Positions 1 to 64,000 of a stretch of 64,000 nt of DNA are shown here, one piece after another. The stretch lies in assembly GCF_002906155.1 (NCBI RefSeq), contig NZ_MUJK01000005.1, positions 372,001-436,000 of the forward strand. Direction: 5' to 3'. The translations under genes were made by a program, and so were the position numbers. Positions within the stretch are counted from its first letter, which is position 1, and the number at the start of each line of letters is the position of its first letter. Below the pieces are notes generated by a model. That model had not been told where the DNA came from, made no database searches, and saw only the letters and a program-made list of their open reading frames with translations. The DNA comes from Pseudomonas laurylsulfativorans (lineage in GTDB: Bacteria > Pseudomonadota > Gammaproteobacteria > Pseudomonadales > Pseudomonadaceae).

Positions 1-281
1 CTATTATGTCCACGCTGTTCTGTGTAGCTTTGGTCGCCACCATGCTGGTTGTACGCAGGTTGGACATACCCTGTCTGACCCGCTGGCGCCCTATCTGGCG
101 TCGCAATTGGTGAATTCTGTGGGAGAAAACGACCAGCGTCCTGTTGCTGACTGCGCTCAATAATCTTGTCGAGCTCACCTCGATCAAGCCAAACACCACG
201 GCATTGAGGGCAGTAATCGATTTCGATACTTTGACGTTCAGTCATTACCAACGCGATATCTTTGCAAATTGGACATTGCAT
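1..281 (-). CDS. TFIIB-type zinc-ribbon protein, 3' end cut by window
   Basis: The reading frame starts at ATG 281 after an AAGGA-like ribosome site and stays open to the window edge. The first 45 residues hold CPIC and, about 20 residues later, CPQCRGVWLDRGELDKI. This is the paired CxxC zinc ribbon with the GvWlDrgEL signature of the zf-TFIIB family of small bacterial proteins. The following part is rich in Gln, Pro and Gly, as is usual for this group. The molecular role of the family is not established. It lies directly downstream of the cadA-type gene on the same strand, separated by 49 bp, so it is probably co-transcribed with it. Confidence 0.75.
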   Translation of the reverse strand, partial: MQCPICKDIALVMTERQSIEIDYCPQCRGVWLDRGELDKIIERSQQQDAGRFLPQNSPIATPDRAPAGQTGYVQPAYNQHGGDQSYTEQRGHN

Positions 282-330
282 AATCTTGATTCCTTCGTGC
301 TAATCAGTAATCGAGGGCGCGGCAGTCATA

Positions 331-2748
331 TCACCTGCGCAGCAGCCGCAGCCCGTTGAATACGACGAGCAAGCTCGCCCCAACATCCGCAAAAACAGCC
401 ATCCACAAGGTTGCGTGGCCAGATAATGCCAGCGCTAGAAAAACGAATTTGATGCCCAATGCCAATCCGATGTTCTGTTTTAGAACCGATGCGCATCGAT
501 GACTTAAGCTTATGAAATCAGCGATCTTGCGCGGGTCATCATCCATGATGGCTACATCAGCGGTTTCAAGTGCGGTAGCGGTGCCTGCGGCTCCCATTGC
601 AAAACCGATATCGGATTGTGCCAATGCAGGGGCGTCGTTCACGCCATCCCCAACCATGCCAACCGGGCCATATCGACGTTTGAGTTCAGCGACGGCGGTT
701 TGTTTGTCTTCTGGCATGAGATTTCCGCGCGCATCCTTTATGCCCAATTTCCCGGCAATAGAGTTGGCGGTTGCCGGGTTATCACCCGTCAGCATTACCG
801 GTACAACATTCATGGCATTCAAAGCGGCTACGGCAGCAAAGCTTTCAGCCCGTACGGTGTCAGCTACTGCGAAGATCGCTACTGGACCGTTGGCTGCGCA
901 AAGTACGATTACAGTTTTTCCCGCGTTTTCCAGCAGCGACAATCGAGCCTCAAGCTCTGGGGAACATACGCCCAACTCTTCAACCAGGCGATGGTTACCC
1001 AGGTGCCAGGATTGGCCATTGATATTGCCTTTGACACCACGCCCGTTGAGTACACTGAAGTCCTCAACCGGCATAATCGCCCCCTCCGGCTGCTGCAATT
1101 TCCAGCCGCTGACCAAGGCCTTGGCTACGGGATGCGTACTATGCTCGTCCAGGCTTGCGGCGATCAGCAAAGCCTGCTCAATGGGCATATCTGTAAACGG
1201 CTCAACATCGGTCAGTACCGGCTTGCCCTGAGTCAAAGTACCGGTCTTGTCGAGTGCAACAACCTTCAGAAACCGGCCGCTTTCAAGATACGCACCACCC
1301 TTGATCAAGATGCCGTGCCTGGCTGCTGCTGTTAGCCCACTGACGACGGTAATCGGAGTTGAAACCACCAGAGCGCACGGGCAAGCAATGACTAACAGAA
1401 CCAGCGCCTGATAGAGCCACTCTCCCCAAGCTCCACCGATGAGGACAGGGCCCAGGACAGCTACCAGAACAGCGAGAACTACTACTGCGGGGGTGTAGTA
1501 ATGCGCGAATTGATCTACAAACCGCTGTGTAGGTGCCCGTTGAGACTGTGCGTCTTGAATCGCTGCTGCAATGCGCGCCAGGGTACTTTCCCCAGCTACT
1601 GCCGTGACGGTAGCTTCAACCACACCGTCCGTAACGATGGTGCCAGCGTAAAGCGGATCTCCAATCTCCTTATCAACCGGTAGGCTTTCGCCAGTAATCG
1701 GAGCCTGATCCAGTGCCGCACGTCCAGAATCTACCCGAGCATCCAGCGGCACGCGCGAACCTGTGCGAACCCGGATACGACTACCGAGCAATACGCTCGC
1801 TACTGGCAGTTCTTTCCAGCCACTTTCAGTCATGACCTCAGCGATTTCCGGCGCCAATGCAGTCAGCGACTTGATAGCGTTGCGCGCCCGCTCCAGAGAA
1901 AGTGCTTCGATGGCTTCTGCAATGGCGAACAGGAAAACCACCATTGAGGCTTCAGGCCATTTACCGATGACGAGGGCGCCTACGACAGCCAGCGACATCA
2001 GGAAATAGATATTCAATGTGAAGTTTTTAACCGCGATCCAACCCTTTTTAAGTGTTGGCAGACCAGCAGCCAGGATAGACAGAGCAGCCAACACCATCAC
2101 TGGCCAAGAGCTTTCCTGCCCGGTTGTCCATGCAGTGACTTCAGCGGCGATAGCCGCGACGCCGCTGACGGCCAACAACCCTTTCAACTTTGCGCTCAGC
2201 ACTGGCGGAAGAGCCGAAGGTGCGGCGCCGGCTTCGATCAAGGTCGGCCCCATGTCCAGTGCAACTAATGCGGTGACGATTGACTGCGGATCATCCAGAC
2301 GGTGATGCACGGTCAACTCACGATTCAGTAGGTTGAAGTCGAGGCGGACAATTCCGGACATCGGCTCTAGCCGGTTACGGATGAGGCGTTCCTCGGTGGG
2401 GCAATCCATTTTGTCGATGCGATATCGAACATTATTGGTCCCCTCGGGAGCCGGATTGGTCTTGCTGGGTGCAAATGCCTCAGTTGCGTGAGTGCCATGA
2501 GCACAACAGGCATCGGCATGATCGTGAATGTGCGTGCCATGATCGTGATCGTGCGGGTCGTCGTGGTCGTGGTCGTGGTCGTGGGCATGGGCATGCGCGC
2601 CATGGTCGTGATTATGCGAGCCAGGATCATGCTGGTGCGTTTTGTGATGAGAAGGTTCAACCGCATGCGGATGATCGGACCCACAACAATCGTCTTTTTT
2701 CACAGCCTGAAGGCGGACGATCGGTTTTGGCTTGCTTTCCTGACTCAT
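331..2748 (-). CDS. cadA: Heavy-metal P1B-type ATPase (Cd/Zn/Pb exporter, CadA-like)
   Basis: ATP-driven inner-membrane exporter of soft divalent cations. Seen in order: a His/Asp-rich N-terminal tail of about 80 residues coded by imperfect 6-bp repeats, a heavy-metal-associated domain with MDCPTEE, transmembrane helices, the TGES actuator motif, the CPC metal-binding motif near residue 456, DKTGT phosphorylation site near 500, and GDGVNDAPAL. The CPC motif and the His-rich tail fit Zn/Cd/Pb-type pumps. I start at ATG 2748, because the longer TTG start at 2784 lies inside the -10 box of its promoter. A divergent CDF exporter begins 285 bp away, so the two form an export module. Substrate is inferred from family only. 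Confidence 0.9.
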   Translation of the reverse strand: MSQESKPKPIVRLQAVKKDDCCGSDHPHAVEPSHHKTHQHDPGSHNHDHGAHAHAHDHDHDHDDPHDHDHGTHIHDHADACCAHGTHATEAFAPSKTNPAPEGTNNVRYRIDKMDCPTEERLIRNRLEPMSGIVRLDFNLLNRELTVHHRLDDPQSIVTALVALDMGPTLIEAGAAPSALPPVLSAKLKGLLAVSGVAAIAAEVTAWTTGQESSWPVMVLAALSILAAGLPTLKKGWIAVKNFTLNIYFLMSLAVVGALVIGKWPEASMVVFLFAIAEAIEALSLERARNAIKSLTALAPEIAEVMTESGWKELPVASVLLGSRIRVRTGSRVPLDARVDSGRAALDQAPITGESLPVDKEIGDPLYAGTIVTDGVVEATVTAVAGESTLARIAAAIQDAQSQRAPTQRFVDQFAHYYTPAVVVLAVLVAVLGPVLIGGAWGEWLYQALVLLVIACPCALVVSTPITVVSGLTAAARHGILIKGGAYLESGRFLKVVALDKTGTLTQGKPVLTDVEPFTDMPIEQALLIAASLDEHSTHPVAKALVSGWKLQQPEGAIMPVEDFSVLNGRGVKGNINGQSWHLGNHRLVEELGVCSPELEARLSLLENAGKTVIVLCAANGPVAIFAVADTVRAESFAAVAALNAMNVVPVMLTGDNPATANSIAGKLGIKDARGNLMPEDKQTAVAELKRRYGPVGMVGDGVNDAPALAQSDIGFAMGAAGTATALETADVAIMDDDPRKIADFISLSHRCASVLKQNIGLALGIKFVFLALALSGHATLWMAVFADVGASLLVVFNGLRLLRR

Positions 2749-2778
2749 GGTGCTTCTACCGGTAAGAACAATGGCACC

Positions 2779-2809
2779 ATTCAACAGCCTGAACCAACTA
2801 CAGGGTCAA
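2779..2809 (-). promoter_or_regulatory. MerR-type promoter and operator of cadA
   Basis: On the minus strand TTGACC (2809-2804) and TTGAAT (2784-2779) are separated by 19 bp, too long for a normal sigma-70 promoter but typical of MerR-family activated promoters. The spacer contains the imperfect dyad CCTGTAGTTGGTTCAGG, close to CadR/PbrR/ZntR operators. No merR-type gene is present in the window, so the regulator must lie to the left or elsewhere. Confidence 0.6.
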
Positions 2810-3033
2810 GCAATGAATTGAAGCTATTTCACATTCCAGTAGGGTGGTTTTTTGGTTATCGGTATCGGACATAGAGCTGCGTCTTTGTAGCAGTGCTATT
2901 TTTCTAGAGACCTTTTTGAGCTGCAGGCCTTGTAGCGCCTCTCTCTCGATAGCAGGTAGCTGTAAATGAACGAAATTGAGTTGGAACGGCATCCAAAGCA
3001 CCTGCCTAACCCCTCACAAACATGGAGAACCCT

Positions 3034-3945
3034 ATGAGCGCTGGTCATAGTCACGGTGAAGTACGTGCAGGGCACGAAAAAAAATTGTGGATAGCTTTGG
3101 CGCTGACCACGAGCTTCATGGTCGCGGAAGTCATAGGGGCTTTCATCACTGGCAGCTTGGCATTGTTATCTGATGCCGCTCATATGCTTACCGATTCCAC
3201 CGCCCTTGCAATTTCATTGGTCGCTATTCAGATCGCCAAACGCCCCGCGGATAGGAAACGGACATTTGGCTATGCGCGATTTGAAATTCTCGCGGCTGCG
3301 TTCAATGCGATGCTGCTGTTCATGGTGGCGGTGTACATCTTGTATGAAGCATATCAGCGGATTAAGACTCCAACAGAAATTCAGTCGACAGCCATGTTGA
3401 TCGTAGCGTTGATAGGGTTGGCTGTGAACCTTGTCTCAATGCGGTTGCTCATGTCTGGCAGTAATGAAAGCCTCAATGTCAAAGGCGCGTACCTTGAGGT
3501 CTGGAGCGATATGTTAGGTTCTCTCGGCGTGATTGGAGCGGCGCTGATCATTCGTTTTACCGGATGGATCTGGATTGACTCTATTGTTGCTGCGGCGATC
3601 GGATTTTGGGTGCTCCCCAGAACTTGGGTTTTGCTCAAAGAGAGCATGAACATCCTTTTGCAGGGCGTTCCGGATGGAATTGATATCGCTGAAGTGGAGC
3701 TCAGAATCAGGGCGGTTAAAGGCATTGAGGATATCCATGACCTGCACATCTGGGCTTTAACCAGCGGTAAGAACGTGATGAGTGCACACCTCGTCGTCCA
3801 GCACTCCTCAGGCGGTGAACAAGAAATATTGACTGAAGTAACACGATTGATGAGTGATGAATTCCATATTGACCATACGACACTTCAGATAGAAAACTCA
3901 GAGTTTCATGCCGGCCTTGCAGAAAACGAAGGTATGCAGCACTAA
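3034..3945 (+). CDS. czcD: Cation diffusion facilitator, CzcD-like Zn/Cd/Co exporter
   Basis: Proton-coupled inner-membrane exporter of divalent metals. The protein has a short His-containing N-terminus (MSAGHSHGE), six predicted transmembrane segments, the family motif SDAAHMLTDS in helix 2 and EVWSDMLGS in helix 5. Its cytoplasmic C-terminal domain carries DLHIWAL, the usual dimerisation and metal-sensing fold. Length (303 residues) is normal. ATG 3034 is preferred over ATG 3022 because GGAGA sits 6 bp upstream of it. The gene is divergent from cadA and both probably answer to Zn/Cd stress. The exact metal cannot be read from the sequence. Confidence 0.85.
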   Translation: MSAGHSHGEVRAGHEKKLWIALALTTSFMVAEVIGAFITGSLALLSDAAHMLTDSTALAISLVAIQIAKRPADRKRTFGYARFEILAAAFNAMLLFMVAVYILYEAYQRIKTPTEIQSTAMLIVALIGLAVNLVSMRLLMSGSNESLNVKGAYLEVWSDMLGSLGVIGAALIIRFTGWIWIDSIVAAAIGFWVLPRTWVLLKESMNILLQGVPDGIDIAEVELRIRAVKGIEDIHDLHIWALTSGKNVMSAHLVVQHSSGGEQEILTEVTRLMSDEFHIDHTTLQIENSEFHAGLAENEGMQH

Positions 3946-4399
3946 GAATCAGTTCAAGCGTGTTTCGGGATAGGAATGGACCGCCGCTATGCCACTGGAA
4001 TATTTTCAGTTGGCGTAGGGGAGATCCGAAGCAGAGACATCCACTGCTCAGGAAACTCATTCCTGACCTTCAGCGCGCCCCAGGCCAAACGATGACAGTG
4101 TCAATCGCCGCCCATTAACCCCTACCTCCGCTTGCTCGAATCTCAAAACGCGGTCTGGGCATGTTTACCCAATTCCCCCCCCAAACAGGGGAATCTCCCC
4201 AATGTTCATTTTTCCATCCGACGCCAGTGGATTGACCTCCATCACCTACAGAACGTCGGTTCAATGAAGCTTTCCTCATACTTCAAAATTGTTCGTCGTG
4301 TCTGGCATGGACTCTGCTTGCAGCCTAAACCAAGGGCAAAGTGCTATCGACACGCAGCATGTATGGCTCACCACCTAATCATGCTGGGAGGCAATGAGG
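3946..4399. other. Intergenic region upstream of the multicopper oxidase gene
   Basis: About 450 bp without a convincing gene. It contains one clear inverted repeat, ATTCCCC at 4172-4178 with GGGGAAT at 4188-4194, which could be a weak terminator of the CDF gene or a regulatory hairpin. I see no recognisable copper-responsive operator. Confidence 0.4.
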
Positions 4400-7828
<3,429 letters not shown>

Positions 7829-7837
7829 CCTGCACCA

Positions 7838-7872
7838 CCTTGCACTCCAGCCGGTACAGGTGGAGTGCAAGG
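7838..7872 (+). terminator. Perfect 12-bp hairpin between oxidase and SCO genes
   Basis: CCTTGCACTCCA (7838-7849) pairs perfectly with TGGAGTGCAAGG (7861-7872) across an 11-nt loop. There is only a short CTTT after it, so it could be a leaky terminator or an mRNA-stabilising stem that sets the ratio of the two products. Confidence 0.5.
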
Positions 7873-7904
7873 CTTTCATCAGTATTCAGGACAGGACACA
7901 AATC

Positions 7905-8951
7905 ATGATCACTTCACATTGGACCCCGACGATCAAATTTCTCCGCCTGCTGCTGTTGCTTACCTTGGGCATCACAGGCGGCTCGGCCGCCGTTGCCGAA
8001 GACAGCGGTTCAAGCACACCTTGGGGACGGGACTACTTCCCCAATACTGAGCTGGTCAATCAAGACGGCCAGAAAATGCGTTTTTTCGATGACATGATCA
8101 AGGATAAGGTGGTGGCGATTAACTTCATCTTCACCTCTTGCACCGACTCCTGCCCACTGGAAACTGCACGCCTGCTCCAGGTCCAAAAAGTCCTCGGTGA
8201 CCGGGTTGGTAAGGATGTATTCCTCTACTCAATTAGCATTGACCCGGAAACCGATACACCGGAAGTGCTGAAGAAGTACACCGAGAAATTCAGGATCGGC
8301 CCCGGCTGGCAATTCCTCACCGGTAACAAGGACGACATCACTGCACTGCGTAAAAGCCTGGGGCTGTTCATCGACGGCATCGACAACGGCCGCAACAAGG
8401 ACCACAACCTGAGCCTGATCATCGGCAACCAAAGTACGGGGCGCTGGATGAAATCCTCGCCCATGGAAAACCCCTACATTCTGGCCGATCGCTTGAGCAA
8501 AACACTACAGAACTGGAAAGACGCCAGCACCAACGACCAGGATTATGCCAGCGCCCCAACCCTGCGCCCGCCGAGTGCCGGTGAACAGATCTACCGCACA
8601 CGCTGCTCGTCCTGCCATACCCTTGGAGACACTCAGAACGCTGGCATCCGCAGCATTGGCCCGGACCTGATCGGAGTCACTCGCCAGCGCGACCCGCAAT
8701 GGCTGAAGCGCTGGATCAAAGAACCGGATCAGATGCTGGCCGAGAAAGACGCGCTGGCGATGCAGTTGTATGAGCAATACAACAACATCGCGATGCCCAA
8801 TCTGCGCCTAGGCGAAATAGAGACAAGTGCCGTACTCACCTATCTGGCAGAAGAGACCGAACGGTTGCAACCTGAGGCGCCGATGGCGCAGGACACGCAT
8901 GACGGAGCCCACCAGCACGCTGGCCCCAAGATTCAGCAACAAGGCGGCTAA
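7905..8951 (+). CDS. SCO1/SenC copper chaperone fused to cytochrome c
   Basis: Membrane-anchored or periplasmic redox protein of 348 residues. It has a hydrophobic N-terminal segment, then a thioredoxin-fold SCO domain with FTSCTDSCP near residue 79 and a conserved-position His (DHNLS) near 166, which together bind copper in SCO proteins. A C-terminal monohaem cytochrome c domain follows, with CSSCH near 233 and a downstream Met (NIAMPNLRL) as likely axial ligand. SCO-cytochrome c fusions deliver copper and electrons to copper enzymes. Position directly after the multicopper oxidase suggests that oxidase is the client. ATG 7905 has AGGACA upstream, and the frame is open further upstream without a better start. 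Confidence 0.85.
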   Translation: MITSHWTPTIKFLRLLLLLTLGITGGSAAVAEDSGSSTPWGRDYFPNTELVNQDGQKMRFFDDMIKDKVVAINFIFTSCTDSCPLETARLLQVQKVLGDRVGKDVFLYSISIDPETDTPEVLKKYTEKFRIGPGWQFLTGNKDDITALRKSLGLFIDGIDNGRNKDHNLSLIIGNQSTGRWMKSSPMENPYILADRLSKTLQNWKDASTNDQDYASAPTLRPPSAGEQIYRTRCSSCHTLGDTQNAGIRSIGPDLIGVTRQRDPQWLKRWIKEPDQMLAEKDALAMQLYEQYNNIAMPNLRLGEIETSAVLTYLAEETERLQPEAPMAQDTHDGAHQHAGPKIQQQGG

Positions 8952-8975
8952 TCCGAGTGATGGCTCGCTTATTGG

Positions 8976-9007
8976 AGCACTCTGCGCAAGAAGTCGCGAA
9001 GAGTGCT
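8976..9007. terminator. Inverted repeat between convergent SCO and dsbA-like genes
   Basis: AGCACTCT (8976-8983) pairs with AGAGTGCT (9000-9007). It lies between two convergent genes and probably ends transcription, but it has no strong T-run. Confidence 0.4.
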
Positions 9008-9078
9008 ACCAAACTGCGTTTCTCCGGTAAAGGTTGTCCTCAAAACTGTCAATTATTCCCAGCAGGCACAACAGCGAA

Positions 9079-9723
9079 CTATCGCGACTGATCGATTTCC
9101 CCGCGGATCAAGTCGTAAAGCGGCTGAGCCCCGAAGTTGGTCAGCGGTTTGCCGTTGACGAAGAATGTTGGTGTTTTGCTCACGCCAACGGCCGTGGCAT
9201 CAGCCGCATCTTTTTCGACCGTAGCCGTGATATCCGCCGACATCATTTGTTCCCGGGCCTTATCAACATCCAGCCCGGCCTGACCTGCTGCGGTCCATGC
9301 AGCCGATGCAGTCGCGTCATCATGCCATTGCCCCTGCGACTCTAGAACGGCCTCCAGTACAGGTACGAATACACCTTGCTTGCGGGCTGTTTCCAAGATC
9401 CGGATGGCTTCTTCTGAGCCCTTGTGAAGTCGTACATAACGTAGAACCAGTCGAACATCGGACGGATGCTTGGCCATCATCTGTTTAACGATGGGATAAA
9501 AAGCACGGCAGCTTTCACAGGAGGGATCGAAGAACTCAACAATCGTCACGGGTGCATCGGCAGGACCAAAGCTTGGCGAATGAAAGCGCACAAGTGAACT
9601 TGCTTTCGGCACGGGAACTTCAGCTTGGGGATCAGTGGATGCTCGATCATAAAAAAAAGCTGCAACTGCGAAGCCGATGATGGCAAACAGACTGACAACA
9701 AGAACGACACTACGTTTGCTCAT
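9079..9723 (-). CDS. DsbA-family thiol:disulfide oxidoreductase
   Basis: Periplasmic-facing thioredoxin-fold protein anchored by one N-terminal helix (SVVLVVSLFAIIGFAVAAFF). The active site is CESC near residue 67, followed by the helical insertion typical of DsbA/DsbG-like proteins and the cis-Pro region (SKTPTFFVNG). ATG 9723 has GGAGA 8 bp upstream. It overlaps the upstream dsbB-like stop as ATGA, so the two are translationally coupled. As a pair they would introduce disulfides into exported proteins. Cargo neighbours (oxidase, SCO) are exported Cys/His-rich proteins, but a direct link is inference. Confidence 0.85.
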   Translation of the reverse strand: MSKRSVVLVVSLFAIIGFAVAAFFYDRASTDPQAEVPVPKASSLVRFHSPSFGPADAPVTIVEFFDPSCESCRAFYPIVKQMMAKHPSDVRLVLRYVRLHKGSEEAIRILETARKQGVFVPVLEAVLESQGQWHDDATASAAWTAAGQAGLDVDKAREQMMSADITATVEKDAADATAVGVSKTPTFFVNGKPLTNFGAQPLYDLIRGEIDQSR

Positions 9724-10160
9724 GCGGAAAATCTCCGGCGAATGATGGCTAGAAGAAGGATAAGAAAGCTGAATACGCCCAGCGATAGCAATGGCAATGG
9801 AACACTGCTGAAAATGGTCATGTCGGCACCGGAACATGATGGTCCAGCCCCACAGGGTTTGAGACTTTCAGGAATAACCCCGAAATAAAGAAGATTGTGA
9901 TAAAACGCGATCAACCAGCCCATCACCGCTAAAGGCAATGCATAACGCCAGACACCCGTGTCCGAAATGCAGCAAGCAACCCCGAGCACCAGGACGAGAG
10001 GAAACATGAATGCCCGCTGAAACCAACAAAGCACGCAGGGTGCTTGCCCCATGATTTCCCCGATAAACAATACGGCGATGGTTGAAATCAGGGAGAGCAA
10101 CCATGCACAGAGAAGAAGCATCCATCCATCGGGTTGACGTTGTGGGTTTGTGGTTTCCAT
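9720..10160 (-). CDS. DsbB/BdbC-like disulfide bond formation protein
   Basis: Small inner-membrane protein of 146 residues with four hydrophobic segments. CVLCWFQR is the first periplasmic CxxC, and a second Cys pair lies in the loop KPCGAGPSCSG, as in DsbB-type quinone reductases that reoxidise DsbA partners. The shorter loop is closer to BdbC than to E. coli DsbB. ATG 10160 is preceded by AAGG, and the upstream extension is not conserved-looking. First gene of a two-gene unit with the DsbA-like protein. Confidence 0.85.
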   Translation of the reverse strand: METTNPQRQPDGWMLLLCAWLLSLISTIAVLFIGEIMGQAPCVLCWFQRAFMFPLVLVLGVACCISDTGVWRYALPLAVMGWLIAFYHNLLYFGVIPESLKPCGAGPSCSGADMTIFSSVPLPLLSLGVFSFLILLLAIIRRRFSA

Positions 10161-10231
10161 CGAGTCAAAGCCTTTTTGTTGTGGTCGTGTGCTTGTAGAT
10201 GCGGATGGGACAGGCACACAGATACTTTGGT

Positions 10232-10283
10232 AAAGCGTTCAATGACTGTCCCCTGCTAGCTGAAATTGGGCAATGAACGCTTT
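10232..10283. repeat. 10-bp inverted repeat upstream of the dsb pair
   Basis: AAAGCGTTCA (10232-10241) and TGAACGCTTT (10274-10283) form a perfect dyad with a 32-bp spacer. It lies in the promoter region of the dsbB-dsbA unit and near the tns operon end, so it may be a two-site operator or an element boundary scar. Confidence 0.45.
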
Positions 10284-10450
10284 CCAAAAAATACAGAAGG
10301 CATCGTGAGAATTTTCTAGATACCTGAATAAGGGTGACGACGTTCCGGGCTCAATCCGTGATGCTCCAGTAGAATCGACGATCAGAACGGCGGAGTGTCA
10401 TCATCGGCAGTTATCAATAACCAGTCCAGCGTCCGGAGGCATGGCCATTC

Positions 10451-10708
10451 CTAACGGTCAATACTGGAGCTCAACTGAGGGGTGTGGACCACTATCGCGA
10501 ATTCTCGTGTTGGGTCACTCGGATCCTTCGTTTGAAGCAACTCTTCAAAGGAACCGATCCCAAATATTACCCATGGTTCTGGGAAATGTCGCAGGAGGCG
10601 TTTTGCCTGCTGACGAACAGATTCCGGAAGTGTCTGATCTCTGGACAGCTCACGCAAGAACTCACCTGTTTGGACGATACTTCGGGTACGCTCGCAGGGC
10701 ATGGTCAT
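10451..10708 (-). CDS. Small conserved protein downstream of tnsD (BPSL0761-like family)
   Basis: Protein of 85 residues beginning MTMPCERTRSIVQTGEFL, then a region ending in RLLRHFP. It shares its start and core (MTMP.ERTRS..QT..FL.EL.RD...PE..R..A..LLRHFP) with the gene at 50708-50941, which follows the tniQ of the second Tn7-like element. I recall this pattern from proteins annotated as BPSL0761 family, of unknown function. Start ATG 10708 follows GGAG by about 10 bp. Its C-terminal part differs from that of the paralogue. It sits on the tns strand, 310 bp after tnsD. Confidence 0.65.
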   Translation of the reverse strand: MTMPCERTRSIVQTGEFLRELSRDQTLPESVRQQAKRLLRHFPEPWVIFGIGSFEELLQTKDPSDPTREFAIVVHTPQLSSSIDR

Positions 10709-11018
10709 GTGTCGCACTCCGCTAGAATTTGCGCTTAACCTTAGAAAACCCACCGCCAACGCCAAAGGCGCTGAGGTTTTTAACCATTCGTTTGAATTAT
10801 AGCAAGCACGCTGTTCGGCTCCTCAGTGGTGGATAGGCCACTCGCGATAGAGCCTGGTTCGAGGTGAATGCTCCTGATTTCCCAGACGCATCTGACTGGC
10901 TGCTTCAGTCGATAGCTGCTCTAAAGGAAAGCAGCCTTGGATTGCAGCACTTTCGCAACGGACAGTGAAGCATTCTGAGGTTTGAGGATTGGTACGCGGC
11001 CCGAACTCAAGGCTTGCG
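10709..11018. other. Gap between tnsD and the small conserved gene
   Basis: About 310 bp with no convincing gene on either strand. A promoter or degraded sequence may be present, but no clear motif was found. Confidence 0.4.
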
Positions 11019-12542
11019 CTACGCCTGGCGAGAGTCTTCCAGCGATCCTTGAAGCAACATAGATAATTCTGTATCCGATACCCGCCGAATGCGGATCGCT
11101 GCTAGTCGCAGCAGATTCGAAGTCGACATTTCCTTAGCTTGTGGATAGGTCGCAAACACCCAGGCGATCTTCCGAAGCTGAAAGTCATGCTCCGTTTCGA
11201 CAAGGTCCCTCACAGTTTCAATCGCACAAGGGAATTTCGTGGCTAGTCGCAGAAAATCGTAATGGCGTGGAACAGCTCGGGCAAGTGCTGCATAAGAGAT
11301 CCTAATCGGCCAAGAATGGGATTGGAGAAGGCAATCGCTTGCTTTTTGTAGTTCAACTACTAGTTCGGCATCTCTGGCAGCCCAATCTACATACGGGTAC
11401 CTGATAGCGGCCATATGATGGGATCTGACATAGTCGGTGAGCCAGATCCGATCATTCCGATATAGCCACATATAGTCAGTCCGATCATGAACCCGCGTTG
11501 ATTCGGGATATGCGACGAACCGCTCTCGATGAGCGTTCACCTTTAATTCGCCCGGGACGTTTCGCTTCTGGTAAGGAATTTTATTTTCACGAACAAACGT
11601 TGATAAGCCTTGATCTTCAAAGGCGAACGCCAAATTGGAAAGCCTTTCGGAATCAAGCCCAAGCAGGTGACAGAGGAAGTAGAAGCGAAATGGATGATGG
11701 GACCTTCGCGGAGTACGGAGCAGCCGGAGAACCCACTCATGCCCTTTGGGTTCGCCGGCGTTCAATAGCTGGTACTCACGTGATTGAGGTGCGCCTGCCA
11801 TAGCGCCATTTAGGTAATCATGAAGCAGTGATAAACGAATGCGATCCCTGTGAAGAATTCCCAGCTCCGCCAGCCGATAGCGAAGCAAACCTCCGGTGAG
11901 TAGCTTTGATACTTCTGCTGAATTACGGAACCCCCATGCCGTGAGCTGTGCTACCTCAGTTAACGCTGGTATCTCATTTTGATTTTGAACTGCGTCTTCA
12001 AACCCGCGGTCCTTGAGACCATCGGGAAGAAACAAGTACCTCCAGTCATCGAATGGCGGACTCGCGACCTTCAGCACAATCTGATGGTACGGGCACACCA
12101 GCACACCAGTTACTTGATGGATTCGATGCCAGTACGCTTGACCTCCATGTCGAATATCACGAGCAACGCAGCGCTCACAAAACTTCAGTGCTCCGAAGCG
12201 CTCAAAGCCCGAAGCAGTGAGCCCCACAGACATCTTCAACCCAATTCCCGAAGGTCCAGACATTGCTTTAATTGCAGTGTCCAGCTGACTACTGCTGAGG
12301 AACGGTGCGAAAATCGGTAACAGCGTATGTGCCTGGATGAGGTAACTCACTGACAACTTATTAGCCAATTGCTGTGAGAGTGCATCGAGACAGCAAGGAA
12401 AGGCCGAGCCACAGGTCCTAGAATACCGACCAAACAAGTCGTAACTCGTCTGGCGATAGCTGGCATTGGCTGCGAGCCGATGGTACCTAGCCGCCAGGCT
12501 GTAGATTGTTTCATCAGGGAAAGCTTGCGGAAAAAACTCCAT
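11019..12542 (-). CDS. tnsD: TnsD/TniQ-family target-site selector, element 1
   Basis: Target-selection protein of 507 residues, the same size as Tn7 TnsD. The N-terminal TniQ domain opens with FPDETIYSLAARYH and includes LFGRY. It carries the zinc site C122-x2-C125 and C150-x2-H153 with YWHRIHQVTGVLVC between. In Tn7, TnsD binds the 3' end of glmS and recruits TnsC. The location of this element at exactly that site supports the same role here. AGGAG lies 7 bp before ATG 12542. It follows tnsC by 32 bp in one operon. Its C-terminal half has no motif I recognise, as is usual for the DNA-binding part of TnsD. Confidence 0.9.
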   Translation of the reverse strand: MEFFPQAFPDETIYSLAARYHRLAANASYRQTSYDLFGRYSRTCGSAFPCCLDALSQQLANKLSVSYLIQAHTLLPIFAPFLSSSQLDTAIKAMSGPSGIGLKMSVGLTASGFERFGALKFCERCVARDIRHGGQAYWHRIHQVTGVLVCPYHQIVLKVASPPFDDWRYLFLPDGLKDRGFEDAVQNQNEIPALTEVAQLTAWGFRNSAEVSKLLTGGLLRYRLAELGILHRDRIRLSLLHDYLNGAMAGAPQSREYQLLNAGEPKGHEWVLRLLRTPRRSHHPFRFYFLCHLLGLDSERLSNLAFAFEDQGLSTFVRENKIPYQKRNVPGELKVNAHRERFVAYPESTRVHDRTDYMWLYRNDRIWLTDYVRSHHMAAIRYPYVDWAARDAELVVELQKASDCLLQSHSWPIRISYAALARAVPRHYDFLRLATKFPCAIETVRDLVETEHDFQLRKIAWVFATYPQAKEMSTSNLLRLAAIRIRRVSDTELSMLLQGSLEDSRQA

Positions 12543-12574
12543 AGCTGTCTCCTGCTAAAGCCCATAAAGGGTGA

Positions 12575-14017
12575 CTACCAAGGCTTATCGTCTATCCATC
12601 CTTCTGCCGATAAAGCTGCATCTAGGTCGGATGACTCAGCGATTTCTTTAGCAATATTCGAATCTATTGATTTGCTCACTGGGACCATTGGATTCGCGCT
12701 TGGCTCATTGGCCTTCTCTCTCTTGCTTGTCGCATTGATATTCGAAATCAACGCTAGATCAGCCCGTCTTGCCCGACGCGCTGTGTCGAAATTCATCATC
12801 TGCGCGATCTGATCTTTCGCAGGCATCATGTCTTCAAAATCTGCGATCTGAAGAGGGTCACCACTGCGAAGCGCTTCGATAGGCTTATGCAACAAACGCA
12901 TCTGCTCGTTATAAACGCGCTGCAAAATTGCCTCCGATACCTTCGGCAGCCCTTCATAGATCACATATCGCTGCGCCAGTGTGAGCAGCTTTACCAAAAA
13001 GTCTGTGTTGCCCTGGGTCAGGTCATAGACCTTATCCTCCAAAGCCGTAGTTAGCGGCTCAGGGGATCCTGTCCAATCATATTCCCAGAGTCTTTGTACG
13101 AGGTATCGCCAGTAATCATCGTCCGCGCTGAATCGATCAAACGACACCACTCCCATGCCCACAGCACGTCGTGCGTTCCGCAACACACCTGAGAACAGCG
13201 GAACCATGGCATTAGTACCCACATATACCAAGGGAATGCCTGCCTCGTTTGAAAGGGTGACGAAGAAATTGAGCAGCGTCTCCTTACCGTTACCGACACG
13301 CGCAGAATTGAGGTGCTGCAACTCATCAATGATCAATGCACCGATAAAGAAACTTCGACACAGCTGCGCGATCCGTTGAAGAAGGATGCTGATGTTCAAG
13401 CGCGTGGTCATGAGCTTGCTGTACTGATTCACACTCAACGCTTCATCCAATGCGGCGAAAAATGCGGCACAAAATCCACGTAGAGAACCATCGTGTGGGC
13501 ACTCAATTTTCAACCATACAACTTGGGTCTGGATGAACGGACGACCAGCATACTCAGCGTGCCTTATGGTCTGTGGATAAAGGCGGGCAATAGCATTCAA
13601 AGCGGTAGTTTTACCCATACCGCTGAGACCAACGAGCGTCATTGTCGATGCCGACGACTTGAACCCTGAATGCCTGATATCTTTGGTCGAGGAGGCGTGA
13701 AGCATTGCGACTGTATCTCGATGGAAAGGATGACGGCCTGTATATCCATGCCTAAGCAACTGGCTGAAGATGTCCTCCAAATGCAGATGGATTTCCAGCG
13801 GAATAACAGCGTCAGTGAGTCTGTTCACTCCATGGACTCTGAGCTTGGCGGGGAGGCTGCGCTCAGCTTCCGTAGGTTTAAGAGGTGAATGGAGAATCAT
13901 CCGAGCGACATCGTCATCACTGAGGATAGGAGGGAGTGCCTCGATAAGCGGATTGCCATCATAATGAGGCAGACCCGTCGGTCTATAGACCGCGGGTTGG
14001 TGTTTTTTTTCACTCAT
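12575..14017 (-). CDS. tnsC: TnsC AAA+ transposition regulator, element 1
   Basis: ATP-dependent matchmaker between the target selector and the transposase. Walker A GLSGMGKTT is at residues 130-138 and Walker B ALIIDELQHL at 227-236, in a 480-residue protein of AAA type. The long N- and C-terminal tails, of about 120 and more than 150 residues, are typical of TnsC rather than the short TniB form seen in element 2. In Tn7 such tails bind TnsD and TnsA/B. ATG 14017 overlaps the tnsB stop by 8 bp, which suggests coupled translation. Confidence 0.9.
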   Translation of the reverse strand: MSEKKHQPAVYRPTGLPHYDGNPLIEALPPILSDDDVARMILHSPLKPTEAERSLPAKLRVHGVNRLTDAVIPLEIHLHLEDIFSQLLRHGYTGRHPFHRDTVAMLHASSTKDIRHSGFKSSASTMTLVGLSGMGKTTALNAIARLYPQTIRHAEYAGRPFIQTQVVWLKIECPHDGSLRGFCAAFFAALDEALSVNQYSKLMTTRLNISILLQRIAQLCRSFFIGALIIDELQHLNSARVGNGKETLLNFFVTLSNEAGIPLVYVGTNAMVPLFSGVLRNARRAVGMGVVSFDRFSADDDYWRYLVQRLWEYDWTGSPEPLTTALEDKVYDLTQGNTDFLVKLLTLAQRYVIYEGLPKVSEAILQRVYNEQMRLLHKPIEALRSGDPLQIADFEDMMPAKDQIAQMMNFDTARRARRADLALISNINATSKREKANEPSANPMVPVSKSIDSNIAKEIAESSDLDAALSAEGWIDDKPW

Positions 14018-16187
14018 GACCGCTGCCCTTAGATTCTCCGGTTACCAGTTTAAGAAAGCTCCGACCTCGGGAAGATAGTTCGCCTTTTTCAAGGGCGACC
14101 GGTTCACGAAGTGATTCAGAACTGCCCGTAGAGCCGGAATGGATTACCTTAAGCTCAACACTATCGCGAGCACGATCCACTGCGAGTTCAGCCTGTCGAT
14201 TTATACGCTTATCTGCTTTGAATTTTGCTTTGGATGGTGGCTTCCCGGCTTGCTTCTTCATCTTGGTCGCTTCGGCAATAATCTCCTCTCCTCGCTGCTG
14301 CAGTTTCACCCGGTCTTGGGTTGCATGAAACGACTCATCAGGTGACACCTGCTTCGTAATGTTCAGCACGTCCAGGATTTCCTCCAGACGATAACCGCTG
14401 AATTTGTGTGCCATGTGTGGCACCAGTGTGAGCGGATGAAATTCGGCGCCCACCTTTACCCATGCACTATCTACACAGTTAGGGTCATACCAAACCCGGA
14501 CATAGCGAGTGGAACCGTTGTGCGAGTTTTCCGCCCATTGCTCTCGCTGCAAAATTTCACACGTAAAATACAGGCCCTGGAAGTAAATCCCGCCACGTTT
14601 GATGGGGACTTCGCGAGACGGCAGCAAAGCGATTTTAAGTTCTTCGGCCCCTTTTGTTCGTGCGTTGATAGGACTGTGTTCCATTGCCCATCGCCATATC
14701 CCGAGGGGGGTCGGACTCACCTCGTCCGCAATCATCTGCTCAGTCAAGAGATGCGGCAGACGCAGGTTTTTGTTGTGGTTCAACACCGCGAGAATGACCA
14801 TCTCAGTAAACTGGTCTATGTCTAAGATTGCGTCCAACTCGTAATCGCGATCGCCTCGCTCCAAACGCCGGGCATCGACTCCTCCAGGGTAAAATTTTAG
14901 ATCAAGTCCTTCGTTGATCAGACGAAATCGGCTCTCGACAATCGATTTCCAGTCGGGTCGAAAAGGAGGAGCGATTTTCAGTATTGTCCCGAGAGTATTG
15001 CTCATGGTTTCACCCGCCTCACTGAGCAGCTCAGCCCTATCTGCCGAGAGCTCGAAAGGCAAATGATGGCAAGGCCATTCATCTTCCGAAATTTCTACGT
15101 TATAACGCTTACAAAATTCTTGCTTAGAAGTATATGCATTAAATAAAGCATGGCGAGCGCCATTCCAGCTAGGGCCTTCAAGACCGATATGTATTCCTAC
15201 AATCATGCGAGAATAATTATCGACAACCACATAAATTACTGGACGCCCGATCAACCAGTTACGGTTAATCCGGTGAACCAAATAAACATCAGCGATGGTC
15301 GAATCTATCTCAAATCGGTGGCATGGACCGAAAACTCCGTCACTTGCTGACCCAGTTAATGCTCGATAATCTTTATTCCACCGTATAGAACCCCGACGAC
15401 CTTTTAATACATAAATATCGTCGAAAAGTTTTTTCCCATGATATTTGAACTGAGAAATTGTAGGATAAGTTCCTCTGGCAATCTCTCCAAGCTCACCTCC
15501 CGGTAAAATTTTTGTGTAGAATTTTCTTAACATCCAGTCCCATGCGTCACGAACTGTACCGCACTTTCCGCTGGCAAATCGATCATAGGCAATTCTAATG
15601 GCTGACCGTTCTTTTTCTCCGAGCATGATGGCCCGGTCTTCATAGACAACACCTAAGTATTTAGGCGGGCGGCCCAGCTGCTTACCAGGAGTGATACTCC
15701 GATTTTTGGCTTTACCCCAATTTGTAGAGTTGTTCAAGAAGGCATTTTTTACTTGCCCCATACTCCAGAACCTGAACAATAATCGGTAAATTTGCTTTCG
15801 ATCGACGCCTACGGCAGACGCATGAGCATTAATCCTGGAACCAAAGCAGCCGCCCGCTAACAACTCCCCAACGGTGCGGCCCTCAACGAGCTCTCGAACT
15901 AGGTTCCATCGTTTCTCCCGAAGATCTAACTCTTTTTCTGATATCTCATCATCATCTCGAACTAGAAAATCTGGCACCTGTTCTGGAGATATACAAAGTA
16001 CTGCTGAATCAAGCTCACTAAGTATTGGGTCAAGATCCTCGACCCAAGGTTTTTTGGAAGAAAATGCATACTCAATTACAATAACTTTTCGGCGTGCCGA
16101 ATCAAGTTCAAGGAGTCGCACTGGACAGCCGAAAATTGCCGACTCTACACAGGGGGTAATAATGCAGTTAGCAATGAGGTTACGCAT
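14010..16187 (-). CDS. tnsB: TnsB DDE transposase, element 1
   Basis: Retroviral-integrase-fold transposase that cleaves and joins the 3' ends. With start ATG 16187 the predicted triad is D295 (FEIDST), D383 (ELSADR) and E418 (SIVESRF). The 88 and 35 residue spacings equal those of the Tn7 TnsB triad as I recall it. N-terminal helix-turn-helix regions should bind the 20-bp repeats at the element end. ATG 16187 overlaps the tnsA stop by 8 bp (ATGCGTAA) and has AGAGG upstream, so I prefer it to 16205. The gene is more AT-rich than the adjoining glmS. Confidence 0.9.
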   Translation of the reverse strand: MRNLIANCIITPCVESAIFGCPVRLLELDSARRKVIVIEYAFSSKKPWVEDLDPILSELDSAVLCISPEQVPDFLVRDDDEISEKELDLREKRWNLVRELVEGRTVGELLAGGCFGSRINAHASAVGVDRKQIYRLLFRFWSMGQVKNAFLNNSTNWGKAKNRSITPGKQLGRPPKYLGVVYEDRAIMLGEKERSAIRIAYDRFASGKCGTVRDAWDWMLRKFYTKILPGGELGEIARGTYPTISQFKYHGKKLFDDIYVLKGRRGSIRWNKDYRALTGSASDGVFGPCHRFEIDSTIADVYLVHRINRNWLIGRPVIYVVVDNYSRMIVGIHIGLEGPSWNGARHALFNAYTSKQEFCKRYNVEISEDEWPCHHLPFELSADRAELLSEAGETMSNTLGTILKIAPPFRPDWKSIVESRFRLINEGLDLKFYPGGVDARRLERGDRDYELDAILDIDQFTEMVILAVLNHNKNLRLPHLLTEQMIADEVSPTPLGIWRWAMEHSPINARTKGAEELKIALLPSREVPIKRGGIYFQGLYFTCEILQREQWAENSHNGSTRYVRVWYDPNCVDSAWVKVGAEFHPLTLVPHMAHKFSGYRLEEILDVLNITKQVSPDESFHATQDRVKLQQRGEEIIAEATKMKKQAGKPPSKAKFKADKRINRQAELAVDRARDSVELKVIHSGSTGSSESLREPVALEKGELSSRGRSFLKLVTGESKGSGHE

Positions 16188-17076
16188 GGTCTCGCCTCTC
16201 ATCACAAATGTTTAGTTCGATAGAACGTGGTGTGAAAACTTTCAAAGGTCGCGCGAGGTCAATTTCTTGATTTTCGAAGTCCATCAATAGCCGTCTTTGC
16301 CAAAGCATATGAAAAAAAAGTGATTTAACTACTTTGTAATCTATGAACAATGCTTTCGAGAGCTTAGTTAAAAGTAGCCGCAACGAAATTTCATCTGTCT
16401 TTGACTGATCGATGAATTCGGTAACTCTTTGAAAATATTTTTCAGTGGCTAAGAGCGCCGACACTAATGCGTGGCTCCTAAGCTTGACCAGATTTTGAAT
16501 GTGCAATGGAGAAAGGTGCTCATACAGCACCAGCTTCCAATCAACGCCCCTACGACTCCAATACAACTTCTCAATCGCAAGCTTTTCTAGCAAGCGGGTA
16601 CGCTCCTTCGGAGAGAGCTCTTCAATTTCTGAGCGATACTTGACCGTTCTAGCAACGATTTTTTCGCCCCCACCCTCGGCAACCTTGGTGATGACAAAAT
16701 CGGTGGTGAACACAAGTGGGACCTTGGTCCGAGGATAGAAAACTGGCCGATATCCAAGGCTGCATGCGATGGAGAAGGTCTCTGCCTGCGGCAAAAGGGG
16801 GAATTGCTCGCGAATATCAATTACTGCGGGATCGTGTTCCAGGATCAGATGGAAGTGGAATTCCGCCTTCGACAGAAGATGGTGGGCTCGCTGAATCTTC
16901 ACCCCAGGAACAATATGGGAGGAGCCTAGCGATGCGACAGATCGGACTTTGATCCAAGGACGGTACAGCTCCCTTACACCCTGACCAACGCCGGAGGCAA
17001 TTCGCTTTTCGATCCATTCCTGTGTGACAAGGCGCGAGGGGATACGACGGGCTGGAACGCTGGTTTGCTTGACCAT
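16180..17076 (-). CDS. tnsA: TnsA 5'-end endonuclease, element 1
   Basis: Restriction-like nuclease that cuts the 5' strands so that the element moves by cut-and-paste. The PD-(D/E)XK residues are E72 (KAEFHFHL), D126 (VFTTDFVI) and K146 (ARTVKY). A C-terminal winged-helix-like region follows, giving 298 residues against 273 in Tn7. It is the first gene of the tns operon, starting about 150 bp inside the transposon end, so its promoter overlaps the TnsB sites as in Tn7. ATG 17076 is adjacent to an alternative GTG at 17079. Confidence 0.85.
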   Translation of the reverse strand: MVKQTSVPARRIPSRLVTQEWIEKRIASGVGQGVRELYRPWIKVRSVASLGSSHIVPGVKIQRAHHLLSKAEFHFHLILEHDPAVIDIREQFPLLPQAETFSIACSLGYRPVFYPRTKVPLVFTTDFVITKVAEGGGEKIVARTVKYRSEIEELSPKERTRLLEKLAIEKLYWSRRGVDWKLVLYEHLSPLHIQNLVKLRSHALVSALLATEKYFQRVTEFIDQSKTDEISLRLLLTKLSKALFIDYKVVKSLFFHMLWQRRLLMDFENQEIDLARPLKVFTPRSIELNICDERRDHA

Positions 17077-17160
17077 CACTGCTGACCAAGGGTTGATGGA
17101 ACGCGTCGCCCAAGCTGGAACCTGGTGCGACGCGGTAAATATTTTACGCTCAAGTGGGTT

Positions 17161-17227
17161 TGTGACAAACCTATTTATTCTGTGACAAAGCTATTTATCT
17201 TGTGACAAACCTAATTGTTTCGAAACA
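17161..17227. repeat. glmS-proximal transposon end with three TnsB-like sites
   Basis: TGTGACAAA occurs at 17161, 17181 and 17201, exactly 20 bp apart, each of the first two followed by a variant of (C/G)CTATTTAT. The palindromic tip TGTTTCGAAACA (17216-17227) ends in ACA. Tandem overlapping sites of about this size are characteristic of the Tn7 right end. The tip could also end at 17230 (ACAACA). Confidence 0.8.
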
Positions 17228-17252
17228 ACAGCTCAACTTACCTGTGGATAAC
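17228..17252. other. attTn7-type attachment site downstream of glmS
   Basis: The 25 bp between transposon tip and glmS stop. If the tip ends at 17227, the 5-bp target duplication would be ACAGC (17228-17232), centred about 23 bp from the glmS stop as in Tn7 insertions. The matching copy should lie at the unseen left end. Confidence 0.65.
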
Positions 17253-19085
17253 TTATTCCACAGTAACCGACTTCGCCAGGTTGCGCGGCTGGTCGACGTC
17301 GGTGCCCTTGAGCACAGCGACGTAGTACGACAACAGTTGCAGCGGGATGGTGTAGAGGATCGGCGACAGGACGTCGTGGATGTGCGGCATGTGCACCACG
17401 TGAGTGCCTTCACCGTTGGTCATGCCGGCCTTTTCGTCTGCGAAGACGATCAACTGGCCACCGCGGGCGCGGACTTCCTGGAGGTTGGACTTCAACTTCT
17501 CCAGCAGTTCGTTGTTCGGCGCCACGGTCACCACTGGCATGTCGTTATCCACAAGGGCCAACGGGCCGTGTTTCAGTTCGCCGGCGGGATAGGCTTCAGC
17601 GTGGATGTAGGAAATTTCCTTGAGCTTGAGTGCCCCTTCCATCGCTACCGGGAATTGCGCGCCACGGCCGAGGAACAGCGTGTGGTTTTTCTCGGCGAAC
17701 AGCTCGGAGATTTTTTCCACGGTGCTGGCCATGGACAGCGCCTCGCCCAGACGGGTTGGCAAGCGACGCAGTTCTTCGACCAGCGTCGCTTCGACGCCTT
17801 TGGCCAGGGTGCCACGAACCTGCCCCAGGGACAGTGTCAGCAACAGCAGGCCAACCAATTGCGTGGTGAAGGCTTTGGTCGAAGCCACACCGATTTCACG
17901 GCCGGCCTGAGTCAGCAGGGTCAGATCGGATTCACGCACCAGCGAGCTGATGCCAACGTTGCAGATCGCCAGGCTGGCGAGGAAGCCCAGTTCCTTGGCG
18001 TTGCGCAGCGCGGCCAGGGTGTCGGCGGTTTCGCCGGACTGGGAAATGGTCACGAACAAGGTGTCTGGCTGCACCACCACCTTGCGGTAGCGGAATTCGC
18101 TGGCAACTTCGACCTGGCAAGGAATGCCGGCCAGCTCTTCGAGCCAGTAACGCGCGACCATGCCGGCGTGGTAGCTGGTGCCGCACGCGACGATCTGTAC
18201 GTTGCGCACTTTGGCGAACAACTCGGCAGCCTGTGGACCGAATGCCTGTACCAGCACCTGGTTCTGACTCAGGCGACCTTCCAGGGTGCGCTGCACCACG
18301 GACGGTTGCTCGTGGATTTCCTTGAGCATGAAGTGGCGGAATTCGCCCTTTTCAGCGGCTTCGGCGCCATCGCGATACTGCACCGCTTCGCGCTCGACAG
18401 CCTGGCCGTCAACGTCCCAGATCTGCACGCTGTCGCGGCGGATTTCGGCGATATCGCCTTCTTCCAGGTACATGAAGCGGTCGGTGACCTGACGCAGGGC
18501 CAACTGGTCGGATGCCAGGAAGTTTTCCCCCAGGCCCAGGCCGATCACCAGCGGGCTGCCGCTGCGGGCTGCGACCAGGCGATCCGGTTGCTGCGCGCTG
18601 ATCACCGCCAGGCCGTAGGCACCGTGCAGTTCTTTGACGGTCGCCTTCAGGGCCACGGTCAGGTCGCTGAGATCCTTGAGTTTGTGGTTCAGCAGGTGGG
18701 CGATGACTTCCGTGTCGGTGTCCGAGGTGAACACGTAGCCCAGGGCTTTGAGTTGTTCACGCAGGGCTTCGTGGTTTTCGATGATGCCGTTGTGCACCAC
18801 TGCCAGGTCGCCGGAGAAATGCGGGTGAGCATTGCGCTCGCACGGTGCGCCGTGAGTAGCCCAGCGGGTGTGGGCGATGCCCAGACGACCGACCAGCGGC
18901 TCGGTGGTCAGTGCCTGTTCCAGCTCGCTGACCTTGCCCGGACGACGCATGCGCTCGAGTTTTTCATCGTTGGTGTAGACCGCCACGCCAGCGCTGTCAT
19001 ACCCACGGTATTCGAGGCGCTTCAGGCCCTCGACGAGGATGGCGGTGATGTTACGTTCTGCGACTGCGCCGACAATTCCACACAT
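17253..19085 (-). CDS. glmS: Glutamine--fructose-6-phosphate aminotransferase
   Basis: Cytosolic enzyme making glucosamine-6-phosphate from fructose-6-phosphate and glutamine, the first step of UDP-GlcNAc synthesis. The protein starts [12 protein letters not shown], with Cys2 as the N-terminal glutaminase nucleophile. Two SIS isomerase domains follow (CGTSYHAG and [19 protein letters not shown]), ending in [11 protein letters not shown]. Length is 610 residues, normal for the family. It is intact: the transposon has inserted after the stop. It lies 1 bp after the DeoR-type regulator gene, and glmU, acting later in the same pathway, is close upstream. Confidence 0.97.
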
Positions 19086-19086
19086 G

Positions 19087-19863
19087 CTATTTCTCCTGAC
19101 TGACAGCCGCGCAAATCAATGTGATGCCGCGGGCCTGAATCTGATCGCGAGCCTCAAGTGGCAGGCGTTCATCGGTAATAAGGGTATGGACACTGCTCCA
19201 GGGCAGTTCCAGGTTGGGAATCTTGCGGCCGATCTTGTCGGCCTCCACCATCACGACCACTTCGCGGGCGACTTCGGCCATGACCCGGCTCAGCCCGAGC
19301 AGTTCGTTGAAGGTGGTTGTACCGCGAACCAGATCGATGCCATCGGCGCCGATAAACAGCTGGTCGAAGTCGTAGGAGCGTAGTACCTGCTCGGCCACCT
19401 GCCCCTGAAAGGACTCGGAATGCGGGTCCCAGGTGCCACCGGTCATCAACAGCACCGGTTCGTGCTCAAGTTCGCTCAGGGCATTGGCGACATGCAGCGA
19501 GTTGGTCATCACCACCAGGCCGGGTTGTTGGCCGAGTTCCGGGATCATCGAGGCGGTGGTACTGCCACTGTCGATAATGATGCGCGCATGCTCGCGAATC
19601 CGCGCAACGGCGGCACGAGCGATGGCTTGCTTGTACTTGGAAACCGGCTGACCAAGGTCGGCCACCAATTCCTGAGGCATGGTGATCGCCCCGCCGTAAC
19701 GACGCAGCAATAGACCATTGCTTTCAAGTGCCGCCAGATCCTTGCGAATCGTAACTTCCGACGTTTCGAAGCGCTTGGCCAACTCATCCACACTGACTTC
19801 GCCCTGCTCATTGAGCAAGGCGAGGATGTTGTGGCGACGTTGAGGTGTGTTGCGCTTCGACAT
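19087..19863 (-). CDS. DeoR/GlpR-family transcriptional regulator upstream of glmS
   Basis: Repressor-type regulator of 258 residues. The N-terminal DeoR helix-turn-helix reads [35 protein letters not shown], in pieces of the usual spacing, and the C-terminal sugar-phosphate sensing domain contains IIDSGSTT and LFIGADGID. It sits directly before glmS on the same strand with a 1-bp gap, so it very likely controls amino-sugar synthesis and its ligand could be a hexosamine phosphate. ATG 19863 is chosen because the longer TTG frame crosses a probable operator. Confidence 0.85.
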
Positions 19864-19874
19864 GAGTGGGTAAG

Positions 19875-19888
19875 TTTCGTTTCGAAAG
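19875..19888. promoter_or_regulatory. Possible DeoR-type operator (TTTCG repeat)
   Basis: TTTCGTTTCGAAAG contains two TTTCG units and an inverted CGAAA, the motif seen in GlpR/DeoR operators of pseudomonads. It lies just before the regulator start, suggesting autoregulation of the regulator-glmS unit. Confidence 0.4.
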
Positions 19889-19961
19889 ATAACGGAAGCA
19901 ATCAAAACCTATCGGCGAAACTTCGTCAAGCGCCATGCGATAAAAAGAGCTGTGGATAACT

Positions 19962-20061
19962 TGTAGGAGCGAGCTTGTTCGCGATGGTCGTGAACGATTC
20001 CGCATTCCTTCTGGAAAAATGCGTCGCTCTCGAATTCATCGCGAGCAAGCTCGCTCCTACA
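19962..20061. repeat. REP pair (REPIN) between glmU and the DeoR-type gene
   Basis: TGTAGGAGCGAGCTTGTTCG (from 19962) and the inverted GCGAGCAAGCTCGCTCCTAC (20041-20060) flank a central loop of about 55 bp. This is the standard REP doublet of P. fluorescens-group genomes and supports the taxonomic call. Confidence 0.85.
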
Positions 20062-20078
20062 AGGGAGTTGTGGATAAC

Positions 20079-21446
20079 TCAGCTCTTTTTAACCTTCTCC
20101 GGGCGCTTCCAGCCGTCGATGTTCTTCTGGCGAGCACGCCCGATGGCCAACTGGGATTTATCCACAGTCGAGGTAATGGTCGATCCGGCTGCCGTGGTTG
20201 CACCGTCCAAGATATCCACAGGCGCTACCAACGAGTTATTGGAGCCGATGAACACATCCGCACCCAGCACGGTTTTCCACTTGTTCACACCATCGTAGTT
20301 GCAGGTGATGGTGCCGGCGCCAATGTTGGTGCGCGCGCCTATCTCGGCGTCGCCCAGATAGGCCAAGTGACCGGCCTTGGCGCCTTCGCCCAGGTGGGCG
20401 TTTTTCAACTCGACGAAGTTACCCACATGCGCGCGGGCTTCCAGCACGGTACCTGGACGCAGACGGGCGAACGGACCGGCATCGCTGCCTTCACCCAGAA
20501 TGGCACCTTCGATATGGCTGTTGGCCTTGATGACCACGCCTTTGCGCAGGGTGCTGTCCTTGATCACGCAGTTCGGACCGATCACCACGTCATCTTCAAT
20601 GACGACCTTGCCTTCGAGAATCACGTTGATGTCGATCAGCACATCGCGACCAACCGTGATTTCACCGCGCACATCGAAACGCGCCGGGTCGCGCAGCGTC
20701 ACGCCTTGAGCCATCAAGCGGCGACCAGCGCGCAATTGATAGTGACGCTCAAGTTCGGAAAGCTGTTTACGATCGTTGGCGCCCTGCACTTCCATCGCGT
20801 CGTGGGGTTGTTCGGTAGCTACCACCAGCCCATCGTTGACCGCCATTTCGATCACGTCGGTCAAGTAATACTCGCCCTGCACGTTGTTGTTGGACAGGCG
20901 ACTGGTCCAGTCAGCCAGGCGATCTGCCGGGACTGCGAGGATACCGGTGTTGCCTTCGTTGATGGCACGCTGAGCCTCGGTGGCGTCTTTGTGCTCGACG
21001 ATGGCAGAGACTTTGCCATCAGTGTCACGAACAATTCGGCCATAACCGGTCGCGTCGTCCAGTTCGACGGTGAGCAGACCCATTTGCCCTGGTACGACAA
21101 GCTTGAGCAGGCGCTGCAAGGTTTCGACCTCGATCAACGGCACATCACCGTAGAGCACCAGCACGGTATCGGACTGAATGAACGGCACGGCTTGAGCAAC
21201 GGCGTGACCGGTACCCAACTGTTTATCCTGCAGCACGAAATTCAGGTCATCCGCCGCCAGGCGTTCGCGCACGGCATCGGCACCATGACCGATCACCACG
21301 TGGATGCGCTGTGGATCAAGTTGCCGGGCGCTGTGGATAACATGACCGAGCATGGAGTTGCCGGCGATCGGGTGCAAAACTTTCGGCAAAGCGGAACGCA
21401 TGCGCGTGCCTTGGCCAGCAGCGAGAATAACGATTTCAAGAGACAT
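20079..21446 (-). CDS. glmU: Bifunctional GlcNAc-1-P uridyltransferase / GlcN-1-P acetyltransferase
   Basis: Makes UDP-GlcNAc for peptidoglycan and LPS. The N-terminal nucleotidyltransferase begins [22 protein letters not shown], the pyrophosphorylase signature with the GxGTRM loop. The C-terminal half is a left-handed beta helix of hexapeptide repeats ([17 protein letters not shown] region) that forms the acetyltransferase trimer. Length 455 is normal. It lies downstream of atpC on the same strand, separated by a strong terminator, and upstream of the regulator-glmS pair. Confidence 0.97.
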
Positions 21447-21506
21447 GACTGGCTACCAATCCTGGGTGGTCAGCGGCTGCGACCAGGTTGTAAAAATCGG
21501 AAAAGA

Positions 21507-21534
21507 AAAAAGGGTAGCCGAGGCTACCCTTTTT
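21507..21534. terminator. Rho-independent terminator of the atp operon
   Basis: AGGGTAGCC (21511-21519) pairs with GGCTACCCT (21522-21530), flanked by A and T runs on both sides. It can act in both directions and lies between atpC and glmU. Confidence 0.85.
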
Positions 21535-21559
21535 AATCAATCACACAACAAGTGCTGCC

Positions 21560-21985
21560 TTAGTGGCCGAACTTCTTGCGGATCTGCTGGACGGTGCGCA
21601 GCTGAGCTGCAGCCTCGGCCAGACGTGCGGCAGCGGAACCGTAATCGAATTCAGCGCCACGTTCATGCAAGGCCTTCTCGGCAGCCTTAACGGCTTCCTG
21701 AGCGGAGGCTTCATCCAGATCGGCAGCACGTTGCACGGTGTCGGCAAGTACCTTGACCATGTTCGGCTGAACCTCGAGGAAACCACCGGAGATGTAATAC
21801 ACCTCCTCTTCCCCGCCCTGCTTGACCAGGCGGATCGGACCTGGCTTCAGATTAGTGATCAGCGGCGCGTGACCCAGAGCGATACCAAGATCACCCAGTG
21901 CACCGTGCGCAATCACCATCTCGACCAGACCGGAAAAGATTTCCCCTTCCGCGCTGACGATATCGCAATGGACTGTCATAGCCAT
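21560..21985 (-). CDS. atpC: F1F0 ATP synthase epsilon subunit
   Basis: Central-stalk subunit that couples and inhibits F1. The N-terminal beta sandwich begins [19 protein letters not shown] and the C-terminal helical hairpin is Ala/Glu-rich. Length 141 residues is usual for Pseudomonas. A second ATG at 21979 (MTVHCD) is equally plausible. Last gene of the atp operon before the terminator. Confidence 0.95.
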
Positions 21986-22030
21986 CTGATTGCCTCAACC
22001 TAAATTAGCGCCCGTTGCCGGGCGCCGGGA

Positions 22031-23437
<1,407 letters not shown>

Positions 23438-24298
23438 TTAAACCGCGGCAGCGCCGCCGACGATTTCCGAGATCTCTTGGGTGATCGCAGCCTGACGCGC
23501 CTTGTTGTAGACCAGCTGCAAATCGCTGATCAAATCACCGGCGTTGTCGGTAGCGTTCTTCATCGCGATCATCCGCGCAGCTTGTTCAGCCGCGTTGTTC
23601 TCGACCACCGCCTGGTAGACCTGCGACTCAACGTAACGGACCATCAAGCCGTCTAGCAGCTCTTTGGCGTCCGGTTCGTACAGATAATCCCAGTGGTGCT
23701 TGAGGTCTTGATCCGGGGTTGCCACCAGTGGAATCAATTGCTCCACGGTAGGCTGTTGCGTCATGGTGTTGATGAACTTGTTGGACACCACGGACAGGCG
23801 GTCAATACGGCCGTCCAGGTAGGCATCCAGCATCACCTTGACGCTGCCGATCAGATCATTGATCGACGGCTCTTCACCCAGGTGGCTGATAGCTGCAACG
23901 ACGTTACCGCCGAAGTTGCGGAAAAAGGCCGCACCCTTGCTACCAACGACACACAGATCAATCTCGACGCCGTTTTCGCGGTTTACCGCCATGTCCTTGA
24001 CCAGGGCCTTGAACAGGTTGGTGTTCAAGCCGCCGCACAGACCACGGTCACTGCTCACTACGACATAACCAACACGCTTGATTTCACGGTCGATCATGAA
24101 CGGGTGGCGGTATTCCGGGTTGGCGTTGGCCAGATGCCCAATTACCTGGCGGATACGCTCCGCATAAGGACGGCTAGCAGCCATGCGCATTTGTGCCTTG
24201 CGCATTTTGCTGACCGCCACTTTTTCCATGGCGCTGGTAATCTTTTGCGTGCTTTTGATGCTCGCAATCTTACTGCGAATCTCTTTTGCGCCTGCCAT
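23438..24298 (-). CDS. atpG: F1F0 ATP synthase gamma subunit
   Basis: Rotor shaft of F1. It begins [19 protein letters not shown], with the conserved C-terminal helix ([20 protein letters not shown]) that runs inside the alpha3-beta3 ring. Length 286 is normal. Lies between atpA and atpD in the operon. Confidence 0.97.
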
Positions 24299-24348
24299 GT
24301 AACACCTATCAGGTTAGCAAGCGGGAGCCTTGCGGCTCCCGCTGCGGC

Positions 24349-25893
24349 TTACCAGGTTTGGGTGGCCTTGAACTTCTCGATACCGGCTTTCATGCCAGCG
24401 TCGATTTCGTCATTGAAGTCACCTTTCACGTTGATCTTCGCCATCAAATCGGCGTGATCGCGGTTGAAGAAAGCAATCAGCGCTTGCTCGAAGCTGCCGA
24501 TCTTGGCGATTTCAACGTCAGTCAGGAACCCACGCTCAGCGGCATACAGCGACAGCGCCATGTCAGCGATCGACATTGGTGCGTATTGCTTCTGCTTCAT
24601 CAGCTCGGTAACGCGCTGACCATGCTCAAGTTGCTTACGGGTCGCTTCGTCCAGGTCAGAAGCGAACTGGGCGAATGCCGCCAGTTCACGGTACTGAGCC
24701 AGAGCGGTACGGATACCACCGGACAGCTTCTTGATGATCTTGGTCTGAGCGGCACCACCCACACGGGATACCGAAACACCGGCGTTCACTGCAGGGCGGA
24801 TGCCCGAGTTGAACATGGCCGATTCCAGGAAGATCTGACCGTCGGTGATGGAAATCACGTTGGTCGGAACGAACGCGGAAACGTCGCCAGCCTGGGTTTC
24901 AATGATCGGCAGTGCGGTCAGGGAACCGGTTTTGCCGGTCACTGCGCCGTTGGTGAACTTCTCTACGTATTCTTCCGAAACGCGGGATGCGCGCTCCAGC
25001 AGACGGGAGTGGAGATAGAACACGTCGCCTGGGTAAGCTTCACGGCCTGGTGGACGGCGAAGCAGCAGGGAAATCTGGCGGTAAGCCACTGCTTGCTTGG
25101 ACAGATCGTCATAAACGATCAGCGCGTCTTCACCGCGGTCGCGGAAGAATTCACCCATGGTGCAACCGGAGTACGGTGCCAGGAATTGCAGCGCAGGAGA
25201 TTCCGAAGCACTGGCAGCCACGATGATCGTGTTGGCCAGGGCGCCGTTTTCTTCCAGCTTGCGAACCACGTTGGCGATGGTCGATTGTTTCTGACCGATT
25301 GCTACGTAGACGCAGAAAATGCCGCTGTTCTTCTGGTTGATGATCGCGTCGATCGCCAGAGCGGTTTTACCGATCTGACGGTCACCGATGATCAGCTCAC
25401 GCTGGCCACGGCCGACAGGGATCATGGCATCGACAGCCTTGTAGCCAGTCTGTACAGGCTGGTCTACCGACTTACGCCAGATCACGCCTGGAGCAACTTT
25501 CTCGACCGCGTCGGTCTCGGTGTTGCCCAGTGGACCTTTGCCGTCAACAGGGTTACCCAGTGCGTCGACTACGCGACCCAGCAGTTCCTTACCAACCGGA
25601 ACTTCCAGGATGCGGCCAGTGCACTTGGCGCTCATGCCTTCAGCCAGAGACTGGTAAGCGCCCAATACAACGGCACCTACGGAGTCTTGCTCCAGGTTGA
25701 GGGCCATACCGAAGACGCCGCCCGGAAACTCGATCATCTCGCCGTACATTACGTCGGCCAGACCGTGAATCCGCACGATGCCGTCAGATACGCTGACGAC
25801 AGTGCCTTCGTTACGGGCTTGGGAGGTCACATCGAGCTTGTCGATGCGGCCCTTGATAATTTCACTTATTTCGGAAGGATTGAGTTGCTGCAT
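24349..25893 (-). CDS. atpA: F1F0 ATP synthase alpha subunit
   Basis: Non-catalytic nucleotide-binding subunit of F1. It starts [20 protein letters not shown] and has the P-loop GDRQIGKTA and the signature [17 protein letters not shown]. Length 514 is normal. Standard operon position after atpH. Confidence 0.98.
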
Positions 25894-25914
25894 TGCTCTG
25901 CTGCCCCTTCAAAC

Positions 25915-26451
25915 TCAAGATTTCAATGCTTCGGCAAGTTTCGCGATTTTGCCGCGAATCGAGCCATCGATAACCAGGTCGCCGGCGCGGATGACGACAC
26001 CACCAATAAGGGCAGCGTCCTCCGCAACTTGCAGGCGCACTTCCCGGTTGAGTCGTGCACTGAGAACCTTGGCGAGTTTGTCTTGCTGTTCTTGGTTCAA
26101 TGCGAAAGCACTGGTCACTTCAACGTCTACCGACTTCTCTTGTTCGGCCTTGTACAGGTCGAACAGAGCGGCGATCTCCGGCAACAGCAGGAGACGGTCG
26201 TTTTCGGCAACGACATTGATGAAGTTCTGTGCCTTGGCATCAAACTTGTCGCCGCACACGTCAATGAACGTGGCGGCCTTTTCTGCGCTCGTCAGTCGCG
26301 GGGCCTTGAGCACGCGCTGCATGGTGTCGTCTTGCGACACCGCCGCAGCCAGGCCGAGCATGGCTGACCAATTGGCCAGTTGCTGGTGGGCCTGAGCGTG
26401 CTCGAAGGCCGCCTTAGCGTAAGGTCGGGCCAACGTGGTCAGTTCTGCCAT
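25915..26451 (-). CDS. atpH: F1F0 ATP synthase delta subunit
   Basis: Peripheral-stalk cap joining F0 b subunits to alpha. It begins [19 protein letters not shown], the usual OSCP/delta N-terminus, and ends in the conserved [20 protein letters not shown] segment. 178 residues. Confidence 0.97.
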
Positions 26452-26463
26452 GATCGCCCTCGC

Positions 26464-26934
26464 TTAGATTTCAGCAGCCAGTTGGTTAACCAGCTCTGCG
26501 TGCGCGTTTTGATCGATTGTGGCACCCAGGATCTTCTCGGCGCCGCCGACTGCCAGCAAGCCCACTTGGGCACGCAGCGCGTCTTTGACACTGTTCAGTT
26601 CCTGTTCGATCTCGGCCTGAGCCTGAACCTTCACACGGTCAGCGTCGATACGGGCTTTTTCAACAGCCTCTTCAACGATCTGGTTACCGCGTTTCTTGGC
26701 TTGCTCGATGATTTCAGCTGCCTGAGCTTTCGCTTCGCGCAGTTGTTGACCCGCTTTCTCTTGGGCCAACTCCAGGTCGCGAGCTGCTCGGCTGGCAGCG
26801 TCCAGACCATCAGCGATCTTCTTTTGACGTTCGTGCAGAGCCGCAATGACCGGAGGCCATACGAACTTCATGCAGAACAGTACAAAAATCAGGAACGCAA
26901 CGGACTGGCCAATCAGGGTCGCATTAATGTTCAC
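26464..26934 (-). CDS. atpF: F1F0 ATP synthase b subunit
   Basis: Peripheral stalk. One N-terminal membrane helix ([20 protein letters not shown]) is followed by a long charged coiled coil. 156 residues, normal length. It precedes atpH with a 12-bp gap. Confidence 0.97.
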
Positions 26935-26992
26935 GCCAACACCTCGCAGTTACGTTGTCCATCACACCAAATTACCCGGAAGATCCGAGTAA

Positions 26993-27265
<273 letters not shown>

Positions 27266-27337
27266 TTACGTCGTATGGTTTAGGTTTTTTAGATTAAAGC
27301 GGTAAAACAAATCGTTTCAGAGGCCCCGTTAGGAGCC

Positions 27338-27359
27338 CCTTCCCGTTTGACCGGGAAGG
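27338..27359 (-). terminator. Hairpin between atpB and atpE
   Basis: CCTTCCCG (27338-27345) pairs with CGGGAAGG (27352-27359) in the 133-bp atpB-atpE gap. There is no T-run, so it more likely stabilises or processes the mRNA to favour atpE expression than ends transcription. Confidence 0.45.
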
Positions 27360-27383
27360 ACATCAGACTAGTCGAGACTGGTC

Positions 27384-28677
<1,294 letters not shown>

Positions 28678-28825
28678 CACTTTTACTCTCCAATGGTCGG
28701 CTGCCGAAATTCAATAACTTGGCATAATTTGTGCCGACAAAATGCGCGCAGAGTATAGGGGCGGTTCAGCCCCTATTCAACTGTCAGGTAGTGATTTCCG
28801 ACTGCGCGCTACATGAGGAAATGTT

Positions 28826-29698
28826 TCAGCGGATATGTGCGAGTACGCCTTGAAGCTCATCCAGGGAGTTGTATCCAATGACCAACTGACCTTTACCCTT
28901 CTTACCGTGGCGAATCTGCACCGCAGAGCCTAGGCGCTCGGCCAGGCGCTGCTCGAGGCGGGCGATATCCGGGTCCGTTTTTGCCGGTTCAACAGGCTCA
29001 GGTTTACCACTCAACCACTGGCGAACCAGTGCCTCGGTTTGGCGCACGGTCAGCCCGCGTGCGACAACATGTCGCGCCCCTTCGACCTGTTGATTTTCCG
29101 GCAGACCGAGCAAAGCACGGGCATGACCCATTTCCAGGTCGCCGTGGGACAACATGGTCTTGATGACTTCCGGCAAGGAAATCAGCCGCAGCAGGTTAGC
29201 CACGGTCACCCGGGACTTGCCCACCGCCTCGGCAACCTGTTGCTGGGTCAGATGGAATTCCTGCTGCAAACGCTGCAGGGCCACCGCTTCTTCAATCGGG
29301 TTCAGGTCTTCGCGCTGGATGTTCTCGATCAGCGCGATGGCGATCGCGGTTTCATCGGGTACATCGCGGACCATCGCCGGGATGGTTTCCTGCCCGGCTT
29401 GCTGGCTGGCGCGCCAGCGTCGTTCACCAGCAATGATTTCAAAGCGGCCGCTTCCGATCGGGCGAACCACGATGGGTTGCATGACGCCCTGTGCCTTGAT
29501 CGACTGCGCCAGCTCTTCGAGCGCCTGCGGATCCATGTCGCGGCGCGGCTGGTATTTGCCGCGCTGGAGCAGATCCAGGGGAAGGTGTTGCAGCTCACGG
29601 TGATCAGCTTGCGCCGCTTGTTCTTCCAGCGAGCTGACAGTCGGACCACTCAACAGAGCATCCAGTCCACGTCCGAGACCTCGTTTCTTGACGGCCAT
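28826..29698 (-). CDS. parB: Chromosome-partitioning protein ParB
   Basis: CTP-dependent DNA clamp that loads at parS. The order is MAVKKRGLGRGLDALLSG, the ParB/Srx domain with GERRWRASQ and ENIQREDLNPIEEA, a helix-turn-helix (LTQQQVAEAVGKSRVTVANLLRL, in pieces), and a C-terminal dimer domain. 290 residues. Two parS sites in recF, about 12 kb away, are its expected targets. Forms an operon with parA. Confidence 0.97.
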   Translation of the reverse strand: MAVKKRGLGRGLDALLSGPTVSSLEEQAAQADHRELQHLPLDLLQRGKYQPRRDMDPQALEELAQSIKAQGVMQPIVVRPIGSGRFEIIAGERRWRASQQAGQETIPAMVRDVPDETAIAIALIENIQREDLNPIEEAVALQRLQQEFHLTQQQVAEAVGKSRVTVANLLRLISLPEVIKTMLSHGDLEMGHARALLGLPENQQVEGARHVVARGLTVRQTEALVRQWLSGKPEPVEPAKTDPDIARLEQRLAERLGSAVQIRHGKKGKGQLVIGYNSLDELQGVLAHIR

Positions 29699-29707
29699 GG
29701 GGATTCC

Positions 29708-30505
29708 TTAAGTTGCCTGAGCAGCGGCGATGCGTGAGTTTTTGCGTTGACGACGAACCATTTCGCCCGCCAATGCCAGATAGGCAACGGCGCCTCGCGA
29801 TGCTTTGTCGTACGCCAGCGCCGGCATGCCGTAGCTTGGCGCTTCGGCCAGACGGATGTTGCGCGGAATGACGGTGTCGTAGAGCTGTTCGCCGAAATGT
29901 TCCTTGAGCTGCGCCGAGACATCGTTCATCAGGCTCAGGCGCGGGTCGTACATCGTACGCAGCAGGCCTTCGACCTTGAGGTTCGGGTTCAGTAGTTCGG
30001 CGATGCGCTTGATGTTATCCACAAGGTCGCTCAAACCTTCAAGTGCGAAGTACTCGCACTGCATGGGGATAATGACCCCGTCGGCGGCAACCAGTGCGTT
30101 CAAGGTCAGCATCGACAGCGACGGCGGGCAGTCGATCAGGATGTAATCGTAGTTTTCCCGGATCGGCGCCAGCGCACTGCGCAGGCGACTTTCCTTCATC
30201 TGCATTTCCAGCAGCACCACTTCGGCCGCGGTGAGGTCGCGGTTGGCCGGTAACAACTGGTAACCACCGTGTTCGGAGAAGTGCATGGCCTGGGCCAGAT
30301 CACATTCACCGATCAGCAGGTCATAGACCGAGTTTTCCAGGCCATGTTTATCCACACCGCTACCCATGGTGGCGTTGCCCTGTGGATCAAGATCGATCAA
30401 CAGCACCCGGCGCTTGGTCGCGACCAGGGATGCTGCGAGGTTGATGCAGGTGGTGGTTTTGCCCACGCCACCCTTTTGGTTCGCTATCGCGAATACCTTA
30501 GCCAT
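29708..30505 (-). CDS. parA: Chromosome-partitioning ATPase ParA
   Basis: Walker-type ATPase that segregates ParB-parS complexes. Deviant Walker A is NQKGGVGKTTTC right at the N-terminus (MAKVFAIANQKGG), and DYILIDCPPS is the Walker B region. I start at the internal Met because the upstream TTG extension is only six residues and non-conserved. 265 residues. A perfect DnaA box lies inside the gene. Confidence 0.97.
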   Translation of the reverse strand: MAKVFAIANQKGGVGKTTTCINLAASLVATKRRVLLIDLDPQGNATMGSGVDKHGLENSVYDLLIGECDLAQAMHFSEHGGYQLLPANRDLTAAEVVLLEMQMKESRLRSALAPIRENYDYILIDCPPSLSMLTLNALVAADGVIIPMQCEYFALEGLSDLVDNIKRIAELLNPNLKVEGLLRTMYDPRLSLMNDVSAQLKEHFGEQLYDTVIPRNIRLAEAPSYGMPALAYDKASRGAVAYLALAGEMVRRQRKNSRIAAAQAT

Positions 30506-30523
30506 TCTTGCTTTTGTTCCCAA

Positions 30524-31168
30524 TCATGCCGTGCGGCGCAGTATCAGCAGATGGCGTTGGCCTTGGCAACCAGGTACGGCCAGGGCGTGTTCGCTATCGA
30601 GGTGGAAGTCTGCCGGCAATGCTACCAGTTCATCGGCGGGGTGAACGCCCTTCATTGCCAGCCAGCGTGTTTCGCTATCGCCAAGATGGCGAGTCCAGTT
30701 GCTGAAGTTCTCCATGCTGCTGAACGCCCGGGAAATAATTCCGTTGAACGGCTGGGCAGGCTGGAAGGCTTCGACGCGACTGTGGATAACTTGCAGGTTA
30801 TCCAGCTTGAGTTCGAGTTTGACCTGGGTCAGGAAGCGGGTTTTCTTGCCGTTGCTGTCCAGGCAAGTCACCTGGGACTCGGGAAACAGGATGGCCAGTG
30901 GAATGCCAGGCATGCCACCGCCACTGCCGACATCGAGCCAGCGTCCGTTTTCGATGAATGACATCACGCTCAGACTGTCGAGCAGATGGCGGGAGACCAT
31001 TTCGTCCGGATCACGTACGGCAGTGAGGTTGTAAGCCTTGTTCCATTTTATCAACAGGGCCAGATAACCCAGCAGTTGCGCGTGCTGGGTTTCGGTCAGC
31101 GTGACGCCAAGCTGGCGGGCACCTGTGGATAACTCTTCTGCGTGTTGCGAAGTGACCAACGAACTCAA
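30524..31168 (-). CDS. rsmG: 16S rRNA (guanine527-N7)-methyltransferase
   Basis: SAM-dependent methyltransferase for G527 of 16S rRNA (GidB). The SAM motif is [16 protein letters not shown] and the N-terminal helices include [15 protein letters not shown]. 214 residues, with the start overlapping the mnmG stop by 4 bp, so the two are coupled. Confidence 0.96.
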
Positions 31169-33063
31169 GCGCTTTGCTCCAACTGACGGCCCGCGCCGCG
31201 TTTTTTCAAATGAATCATCAACAGCGAAATGGCTGCCGGCGTTACGCCCGGGATACGCGAGGCCTGGCCCAAAGTCTCCGGACGGGTCGCGCCGAGCTTG
31301 CTCTGGATCTCTTTGGAGAGACCGGAAATATTCGTGTAATCGATATCCACAGGCAGTTTGGTGTCTTCACTGGCGCGCAAGCGGGCGATTTCATCCTGTT
31401 GCCGATCGATGTAACCGGCGTACTTGGTCTTGATTTCGACCTGTTCGGCGACCTGTGGATCGTCTGCTCCACCACCGGTCACTTCGATCAGACCAGCGTA
31501 GTCGATTTCCGGACGGCTCAAGAGATTGAGCAGGTTGTATTCGTGAGTCAGCGGCGTGCCGAATTTTTCGGCAATCGCATCGCCCTGTTCGGTGCCCGGG
31601 CGGACCCAGGTGCTTTTCAGGCGCTGCTCTTCAAGTTCGATGCTTTCGCGTTTTTTGCAGAAAGCTGCCCAACGCACGTCATCCACCAGGCCAAGTTCGC
31701 GACCTTTTTCGGTCAAGCGCAGGTCGGCGTTGTCTTCACGCAGGATCAAACGGTATTCGGCACGGGAGGTGAACATCCGGTACGGCTCTTGGGTACCGAG
31801 GGTAATCAGGTCGTCGACCAGCACACCGATGTAGGCCTCATCGCGACGCGGGCACCAGGCCTCTTTGCCTTGGGCGCGCAGTGCCGCGTTGGTGCCGGCG
31901 AGCAAACCCTGGGCGCCGGCTTCTTCGTAACCGGTTGTGCCGTTGATTTGCCCGGCGAAGAACAGGCCGCCGATGACTTTGGTTTCCAGGCTGTACTTCA
32001 GGTCACGCGGATCGAAGTAGTCGTACTCGATGGCGTAGCCCGGACGCACGATGTGCGCGTTTTCCATGCCGCGGATCGATTGCACGATCTGCAATTGCAC
32101 GTCGAACGGCAAGGATGTGGATATCCCGTTCGGATACAACTCGTTTGTCGTCAAACCTTCCGGTTCGATGAAGACCTGATGGCTTTCCTTGTCGGCAAAG
32201 CGATGGATCTTGTCTTCGATCGATGGGCAATAACGCGGGCCGATGCCTTCGATCTCACCGGCAGCGGAATACATCGGCGAACGGTCGAGGTTCGCGGCAA
32301 TGATTTCGTGGGTGCGGGCATTCGTGTGGGTAATCCAGCAGCTGACTTGCTTCGGATGCTGCTCTTGGGACCCCATGAACGACATTACCGGGATCGGCGT
32401 ATCACCCGGTTGCTCGGACATCACCGAGAAATCCACAGACCGGCCGTCGATACGCGGCGGAGTACCGGTTTTCAAACGACCCACACGCAATGGCAGTTCA
32501 CGCAGACGGTGAGCCAGCGCGATCGATGGCGGATCACCGGCACGGCCGCCGGAAAAATTCTGCAGACCGATGTGGATAAGTCCACCGAGGAACGTACCGG
32601 TGGTCAACACCACGGAATCGGCGAAGAAACGCAGACCCATTTGCGTGACAACACCACGGACCTGCTCCTGCTCGACAATCAGATCGTCAACAGCCTGTTG
32701 AAATATCCACAGGTTCGGCTGGTTTTCCAGGATTTCTCGGACAGCTGCCTTGTACAGAACCCGGTCAGCCTGTGCACGGGTTGCACGCACGGCCGGGCCT
32801 TTGCGGCTGTTCAACACGCGAAACTGGATGCCGCCTTTATCGGTAGCGATGGCCATCGCGCCGCCGAGGGCGTCGATTTCCTTGACCAGGTGGCTTTTGC
32901 CGATCCCACCAATGGCCGGGTTGCAACTCATGGCACCGAGGGTTTCCACGTTATGCGTCAGCAACAGGGTTTTGACCCCCATACGTGCTGAGGCCAGTGC
33001 TGCCTCGGTACCGGCATGACCGCCGCCGATGACGATCACTTCAAAACGGGAAGGGAAATCCAC
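31165..33063 (-). CDS. mnmG: tRNA uridine-5-carboxymethylaminomethyl modification enzyme MnmG
   Basis: FAD- and folate-dependent partner of MnmE in wobble uridine modification. The Rossmann motif is [16 protein letters not shown], then [18 protein letters not shown] and the C-terminal GidA domain. About 632 residues. Tandem GTG codons at 33066 and 33063 could start it, and I prefer the second because the GAGG site is then 6 bp away. First gene of the mnmG-rsmG unit. Confidence 0.97.
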
Positions 33064-33066
33064 CAC

Positions 33067-33612
33067 GCACCTCGTGCCTGCTTAAGTAGGTAATTCAGGA
33101 ATAGTTTGAGCTCAGGTTTTTGGACCTGGTCGACAAGTATAGGGACTTCGCCCTTCCTAAAGAACCCTTTGCACAAAATTTAACCAGCTGTGGAAAAGTC
33201 GGAGTTATAGAAATTAAAAAGAGAGAAATATATTAAATCTTTGTTTTTATGTTTATTTCTATGCATACGACTTTCTGTGGATAGATTGGTGGAGGCCTTT
33301 ATTTTCAATGTGTACAGAGATTCAAAACCCTGTGTTCATGTGCCAATGAGGCCCTTGGATAACCGGTGTAAGCCTGTGGATGAAAGAGGTGGTTATCCAC
33401 AGTAGCGGTTATGTTCAGTTTTCAGGCCCTGTTATCAACTGAGCTTAGCGGCGGTTATTCACAGGGCTTAATCCACAGAAAAGTGCCGTTCGGTCGAAAT
33501 TCAGGCACGAGTATTCCGCTCAAGCAGACAAAATCCGCTCAGCACTGGTGTGTTTATTCAGGAAGGAAGGGACAGACAGGCGCGAATGGCCTGTCTGTGA
33601 ACTGCGAGAAAG
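33067..33612. other. DnaA-box-rich intergenic region between mnmG and mnmE
   Basis: 546 bp without a gene. One perfect DnaA box TTATCCACA lies at 33393-33401. Near matches are TGTGGATAG (33276-33284), TTATTCACA (33455-33463), TGTGGAAAA (33189) and TGTGGATGA (33375). An AT-rich run spans about 33205-33270. It is second in box density only to the dnaA-proximal oriC. Confidence 0.6.
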
Positions 33613-34980
33613 CTACTTGCCGATACAGAAGCTGGAGAAGATTCGCCCCAGCAGGTCATCAGAGCTGAACGCTCCGGTGATTTCTCCCAGCGAATGCTGA
33701 GCCTGGCGCAGATCCTCGGCCAACAGTTCGCCAGCACCGGCCAAGGTCAATTGGGCACGACCATGCTCGAGGGCGGCACTGGCATGACGCAGCGCCTCAA
33801 GGTGTCGCCGGCGAGCGCTGAAGCTGCTTTCGGACGTTTGTTCATAGCCCATGCAGGCCTTGAGGTGATCACGCAACAGCTCCAAACCGACACCACCAGA
33901 CTTGGCGCTCAGGCTGATGGTGACATGGCCGTCCTCGCTGACCTCCAGGGCAATGGCTTCGCCCGTGAGGTCAGCCTTGTTGCGGATCAGGGTGACTTTC
34001 GCCGGATCGGGACGGATTTCGAGAAATTCCGGCCACAGTGCAAACGGATCGAGGGCTTCCGGCGACGTGGCATCGACCACCAGCAATACCCGATCCGCTT
34101 CGCCGATGGCTTTCAAGGCACGCTCGACACCGATTTTCTCCACATGGTCATCGGTATCGCGCAGACCGGCGGTATCCACCACATGCAATGGCATGCCATC
34201 GATGTGGATATGTTCACGAAGTACGTCACGGGTGGTTCCGGCAATTTCGGTCACGATCGCCGCTTCACGCCCTGCCAGTGCATTGAGAAGGCTGGATTTA
34301 CCTGCATTCGGACGACCGGCAATCACTACCGTCATGCCGTCGCGCAGCAAGGCGCCCTGCCCGGCTTCACGGATGACGGTGGATAACTCGTCGCGCACTT
34401 TGTCGAGCATGCTCAGGACGTGGCCATCGGCGAGGAAGTCGATTTCCTCTTCCGGGAAATCGATGGCCGCTTCGACATAGATCCGCAGGCCGATCAGTTG
34501 CTCGGTGAGGTTATGCACGCGTGACGAGAAAGCCCCCTGCAGGGAGCGCAACGCGTTTCGCGCAGCCTGGGCAGAACTGGCTTCAATCAGGTCGGCAATT
34601 GCCTCGGCCTGGGCGAGGTCCAGTTTGTCATTGAGGAAGGCGCGCTCACTGAATTCCCCCGGTCGAGCGAGTCGGCAACCCAATTCCAGGCAACGCTTGA
34701 GCAACATATCCAGAACGATCGGGCCACCATGACCTTGCAGCTCCAACACATCTTCGCCGGTGAACGAGTTTGGCCCTGGAAAATACAGCGCGAGGCCCTG
34801 GTCCAGTACCTCGTCGTTTTCACCGAAAAACGGACCGTAGTGGGCAAATCGCGGCTTGAGCTCGCGACCACTGAAGGCCTTGGCCGCAACGCTGGCCAAC
34901 GGCCCGGAAATACGCACGATGCCTACACCGCCGCGACCTTGAGCGGTGGCGACAGCGGCGATGGTTTCACGAGGAGCGCT
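33613..34980 (-). CDS. mnmE: tRNA modification GTPase MnmE
   Basis: GTPase acting with MnmG on wobble uridines. N-terminal folate-binding domain starts [21 protein letters not shown]. The G domain has [14 protein letters not shown] and [10 protein letters not shown], and the C-terminal CIGK carries the catalytic Cys. 455 residues, so complete. ATG 34980 is preferred to the upstream TTG. Confidence 0.97.
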
Positions 34981-35015
34981 CATAAACCGGTATCCAGACA
35001 AAAGTGACAGATAGC

Positions 35016-35040
35016 AAAACGCCCCACTAGGGGGCGTTTT
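35016..35040. terminator. Bidirectional terminator between yidC and mnmE
   Basis: AAAACGCCCC (35016-35025) pairs with GGGGCGTTTT (35031-35040). The A/T flanks allow function on both strands, most usefully after yidC on the minus strand. Confidence 0.8.
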
Positions 35041-35062
35041 GAGTGGTTATCCACAGTGTAAA

Positions 35063-36742
35063 TCAGGCAGCTGCTTTGGTAGCCGCTTCGATCTTACGAG
35101 TGATGTACCACTGTTGGGCGATCGACAGGCAGTTGTTCACTACCCAGTACAGTACCAGACCAGCCGGGAACCACAGGAAGAAGAACGTGAAGATGATTGG
35201 CATCAGCTTCATCACCTTGGCCTGCATCGGATCCGGAGGAGTCGGGTTCAGCTGCTGCTGGATGAACATGGTTGCGCCCATGATGATCGGCAGAATGAAG
35301 AACGGATCCTTGATCGACAGGTCAGTGATCCACAGCATGAACGGGGCTTGGCGCATCTCGACGCTTTCCAGCAGAACCCAGTACAGAGAGAGGAAAACCG
35401 GCATCTGCACGAGGATTGGCAAGCAACCACCCAGCGGATTGATCTTCTCCTTCTTGTACAGCTCCATCATGGCTTGCGACATTTTCTGCCGGTCGTCGCC
35501 ATGTTGCTCTTTCAGCGCGGCCAGTTTCGGTGCCACTGCACGCATGCGTGCCATGGATTTGTAGCTGGCAGCCGACAGCGGGAAGAAGATCCCTTTGATC
35601 AGCATGGTCAGGAAGATAATCGACCAGCCCCAGTTACCCACAATGGCGTGGATGTGTTGCAGCAACCAGAAAATCGGTTGGGCGATGAACCACAGAATGC
35701 CGTAGTCGACCGTCAGTTCCAGACCTGGGGACAACTCTTTCAGCACGGCCTGGCTTTTCGGACCGGCGTACAGAACAGCGCTGGTCTCGGCCTTGGTGCC
35801 AGGTGCAACACTCATCGATGGGCCGGTGTAGCCGATGATGTAGTTGCCTTTGCTGTCTTTACGGGTCTGGACGATGTTGTTTTCGCCCTTCGGTGCAACC
35901 CACGCCGTTACGAAGTAGTGCTGCAACCAGGCAACCCAACCACCAGTAACGGTTTCTTTCAGCGCCGCTTTGTCCATGTCTTTCATGGACACTTTCTTGT
36001 ACGGCTCCGAACTTGTCCACAGGGCAGCGCCCAGGTAAGTCGCGGTGCCGGTAGCCGTGGTCGACGAAGGATCGGCGCTGGCGTCACGCTTCAACTGGGC
36101 GAACATCGCACCGGTCCAGGGCTGGGCGCTCTGGTTGTCGATCAAGTAGGAAACGGTTACGTCATACAGGCCGCGTTTCAGTGTGAAACGCTTGATGTAG
36201 TTGACGCCGTCCTTGCTGAACTTCAGGTCTACGACCAATTGGTCCTGACCGTCAGCCAGTTGATAAACCTTCTTCTCCGAGGAATAAACCGGACGACCGG
36301 CCGGGCTTGCGTCCGGACCGTTGGTGCCGATCAGACCGCTTTGCGCCAGATAAGTACGTTCGCCGCCGTTATCGAACAACTGGAACGGAATTTCCGGGTG
36401 ATCCTGACGACGCGGATACAACGGCAGGGTCAGCTGGGCAACATCGCCACCTTGTGGGTCGATAGCCAGGTCCAGTACATCCGTTTTGATCTGGATGAGG
36501 TCCTTGCTCACAGCTACCGGCGTTTCGGCAGGTGCGCTGGTGTCGCTTGCAGCACGTGGAATGTCGTCACTGGCGGAAGCGTTGGAGCCAGATGCCGTAT
36601 CCGGCAGGCCCGATGCAGTCGTATTGGTGGCAACATTCTGAGTCGGCAGGGCAGCCTGGCCATAGTCCTGGTTCCATTTAAGAACCATAACGTAGGACAC
36701 GATTGCCAGGGCGACGATCAGGATCGTGCGTTTGATATCCAT
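35063..36742 (-). CDS. yidC: Membrane protein insertase YidC
   Basis: Inner-membrane insertase. The first helix is in MDIKRTILIVALAIVSYVMVL, then a large periplasmic beta domain, then the conserved five-helix core (LTMLIKGIFFPLSAASYKSMARMR and QMPVFLSLYWVLLES, in pieces). 559 residues, typical for gamma-proteobacteria. Starts 3 bp after yidD. Confidence 0.97.
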   Translation of the reverse strand: MDIKRTILIVALAIVSYVMVLKWNQDYGQAALPTQNVATNTTASGLPDTASGSNASASDDIPRAASDTSAPAETPVAVSKDLIQIKTDVLDLAIDPQGGDVAQLTLPLYPRRQDHPEIPFQLFDNGGERTYLAQSGLIGTNGPDASPAGRPVYSSEKKVYQLADGQDQLVVDLKFSKDGVNYIKRFTLKRGLYDVTVSYLIDNQSAQPWTGAMFAQLKRDASADPSSTTATGTATYLGAALWTSSEPYKKVSMKDMDKAALKETVTGGWVAWLQHYFVTAWVAPKGENNIVQTRKDSKGNYIIGYTGPSMSVAPGTKAETSAVLYAGPKSQAVLKELSPGLELTVDYGILWFIAQPIFWLLQHIHAIVGNWGWSIIFLTMLIKGIFFPLSAASYKSMARMRAVAPKLAALKEQHGDDRQKMSQAMMELYKKEKINPLGGCLPILVQMPVFLSLYWVLLESVEMRQAPFMLWITDLSIKDPFFILPIIMGATMFIQQQLNPTPPDPMQAKVMKLMPIIFTFFFLWFPAGLVLYWVVNNCLSIAQQWYITRKIEAATKAAA

Positions 36743-36744
36743 GA

Positions 36745-36990
36745 TTACTCGGCCATCGAAGAAGAACGGGAGGTAGGGATAGGTGGAACCGGGTCATAAC
36801 CACCGGGATTCCACGGATGACAGCGACCTAAACGACGAAAGGTCAGCCAGCCACCGCGAAGAAGGCCATGATTTTCGATGGCTTCTAACGCGTAGCAGGA
36901 ACAACTGGGGTAGAAACGACAGTGACTGGCCATCAGGGGACTAATGGCATAGCGATAAAACTGGATCGGAACGAGTGCCAGTTTACGCAT
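36745..36990 (-). CDS. yidD: Membrane protein insertion efficiency factor YidD
   Basis: 81-residue membrane-associated protein with the invariant [15 protein letters not shown] and [15 protein letters not shown] segments. It aids YidC-dependent insertion. It overlaps the rnpA stop by 8 bp in the rpmH-rnpA-yidD-yidC operon. Confidence 0.96.
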
Positions 36991-37384
36991 CGGGACTGTC
37001 TACCCCTACAGTTTCGGTTTTGACTGCTGGTACCGGCGAACTGCGAGCCAGGCGTTTCCAGAGTTTGCCGAAATGCTGAATCAATTCGGGGTTTTCTACG
37101 TCGCCCAAACCTTTGCGCGCGACGATAACAATGTCCCAACCGACCAGAGAATCCTGGTTCAGGCGAAACGATTCGCGCATCAGACGTTTGAGGCGATTGC
37201 GCTCGACGGAGAGCTTTACGCTCTTTTTCCCGATAACCAACCCGAGACGGGGGTGATCAAGATCGTTGTTGCGCGCAAGGAGCAGGAGATTTTTCCCCGG
37301 AACCTTGCCGGTAGGGGAGTCAAAGACTGCCTTGAAATGCCGGGGGGTAAGCAGACGCTTTTCCCGACTGAAGTCCTGACTCAC
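36983..37384 (-). CDS. rnpA: Ribonuclease P protein component
   Basis: Basic protein cofactor of RNase P, 133 residues. The RNR motif is in [16 protein letters not shown]. The frame is open further upstream, but the conserved N-terminus ([16 protein letters not shown]) begins at GTG 37384. GGAG is immediately adjacent to this GTG, which is an unusually tight spacing, so the exact start is the uncertain point. Confidence 0.93.
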
Positions 37385-37400
37385 CTCCAGTGCCGACTTA

Positions 37401-37535
37401 TCAAACTGCCAGACGCGCACGACCTTTGGCGCGACGACGCGACAGAACGGCACGACCGTTCTTGGTAGCCATGCGAGCACGGAAACCGTGGGTACGAGCG
37501 CGTTTGATAGTGCTTGGTTGGAAAGTACGTTTCAT
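37401..37535 (-). CDS. rpmH: 50S ribosomal protein L34
   Basis: 44-residue ribosomal protein, [19 protein letters not shown] to the end [11 protein letters not shown]. It is the first gene of the rpmH-rnpA-yidD-yidC operon, 16 bp before rnpA, and borders oriC. Confidence 0.97.
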
Positions 37536-38101
37536 TGTCGTGTTACCTGGTTCGTCCACAACGGGCCGGAATGGCCCCCGTTTTAAGAGACCGGGGATTC
37601 TAGAGAAAGCAAGCCCTCAGGTCAATTTCCAACCAGCGTTTCCTTATAAATAGATCTCCAGACGTTTTGCGCTGAACTAACCGTGGGTAAATATAAAAAT
37701 AAGAAAGGAAAGTATTTAAAGCTTTTCTATAAAGCTTATAAAAGCTAGGCACGCAACCTTCTGTGGATAAGTCGATTCAGCCCTTGTTTCACAAGCTGTA
37801 CAGAGAATGACAACTACAGTGGAAAACAGTGTTCAGCCTGTGCTGCGCTGTCGGATAACCTGTGTGTGGAACGGCGGTTTATCCACAGGCCGGTTATCCA
37901 CCGAGTTTCGCCCCCACTTGTGCAATGACCTTAACCCAGGTTATCCACAGAGCTTATGCACAGACCACTGGTCGTCTTTTTTGCGTATGAAACGGTGATT
38001 CTTCTTGGTTGATGAACCACCTACGTGTGGATAAGTCGGCGTCTGGTCGTTACAATGGCCGCTTGTTTTTGCCTCACCGGCTTTCAACTTAGGGGATATC
38101 C
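37536..38101. other. oriC: Chromosomal replication origin oriC
   Basis: The 566-bp rpmH-dnaA gap holds four perfect DnaA boxes, at 37762-37770, 37879-37887, 37941-37949 and 38026-38034. Near matches lie at 37894 (TTATCCACC) and 37954 (TTATGCACA). An AT-rich block at about 37685-37745 is a good candidate unwinding element. Location and content match the known Pseudomonas oriC. Promoters for rpmH and dnaA must also lie here. Confidence 0.9.
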
Positions 38102-39625
38102 GTGTCAGTGGAACTTTGGCAGCAGTGCGTGGAGCTTCTGCGCGATGAGCTGCCTGCCCAACAATTCAACACTTGGATCCGTCCACTACAGGTCGAAGCC
38201 GAAGGCGACGAGTTGCGTGTCTATGCACCCAATCGTTTTGTTCTGGACTGGGTCAACGAAAAGTACCTGGGCCGTGTTCTTGAATTGCTCGATGAGCACG
38301 GCAATGGCATGGCACCTGCGCTTTCCTTATTAATAGGCAGCAAACGCAGCTCGGCACCGCGTGCCGCGCCCAATGCTCCCCTGGCTGCCGCGGCTTCCCA
38401 GGCACAGGCAGCTCAAGCGCCCGTCAGTCCACCGTCGCCGGCACCTGCCGCGGCTTCGACCAAGCGTGCCACGCAAAAAGTGGCTGAAGTCACCGAGGAA
38501 GAACCTTCCCGCGACAGCTTCGACCCCATGGCCGGTGCCAGTTCGCAACAGGCCCCTGTGCGCGCCGAGCAACGTACCGTGCAGGTCGAAGGTGCGCTCA
38601 AGCACACCAGTTACCTGAACCGCACCTTTACCTTCGAGAACTTCGTTGAGGGTAAATCCAACCAGTTGGCGCGCGCCGCCGCCTGGCAGGTGGCAGACAA
38701 CCCCAAGCACGGTTACAACCCGCTCTTCCTTTATGGGGGCGTCGGCCTGGGTAAAACCCACTTGATGCACGCTGTGGGTAACCATCTATTAAAGAAGAAT
38801 CCGAATGCCAAGGTGGTCTACCTGCATTCCGAGCGTTTCGTGGCGGACATGGTCAAGGCCCTGCAACTGAACGCGATCAACGAGTTCAAACGCTTCTACC
38901 GTTCGGTGGATGCGTTGCTGATCGATGACATTCAGTTCTTCGCCCGCAAGGAGCGTTCCCAGGAAGAGTTTTTCCACACCTTCAATGCCCTGCTCGAAGG
39001 TGGCCAGCAGGTCATTCTCACCAGTGACCGCTACCCGAAAGAAATCGAAGGCCTTGAAGAGCGCCTCAAATCCCGCTTTGGCTGGGGCCTGACCGTAGCG
39101 GTCGAGCCGCCGGAGCTGGAAACCCGCGTGGCGATCCTGATGAAGAAGGCCGATCAGGCCAAAGTCGAGCTGCCTCACGACGCCGCGTTCTTCATTGCCC
39201 AACGCATTCGCTCCAATGTCCGTGAGCTGGAAGGCGCGCTCAAACGTGTGATCGCCCATTCGCACTTCATGGGGCGCGACATCACCATTGAGCTGATTCG
39301 CGAATCCCTTAAGGACTTGCTGGCGTTGCAGGATAAACTGGTCTCTGTGGATAACATTCAGCGCACTGTCGCCGAGTACTACAAGATCAAGATCTCCGAC
39401 TTGCTGTCCAAACGCCGTTCGCGTTCGGTCGCTCGTCCGCGTCAGGTCGCCATGGCGTTGTCCAAGGAACTCACCAACCACAGCCTGCCAGAAATTGGCG
39501 ATGTGTTTGGCGGTCGCGACCATACAACGGTCTTGCACGCGTGCCGCAAGATCAACGAACTTAAGGAATCCGACGCGGACATCCGCGAGGACTACAAGAA
39601 CCTGCTGCGTACGCTGACCACTTGA
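38102..39625 (+). CDS. dnaA: Chromosomal replication initiator DnaA
   Basis: AAA+ initiator that binds the TTATCCACA boxes next to it. Domain I begins [17 protein letters not shown], then a long Ala/Pro-rich linker. The ATPase has [15 protein letters not shown] and [11 protein letters not shown], and domain IV contains [16 protein letters not shown]. 507 residues. GTG start at 38102. A perfect DnaA box occurs inside the gene at 39346. Confidence 0.98.
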
Positions 39626-39664
39626 TGAACACCAGCGCAGCTTATTAAGGCAAGGGACTAGACC

Positions 39665-40768
39665 ATGCATTTCACCATTCAACGCGAAGCCCTGTTGAAA
39701 CCCCTGCAACTGGTCGCAGGCGTCGTCGAACGCCGACAGACCTTGCCGGTGCTTTCCAACGTGCTGCTGGTTGTCGAAGGCCAGCAATTGTCGCTGACCG
39801 GTACCGACCTGGAAGTCGAGCTGGTTGGTCGTGTTCAACTCGAAGAGCCAGCGGATCCGGGTTCCATTACCGTGCCGGCGCGCAAGCTGATGGACATCTG
39901 CAAAAGCCTGCCGAACGATGCGCTGATCGATATCAAGGTCGACGAGCAGAAGCTTGTGGTCAAGGCTGGTCGTAGCCGCTTCACCCTGTCGACGCTGCCG
40001 GCCAACGACTTCCCTACCGTGGAAGAAGGCCCGGGTTCGCTGACCTGCAGCCTGGAGCAAAGCAAGCTGCGCCGCCTGATCGAACGCACCAGCTTCGCCA
40101 TGGCCCAGCAGGACGTGCGTTACTACCTCAACGGCATGCTGCTGGAAGTCTCCGCTGGCGTGATCCGCGCCGTGGCCACCGACGGTCACCGTCTGGCCAT
40201 GTGCTCGATGCAGGCCGATATCGGTCAGCCGGATCGTCACCAGGTCATCGTGCCGCGCAAAGGTATCCTAGAACTGGCACGCCTGCTCACCGAGCCGGAC
40301 GGCAATGTCAGCATCGTGCTGGGGCAGCACCACATCCGCGCCACCACCGGTGAGTTCACCTTCACCTCGAAGCTGGTCGACGGCAAATTCCCGGACTACG
40401 AGCGCGTTCTGCCGAAGGGCGGCGACAAGTTGGTACTGGGTGATCGCCAGGCGCTGCGCGAAGCGTTCAGCCGTACCGCGATTCTGTCCAACGAGAAGTA
40501 CCGTGGTATCCGTCTGCAACTGGCCAGCGGTCAGTTGAAGATCCAGGCGAACAACCCGGAGCAAGAAGAAGCGGAAGAAGAAGTGGGCGTTGAATACAAC
40601 GGCGGCTCTCTGGAAATCGGCTTCAACGTGAGCTACCTGCTCGACGTACTGGGTGTGATGACCACCGAGCAGGTTCGTCTGATCCTGTCCGACTCCAACA
40701 GCAGTGCGCTGGTGCAAGAGTCCGACAATGACGACTCGGCCTACGTTGTCATGCCGATGCGTCTGTAA
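39665..40768 (+). CDS. dnaN: DNA polymerase III beta sliding clamp
   Basis: Ring-shaped processivity clamp, 367 residues in three similar domains. It begins MHFTIQREALLKPLQLVAG and ends with the conserved YVVMPMRL. Lies 39 bp after dnaA in the dnaA-dnaN-recF-gyrB order. Confidence 0.98.
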   Translation: MHFTIQREALLKPLQLVAGVVERRQTLPVLSNVLLVVEGQQLSLTGTDLEVELVGRVQLEEPADPGSITVPARKLMDICKSLPNDALIDIKVDEQKLVVKAGRSRFTLSTLPANDFPTVEEGPGSLTCSLEQSKLRRLIERTSFAMAQQDVRYYLNGMLLEVSAGVIRAVATDGHRLAMCSMQADIGQPDRHQVIVPRKGILELARLLTEPDGNVSIVLGQHHIRATTGEFTFTSKLVDGKFPDYERVLPKGGDKLVLGDRQALREAFSRTAILSNEKYRGIRLQLASGQLKIQANNPEQEEAEEEVGVEYNGGSLEIGFNVSYLLDVLGVMTTEQVRLILSDSNSSALVQESDNDDSAYVVMPMRL

Positions 40769-40788
40769 TCATGCTCAGCAGAAGCTAG

Positions 40789-44315
<3,527 letters not shown>

Positions 44316-44398
44316 TCCCGGTTGTAGGATCACAGAATAGTTGCTTATTTTCACAAATAGATGGTGCGCTATCTGTTTATCAGGTAGCCATTACAAAG

Positions 44399-44428
44399 AA
44401 AGCCCGCTAAGAAAGCGGGTTTTTTTTG
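44399..44428 (+). terminator. Rho-independent terminator after gyrB
   Basis: CCCGCT (44403-44408) pairs with AGCGGG (44414-44419), followed by a run of Ts to 44427. It ends the dnaA-gyrB cluster and is probably the last core feature before element 2. Confidence 0.85.
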
Positions 44429-45214
44429 CCCCGGTAAAGGGTGAGCTATCGATTTGGCAAGTCTTGGACTCAAAAAGAAGTAACAAAACCGCAGGTCAAA
44501 CAAATATCTCCGAGAATTAGTAATCCAAGGGCGTTGAAAGTCTGAGCGTATTAATTGACTAAGAAGCGAAGAATTTCAATTACGGATATATGTGAATCGA
44601 AAAAATTGATTTGAAGAAATGCACGGTTTTGTTGAAAAACAGCACCTAAAGGAAGTTAGCTATTTTGAGTAATACTATACATTGCTAACTTAGGAAGAAT
44701 GCAAAAGTTGCCTGCCGAACGCCAAAAAAGTGCAGGTTTTTCGGTGGCAAATCGTAGATTTTACGCGTACCGTGGAATACTATTTGAAGACGCAACTGTC
44801 TCAAAAAATCGCAATCTTATAAGGTAAATCAAGACGTTATTTGAAGGTGCTCGAGTGAACCGTAACTCGGCAACAGTTGAAGTCCGCAGGTTTAGAGCGT
44901 AACCCTATAAAAAAAATCAGCTTAAATTAAAAAGCTATCAAGCCCAAAGAGGATAAAAATATGAACAATTGGAGGTGTGAAATGTAAAACGCGACCAAAA
45001 CCAAGGGGTTTTGACCGCGCAGATCTGAAGCGATATTGCAGGCTTGAGAACCGCAATTTCGGCTTTTTTTCAGCGCCTGTCAATCCCCTCCCATCATTTC
45101 GACTTTATCGAGGCCGCTCGACGGGGAAGTGTTGCCTGTCGATTGTGGATCTCGAGCACCGGTCTGTACCTGGTTTCTAGGCGCAGCGATGGTGCACGTC
45201 TGTGGAGGTGTTCG
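44429..45214. other. AT-rich non-coding region between gyrB and tnsA of element 2
   Basis: Roughly 790 bp with no believable gene. It must contain the gyrB-side end of element 2 and the tnsA promoter. Repeated words are ATTTGAAG (about 44612, 44782, 44838) and GCAGGT (about 44492, 44733, 44886). There is an 8-bp dyad AAGTTAGC/GCTAACTT (44653-44660 and 44684-44691). None forms regular arrays like those of element 1. Confidence 0.5.
44990..45019. repeat. Inverted repeat upstream of tnsA, element 2
   Basis: CGCGACCAAAACC (44990-45002) pairs with GGTTTTGACCGCG (45007-45019) with two internal mismatches and a 4-nt loop. Could be an operator, an attenuator or part of the element end. Confidence 0.5.
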
Positions 45215-45853
45215 ATGGCAGTACGTAAAGTAGTTACCCGCAGTTCATGTCATTTCAGGGGGTATTTCCCATCCCTGAAAAACGGTCATCCTGTGGCCTG
45301 GGAGTCCCAGTTAGAGGGCGGTTTTTTCCGTCTGCTAGAGCTGTCTCCGTTCGTTCTCCGCTATGAAGTACAACCTTCTAGGGAACGACTTCCTTTGGGC
45401 GATACATTCCTAGATTACGTTCCCGATCTGCGTGTGTTTCTAGCAAATGGGAGCGAGTGGTGGATCGAAGTCAAGCCATCGAGAAAGCTTCCAATCCTTA
45501 GCGTTAAGCAAAAGCTGAGCGCAGCCTCAATACATTTCCCTGCCACCAATCGAAATTTTTTAGTTGTTACGGACGAGCTTATTTGGCGAGAGCCATTAGC
45601 GACAAATCTGCAGAAAATTCTATATCACCGACGTGGACCATTGCTTTCGTCGGAGCAGCACGCGGAAGTTTGCTCAAAACTCAATAAATACAAACCTCAC
45701 GTTTTTCACGACGTTATTTCATTATTTGGGCGAATGGAAGCTTGGCGTTTGTTGGGGCTGTGCGTTATCGGGATAAATCTAGAAGAAACCCTGGTCGAAG
45801 AGTCACAGGTCTTTCTTTCAGGAGGACATCGTCATGCAAACATTTTCGCTTAA
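45215..45853 (+). CDS. tnsA: TnsA-like endonuclease, element 2 (short form)
   Basis: Predicted 5'-strand nuclease of 212 residues, much shorter than the element 1 protein. The PD-(D/E)XK core is E30/E34 (AWESQLEGGF), D71 (DYVPDLRVF) and E85-V-K87 (WWIEVKPSRK). ATG 45215 has GGAGG upstream, whereas the longer open frame from 45044 has no ribosome site. The end overlaps tnsB by 20 bp. A nuclease-active TnsA would give cut-and-paste movement rather than the replicative mode of TnsA-less Tn5053-type elements. Confidence 0.85.
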   Translation: MAVRKVVTRSSCHFRGYFPSLKNGHPVAWESQLEGGFFRLLELSPFVLRYEVQPSRERLPLGDTFLDYVPDLRVFLANGSEWWIEVKPSRKLPILSVKQKLSAASIHFPATNRNFLVVTDELIWREPLATNLQKILYHRRGPLLSSEQHAEVCSKLNKYKPHVFHDVISLFGRMEAWRLLGLCVIGINLEETLVEESQVFLSGGHRHANIFA

Positions 45854-47798
45854 GTTGAGATTAGTTGTGGTTATCAACCACACGAGAATGACATTACAAC
45901 GGCGCCTTGTGGACAGACGCTTACTTTTCGTTGATGAACTCGGAGAGCCAACGAAGTTAAAGGAAAGCGAATTCTATATCGGTTATGAGCGCCGTGAGAT
46001 AGAAATCTGCGATGACCAACCTTATCTCGGAGAAATTCCAGTTATCAGAAACGTAGCACCGGATCTGACTTGTTTTCCACCAAGGCATAGTAAAGAAGCT
46101 ATACGTCGGCGTAAATATTTAGAAAGCCTTACAGAGGGACAAGATATGTTACCGAGTTTAAGCGTTTTACGAGAAAAAATACTAGAAATAGCAAAAGGCT
46201 TGGAAGATATTCGAGTCCCGTCAATATCTACAATTAGAAGATGGTTCTCAAAATTCTCAGGTCGAAACGTTGTAAAGCTAGTTCCAAAACACTCGAAAAA
46301 AGGAAGGGTCTCCGTTATATCTGGTGAGCTAGAAGAAATATTGACGCGCGTGATTGATGAGATTTATCTCAAACCTGAACGCCCAGATATCTCGAAGGTA
46401 GTTCTCGAGTATCAAAAACGTGTAGATGAGAAAAACGCAACTCGCCTTCCCTCTCGCCACCTGAAAATACCTTGTGGTATGACCATTCGTAGGTACATTG
46501 CAAAACTTGATCCGTATGAGGTTGATGTTCATCGATTGGGTAAACACGCCGCGAAAAAAAAACACAGAACGGCAATCGGAGTGCTCACAGTAACTGACAT
46601 TCTTGATCGATGGGAGATTGATCATACGCTTATGGATGTATTGTTAGTGGACGAAGAAACAGGACTAATTATTGGTCGTCCCTACATCTCTATCGTGCTG
46701 GATAAGTTTTCGCGAATGATCATGGGTTACCTGATTCATCTCGCAGCTCCAAATACTGAGACCGTTCTTCGCGTCATCGAACGCTCCATTCGTCCTAAAG
46801 CGGAATTGCTAAAACGCTTCCCGGAGGTAGAGGGTGAGTGGCGAGCACATGGACTACCCACGCGAGTCGTTCCTGATAATGCAGCTGAATTCCATGCCGA
46901 TGATTTGATTGCTGGGTTTAACGAACTAGGGATTGAGATTATGTATCCCCGATCTAGAGGTCCAGAGATGAAAGGTTCGGTCGAAAGATTTTTCCGTACA
47001 CTGAATACTGGATTGATTCATGGTTTACCTGGAACGACGTTTTCGAATATTCAAGAAAAGGGAGACTACGATTCGGAGAAGCATGCTTGCTTCACATTTG
47101 AGCAGATTGAACGAAGCATCGTGAAATGGATTGTCGACGGATATCATCAAACCCCTCACCGTTCTCTTGACGCAAGGACCCCTGCCCAAGTTTGGGCTTC
47201 GGCAGAGGCAGATCGGCTCATCAAACTACCCGTTGATCTAGATGAACTTGAATGCATTCTCGCGCGCCGGAGGTCGGTGTGTGTCCATCACTATGGCATT
47301 GAAGTAGACGGTCACGGTTACCATTCACTTGAACTTGCGCAATTGAGTATGCGTATGGCACCTGAAGAAAAAATCAGTGTCCGATTTCGTGACGAACTAA
47401 GCCATGTTTGGGTGCACGATCGTTTTAGAAATGTCTTTTTACAAGTGCCAGTCAAAGATAAACGCATGCTTGGAGTGAGCCGTGATCTATGGAAATCGGC
47501 AAAAAATGCATTGCGAGCGAAAGGTGACGATAAACCAAGTTTTGAAAAGATACATCAGTGCTATCGCGATTTGGAAAAAGACGTGGACTACGCTCGCCAT
47601 TCTCAAAAGCTACGGCAACGCCGGGCAGTAACTCGTGCCAAGTTAGATAAAGATGGTTGGAAACTCCCAAACGTTAAGTTGCCACTCTCTTCAGTCAGCA
47701 TGGAATGGTTGGATATGCCCATTGCGACTGATGTAAGCACAACATTCAGAGTTGTTCATCGTCAACCTGCTGGGAGACTGAATAATGAGCCGTCGTGA
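45834..47798 (+). CDS. tnsB: TnsB/TniA-like DDE transposase, element 2
   Basis: Transposase of 654 residues with an rve-type core. The predicted triad is D263 (RWEIDHTLMD), D348 (VVPDNAAEF) and E384 (GSVERFFRTLN), followed by a Mu-type C-terminal beta barrel region. AGGAGG precedes ATG 45834. Sequence resembles the TniA/Tn5053 side of the family more than Tn7 TnsB, and shares little with the element 1 enzyme outside the catalytic motifs. The gene is far more AT-rich than gyrB. Confidence 0.88.
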   Translation: MQTFSLKLRLVVVINHTRMTLQRRLVDRRLLFVDELGEPTKLKESEFYIGYERREIEICDDQPYLGEIPVIRNVAPDLTCFPPRHSKEAIRRRKYLESLTEGQDMLPSLSVLREKILEIAKGLEDIRVPSISTIRRWFSKFSGRNVVKLVPKHSKKGRVSVISGELEEILTRVIDEIYLKPERPDISKVVLEYQKRVDEKNATRLPSRHLKIPCGMTIRRYIAKLDPYEVDVHRLGKHAAKKKHRTAIGVLTVTDILDRWEIDHTLMDVLLVDEETGLIIGRPYISIVLDKFSRMIMGYLIHLAAPNTETVLRVIERSIRPKAELLKRFPEVEGEWRAHGLPTRVVPDNAAEFHADDLIAGFNELGIEIMYPRSRGPEMKGSVERFFRTLNTGLIHGLPGTTFSNIQEKGDYDSEKHACFTFEQIERSIVKWIVDGYHQTPHRSLDARTPAQVWASAEADRLIKLPVDLDELECILARRRSVCVHHYGIEVDGHGYHSLELAQLSMRMAPEEKISVRFRDELSHVWVHDRFRNVFLQVPVKDKRMLGVSRDLWKSAKNALRAKGDDKPSFEKIHQCYRDLEKDVDYARHSQKLRQRRAVTRAKLDKDGWKLPNVKLPLSSVSMEWLDMPIATDVSTTFRVVHRQPAGRLNNEPS

Positions 47799-48726
47799 GG
47801 AAGATCAAATCCAGTTTTCGTTGAGGCATCACTTCATCGTTAGTCCGCAAGCGGAGCGGGCCCTGACCAGGCTTATGGAGGTACATGGAGACACACTTCG
47901 CACAGGTGCCAGCAAGGGACTTGTTATCCAGGGGCCGAGCGGTGTGGGGAAAAGCACATTGATCACAGAATATGTCAGGGAACTGGAATCTACCAACCCG
48001 CCTAAACCTGGCCACCGCGCTGTGCTCAGCGTCGAAATTCCCTCCTCTCCAACCAAGAAGAATTTGGCAACGGCTTTGCTGACCGCAATGAACGATCCTT
48101 ACGCAGATTCCCGTAGCCATTCTGCGGAAACGAAATTTTCAAGGATTGTTCTGCTTTTGAGTAGTCTCGGCGTTGAGGTCGTCGTTTTGGACGAGGCTCA
48201 GCATCTCGTGGATTACAAGCGTAATGATGCATACGAGGCGGCGGATTGGATCAAGAGTTTGATGAATGAAACAAGCATTACGTTTGTCCTCGTTGGCCTA
48301 AAGCGAACTGAACGCTTACTTTTGGCGAACGAACAACTACGGCGAAGATTCTCCGCTACAGTCGATTACAACCGGTTCATGATTACTGAAACTTCTTGGG
48401 CCCATTTTGCAACGCTGCTCCGGGTAATTCAAGAATTGTTGCCGGTGAAGTCCATTAGTTTTTCAACTAATGAAATGATTAAACGTTTCTATCTAGGTTC
48501 ATTTGGATTGATAGACTATCTAATTAAGGTCGTAGATCGTTCTGTATGGCTGGTCCAGCATCGCCATGCCGAGGGTATTAACTTGGAAATACTTTCGGAA
48601 GCTTTTAAGGATGAGGTTTGGAGCTCTGCGACGAACGAGCGCAATCCATTTGATCCAGCATTTGATTTCAAGGCTTTAACAGGCCAGCGTGAGCCTTTCG
48701 AGAACTTTGACACCATTGCAGCTTGA
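47785..48726 (+). CDS. tnsC: TnsC/TniB-like AAA+ ATPase, element 2
   Basis: Short transposition ATPase of 313 residues. Walker A IQGPSGVGKST ends at residue 58 and Walker B VVVLDEAQHL is at 132-141. It lacks the long tails of the element 1 TnsC and so resembles TniB or the compact TnsC of CRISPR-associated transposons. ATG 47785 overlaps the tnsB end by 14 bp. Confidence 0.87.
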   Translation: MSRREEDQIQFSLRHHFIVSPQAERALTRLMEVHGDTLRTGASKGLVIQGPSGVGKSTLITEYVRELESTNPPKPGHRAVLSVEIPSSPTKKNLATALLTAMNDPYADSRSHSAETKFSRIVLLLSSLGVEVVVLDEAQHLVDYKRNDAYEAADWIKSLMNETSITFVLVGLKRTERLLLANEQLRRRFSATVDYNRFMITETSWAHFATLLRVIQELLPVKSISFSTNEMIKRFYLGSFGLIDYLIKVVDRSVWLVQHRHAEGINLEILSEAFKDEVWSSATNERNPFDPAFDFKALTGQREPFENFDTIAA

Positions 48727-48806
48727 TTAAATTCAGCGCCAGGAATTTAGCTCCCGGCGCTGAAGCTTGAAAATTTATCGTCAATACAAAATGAGGAAAA
48801 TATTCC

Positions 48807-50684
48807 ATGTTTGGCCTTTTGATAAATCCTGAGCCGGAGCATGACGAAAGTTTGCTGGGTTACCTGCATCGCTTAGGGATATGTAATGGCCTATGGAATG
48901 GTGAGCTCGTTAAGCTATTCAAAGGTCTTACAGATGAGGAAGTTAGCTCGTGGTTGGGTCAATGTCGTAAGCCACCAAGTTGGTATGATGTAATTAAGGA
49001 AATCAGAAAGCCAAAATTCAATAATCAAAAAGTTTGGACGTTATCGTATTCTAAATATTGTCCTGCTTGCCTAGCTTTTAGTTGTTATTGGCGTGAGGTA
49101 TGGGACTTCACCCTCTATACGGTCTGTACAATCCATGCAGTTGAACTTCTGTATGAATGCCCGATTTGTCAAGCAAGGGTTACGCCAAAAATACTTTATA
49201 CGAGGACCTGTGAAAACTGTGGGTCATCTGTATTTTCAGAAAAGTCAGCTATTACTGAAGTAGATGAATCGAAATTATGGCTTTCGAAGGAACTTAAAAG
49301 GCGTTTGAAGAATAGGTTTAATGAAGTTTCGATAAATATGAATTCCTTAACATATAGTCAGTTCCATTTTTTAGCTGTTCGCTTTGGAGTGCGAGCGTTA
49401 AGTCGTAAATGCCATATGAACATGACAGTTGCATCAATGGCCTCTCAAATCGTAGTTCCTGTTCTAGCCAAGTCGGCTGGACAGATTTTGATGGGCTGGC
49501 CCGAAGCATTTCATGATTTGCTTACTGATCTAATGCAACGTCGTAGACCAAATCTATCATCAAAATTAGGTGCTGCATTTGGGCTAATCTACAATGACAT
49601 TTTTTTATCACTGACTGACCGATGTTATGATTTTGTTCGTCTTGAATTCGAGAATTACGTTGTTAAAAACTGGACGGGCCCCCTGGCGATGCGGAATCGG
49701 CGGTTGAGCGAATGTACGCTGATTGAACATCGCTGGCTTCCATATAATAAAGCGGCGGAGATAACGGGTCTCCCCAAAAATTTTCTTCGAAGAATGTATT
49801 CTTCAGGTGAACTCGACGCTCGTGAATTTAGCTATTCCTGTGGTAAAACTGTTACGGTGGTAGATATTGAAGAGGCACGGAAGCTCTCTTCAATTGCACG
49901 TGAGCCCCTAAATTTGCGTGAGGTATCTCGTTTATTATGCCTTAGCAAAAAGCGCGTTGAACAACTTATAACCGCTAAATTATTAAAGTTTGTCGGTGGA
50001 GTACCGCAAGCTGGTGAAAGATGGCTTATCGACTATGCCTCGATAGCTGCTCTAGCTCCTGATGAGTTTCTAACATTCGCACGCGATGACTTCAAAACGA
50101 TATCTCAAGTCGCAAAATACTACCTTCCGACATCTGGTGGTTTGGTAGAATTAGCTAACGCGATTAAGTCAGGTGAAATTTCAGTTTTTTGCAAAGAGGA
50201 ATCTGAGTTTTTGAATTTTGGCAAATGGCTCATTGATCCTGGCGAGCTTGGACGAAAAGCTATCAAACACTCTATTTCATCACACACACGGAGCATGTCC
50301 GTCACCGAAGCGGCGAAGATGCTGGGTGTAAAATCCGAAGTGTGTTACGCCCTCGTCCGTATCGGTCGACTTCGTAGCGAAACTGTTCAATGCTCTAGGC
50401 GGGCGGCAAAGGTCATAACGCTCGGAGCAGTACAACATTTCAAGCGTAACTATATTCTTGCCCCGGAAGTGGCGAAGGTCTTGGGGGTATCAGTCGTTAA
50501 TGCTTTATCTCATTTGCGAAAAAGAGGTTTTTTTCCCGTCGTTGGCCCTTCTCTCTCAGATGCACACTGCCGGCAGTATGTATGGCGTCGAAGCAAAAAA
50601 CTCGTAGCTTTTCTATCCTCTACAGCTTCGCTTTGCGACCCGCTTGAGCTCCACACACTCACGCCTCGCCTTGCTCTGGACTGA
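48807..50684 (+). CDS. tniQ: TniQ-family target selector with C-terminal HTH array, element 2
   Basis: Target selector of 625 residues. The N-terminal TniQ domain opens NPEPEHDESLLGYLHRL. It has zinc ligands C85-x2-C88 and C107-x2-H110, then a second finger with C118-x2-C121 and C135-x2-C138. From about residue 311 onward come at least four helix-turn-helix modules of the excisionase/MerR kind, near 311-335 (YNKAAEITGLP), 367-395 (LREVSRLLCLS), 497-524 (VTEAAKMLGVK) and 550-578 (APEVAKVLGVS), with a weaker one near 432. Such an array suggests sequence-specific binding of a long attachment site. An 80-bp gap separates it from tnsC. Confidence 0.85.
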   Translation: MFGLLINPEPEHDESLLGYLHRLGICNGLWNGELVKLFKGLTDEEVSSWLGQCRKPPSWYDVIKEIRKPKFNNQKVWTLSYSKYCPACLAFSCYWREVWDFTLYTVCTIHAVELLYECPICQARVTPKILYTRTCENCGSSVFSEKSAITEVDESKLWLSKELKRRLKNRFNEVSINMNSLTYSQFHFLAVRFGVRALSRKCHMNMTVASMASQIVVPVLAKSAGQILMGWPEAFHDLLTDLMQRRRPNLSSKLGAAFGLIYNDIFLSLTDRCYDFVRLEFENYVVKNWTGPLAMRNRRLSECTLIEHRWLPYNKAAEITGLPKNFLRRMYSSGELDAREFSYSCGKTVTVVDIEEARKLSSIAREPLNLREVSRLLCLSKKRVEQLITAKLLKFVGGVPQAGERWLIDYASIAALAPDEFLTFARDDFKTISQVAKYYLPTSGGLVELANAIKSGEISVFCKEESEFLNFGKWLIDPGELGRKAIKHSISSHTRSMSVTEAAKMLGVKSEVCYALVRIGRLRSETVQCSRRAAKVITLGAVQHFKRNYILAPEVAKVLGVSVVNALSHLRKRGFFPVVGPSLSDAHCRQYVWRRSKKLVAFLSSTASLCDPLELHTLTPRLALD

Positions 50685-50707
50685 CGATCTCACTCGTGGA
50701 GTATTAA

Positions 50708-50941
50708 ATGACGATGCCATTTGAACGGACCAGGTCCGTCGCACAAACTCACGCGTTCCTGACGGAGCTTGCTCGCGACACAGAAGTGCCCGAACGCATT
50801 AGACGAAACGCTCATTTCCTTTTACGTCACTTTCCCACTAAGCAGGATGTTCTGCAGGCTGGCCGTATTGAAGAGCAAGCGAAAAAATTAGGGATAGGTA
50901 CATTTGGTCCCGTTTTTTGCTCATCAACCGAAGATTGGTAG
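50708..50941 (+). CDS. Small conserved protein downstream of tniQ (BPSL0761-like family)
   Basis: 77-residue protein starting MTMPFERTRSVAQTHAFL, with LLRHFPTKQDVLQA in the middle. It begins 23 bp after the tniQ stop, so it is probably the fifth gene of the tns operon. It matches the gene at 10451-10708 over its first 45 residues (MTMP.ERTRS..QT..FL.EL.RD). Function is unknown. The conserved basic and aromatic residues suggest a small helical binding protein, but no catalytic motif is present. Confidence 0.7.
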   Translation: MTMPFERTRSVAQTHAFLTELARDTEVPERIRRNAHFLLRHFPTKQDVLQAGRIEEQAKKLGIGTFGPVFCSSTEDW

Positions 50942-51185
50942 ACTGCCATCACGACGGGTCGCTACCTACCGGTTCTGTTGAAAAAGTGGGATTTTCAGCT
51001 GGCCTGAACCCAGGCGCGGTTACCGCTACGGCGTCGGGCTAGCAGGCCTGCCGGAGCTTGACGATCTCGAGCAATTGTTGCGCGGAGTTATGCCCAGGAT
51101 GCATTAGGTAGGGGATCAACGGAAAGCTCAGGAGCCGCGCCATTCCCTGTAATGCAAAGCGGGTAGGTAGGAGACGATTGGTACA

Positions 51186-51947
51186 ATGACTGTCATAGAG
51201 CAAGCTGTAGACGCATTGCAGAAGGCCAAAAAGGTGGTCTTTTTCACGGGCGCCGGTATCTCCGCCGATAGCGGTATCCCCACGTACCGCGAAAAACTTT
51301 CTGGGATCTGGACAGGCTACGATCCTCGGGATTTAGAGACGGCCAAGGCCTTTCGGGAAAACCCAGCATTGGTGTGGGGATGGTATCTGTGGCGGCGTCT
51401 CCGGGTTGCTCAAGCAGAGCCCAATGCGGCACATCTTGCGGTATCCCGCATAGCTGACTCACAACGTCAAGTTTCTGTTATCACTCAGAATATTGACGAC
51501 CTTCATGAGCGAGCCGGCTCGTTGAATGTCGTGCATTTGCATGGCAGTTTGGCATTCCCCAAGTGCTTCGCCTGCCATCGGACTGCGGTAATTTCACCCG
51601 ATCAATCCGCTTTGCCGGATCACGGAGCTCTGATCGAACCTCCACGGTGTCAGCGTTGTAACGGAAAAATGCGTCCTGCGGTGGTCTGGTACGGAGAAGA
51701 TCTGCCGTCCCAAGCTTGGAAGGCCGCAGTCCACCTGGTTAAGGAATGCGATCTTCTGATCTCCGTTGGCACCTCTGGGATCGTTATGCCTGCCGCTGGC
51801 CTTCCCGACCTTGCGTTGGCGTCTGGCGCTTCGGTTATACATGTGAACAAGGCTGACGTCGCCATGGGTGAGCATAAGGAGTTCATGCTGATGGGGGCTG
51901 CCGCCGACGTACTGCCGATGCTGCTCAGAAGGATAGAGACGGGTTAA
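51186..51947 (+). CDS. Sir2-family NAD-dependent protein deacylase
   Basis: Cytosolic NAD+-dependent lysine deacylase of 253 residues. The nucleotide site is FFTGAGISADSGIPTYR, then TQNIDDLHERAG, the catalytic His in HLHGS, and a zinc ribbon with CFAC and CQRC. The tail has ISVGTSGIVMPA and IHVNKAD. The complete catalytic set fits a housekeeping-type CobB-like deacylase rather than the Sir2 domains fused in anti-phage NADases. It stands alone behind element 2, so it may be cargo. Confidence 0.85.
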   Translation: MTVIEQAVDALQKAKKVVFFTGAGISADSGIPTYREKLSGIWTGYDPRDLETAKAFRENPALVWGWYLWRRLRVAQAEPNAAHLAVSRIADSQRQVSVITQNIDDLHERAGSLNVVHLHGSLAFPKCFACHRTAVISPDQSALPDHGALIEPPRCQRCNGKMRPAVVWYGEDLPSQAWKAAVHLVKECDLLISVGTSGIVMPAAGLPDLALASGASVIHVNKADVAMGEHKEFMLMGAAADVLPMLLRRIETG

Positions 51948-52488
51948 TCCTGGAGATTTGAGCTGTGACGCTGCGTGTCGAGCGCAGATTTCTGATCCGC
52001 TCGTTTAGTCCACGACAGGCGTAGGAAAGTGTGTTGGACGCTTACGAATAGGGGTTTTATAGGGGATTATAGAGCGATTATAGAGCGATTATAGAGCGAT
52101 TATAGAGCGATTATAGAGCGATTATAGAGCGATTATAGAGCGATTATAGAGCGATTATAGAGCGATTATAGAGCGATTATAGAGTGGTACTGGCTGGCAC
52201 TGCGCCGCTGATATAGGTCTACCCGTAGCCCCGATGTATCACAGACCCAATTTCCCCCCCTCTTCAAATACCCACCCGAAGTGAGGTTCTGACAGGAAGT
52301 AGCTCAATCCGGAATCGGCCGTTGGTCACTTCTGACCGATGAACAAAGGGAAAGGGCTCGGAAACCGAAGACTATTCCTCCCGAGCGCTCGCTGTGTTTC
52401 TTCAGGCAAAGCTTTGACCTCGCTGGATGCCGTATCGAGATGCTTTCACGAAGAGAAACATGTAGCACGATGATCGGTTGAAATCCAT
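51948..52488. other. Non-coding region with an 11-bp tandem array
   Basis: About 540 bp with no convincing gene. Its main content is the tandem array at 52066-52186. The part after the array (52187-52488) has only short open frames on both strands without ribosome sites. Confidence 0.5.
52066..52186. repeat. 11-bp direct repeat, 11 copies
   Basis: The unit ATTATAGAGCG is repeated ten times perfectly and an eleventh time with one change (ATTATAGAGTG), with no spacers. The period is close to one helical turn, so the AT part recurs on one face of the DNA. It is not in a gene. Confidence 0.97.
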
Positions 52489-52719
52489 TCAATCAAAAGG
52501 TTTCGAATTCCTCTCTTCGTCCTCTAGCGATTTAAAGCTTCTGGGGCGGGCCGGTGGGCCAGACCCGCGAAGTGCTGCCTTTATGGTATCCGCCGCACGC
52601 TCAAGCTCCGCAGGGGATGCAGCATAAACAGCTGCTATGAGGCGATTGCGAGCGTGCATTCTAATTTCCAGCGCGTGCAGGAACTCTTGCTCTTCGAGTG
52701 ACCGCGCTATCTTTATCAT
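52489..52719 (-). CDS. Small uncharacterised protein
   Basis: 76 residues, not recognised. Largely helical and charged (EEQEFLHALEIRMHARNRL), then an Ala-rich helix and a Pro-rich tail. GAAGG lies about 9 bp before ATG 52719. Lies alone between the tandem repeat and a HAD-like gene on the other strand. Confidence 0.5.
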   Translation of the reverse strand: MIKIARSLEEQEFLHALEIRMHARNRLIAAVYAASPAELERAADTIKAALRGSGPPARPRSFKSLEDEERNSKPFD

Positions 52720-52905
52720 TTTCAGGCCTTCGGTGATTACACCAAAATTGAGGCTATCACAGGCACTGCCGGCCCCAGGCGCTGATTTTTGACGAATAAC
52801 TCCTCACCCACAGAAACCACTGGAGAAAGCAAAGTGAGTGGAGAACACGCCATGATCCATCGGTCTCAAGCCATTTGGTGAGGGCCATTTACGGGAGAAG
52901 CATCG

Positions 52906-53418
52906 GTGCAGAGGAGTACGCACATCCTTTTTCTTGATTTTGATGGCGTCTTACACCCCGACGCCGTCTACTTGTCACGCCAAGGGCCGACACTGAAAGC
53001 CGAAGGTACGCTTTTTATGTGGGCGCCAATTCTTGCCAAACTACTCGACGATTTTCCAATGATCTCGTTGGTATTGAGCACTGGTTGGGTCCGGCATCTT
53101 GGCTATAAGCGAGCACTTGGCTTTCTACCTCTTGAGTTGCGAGAGCGAGTTATCGGTGCCACGTGGCATAGCTCGATGGCCAAAGGCTGGGTGGATGAAA
53201 ACCAATGGGACGGGAGGACAAGATACGACCAGATCTGCCGCTACGCTGCCCGCTCAAAGCTTCGGCACTGGATCGCCCTTGATGACGATGTACAAGGATG
53301 GGCAGAGGGGGCAGCGCAACATCTCATTGCCTGCGTACCCGACCTTGGGCTCAGCTCCGCCCAGACCCAAACAGAGCTTCAAAGATGTCTGAGGGAAATG
53401 TGTTCGTTCCAAGGGTAG
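52906..53418 (+). CDS. HAD-like phosphatase domain protein
   Basis: 170-residue protein with the HAD motif I, ILFLDFDGVLHPD, at the N-terminus, and LVLSTGWVR as a motif II equivalent. WIALDDDVQGW near the C-terminus provides the acidic motif IV. Single-domain proteins like this are common in accessory regions and resemble the HAD domain linked to RNA-repair proteins. Substrate unknown. GTG 52906 has GGGAGA 8 bp upstream. Confidence 0.75.
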   Translation: MQRSTHILFLDFDGVLHPDAVYLSRQGPTLKAEGTLFMWAPILAKLLDDFPMISLVLSTGWVRHLGYKRALGFLPLELRERVIGATWHSSMAKGWVDENQWDGRTRYDQICRYAARSKLRHWIALDDDVQGWAEGAAQHLIACVPDLGLSSAQTQTELQRCLREMCSFQG

Positions 53419-53520
53419 CCAAGCAACAACGCATGTCTGGCTCGGGGCCAGTCTCCAATGATTTGATGGGCGACCTAATGGGACAACCTTGCGGTTTCAT
53501 CGAAACAAATCGCATCCTTG

Positions 53521-53568
53521 CTTGGCTGCTTGGCTGCTTGGCTGCTTGGCTGCTTGGCTGCTTGGCTG
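53521..53568. repeat. 8-bp direct repeat, 6 copies
   Basis: CTTGGCTG repeated six times without interruption and with a partial unit on each side. Number of copies is likely to vary by slippage. It is 188 bp before the start of the restriction-modification gene. Confidence 0.97.
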
Positions 53569-53634
53569 CTGTAGGTGGGCAAAGTTATTTGTCACATCGG
53601 TCAAAGTTAAGTGGTTCGACCACAGTTAGTGGCT

Positions 53635-53673
53635 AAAAAACCCCAGTAGATCTCGTATCTCCTGGGGTTTTTT
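53635..53673. terminator. Bidirectional terminator before the type ISP gene
   Basis: AAAAAACCCCAG (53635-53646) pairs with CTGGGGTTTTTT (53662-53673) around a 15-nt loop. A/T tracts on both sides allow both directions. It isolates the RM gene from upstream transcription. Confidence 0.85.
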
Positions 53674-53756
53674 GGCTGCTGATAGAGGCGTCTATTGGTA
53701 GACTGGAAAAATTTTGCGCCCAGACGTGCGCTAGCAGTAATTAAAAGGAATTCTTC

Positions 53757-56700
53757 ATGTCCGCCTTATCTGCCCTGCTCGGCACCTACCGTTCAGCCTC
53801 CGTCACCGAACGTGAAAAAGGCACCTACTTCGAAGAGTTGATCTGCGCCTATCTGCGCAACGAGGCCACCTACCGCGACCTCTACGACCAGGTGTGGACG
53901 TATGCAGAGTGGGCCAAAGAAAGAGGCCTGAGTGGCAAGGATGCTGGTATCGATCTGGTAGCCAAAACCCGAGGCACAGACGAGTACCATGCCATCCAAT
54001 GCAAGCTGTATGCAGAGGACTATAAAGTCCAGAAGAAGGACATCGACAGCTTCTTCACCGCCTCGGGCAAAGCGCCGTTCACGCACAGAGTAATCGTCAC
54101 CACAACCAACAACTGGAGTGAGCACGCCGAGGATGCCTTGCAGGGCCAGCAGCCCCCTGTCAGTAAAATCGACCTGCAAGCACTGGAAGACAGTCAGATT
54201 GACTGGGCGAAGTATCAGCCCAAGCAAAGGATTGTGATAAAGGCCAAGAAGCAATTACGCGAGCACCAGCAAACAGCGCTTAATGCTGTGGCAGCAGGCC
54301 TCAAGGACGCCGAACGTGGCAAGCTGATCATGGCCTGCGGTACTGGCAAGACCTTCACCAGTCTGAAGATTGCCGAGCAGCAGGCTGGCAAGGGCAAGCG
54401 CGTACTTTTCCTAGTGCCCAGCCTGTCGCTGTTGTCGCAGTCGCTTACCGAGTGGACGCAGGAAAGCGAAACCCCGCTCCACAGCTTTGCCGTCTGCTCG
54501 GACAGCGACGTTGGTAAGAAGCGCAAGGTTGAAGACGACGCCGTTCAAGTCTTCACTCACGAGCTGCGTTATCCGGCCACTACTAAGGCTGATCGTCTCG
54601 CTGCGGAAATGCCTAAACGTCACGATGCGGAACACATGAGCGTAGTGTTTTCAACCTATCACTCCATCGATGTGATCAGCCGTGCCCAGCATGAGCACGG
54701 TCTACCAGCTTTCGATCTAGTGATCTGCGATGAAGCGCACCGCACCACTGGCGCGACATTTGGCGAGGATGATGAAAGCACCTTCGTGCGCATCCATGAT
54801 GCAGACTACATCCGCGCCGCCAAGCGCCTGTACATGACTGCCACGCCTCGTATCTATGGCGACAATGCAAAGATTAAGGCCGAGTCCGGCGAAGTCACCC
54901 TCTGCTCGATGGATGACGATGCGCTGTATGGCAAAGAGCTATTCGTCATCAACTTCTCTGAAGCCGTTCAGCGCGGCCTGCTCACCGACTACAAAGTGCT
55001 GGTACTCACCGTCGAAGAAAGCGCCATCAGTCGCCGTCTCCAGGACTTGCTGAGAGACGAAGACAACCAGCTCAAGGTCGACGACGCGGCCAAAATCGTC
55101 GGCTGTTGGAAAGCGCTGGCCAAACAGGGGCTAGCCGAGCAGTTGGTGGGTGACGGCGAGCCAATGAAGCGCGCTGTGGCGTTCTGCCAAGTCATCTCGC
55201 CCAACTACAAGGGCACCAAGCACAAGGTCAGCTCGATCAACATCGCAAGCATGTTTCAGTCGGTGGTGGAGGCTTACCAGGAGTCTGAAGAAATCGACGA
55301 AGCTTCGCGAATCATCTGTGAGGCCGAACACGTCGATGGCGGCATGAATGCCAGCCAGAAGGAAGCCAAGCTCAATTGGCTAAAGGAAGAAGCTCCAGCT
55401 AATACCTGCCGCATTCTCAGCAACGTGCGCTGCCTGTCAGAGGGGGTGGACGTTCCGGCGCTGGATGCCGTGCTCTTCCTCACTCCGCGTAACTCACAGG
55501 TGGACGTGGTGCAATCGGTGGGCCGTGTGATGCGCAACGCACCGGGCAAGAAGCGCGGCTATGTGGTGCTGCCTGTGGTCATTCCAGCTGGCATGGAGCC
55601 TCATGAAGCCCTCAACGACAACCAGACCTACAAAGTGGTTTGGCAGGTGCTCCAGGCGTTGCGCTCCCACGACGACAGTTTCGACGCAATGGTCAACAAG
55701 CTCGACCTGATCGGCTCAGACCCGCGCAAGATGGAAGTCATCGCCATCACGGACAAGGCTGACAAGAAAGCGAAGAAATCCAGCGGTACTAGCAGCGGCA
55801 AGGCCGGCAAAGGCCAGTATGGCATTGGCGAAAAGCGCCCAAAACACGATGCCGAAGGCCAAATGACCCAGCAAGCCGAGTTGACCTACGAAGTGGGGGA
55901 AATCGAAAAGGCCATCTACGCCAAGATCGTCGATAAGTGCGGAAACCGCCATCACTGGGAAGACTGGGCCAACGACATCGCCAAGATCGCCCGTACACAC
56001 ATCGACCGCATCCAGGGTATCTTGGAGAACCCGGTTAACACCCAGGAAAAGGTAGCTTTCAACGCCTTTGCCGCCGAGCTGCGTGACGACCTTAACGACA
56101 GCGTCAGCGATGGCGAGATTGTCGAAATGCTCGCACAGCACCTGGTTACCAAGCCGGTGTTCGATGCGCTTTTCGACGAACACAGCTTTGCCAATCACAA
56201 CCCCATGTCCAAGGCTATGCAGGGTGTGCTGGACGCGCTCCATGAACACCACCTGGCCAAGGAAGCCGACACCCTAGATAAGTTCTATGCCAGCGTGCGT
56301 CAACGCGCTGCCGGTATCAACAACGCCCAGGGTAAACAGAAGATTATCGTCGAGCTGTACGATAAGTTCTTTCGTAACGCATTCCCCAAAATGACTGAGC
56401 GCCTAGGCATCGTTTACACACCGGTCGAGGTGGTGGACTTCATCCTTCACAGCGTCAATCATCTACTGCAACAGGAATTCGGCCAGACCCTCGGCAGCAA
56501 GGGCGTTCACATCATTGACCCTTTTACCGGTACAGGCACCTTCATCACCCGCCTGATCCAGTCGGGGTTGATCAAGCCGGAAGAGCTATCGCACAAGTAC
56601 AAGCACGAAATTCACGCCAATGAGCTGGTACTGCTGGCCTACTACATCGCCACCATCAATATCGAAGCGGCCTACCACGGCGAAGTGATCGACGAGTACA

Positions 56701-58637
56701 CGCCGTTTGAGGGCATCTGCCTCACCGACACCTTCCAGATGTATGAGAAGGACGATCTGGTAAACGCCCTGCTGGAAGACAACAGCGCCCGCCGTAAGAG
56801 GCAAAAGGAACTGGATATTCGGGTGATCGTGGGTAATCCCCCGTATTCAGTGGGTCAGGGTGATGCCAACGCTAACAATGCCAATGTGGGATATCCATCA
56901 TTGGACGCACGTATTCGTGACACCTATGCCGCACGCTCCAGTGCGAACAACAAAAACGCCCTATACGACAGCTATATCCGTGCCATCCGCTGGGCCAGTG
57001 ATCGTATCGGTAATGCTGGCATCATCGGGTTTGTCACTAATGCCGGTTGGATCGAGGCAAATACCGCCGACGGCCTGCGTAAATGCTTAACCGATGAGTT
57101 TTCCAGCCTTTATGTGTTCCACCTACGTGGAAACGCTCGTACTTCGGGTGAAACGCGGCGCAAAGAAAAAGACAATGTTTTCGGCATGGGCAGCCGAGCC
57201 CCGATTGCCATTTCTCTTTTGGTTAAAAATCCCAGCGCTACTGAACAAGGCCAGATTCATTTTCAAGATATAGGCGACTATCTCAGCCGCGAAGAAAAGC
57301 TGGAAAAGATTGCTAACTACGCCAGCTTGGCCGGTATCGAACAGTGGCGTCATATCACCCCCGACGAACACGGAGACTGGTTGAAGCAGCGTGATAGCAG
57401 CTTTGGTCAGTTTATTGTAATCGGGGACAAGAAAAGCGACGGCCTCAAAATATTCGACAACTATTCTGGCGGTGTTCAAACCAACAGGGATGCTTGGGTT
57501 TTTAACTATTCAAAAACATCGCTTATACGCAACGTGGGCAGTTTGATCGGAAAATATTGTTCAGAGTTATCTCGATTCAATGCTGTTCATTCCGTTGCCG
57601 AAAGGCATACAAGAGAGCGTGTGGCTGCTGATTTCCTTGATAAGGACTCCACACTTATCAGCTGGTCACGATCACTACGAGCTGACGCCATCAAGAACAA
57701 ACCACTCGGTTTTGATGCCGAACGGATAACAGTCTCGACGTATAGGCCATTTACGAAACAATGGATGTATTTCGACAGACGCTTGAATGAGATGGTCTTG
57801 CAAATGCCGAGGCTATTCCCGGTTCCGTCTGCGCAGAATTTGATAATCACTTTCAAAGAGCGCTGGAGTGGTGATGGCCAGTTTGCGCTGATAACCAACT
57901 CTATTTTGGAGCAGCAGACAGATGGAGGGGCGCAGTGCTTCCCTCTCTACCTTTACGACGAAGCCGCCCAAGCCTCAAAAGACGACCTCTTTGCCGAGCA
58001 AACTGAAGGTGGATTGCGCCGTCGTGACGCCATCACAGATTCAGGACTGGCTCACTTCCAAGGGGCTTATCCTGGCGAGCAAATCAGTAAGGAAGACCTG
58101 TTCTATTACGTCTACGGTATCCTCCATTCCTCCGACTACCGCGAACGCTTTAACGACAACCTGAGCAAGGAACTCCCGCGCATTCCAGCAGTGAAGAAAG
58201 CCTTCGATTTCTGGGCTTTCAGCAAAGCGGGCCGCGACCTGGCTGACCTTCACCTTAATTACGAAACCGTCGAGCCGTACCCATTGAGCATCGAAGCCAA
58301 GGGCACGCTGACCAATGCGGATTACCGCGTGGAGAAGATGAAGTTTGCCAAGAAGGGCGACAAGACCACTGTCATCTACAACCACCGCATCACCATCAAG
58401 GGGATCCCCGAGGCGGCGTGGGATTATGTGGTCAACGGTAAGGCTGCACTGGACTGGGTGATGGAGCGCCAAGCTGTGCGTACAGATAAAACCAGCAACA
58501 TCGTCAATGACGCCAACGATTGGGCCATCGAGACCATAGGCAATTCAAAATACCCGCTGGAGCTGTTCCAGCGCGTGGTGACGGTAAGCCTAGGAACCAT
58601 GAAAATCGTGCAATCCCTCCCTCCCCTCGACATCTGA
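53757..58637 (+). CDS. Single-chain type ISP restriction-modification enzyme (LlaGI-like)
   Basis: One polypeptide of 1626 residues with nuclease, motor, methyltransferase and target recognition, as in LlaGI-type enzymes. An Mrr-like nuclease is at the N-terminus with D66 (AGIDLVAK) and Q81-x-K83 (IQCKLY). The SF2 helicase has CGTGKT near 193-199, ICDEAHR near 323, MTATPR and QSVGRVMR near 584. The adenine methyltransferase has DPFTGTGTF near 921 and NPPY near 1026. The C-terminal 500 residues are the likely recognition domain. AGGAA precedes ATG 53757. No separate specificity or methylase gene is nearby, as expected. Every catalytic motif looks intact. Confidence 0.9.
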   Translation: MSALSALLGTYRSASVTEREKGTYFEELICAYLRNEATYRDLYDQVWTYAEWAKERGLSGKDAGIDLVAKTRGTDEYHAIQCKLYAEDYKVQKKDIDSFFTASGKAPFTHRVIVTTTNNWSEHAEDALQGQQPPVSKIDLQALEDSQIDWAKYQPKQRIVIKAKKQLREHQQTALNAVAAGLKDAERGKLIMACGTGKTFTSLKIAEQQAGKGKRVLFLVPSLSLLSQSLTEWTQESETPLHSFAVCSDSDVGKKRKVEDDAVQVFTHELRYPATTKADRLAAEMPKRHDAEHMSVVFSTYHSIDVISRAQHEHGLPAFDLVICDEAHRTTGATFGEDDESTFVRIHDADYIRAAKRLYMTATPRIYGDNAKIKAESGEVTLCSMDDDALYGKELFVINFSEAVQRGLLTDYKVLVLTVEESAISRRLQDLLRDEDNQLKVDDAAKIVGCWKALAKQGLAEQLVGDGEPMKRAVAFCQVISPNYKGTKHKVSSINIASMFQSVVEAYQESEEIDEASRIICEAEHVDGGMNASQKEAKLNWLKEEAPANTCRILSNVRCLSEGVDVPALDAVLFLTPRNSQVDVVQSVGRVMRNAPGKKRGYVVLPVVIPAGMEPHEALNDNQTYKVVWQVLQALRSHDDSFDAMVNKLDLIGSDPRKMEVIAITDKADKKAKKSSGTSSGKAGKGQYGIGEKRPKHDAEGQMTQQAELTYEVGEIEKAIYAKIVDKCGNRHHWEDWANDIAKIARTHIDRIQGILENPVNTQEKVAFNAFAAELRDDLNDSVSDGEIVEMLAQHLVTKPVFDALFDEHSFANHNPMSKAMQGVLDALHEHHLAKEADTLDKFYASVRQRAAGINNAQGKQKIIVELYDKFFRNAFPKMTERLGIVYTPVEVVDFILHSVNHLLQQEFGQTLGSKGVHIIDPFTGTGTFITRLIQSGLIKPEELSHKYKHEIHANELVLLAYYIATINIEAAYHGEVIDEYTPFEGICLTDTFQMYEKDDLVNALLEDNSARRKRQKELDIRVIVGNPPYSVGQGDANANNANVGYPSLDARIRDTYAARSSANNKNALYDSYIRAIRWASDRIGNAGIIGFVTNAGWIEANTADGLRKCLTDEFSSLYVFHLRGNARTSGETRRKEKDNVFGMGSRAPIAISLLVKNPSATEQGQIHFQDIGDYLSREEKLEKIANYASLAGIEQWRHITPDEHGDWLKQRDSSFGQFIVIGDKKSDGLKIFDNYSGGVQTNRDAWVFNYSKTSLIRNVGSLIGKYCSELSRFNAVHSVAERHTRERVAADFLDKDSTLISWSRSLRADAIKNKPLGFDAERITVSTYRPFTKQWMYFDRRLNEMVLQMPRLFPVPSAQNLIITFKERWSGDGQFALITNSILEQQTDGGAQCFPLYLYDEAAQASKDDLFAEQTEGGLRRRDAITDSGLAHFQGAYPGEQISKEDLFYYVYGILHSSDYRERFNDNLSKELPRIPAVKKAFDFWAFSKAGRDLADLHLNYETVEPYPLSIEAKGTLTNADYRVEKMKFAKKGDKTTVIYNHRITIKGIPEAAWDYVVNGKAALDWVMERQAVRTDKTSNIVNDANDWAIETIGNSKYPLELFQRVVTVSLGTMKIVQSLPPLDI

Positions 58638-58644
58638 TTCGCAT

Positions 58645-58682
58645 ATGTCACCGGCCATTAGACATGGCTGGTGACATTTTTT
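58645..58682 (+). terminator. Rho-independent terminator after the type ISP gene
   Basis: ATGTCACCGGCCAT (58645-58658) pairs with ATGGCTGGTGACAT (58664-58677), one G-U pair, followed by a T-run. This separates the RM gene from the retron-like locus. Confidence 0.9.
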
Positions 58683-58683
58683 C

Positions 58684-59046
58684 AGGTTGAAAACCTTCTC
58701 CCTGTTCTGTAGAACTGTCATTGCTGGGTGTTACCGCCCAGGTGCTCTTTAAACATGGTTATGAATCGGGTTTGCAGTTGGTGGTCGGGAAACTGACCAG
58801 CTTTGGTGTTCTCCAGAGCTACCTTCGCCCCACACCTGTCGTCACCCCGATGTGCTCAGCGCTGAGGGTTTCGTGGCAAACGTCACGAGGCTGTCAGCGA
58901 CGCTCCTTCGGTTAATCGACAGAAATGCGGCGGACGGCTTATCAAGGATTTGATAAGCAGAACTGTGGTTTGTAGCGGCATCTTCAAAGTTCCATTCGGC
59001 CCGGAATACCTGGCGGCGGAGTAATCCACCGTAAGGAACTGTAACC
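58684..59046 (+). ncRNA. Hairpin-rich segment, candidate retron msr-msd RNA
   Basis: No gene, but at least seven short stems in 275 nt. These are 58684-58696, 58724-58741 (7 bp), 58782-58799 (6 bp), 58800-58819 (7 bp), 58871-58888 (7 bp), 58891-58922 and 58937-58958 (9 bp perfect, GGAT loop). A palindrome CTCAGCGCTGAG lies at 58855. Position between a terminator and the RT operon is where retron template RNAs occur. I could not identify the a1/a2 pairing or the priming guanosine, so ends are approximate. Confidence 0.5.
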
Positions 59047-59301
59047 ATGAAGAAAGTAAAGAAAGCTGTCGGTATTCGTATCGATCAGCACATGCACAAC
59101 ACTGAAGATGCCCGCGTTAAAGTGGAAGCAGCCCCTCAGCAGAAAGATCACAAGTGGGGAAATCGTCTAAAGACTTTGTCTGTCAAGGCAGCCAAAGTGG
59201 CCAAACGTATTCCGTACTACATCTGGATTTTGGAAAAGGCTGTGATTGCTTGGGATTGGATCTGCGAAAATGCAGAGACAATTTTTGAGGTAATCTCATG
59301 A
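59047..59301 (+). CDS. Small protein upstream of the retron-type reverse transcriptase
   Basis: 84 residues, not recognised. The N-terminal half is Lys-rich and polar (MKKVKKAVGIRIDQHMH). The C-terminal part is an aromatic amphipathic or membrane-seeking helix (IPYYIWILEKAVIAWDWIC). AAGGA lies 11 bp before ATG 59047, so it is probably translated. It is the only candidate accessory or effector gene adjoining the RT, whose likely start is 75 bp downstream. A pore-forming or membrane-acting effector is conceivable but is pure inference. Confidence 0.6.
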   Translation: MKKVKKAVGIRIDQHMHNTEDARVKVEAAPQQKDHKWGNRLKTLSVKAAKVAKRIPYYIWILEKAVIAWDWICENAETIFEVIS

Positions 59302-59329
59302 CGCAACAAACCACATCATTCGAATTCTA

Positions 59330-59357
59330 GTGAGGCCGATCCAGTGATCGGCCTCAC
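59330..59357 (+). repeat. Perfect 11-bp hairpin just before the RT gene
   Basis: GTGAGGCCGAT (59330-59340) and ATCGGCCTCAC (59347-59357) with a CCAGTG loop. It sits 20 bp before ATG 59377 and could be part of the retron RNA, a processing signal or a translation-control element. No T-run follows. Confidence 0.75.
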
Positions 59358-59376
59358 GTCATTTCGGGGACAGGAA

Positions 59377-60423
59377 ATGGATGCTCCGCTTTATCCCTTC
59401 AAACCGATCTACAGCCTGAAGGCGCTGTCGTTGACCCTTGGCGAACCCGCCGAACTCCTCGAAAGTTTGGCCAAGCGCAGCTCCAACTTGTACCGTCATG
59501 TGCCGCAAACCAAGAAAGACGGCACTCCCCGTGATACCTATGATGCCTACGAGCCGTTGAAAGCCATTCAGCGCAAGATCGTTGATCGACTACTGGCTCG
59601 CGTTCGCTTTCCAGGCTATCTCCATGGCGGGATCAAGGATCCGGTTAAACGCCGCAGTATTTATTCCAATGCGCACATCCATGGTCGTGCTCAGTGCGTG
59701 GTGCTGCAGGACATTAAGGACTTTTTTCCGTCCATCAAGACGCAGCATGTTCAGCAATTGTTCGTGGGCTTGTTCGGGTTTTCCGAAACGGTGGCAGGCA
59801 TCTTGGCGCTGCTGACCACCCGCCATGGCGTGGTGCCGCAAGGAGCCAGCAGCAGTGGCTATATAGCCAACCTCGTGTTCTGGGATATCGAGCCGGCATT
59901 GGTGGCCAAGTTGAATACGCAGGGGCTCAACTATTCTAGGTTCGCGGATGACATCACCATCACATCCACTAAGCCCCTCGATTCATCAGCGCTAACAAGC
60001 ATCGTCTCGGCAGTCACCAACATGCTGGCGCAGAAGGGCTGCTACCAGAAGCGTTCAAAGCTGCATATTCGCAAGCGCGGACAAACGGTGCTCTCCAAAA
60101 ATGGATTCGAGCCTTTGACCGTTACCGGCTTGACGATCTTCAACGCAGTCCCAGGCATACCTAAGGCCGAGCGAAAGGCGATTCGGTCAGCCGTGAAACA
60201 GTTGGAAGATCAGGCAACGCAGGGTATGACTTGGTCAGAGCTGGAGCCTTTGGTTCGCCGTGTAATGGGCCGTGTGGGGCGCTTGATTGCCTGTGCGCAT
60301 CCCGAAGGTGACCGCCTGAAACAACGATTGCATGCACTCAAAGCCCGCAGCCAGGTGGCGCTATTGGATCGCTATGCGGCGGCACTGCAAGACGCGACGG
60401 TTACAGGTCAGATACCTGGTTAA
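59377..60423 (+). CDS. Retron-type reverse transcriptase
   Basis: Reverse transcriptase of 348 residues. Retron hallmarks are NAHIH near residues 98-102 (NAxxH) and VTG near 249-251. Catalytic residues are D112 (QDIKDFFPS) and the FADD box near 189-192. PQGASSSGYIANL is the template-grip motif. Group II intron maturase domains are absent. ATG 59377 is preferred over GTG 59344, which lies inside a hairpin, and has GGGGACAGG upstream. Retron RTs make a branched RNA-DNA from the adjacent template RNA and act with an effector in phage defence. The type cannot be assigned from this sequence alone. Confidence 0.88.
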   Translation: MDAPLYPFKPIYSLKALSLTLGEPAELLESLAKRSSNLYRHVPQTKKDGTPRDTYDAYEPLKAIQRKIVDRLLARVRFPGYLHGGIKDPVKRRSIYSNAHIHGRAQCVVLQDIKDFFPSIKTQHVQQLFVGLFGFSETVAGILALLTTRHGVVPQGASSSGYIANLVFWDIEPALVAKLNTQGLNYSRFADDITITSTKPLDSSALTSIVSAVTNMLAQKGCYQKRSKLHIRKRGQTVLSKNGFEPLTVTGLTIFNAVPGIPKAERKAIRSAVKQLEDQATQGMTWSELEPLVRRVMGRVGRLIACAHPEGDRLKQRLHALKARSQVALLDRYAAALQDATVTGQIPG

Positions 60424-60434
60424 TGCGACTTTCA

Positions 60435-60668
60435 TTAGAGTTCGACCGTCAGCAGCTTGATGCCCACGCCTTCGCAGAACCGTCCCACCGCCGTCAGTGA
60501 ACGCCAATACCTGATCGGTTCGCGCCGCGAGCGTACCGGTAGCCACTTGGCACCGAGGCGCAATTCCAGGCGCCAGACCTCGCCCTCCCGCAGCACCCGA
60601 AACTCGCGCGCCGCCCCGGTTTCGACCAAAGCCTGCAACGTCTCCTGCTCGATGGCCCGTTTCATCAC
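60435..60668 (-). CDS. Small uncharacterised basic protein
   Basis: 77 residues, rich in Arg (AKWLPVRSRREPIRYWRS). It has the look of small proteins found in integrative and conjugative elements, but I do not recognise a named family. A GAGGGCGG stretch precedes ATG 60668. Convergent with the RT gene, ending 11 bp from it. Possibly a remnant of another mobile element. Confidence 0.5.
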   Translation of the reverse strand: MMKRAIEQETLQALVETGAAREFRVLREGEVWRLELRLGAKWLPVRSRREPIRYWRSLTAVGRFCEGVGIKLLTVEL

Positions 60669-60913
60669 CCGCCCTCGCTTGCCTTAACCAGTCCCCGGTA
60701 GTCCGGTATAGCGCAGGTGGCGGCGTGGGTGGCCGATAACTGGTGAGTGGCTGCCACCACCCTGCCGGACGTGGGGGGCAATTGACCATAATCGCCAATT
60801 ACACGTTGCGCGTTATCGCAGGCGCGCCACCTTCACTAAGTGATAGCCTTTTGCAACTTATCGCTGGGGCTTACGCTCAAGCACCTTCAATGCAGATCAG
60901 GGAGCGGTCATTC

Positions 60914-62455
60914 GTGAACAGTCTTCGCCAAACGGCTCAGCAGGGCGATGCCTCTGCCCAGTACACCCTTGGAGCTATGTACGAAAACGGTGAGGGTGTC
61001 GTGCAGAACGTTGTGACAGCGGCCAGTTGGTACCGCAAGGCCGCCAAGCAGGGCGATGAATGGGCTCAATACACCATGGGACGCATTTATGAGTGTGGGC
61101 AAGGTGTCCCGCAGGACATGGCGAAAGCGGCCAGCTGGTATCGCAAGGCCGCCGAACAAGGCGTCGACTGGGCCGAGTATGCGCTGGGCGATCTGTACAA
61201 AAAGGGCAAAGGCGTTCCGCAAAGTTTTGAAGTGGCGGCAACGTGGTACCAAAAGGCCGCCGAGCAGGCACTTGCGGAGGCTCAGTATGCCTTGGCTCGT
61301 CTTTACGAAGATGGCGAAGGCATTACTCAGGATCTGGTCAAAGCCGCCGCGTGGTACCGCAAAGCCGCTGAACAAGGTGATGCTTCTGCTCAGGACTCCC
61401 TGGGCGACCTATACAAGCAGGGGGATGGCGTCCGGCAAAGCTTTGAAAAAGCTGGCGCTTGGTACCGTAAAGCCGCCGAGCAGGGACATGCCTGGGCCCA
61501 ACTTTCTCTCGGTGAGCTCTATGAGAAGGGCGATGGGGTGAAGCAAAGCTCCACCAAAGCATTGGTTTGGTATAACAAGGCCGCCGACCAAGGGAATTAT
61601 TTCGCGCAACACGCTTTGGGCCGTCTGTATGAGAAGGAAGAAAACTTCGCGCAAGCGGCATCGTGGTATCTACAGGCTGCGGAACAGGACTACGAGTGGG
61701 CCCAAGTTGCGCTGGCTCGTTTGTACGCGCATGGACGAGGGGTTTCGCAGGATTTCGCGAAGGCCGTGGGTTGGCATCGCAAGGCCGTCGAACAGGGCGA
61801 TGCCTGGGCTCAAAATTCCTTTGCGAATCTTTACGGCAAAATTGAGCCCCAGAACTTTACCGAGGCGGCAGTTTGGTACCGTAAGGCCGCTGAGCAGGGG
61901 TATGAACCTGCCCAGCATTCCCTTGCTGAGTGTTATGCGGAGGGACGAGGTGTTCCGCAAGACTTTGCCGAGGCGGCAGTTTGGTACCGTAAGGCCGCTG
62001 AGCAGGGGTATGAATTAGCCCAGCATGATCTTGCAGAGTTATATACGAAGGGACGCGGTGTCCCGCTGGACTTCGCAGAGGCCGCAGTGTGGTACCGCAA
62101 AGCCGCTGAGCAAGGTTATGTTTGGGCGAAGTACAACCTCGCACGCTTGTACAAAAAAGGACGAGGTGTCCCGAAAGACTTTGCACAGGCCGCAGATTGG
62201 TACCGCAAAGCCGCTGAGCAGGGGCATGCCTGGGCCCAATACGTTCTTGGGGGGCTGTACAAGAATGGTGAAGGCGTTACCCAGGATTATGAATGCGCCT
62301 ATGTTTGGCTCTCGCTCTCCATTAAGAATGGCGTTTTTATGAATGGCGTAGGTAAGTTACGGGACGCGGTAGCCAAAGAACTGTCGACTGCGCAGTTTGA
62401 AACGGCTAAAGGCGTATTGGCCGAGTATTTTGAGCTGTATCGAGCTCGTCGGTGA
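60914..62455 (+). CDS. Sel1-like repeat protein, 13 repeats
   Basis: Solenoid protein built from 13 helical SLR units of 36 residues, of pattern AQY.LG.LY..G.GV.QDF..AA.WYRKAAEQG. The repeats cover nearly all of the 513 residues. Such proteins are protein-binding scaffolds, and no enzyme domain is present. GTG 60914 follows AGGGAG by about 10 bp. ATG 60890 and GTG 60743 in the same frame lack a good site. With the short start there is no signal peptide, so a cytosolic role is likely. Units 10 and 11 are almost identical in DNA over about 46 bp, spaced 108 bp. Confidence 0.8.
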   Translation: MNSLRQTAQQGDASAQYTLGAMYENGEGVVQNVVTAASWYRKAAKQGDEWAQYTMGRIYECGQGVPQDMAKAASWYRKAAEQGVDWAEYALGDLYKKGKGVPQSFEVAATWYQKAAEQALAEAQYALARLYEDGEGITQDLVKAAAWYRKAAEQGDASAQDSLGDLYKQGDGVRQSFEKAGAWYRKAAEQGHAWAQLSLGELYEKGDGVKQSSTKALVWYNKAADQGNYFAQHALGRLYEKEENFAQAASWYLQAAEQDYEWAQVALARLYAHGRGVSQDFAKAVGWHRKAVEQGDAWAQNSFANLYGKIEPQNFTEAAVWYRKAAEQGYEPAQHSLAECYAEGRGVPQDFAEAAVWYRKAAEQGYELAQHDLAELYTKGRGVPLDFAEAAVWYRKAAEQGYVWAKYNLARLYKKGRGVPKDFAQAADWYRKAAEQGHAWAQYVLGGLYKNGEGVTQDYECAYVWLSLSIKNGVFMNGVGKLRDAVAKELSTAQFETAKGVLAEYFELYRARR

Positions 62456-62703
62456 TCGGCTTGGCAGACGTGCCGGCACATCCACTACACAGACGAATGG
62501 CTCATGTCAGCGAAGGTATATCGGCTGGACTAAGCGCATGATCGCGGCTTAACGCCTTTGCAGTGCAATGCGGCCGCCAACTAGCAAGCGATTCACCTGA
62601 TCAGAACGAGATCACGATGCGATTGAAAGGTGGGGAGTCTACTTCCTGGCCGGCAGGTACTAAGCATGCACAGTGCAGGGATAGTTGGTTGAACTCACTG
62701 CAG
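62456..62703. other. Non-coding gap after the Sel1 gene
   Basis: About 250 bp. I see no gene with a ribosome site and no strong terminator. Confidence 0.4.
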
Positions 62704-62895
62704 CTAAGGCTTTTTTTCCATCTCTTTACGGAGCTCGCGCATCGCGTGCATCAGTGTTTGGTTGTCCAATATTGGGAGTAGTTTTTCCATGGCCTGCTCG
62801 GCGGAGATCCCTTCAGGCACAAACCATTGAAGCATGATGCCTTGCGCCTGTTCCAAGGTGGACAGAGCAATTTGGCTGGGGGTGGGGATAGTCAC
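62704..62895 (-). CDS. Small uncharacterised protein
   Basis: About 63 residues starting at GTG 62895 (TIPTPSQIALSTLEQAQG), with AAAGGA upstream. It is all helical, ending in a charged segment (HAMRELRKEMEKKP). Reminiscent of short regulatory or anti-toxin-like proteins of pseudomonads, but not recognised. The longer frame to 62949 has no better start. Confidence 0.5.
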   Translation of the reverse strand: MTIPTPSQIALSTLEQAQGIMLQWFVPEGISAEQAMEKLLPILDNQTLMHAMRELRKEMEKKP

Positions 62896-63084
62896 GGGCA
62901 ATGTCCTTTTGGCGTAGGTGACTCGGAGGGTAGCAAGAAAGATATGCACGGTTGAACCATCTACAACGCACAGATGATCGCAAGCTGTCGCTAGACGAGA
63001 TTAGAGCTGCTTCCATATGGTTGCGACATAAGATGACGCGCTCCTGCGCCAGAATGACGCTACATTCGGTACAGGATATGCCTC

Positions 63085-64000
63085 ATGCCCATACGTCGTC
63101 GTTCGGCCAGTTCTACCACCCTTCGCGCATCAGGGCCACACTCCTCCGATACGTGTGCGCTGTCCCTGAAATGGGTGTTTATGCTGATGCTCGATCTCGG
63201 CGGACACCGAAACTTCATTCAGCGGCATCATTTCAACGACGATGAAATCGCTGCAGAACTCGGCCTGCAAGAGTTGGTGGATGCCGATGATTTCAGTCCG
63301 GCGCCGGCCTTGCGCCGACTCAAGCGCGAGCGCCTCGCCTTCGACTTGGCGTTCCCTGTAGTAGGTTACCCAGACAGGCTGCAGGCGAATGTACAGGCGC
63401 TGGGCCAACTGATCGGGTTAGATGCCATCGAGCAGCGCATACTGGCTTTCTGCGTACTACTGCATACCGATCCCTGCCTCAACGATGCCTCAGACCAACT
63501 CGGTGCGCTCGGTTTCAACCGAACGATGAGGGTACTGTCCACACTTCTCGATATCCCTCAACAGGATGTTGCTCCCTACCTGGCCAATGAGGGGCGGTTA
63601 GCGCGTGCCGGACTGATTGAGGTCAATGCGCGATCCTGCACCGTGAGTACCCTCAGCAGCCGCTTGGTCATTGAAAGCTCTGATTTTCTCCAGCAGTTGC
63701 GCTTCAGCCATGGGCAGCCCATTGAGCTGTTCAAGTATGCCTTCCGTCTCAGCCCGCCCGGTCATCTGAGCGAGAAGGATTACCACCATCTGGGACGATC
63801 TCTTGAAATTGCCACCATCTATCTGAAAAAAGCCTTAGCCGAAGGCCGTCGTGGTGTGAACATTTTGTTGTACGGCCCGCCCGGCACCGGCAAGACCCAA
63901 CTCAGTCGCCTGCTTGCCCGCTTGCTCGGGGCTTCGCTCTACGAGATCGCCTGTACCGACAGCGACGGCGACCCAGTCAGCGCCCATCAACGCCTGTGCG
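63085..64000 (+). CDS. AAA-family ATPase, 3' end beyond window
   Basis: The frame opens at ATG 63085 (MPIRRRSASS) after an AGGA site and stays open to the last base, giving 305 residues. A helical N-terminal region of about 260 residues is followed by Walker A LYGPPGTGKTQLSRLLARLLG and a conserved helix (AEGRRGVNI) before it, written here in parts. The P-loop type GPPGTGKT and the downstream YEIACTDSDGDP point to a classical AAA or SpoVK/FtsH-like ATPase. Walker B and any C-terminal effector domain lie outside the window. An earlier start is ruled out by a stop at 63055. Confidence 0.75.
   Translation, partial: MPIRRRSASSTTLRASGPHSSDTCALSLKWVFMLMLDLGGHRNFIQRHHFNDDEIAAELGLQELVDADDFSPAPALRRLKRERLAFDLAFPVVGYPDRLQANVQALGQLIGLDAIEQRILAFCVLLHTDPCLNDASDQLGALGFNRTMRVLSTLLDIPQQDVAPYLANEGRLARAGLIEVNARSCTVSTLSSRLVIESSDFLQQLRFSHGQPIELFKYAFRLSPPGHLSEKDYHHLGRSLEIATIYLKKALAEGRRGVNILLYGPPGTGKTQLSRLLARLLGASLYEIACTDSDGDPVSAHQRLC

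Follow-up and report, generated by a model that had tools for sequence, protein, structure and literature searches.

The window, the whole 64,000-nucleotide stretch of Pseudomonas DNA analyzed here, contains an intact gyrB gene followed by a Tn7-like element of 43.6 kb, the first 19.7 kb of which lie within the window. The initial annotation had placed the element next to the 3' end of gyrB, and this position holds to the base: the right end begins with TGTAGGATCACAGAATAG at 44323, 7 nt past the gyrB stop codon, the left end closes beyond the window at the equivalent of position 87892, and CCGGT is present on either side of the element. The sequence 3' of the left end resembles native post-gyrB DNA, including the native terminator, as found in element-free relatives. 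The genes and features of the locus are as follows:

41898..44315, + strand: gyrB, the intact attachment gene (open reading frame; stop codon TGA at 44313-44315; start inferred from the SEENTYDS residues)
44262..44297, + strand: putative TniQ-binding stretch in gyrB codons, placed solely by analogy with E. coli TnsD
44318..44322, + strand: target site duplication CCGGT (second copy at the equivalent of 87893-87897, outside the window)
44323..44440, + strand: right transposon end, beginning with TGTAGGATCACAGAATAG; the inner limit is arbitrary
44323-44343 and 44348-44366: repeated motifs resembling TnsB sites (putative assignment)
44400..44430, + strand: intrinsic terminator within the right end, reading with gyrB
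45044..45853, + strand: tnsA-like endonuclease gene (Pfam Tn7_TnsA-like_N, E 4.9e-4, below the gathering cut-off)
45834..47798, + strand: tnsB-like transposase gene (Pfam rve_3 and rve, both below the gathering cut-off)
47785..48726, + strand: tnsC/TniB ATPase gene (Pfam TniB, E 4e-30)
48807..50684, + strand: TniQ/TnsD-like target selector of 625 aa, the last gene of the tnsA-tnsB-tnsC-tniQ operon
50708..50944, + strand: gene for a small BPSL0761-family protein of unknown function (NCBIfam NF041728, E 1e-23)

The element contains the complete Tn7-like gene set, tnsA, tnsB, tnsC, and tniQ, with the Pfam matches of TniB and TniQ above and those of TnsA and TnsB below the cut-offs. Its ends are likewise of the Tn7 type, with TGT...ACA termini, repeated sites and a 5-bp duplication.

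The 625-residue TniQ matches the Pfam family TniQ over the cut-off (E 2.1e-10) and HTH_17 in two stretches (whole-protein E 1.7e-13), while NCBIfam assigns it an excisionase-family domain (E 7e-10). HTH_17 is matched by 11 of the 11 members of A1 and by all long TniQs scanned, one of them slightly under the cut-off. The Pfam family TnsD (PF15978) is not among the seven families matched by the protein at E up to 1; a TniQ sequence profile finds Tn7 TnsD at E 3.1e-5. Tn7 TnsD (8v32, 9bw1) is also not among the matches listed in the PDB structure searches, a result that is uninformative about the fold. Both zinc sites noticed in the initial annotation are invariant in an 11-sequence alignment and in a divergent alignment of nine sequences:

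49059..49136, + strand: zinc site 1, CCCH (C85, C88, C107, H110)
49158..49220, + strand: zinc site 2, CCCC (C118, C121, C135, C138)

AlphaFold2 was run on the whole protein and on its C-terminal 327 residues, each with a 12-sequence alignment. Block pLDDT in the whole-protein model is 73-90 at residues 231-480, with an overall mean of 69, and the C-terminal part modeled alone has a mean of 79. Since the pTM is 0.46-0.47, neither the relative placement of the modules nor the path of the chain is predicted by the model. The C-terminal half, for which at least four excisionase/MerR-like HTH modules had been proposed, does not lack HTH folds: its predicted secondary structure shows a run of five winged-HTH modules of the MerR/excisionase kind, from about residue 309 to residue 606:

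49731..49901, + strand: predicted winged-HTH module 1, residues 309-365 (AlphaFold2; match to CadR)
49902..50057, + strand: predicted winged-HTH module 2, residues 366-417 (AlphaFold2; profile links)
50091..50261, + strand: predicted winged-HTH module 3, residues 429-485 (AlphaFold2 model alone; no profile link)
50289..50450, + strand: predicted winged-HTH module 4, residues 495-548 (AlphaFold2; Xis/BldC-like fold)
50451..50624, + strand: predicted winged-HTH module 5, residues 549-606 (AlphaFold2; profile link)

Modules 4 and 1 have structure matches of their own, and modules 2, 3, and 5 are winged HTHs by prediction. Module 4 is matched to Pukovnik Xis (Z 8.6, rmsd 2.0, 52 residues), BldC (Z 8.3, rmsd 1.4, 51 residues), and the C-terminal HTH of a CAST TniQ (7u5e; Z 6.4, rmsd 2.6, 55 residues), and module 1, with a middling score, to CadR (Z 5.9, rmsd 2.2, 54 residues). 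Profile comparison links modules 1-2, 1-4, 2-4, and 2-5 with probabilities of 65-85. The remaining six pairs of the ten score below 9, and module 3 has no link at all.

The initial annotation had also proposed comparing TniQ homologues and their neighboring genes, and this comparison bears out the gyrB address. TniQ was sought in 398 genomes of the same genus at E up to 1e-5. Matches were found in 33, of which 28 have a right end of one of three types, A, B, or C, directly past gyrB, which is what a TnsD-like reader of gyrB predicts; homologous TniQs at this site go down to about 18-27% identity. Type-A right ends, to which the window element belongs, lie directly behind gyrB in 17 genomes, with adjoining tns genes in 16 and tns genes on another contig in G006; the tnsB product of type-A relatives is 49-77% identical to that of the window, and in G215 tniQ is split across two contigs. 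Nine further genomes have a right end of type B or C at the gyrB stop and a more divergent TniQ 14-40 kb downstream, on the gyrB contig and co-directional with gyrB. Such a distance is characteristic of B and C elements, and L051 (G277) and L053 (G350) are gyrB-sited. Two genomes (G076 and G376) carry a B/C-type right end at gyrB, their tniQ being located on a different contig. Overall, tniQ is located on the gyrB contig, downstream and co-directional, in 25 of the 28 gyrB-sited genomes, and the three with tniQ on another contig (G006, G076, and G376) have matching duplications at the two element ends. In a tree of 21 TniQs, with long branches flagged, type A grouped with G512, described below (95/96), and type B with type C (100/99), a topology compatible with either one or two origins of gyrB homing.

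The five matching genomes without an element at gyrB comprise G084, G118, and G355 (short TniQ), G046 (a relic), and G141 (a contig-edge fragment, the gyrB site being empty). The relic in G046 is an orphan HTH-module frame from such a TniQ (L052:11669-12487), far from gyrB and with no tnsABC match within the 20 kb read around it.

Scanning a single genome for each species, some of them also in the set of 398, yielded 25 loci. Seventeen adjoin gyrB and one is located elsewhere (L120); L111, L123, L124, and L125 are degenerate or truncated at contig edges, and L127, L129, and L130 belong to other genera, are only distantly related, and show no gyrB within the DNA examined. An identical 638-residue TniQ occurs in six genomes (L040, L041, L042, L043, L044, and L045), always at gyrB, although the last 415 nt of their gyrB genes are 78.6-88.9% identical to those of the window and the elements have four different spacers. 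Letter-identical proteins in these genomes point to recent spread between species.

Outside the genus, nine genomes of the class have a TniQ match. With G481, G544, and G629 left out, gyrB is nearby in one of the six examined: G512, from another family of the class, shows the same arrangement, with the element 3 nt past the stop codon and the duplication GATGT. This element encodes two TniQ proteins (L275:12653-15510), a short one of 344 aa and one of 608 aa in which HTH modules accompany a weak TniQ core. With at least 28 of the 398 sampled genomes occupied, gyrB appears to be a frequent landing site of the Tn7 family in Pseudomonas. End-like sequences were also seen right after gyrB at L174:185, L171:221, L175:189, and L178:201, with no tns genes in the 5-12 kb read; they may be solo ends or belong to B/C-type elements with tns genes further in.

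The junctions are confined to a few nucleotides. Right ends start 4-13 nt past the gyrB stop in type A and 4-6 nt past it in types B and C. Identical 5-bp duplications flank 20 of the 22 paired ends at Pseudomonas gyrB (11/12 for A, 4/4 for B, 5/6 for C), the exceptions being the pairs in G405 and G025, and their sequences vary from genome to genome. This count leaves out G317 and G087, where no left end was found, G398, G399, and G400, where the ends are unpaired, and G012, where the flank differs and the candidate left end lacks a terminal ACA. Tandem arrays occur as well: an A element lies behind another in G006, ends abut in G399, and a B-type end follows the C element of G128.

Within gyrB itself, the putative binding stretch follows the geometry of E. 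coli TnsD, which binds from +23 to +58 relative to the duplication centre, as described in the available text of PMC2918618. The gyrB genes of G512 and the window agree at 24 of 30 positions from -60 to -30 and at 17 of the final 30, and a more conserved stretch is found elsewhere (26/30 at -180 to -150); this pattern gives weak backing to the putative stretch. No difference in conservation was found between gyrB ends that carry a type-A element and those that do not (25 distinct ends in each set), the latter including L076, L080, L082, and L083, which bear other end-like sequences.

An intrinsic terminator reading with gyrB is located 55-83 nt inside the right end in all 34 type-A rows, which were drawn from two collections with partly the same genomes. 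By the same criterion, a terminator was found in 42 of 900 random 140-nt windows from six elements, and in one of six left ends read inward. Among B and C right ends, 11 of 13 have a terminator by a wider criterion that lacks a control of its own (G058 and G076 failed), and the right end of G512 has no clear one. The stems differ in sequence between right ends, so the terminator looks like a maintained feature. Insertion moves the native terminator of gyrB to the far end of the element, and the terminator in the right end probably serves gyrB instead.

Some elements are found away from gyrB. Type-A elements occur on plasmids pXWY and p716811-VIM, both typed as conjugative, with matching duplications in two of three copies (CCGGG and TGTCG) and a mismatch in the second p716811 copy. 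The right end of the P. laurentiana element (L120) lies within an acetyltransferase gene, which it interrupts; the left end was not seen. No gyrB-like flank was recognized by eye at the plasmid or acetyltransferase insertions. Close homologues at unrelated loci had been named in the initial annotation as evidence against gyrB recognition; these plasmids and the acetyltransferase gene make up such a minority, and the majority lie at gyrB. Over 638 residues, the L120 TniQ and the six gyrB-sited copies are 100% identical, so the same protein can accompany insertion elsewhere, which makes the gyrB-homing reading slightly less certain. As in Tn7, a second and unexplained insertion route exists. Matches to tnsE were found in none of 11 genomes or records, and the control of this search gave no match either. 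Furthermore, a related TniQ of 702 aa with HTH_17 sits just behind nrdB. Among relatives outside Pseudomonas, tnsA of G563 lies about 110 bp behind nrdB, the intervening repeats forming a putative end. The array architecture is thus not specific to gyrB.

Given the observed junctions, duplications, orientation, recurrence and terminators, homing to gyrB in the manner of TnsD is well supported. We consider it probable that the transposon homes to the 3' end of gyrB through a TnsD-like TniQ whose array lies along gyrB codons. The N-terminal TniQ core and the zinc sites would bridge to TnsC, and the five winged-HTH modules would form a chain along roughly the last 35-55 bp of the coding region of gyrB. 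Insertion by TnsC and TnsAB would follow 3-13 nt beyond the stop codon, leaving the right end facing gyrB and a 5-bp duplication. The gene stays intact, and the right end would provide it with a new terminator, the native one having been displaced to the far side. The likeliest reading of the C-terminal array is that it reads gyrB codons; the sequence-specific contacts would be made by the array and not by the core, and the bases of gyrB that are read would lie under it.

The division of labor within TniQ could be the reverse, the core and zinc sites mainly reading gyrB and the array doing another job, such as stabilization of non-specific DNA contact, autoregulation, or the choice of plasmid targets. 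We regard this as unlikely, though the zinc finger of E. coli TnsD is essential for binding and its determinants are spread protein-wide, according to the available text of PMC2918618; the array also recurs at non-gyrB sites, and the most divergent gyrB elements, L049 and L050, are only 14-20% identical in modules 3-5. Against a reading core stands its presence in CAST TniQs that act with Cascade, whereas long HTH C-termini accompany protein-guided homing (available text of PMC10293859). Module 5 is, moreover, 50-55% identical in three relatives in which the core regions are 35-48% identical (36-42% overall), a difference that is not seen in the 62% relative or in L050.

It seems rather improbable that the site is chosen by a partner, encoded by the host or by another part of the element, with TniQ as an adaptor only. 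TnsF-type partners are known in Tn6022, but the TniQ of that system is short, 369 aa, in the available text of PMC10293859, while the one studied here has 625 aa and an array. A small BPSL0761-family gene does follow tniQ directly, and the identical TniQ is also found off gyrB; Pfam scans of the cargo genes, however, revealed no obvious target selector, five cargo ORFs being without any family. As for an absence of targeting, with random insertions surviving only behind gyrB or a single ancestral insertion, the site is indeed harmless to the essential gene, but the identical 638-residue TniQ is found at six differing gyrB ends with four spacers. Random or single ancestral insertion is hardly credible and is contradicted by the differing duplications and by the use of the same few nucleotides by three end families and tandem arrays.

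Homing through the array may have a further side. Xis and BldC proteins align head-to-tail on DNA, and module 4 shares their fold of MerR-like DNA-binding domains; those proteins are single and small, whereas here five modules form a covalent chain fused to a TniQ core. Tentatively, the C-terminus may be pictured as a covalent Xis/BldC-like filament with about 10 bp per winged-HTH module, in which module swap or addition retargeted the machinery from gyrB to nrdB and others. The array would be a possibly modular, reprogrammable address reader, and the element would carry a replacement terminator for its target gene.

The Tn7 gene order is tnsA-B-C-selector. The gyrB elements share with Tn7 TnsD and attTn7 this order, insertion just past the stop codon of a conserved gene and a 5-bp duplication, and with TnsD itself a TniQ core with a zinc site and an HTH-rich C-terminus. 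They differ in their address, gyrB and not glmS, and in inserting 3-13 nt past the stop, whereas Tn7 inserts about 20 bp past that of glmS (available text of PMC2918618). The window TniQ, unlike Tn7 TnsD, has a second, CCCC zinc site and leaves the Pfam TnsD model unmatched. Protein-guided homing to the B-subunit gene of a type II topoisomerase is shared with the I-F3 CAST of the Tn7017 type, whose TniQ/TnsD targets parE and not gyrB (available text of PMC11406308); no Cascade gene was called among the scanned cargo proteins of the window element. The TnsD of CAST I-B2 and I-D, which homes to tRNA genes, has a similarly long multi-HTH C-terminal extension (available text of PMC10293859), but the address gene is another one, and TnsA and TnsB are fused there and separate here (available text of PMC11406308).

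The proposal in the initial annotation, target selection of the TnsD kind by an HTH array, is partly upheld: in its gyrB homing (28 of 33 genomes), but not in its novelty. Multiple C-terminal HTH domains have been described for Tn7 TnsD and CAST TnsD in the available text of PMC10293859, and arrays of this kind were already known from TnsD proteins (Faure, 2023). What is added to a known kind of system is the gyrB address, the predicted five-module chain and the carried terminator. A P. putida element has tnsABCD together with metal-resistance genes, and neither 'gyrase' nor 'gyrB' occurs in the available text of that paper (PMC3056050). By term counts, gyrB is absent from the main texts of PMC10293859, PMC8649781, and PMC11406308. 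The site was also unreported among the matches listed in full-text literature searches, judged by title and abstract opening, with supplements and subscription papers outside their scope. The gyrB site looks like a safe place of insertion for Tn7-family elements that has gone unreported.

The right-end terminator suggests how an essential gene tolerates insertion. Junctions are known to the base, and the three families of ends and the many alleles offer an easy test of TnsD-type DNA reading; the same material suits testing the retargeting of HTH arrays for kilobase-scale insertion. The window element holds a large defense cargo, and tandem and chimeric islands occur. The following cargo features are located in the window:

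51186..51947, + strand: Sir2 family protein
53570..53690, + strand: relic type-B right end with its own terminator, inside the type-A element and just before the ISP restriction gene
53757..58637, + strand: type ISP/IIG restriction-methylation enzyme
59344..60423, + strand: reverse transcriptase of defense type

In G037, the same kind of type-B end and ISP restriction gene lie directly at gyrB. Together with the internal type-B end, this makes the window element look chimeric, and it may have arisen through the collapse of a tandem array. Abutting the relic end, at 53511-53569, is a tandem repeat with an 8-bp unit (TGCTTGGC); another, with an 11-bp unit (GATTATAGAGC), is located upstream at 52054-52196. 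Beyond the window (L084, L085; G000:C26:433001-459892), the cargo includes an IetA-like AAA ATPase, a WYL regulator, a dGTPase-like HD protein, a QueC-like protein, a TOTE primase-helicase, an HNH nuclease, and five ORFs without a Pfam family. Two more TniQ genes are present in the same genome, at G000:C26:355070-355489 (- strand) and at 12072-12536 of the window (- strand), the latter matching the Pfam TnsD profile.
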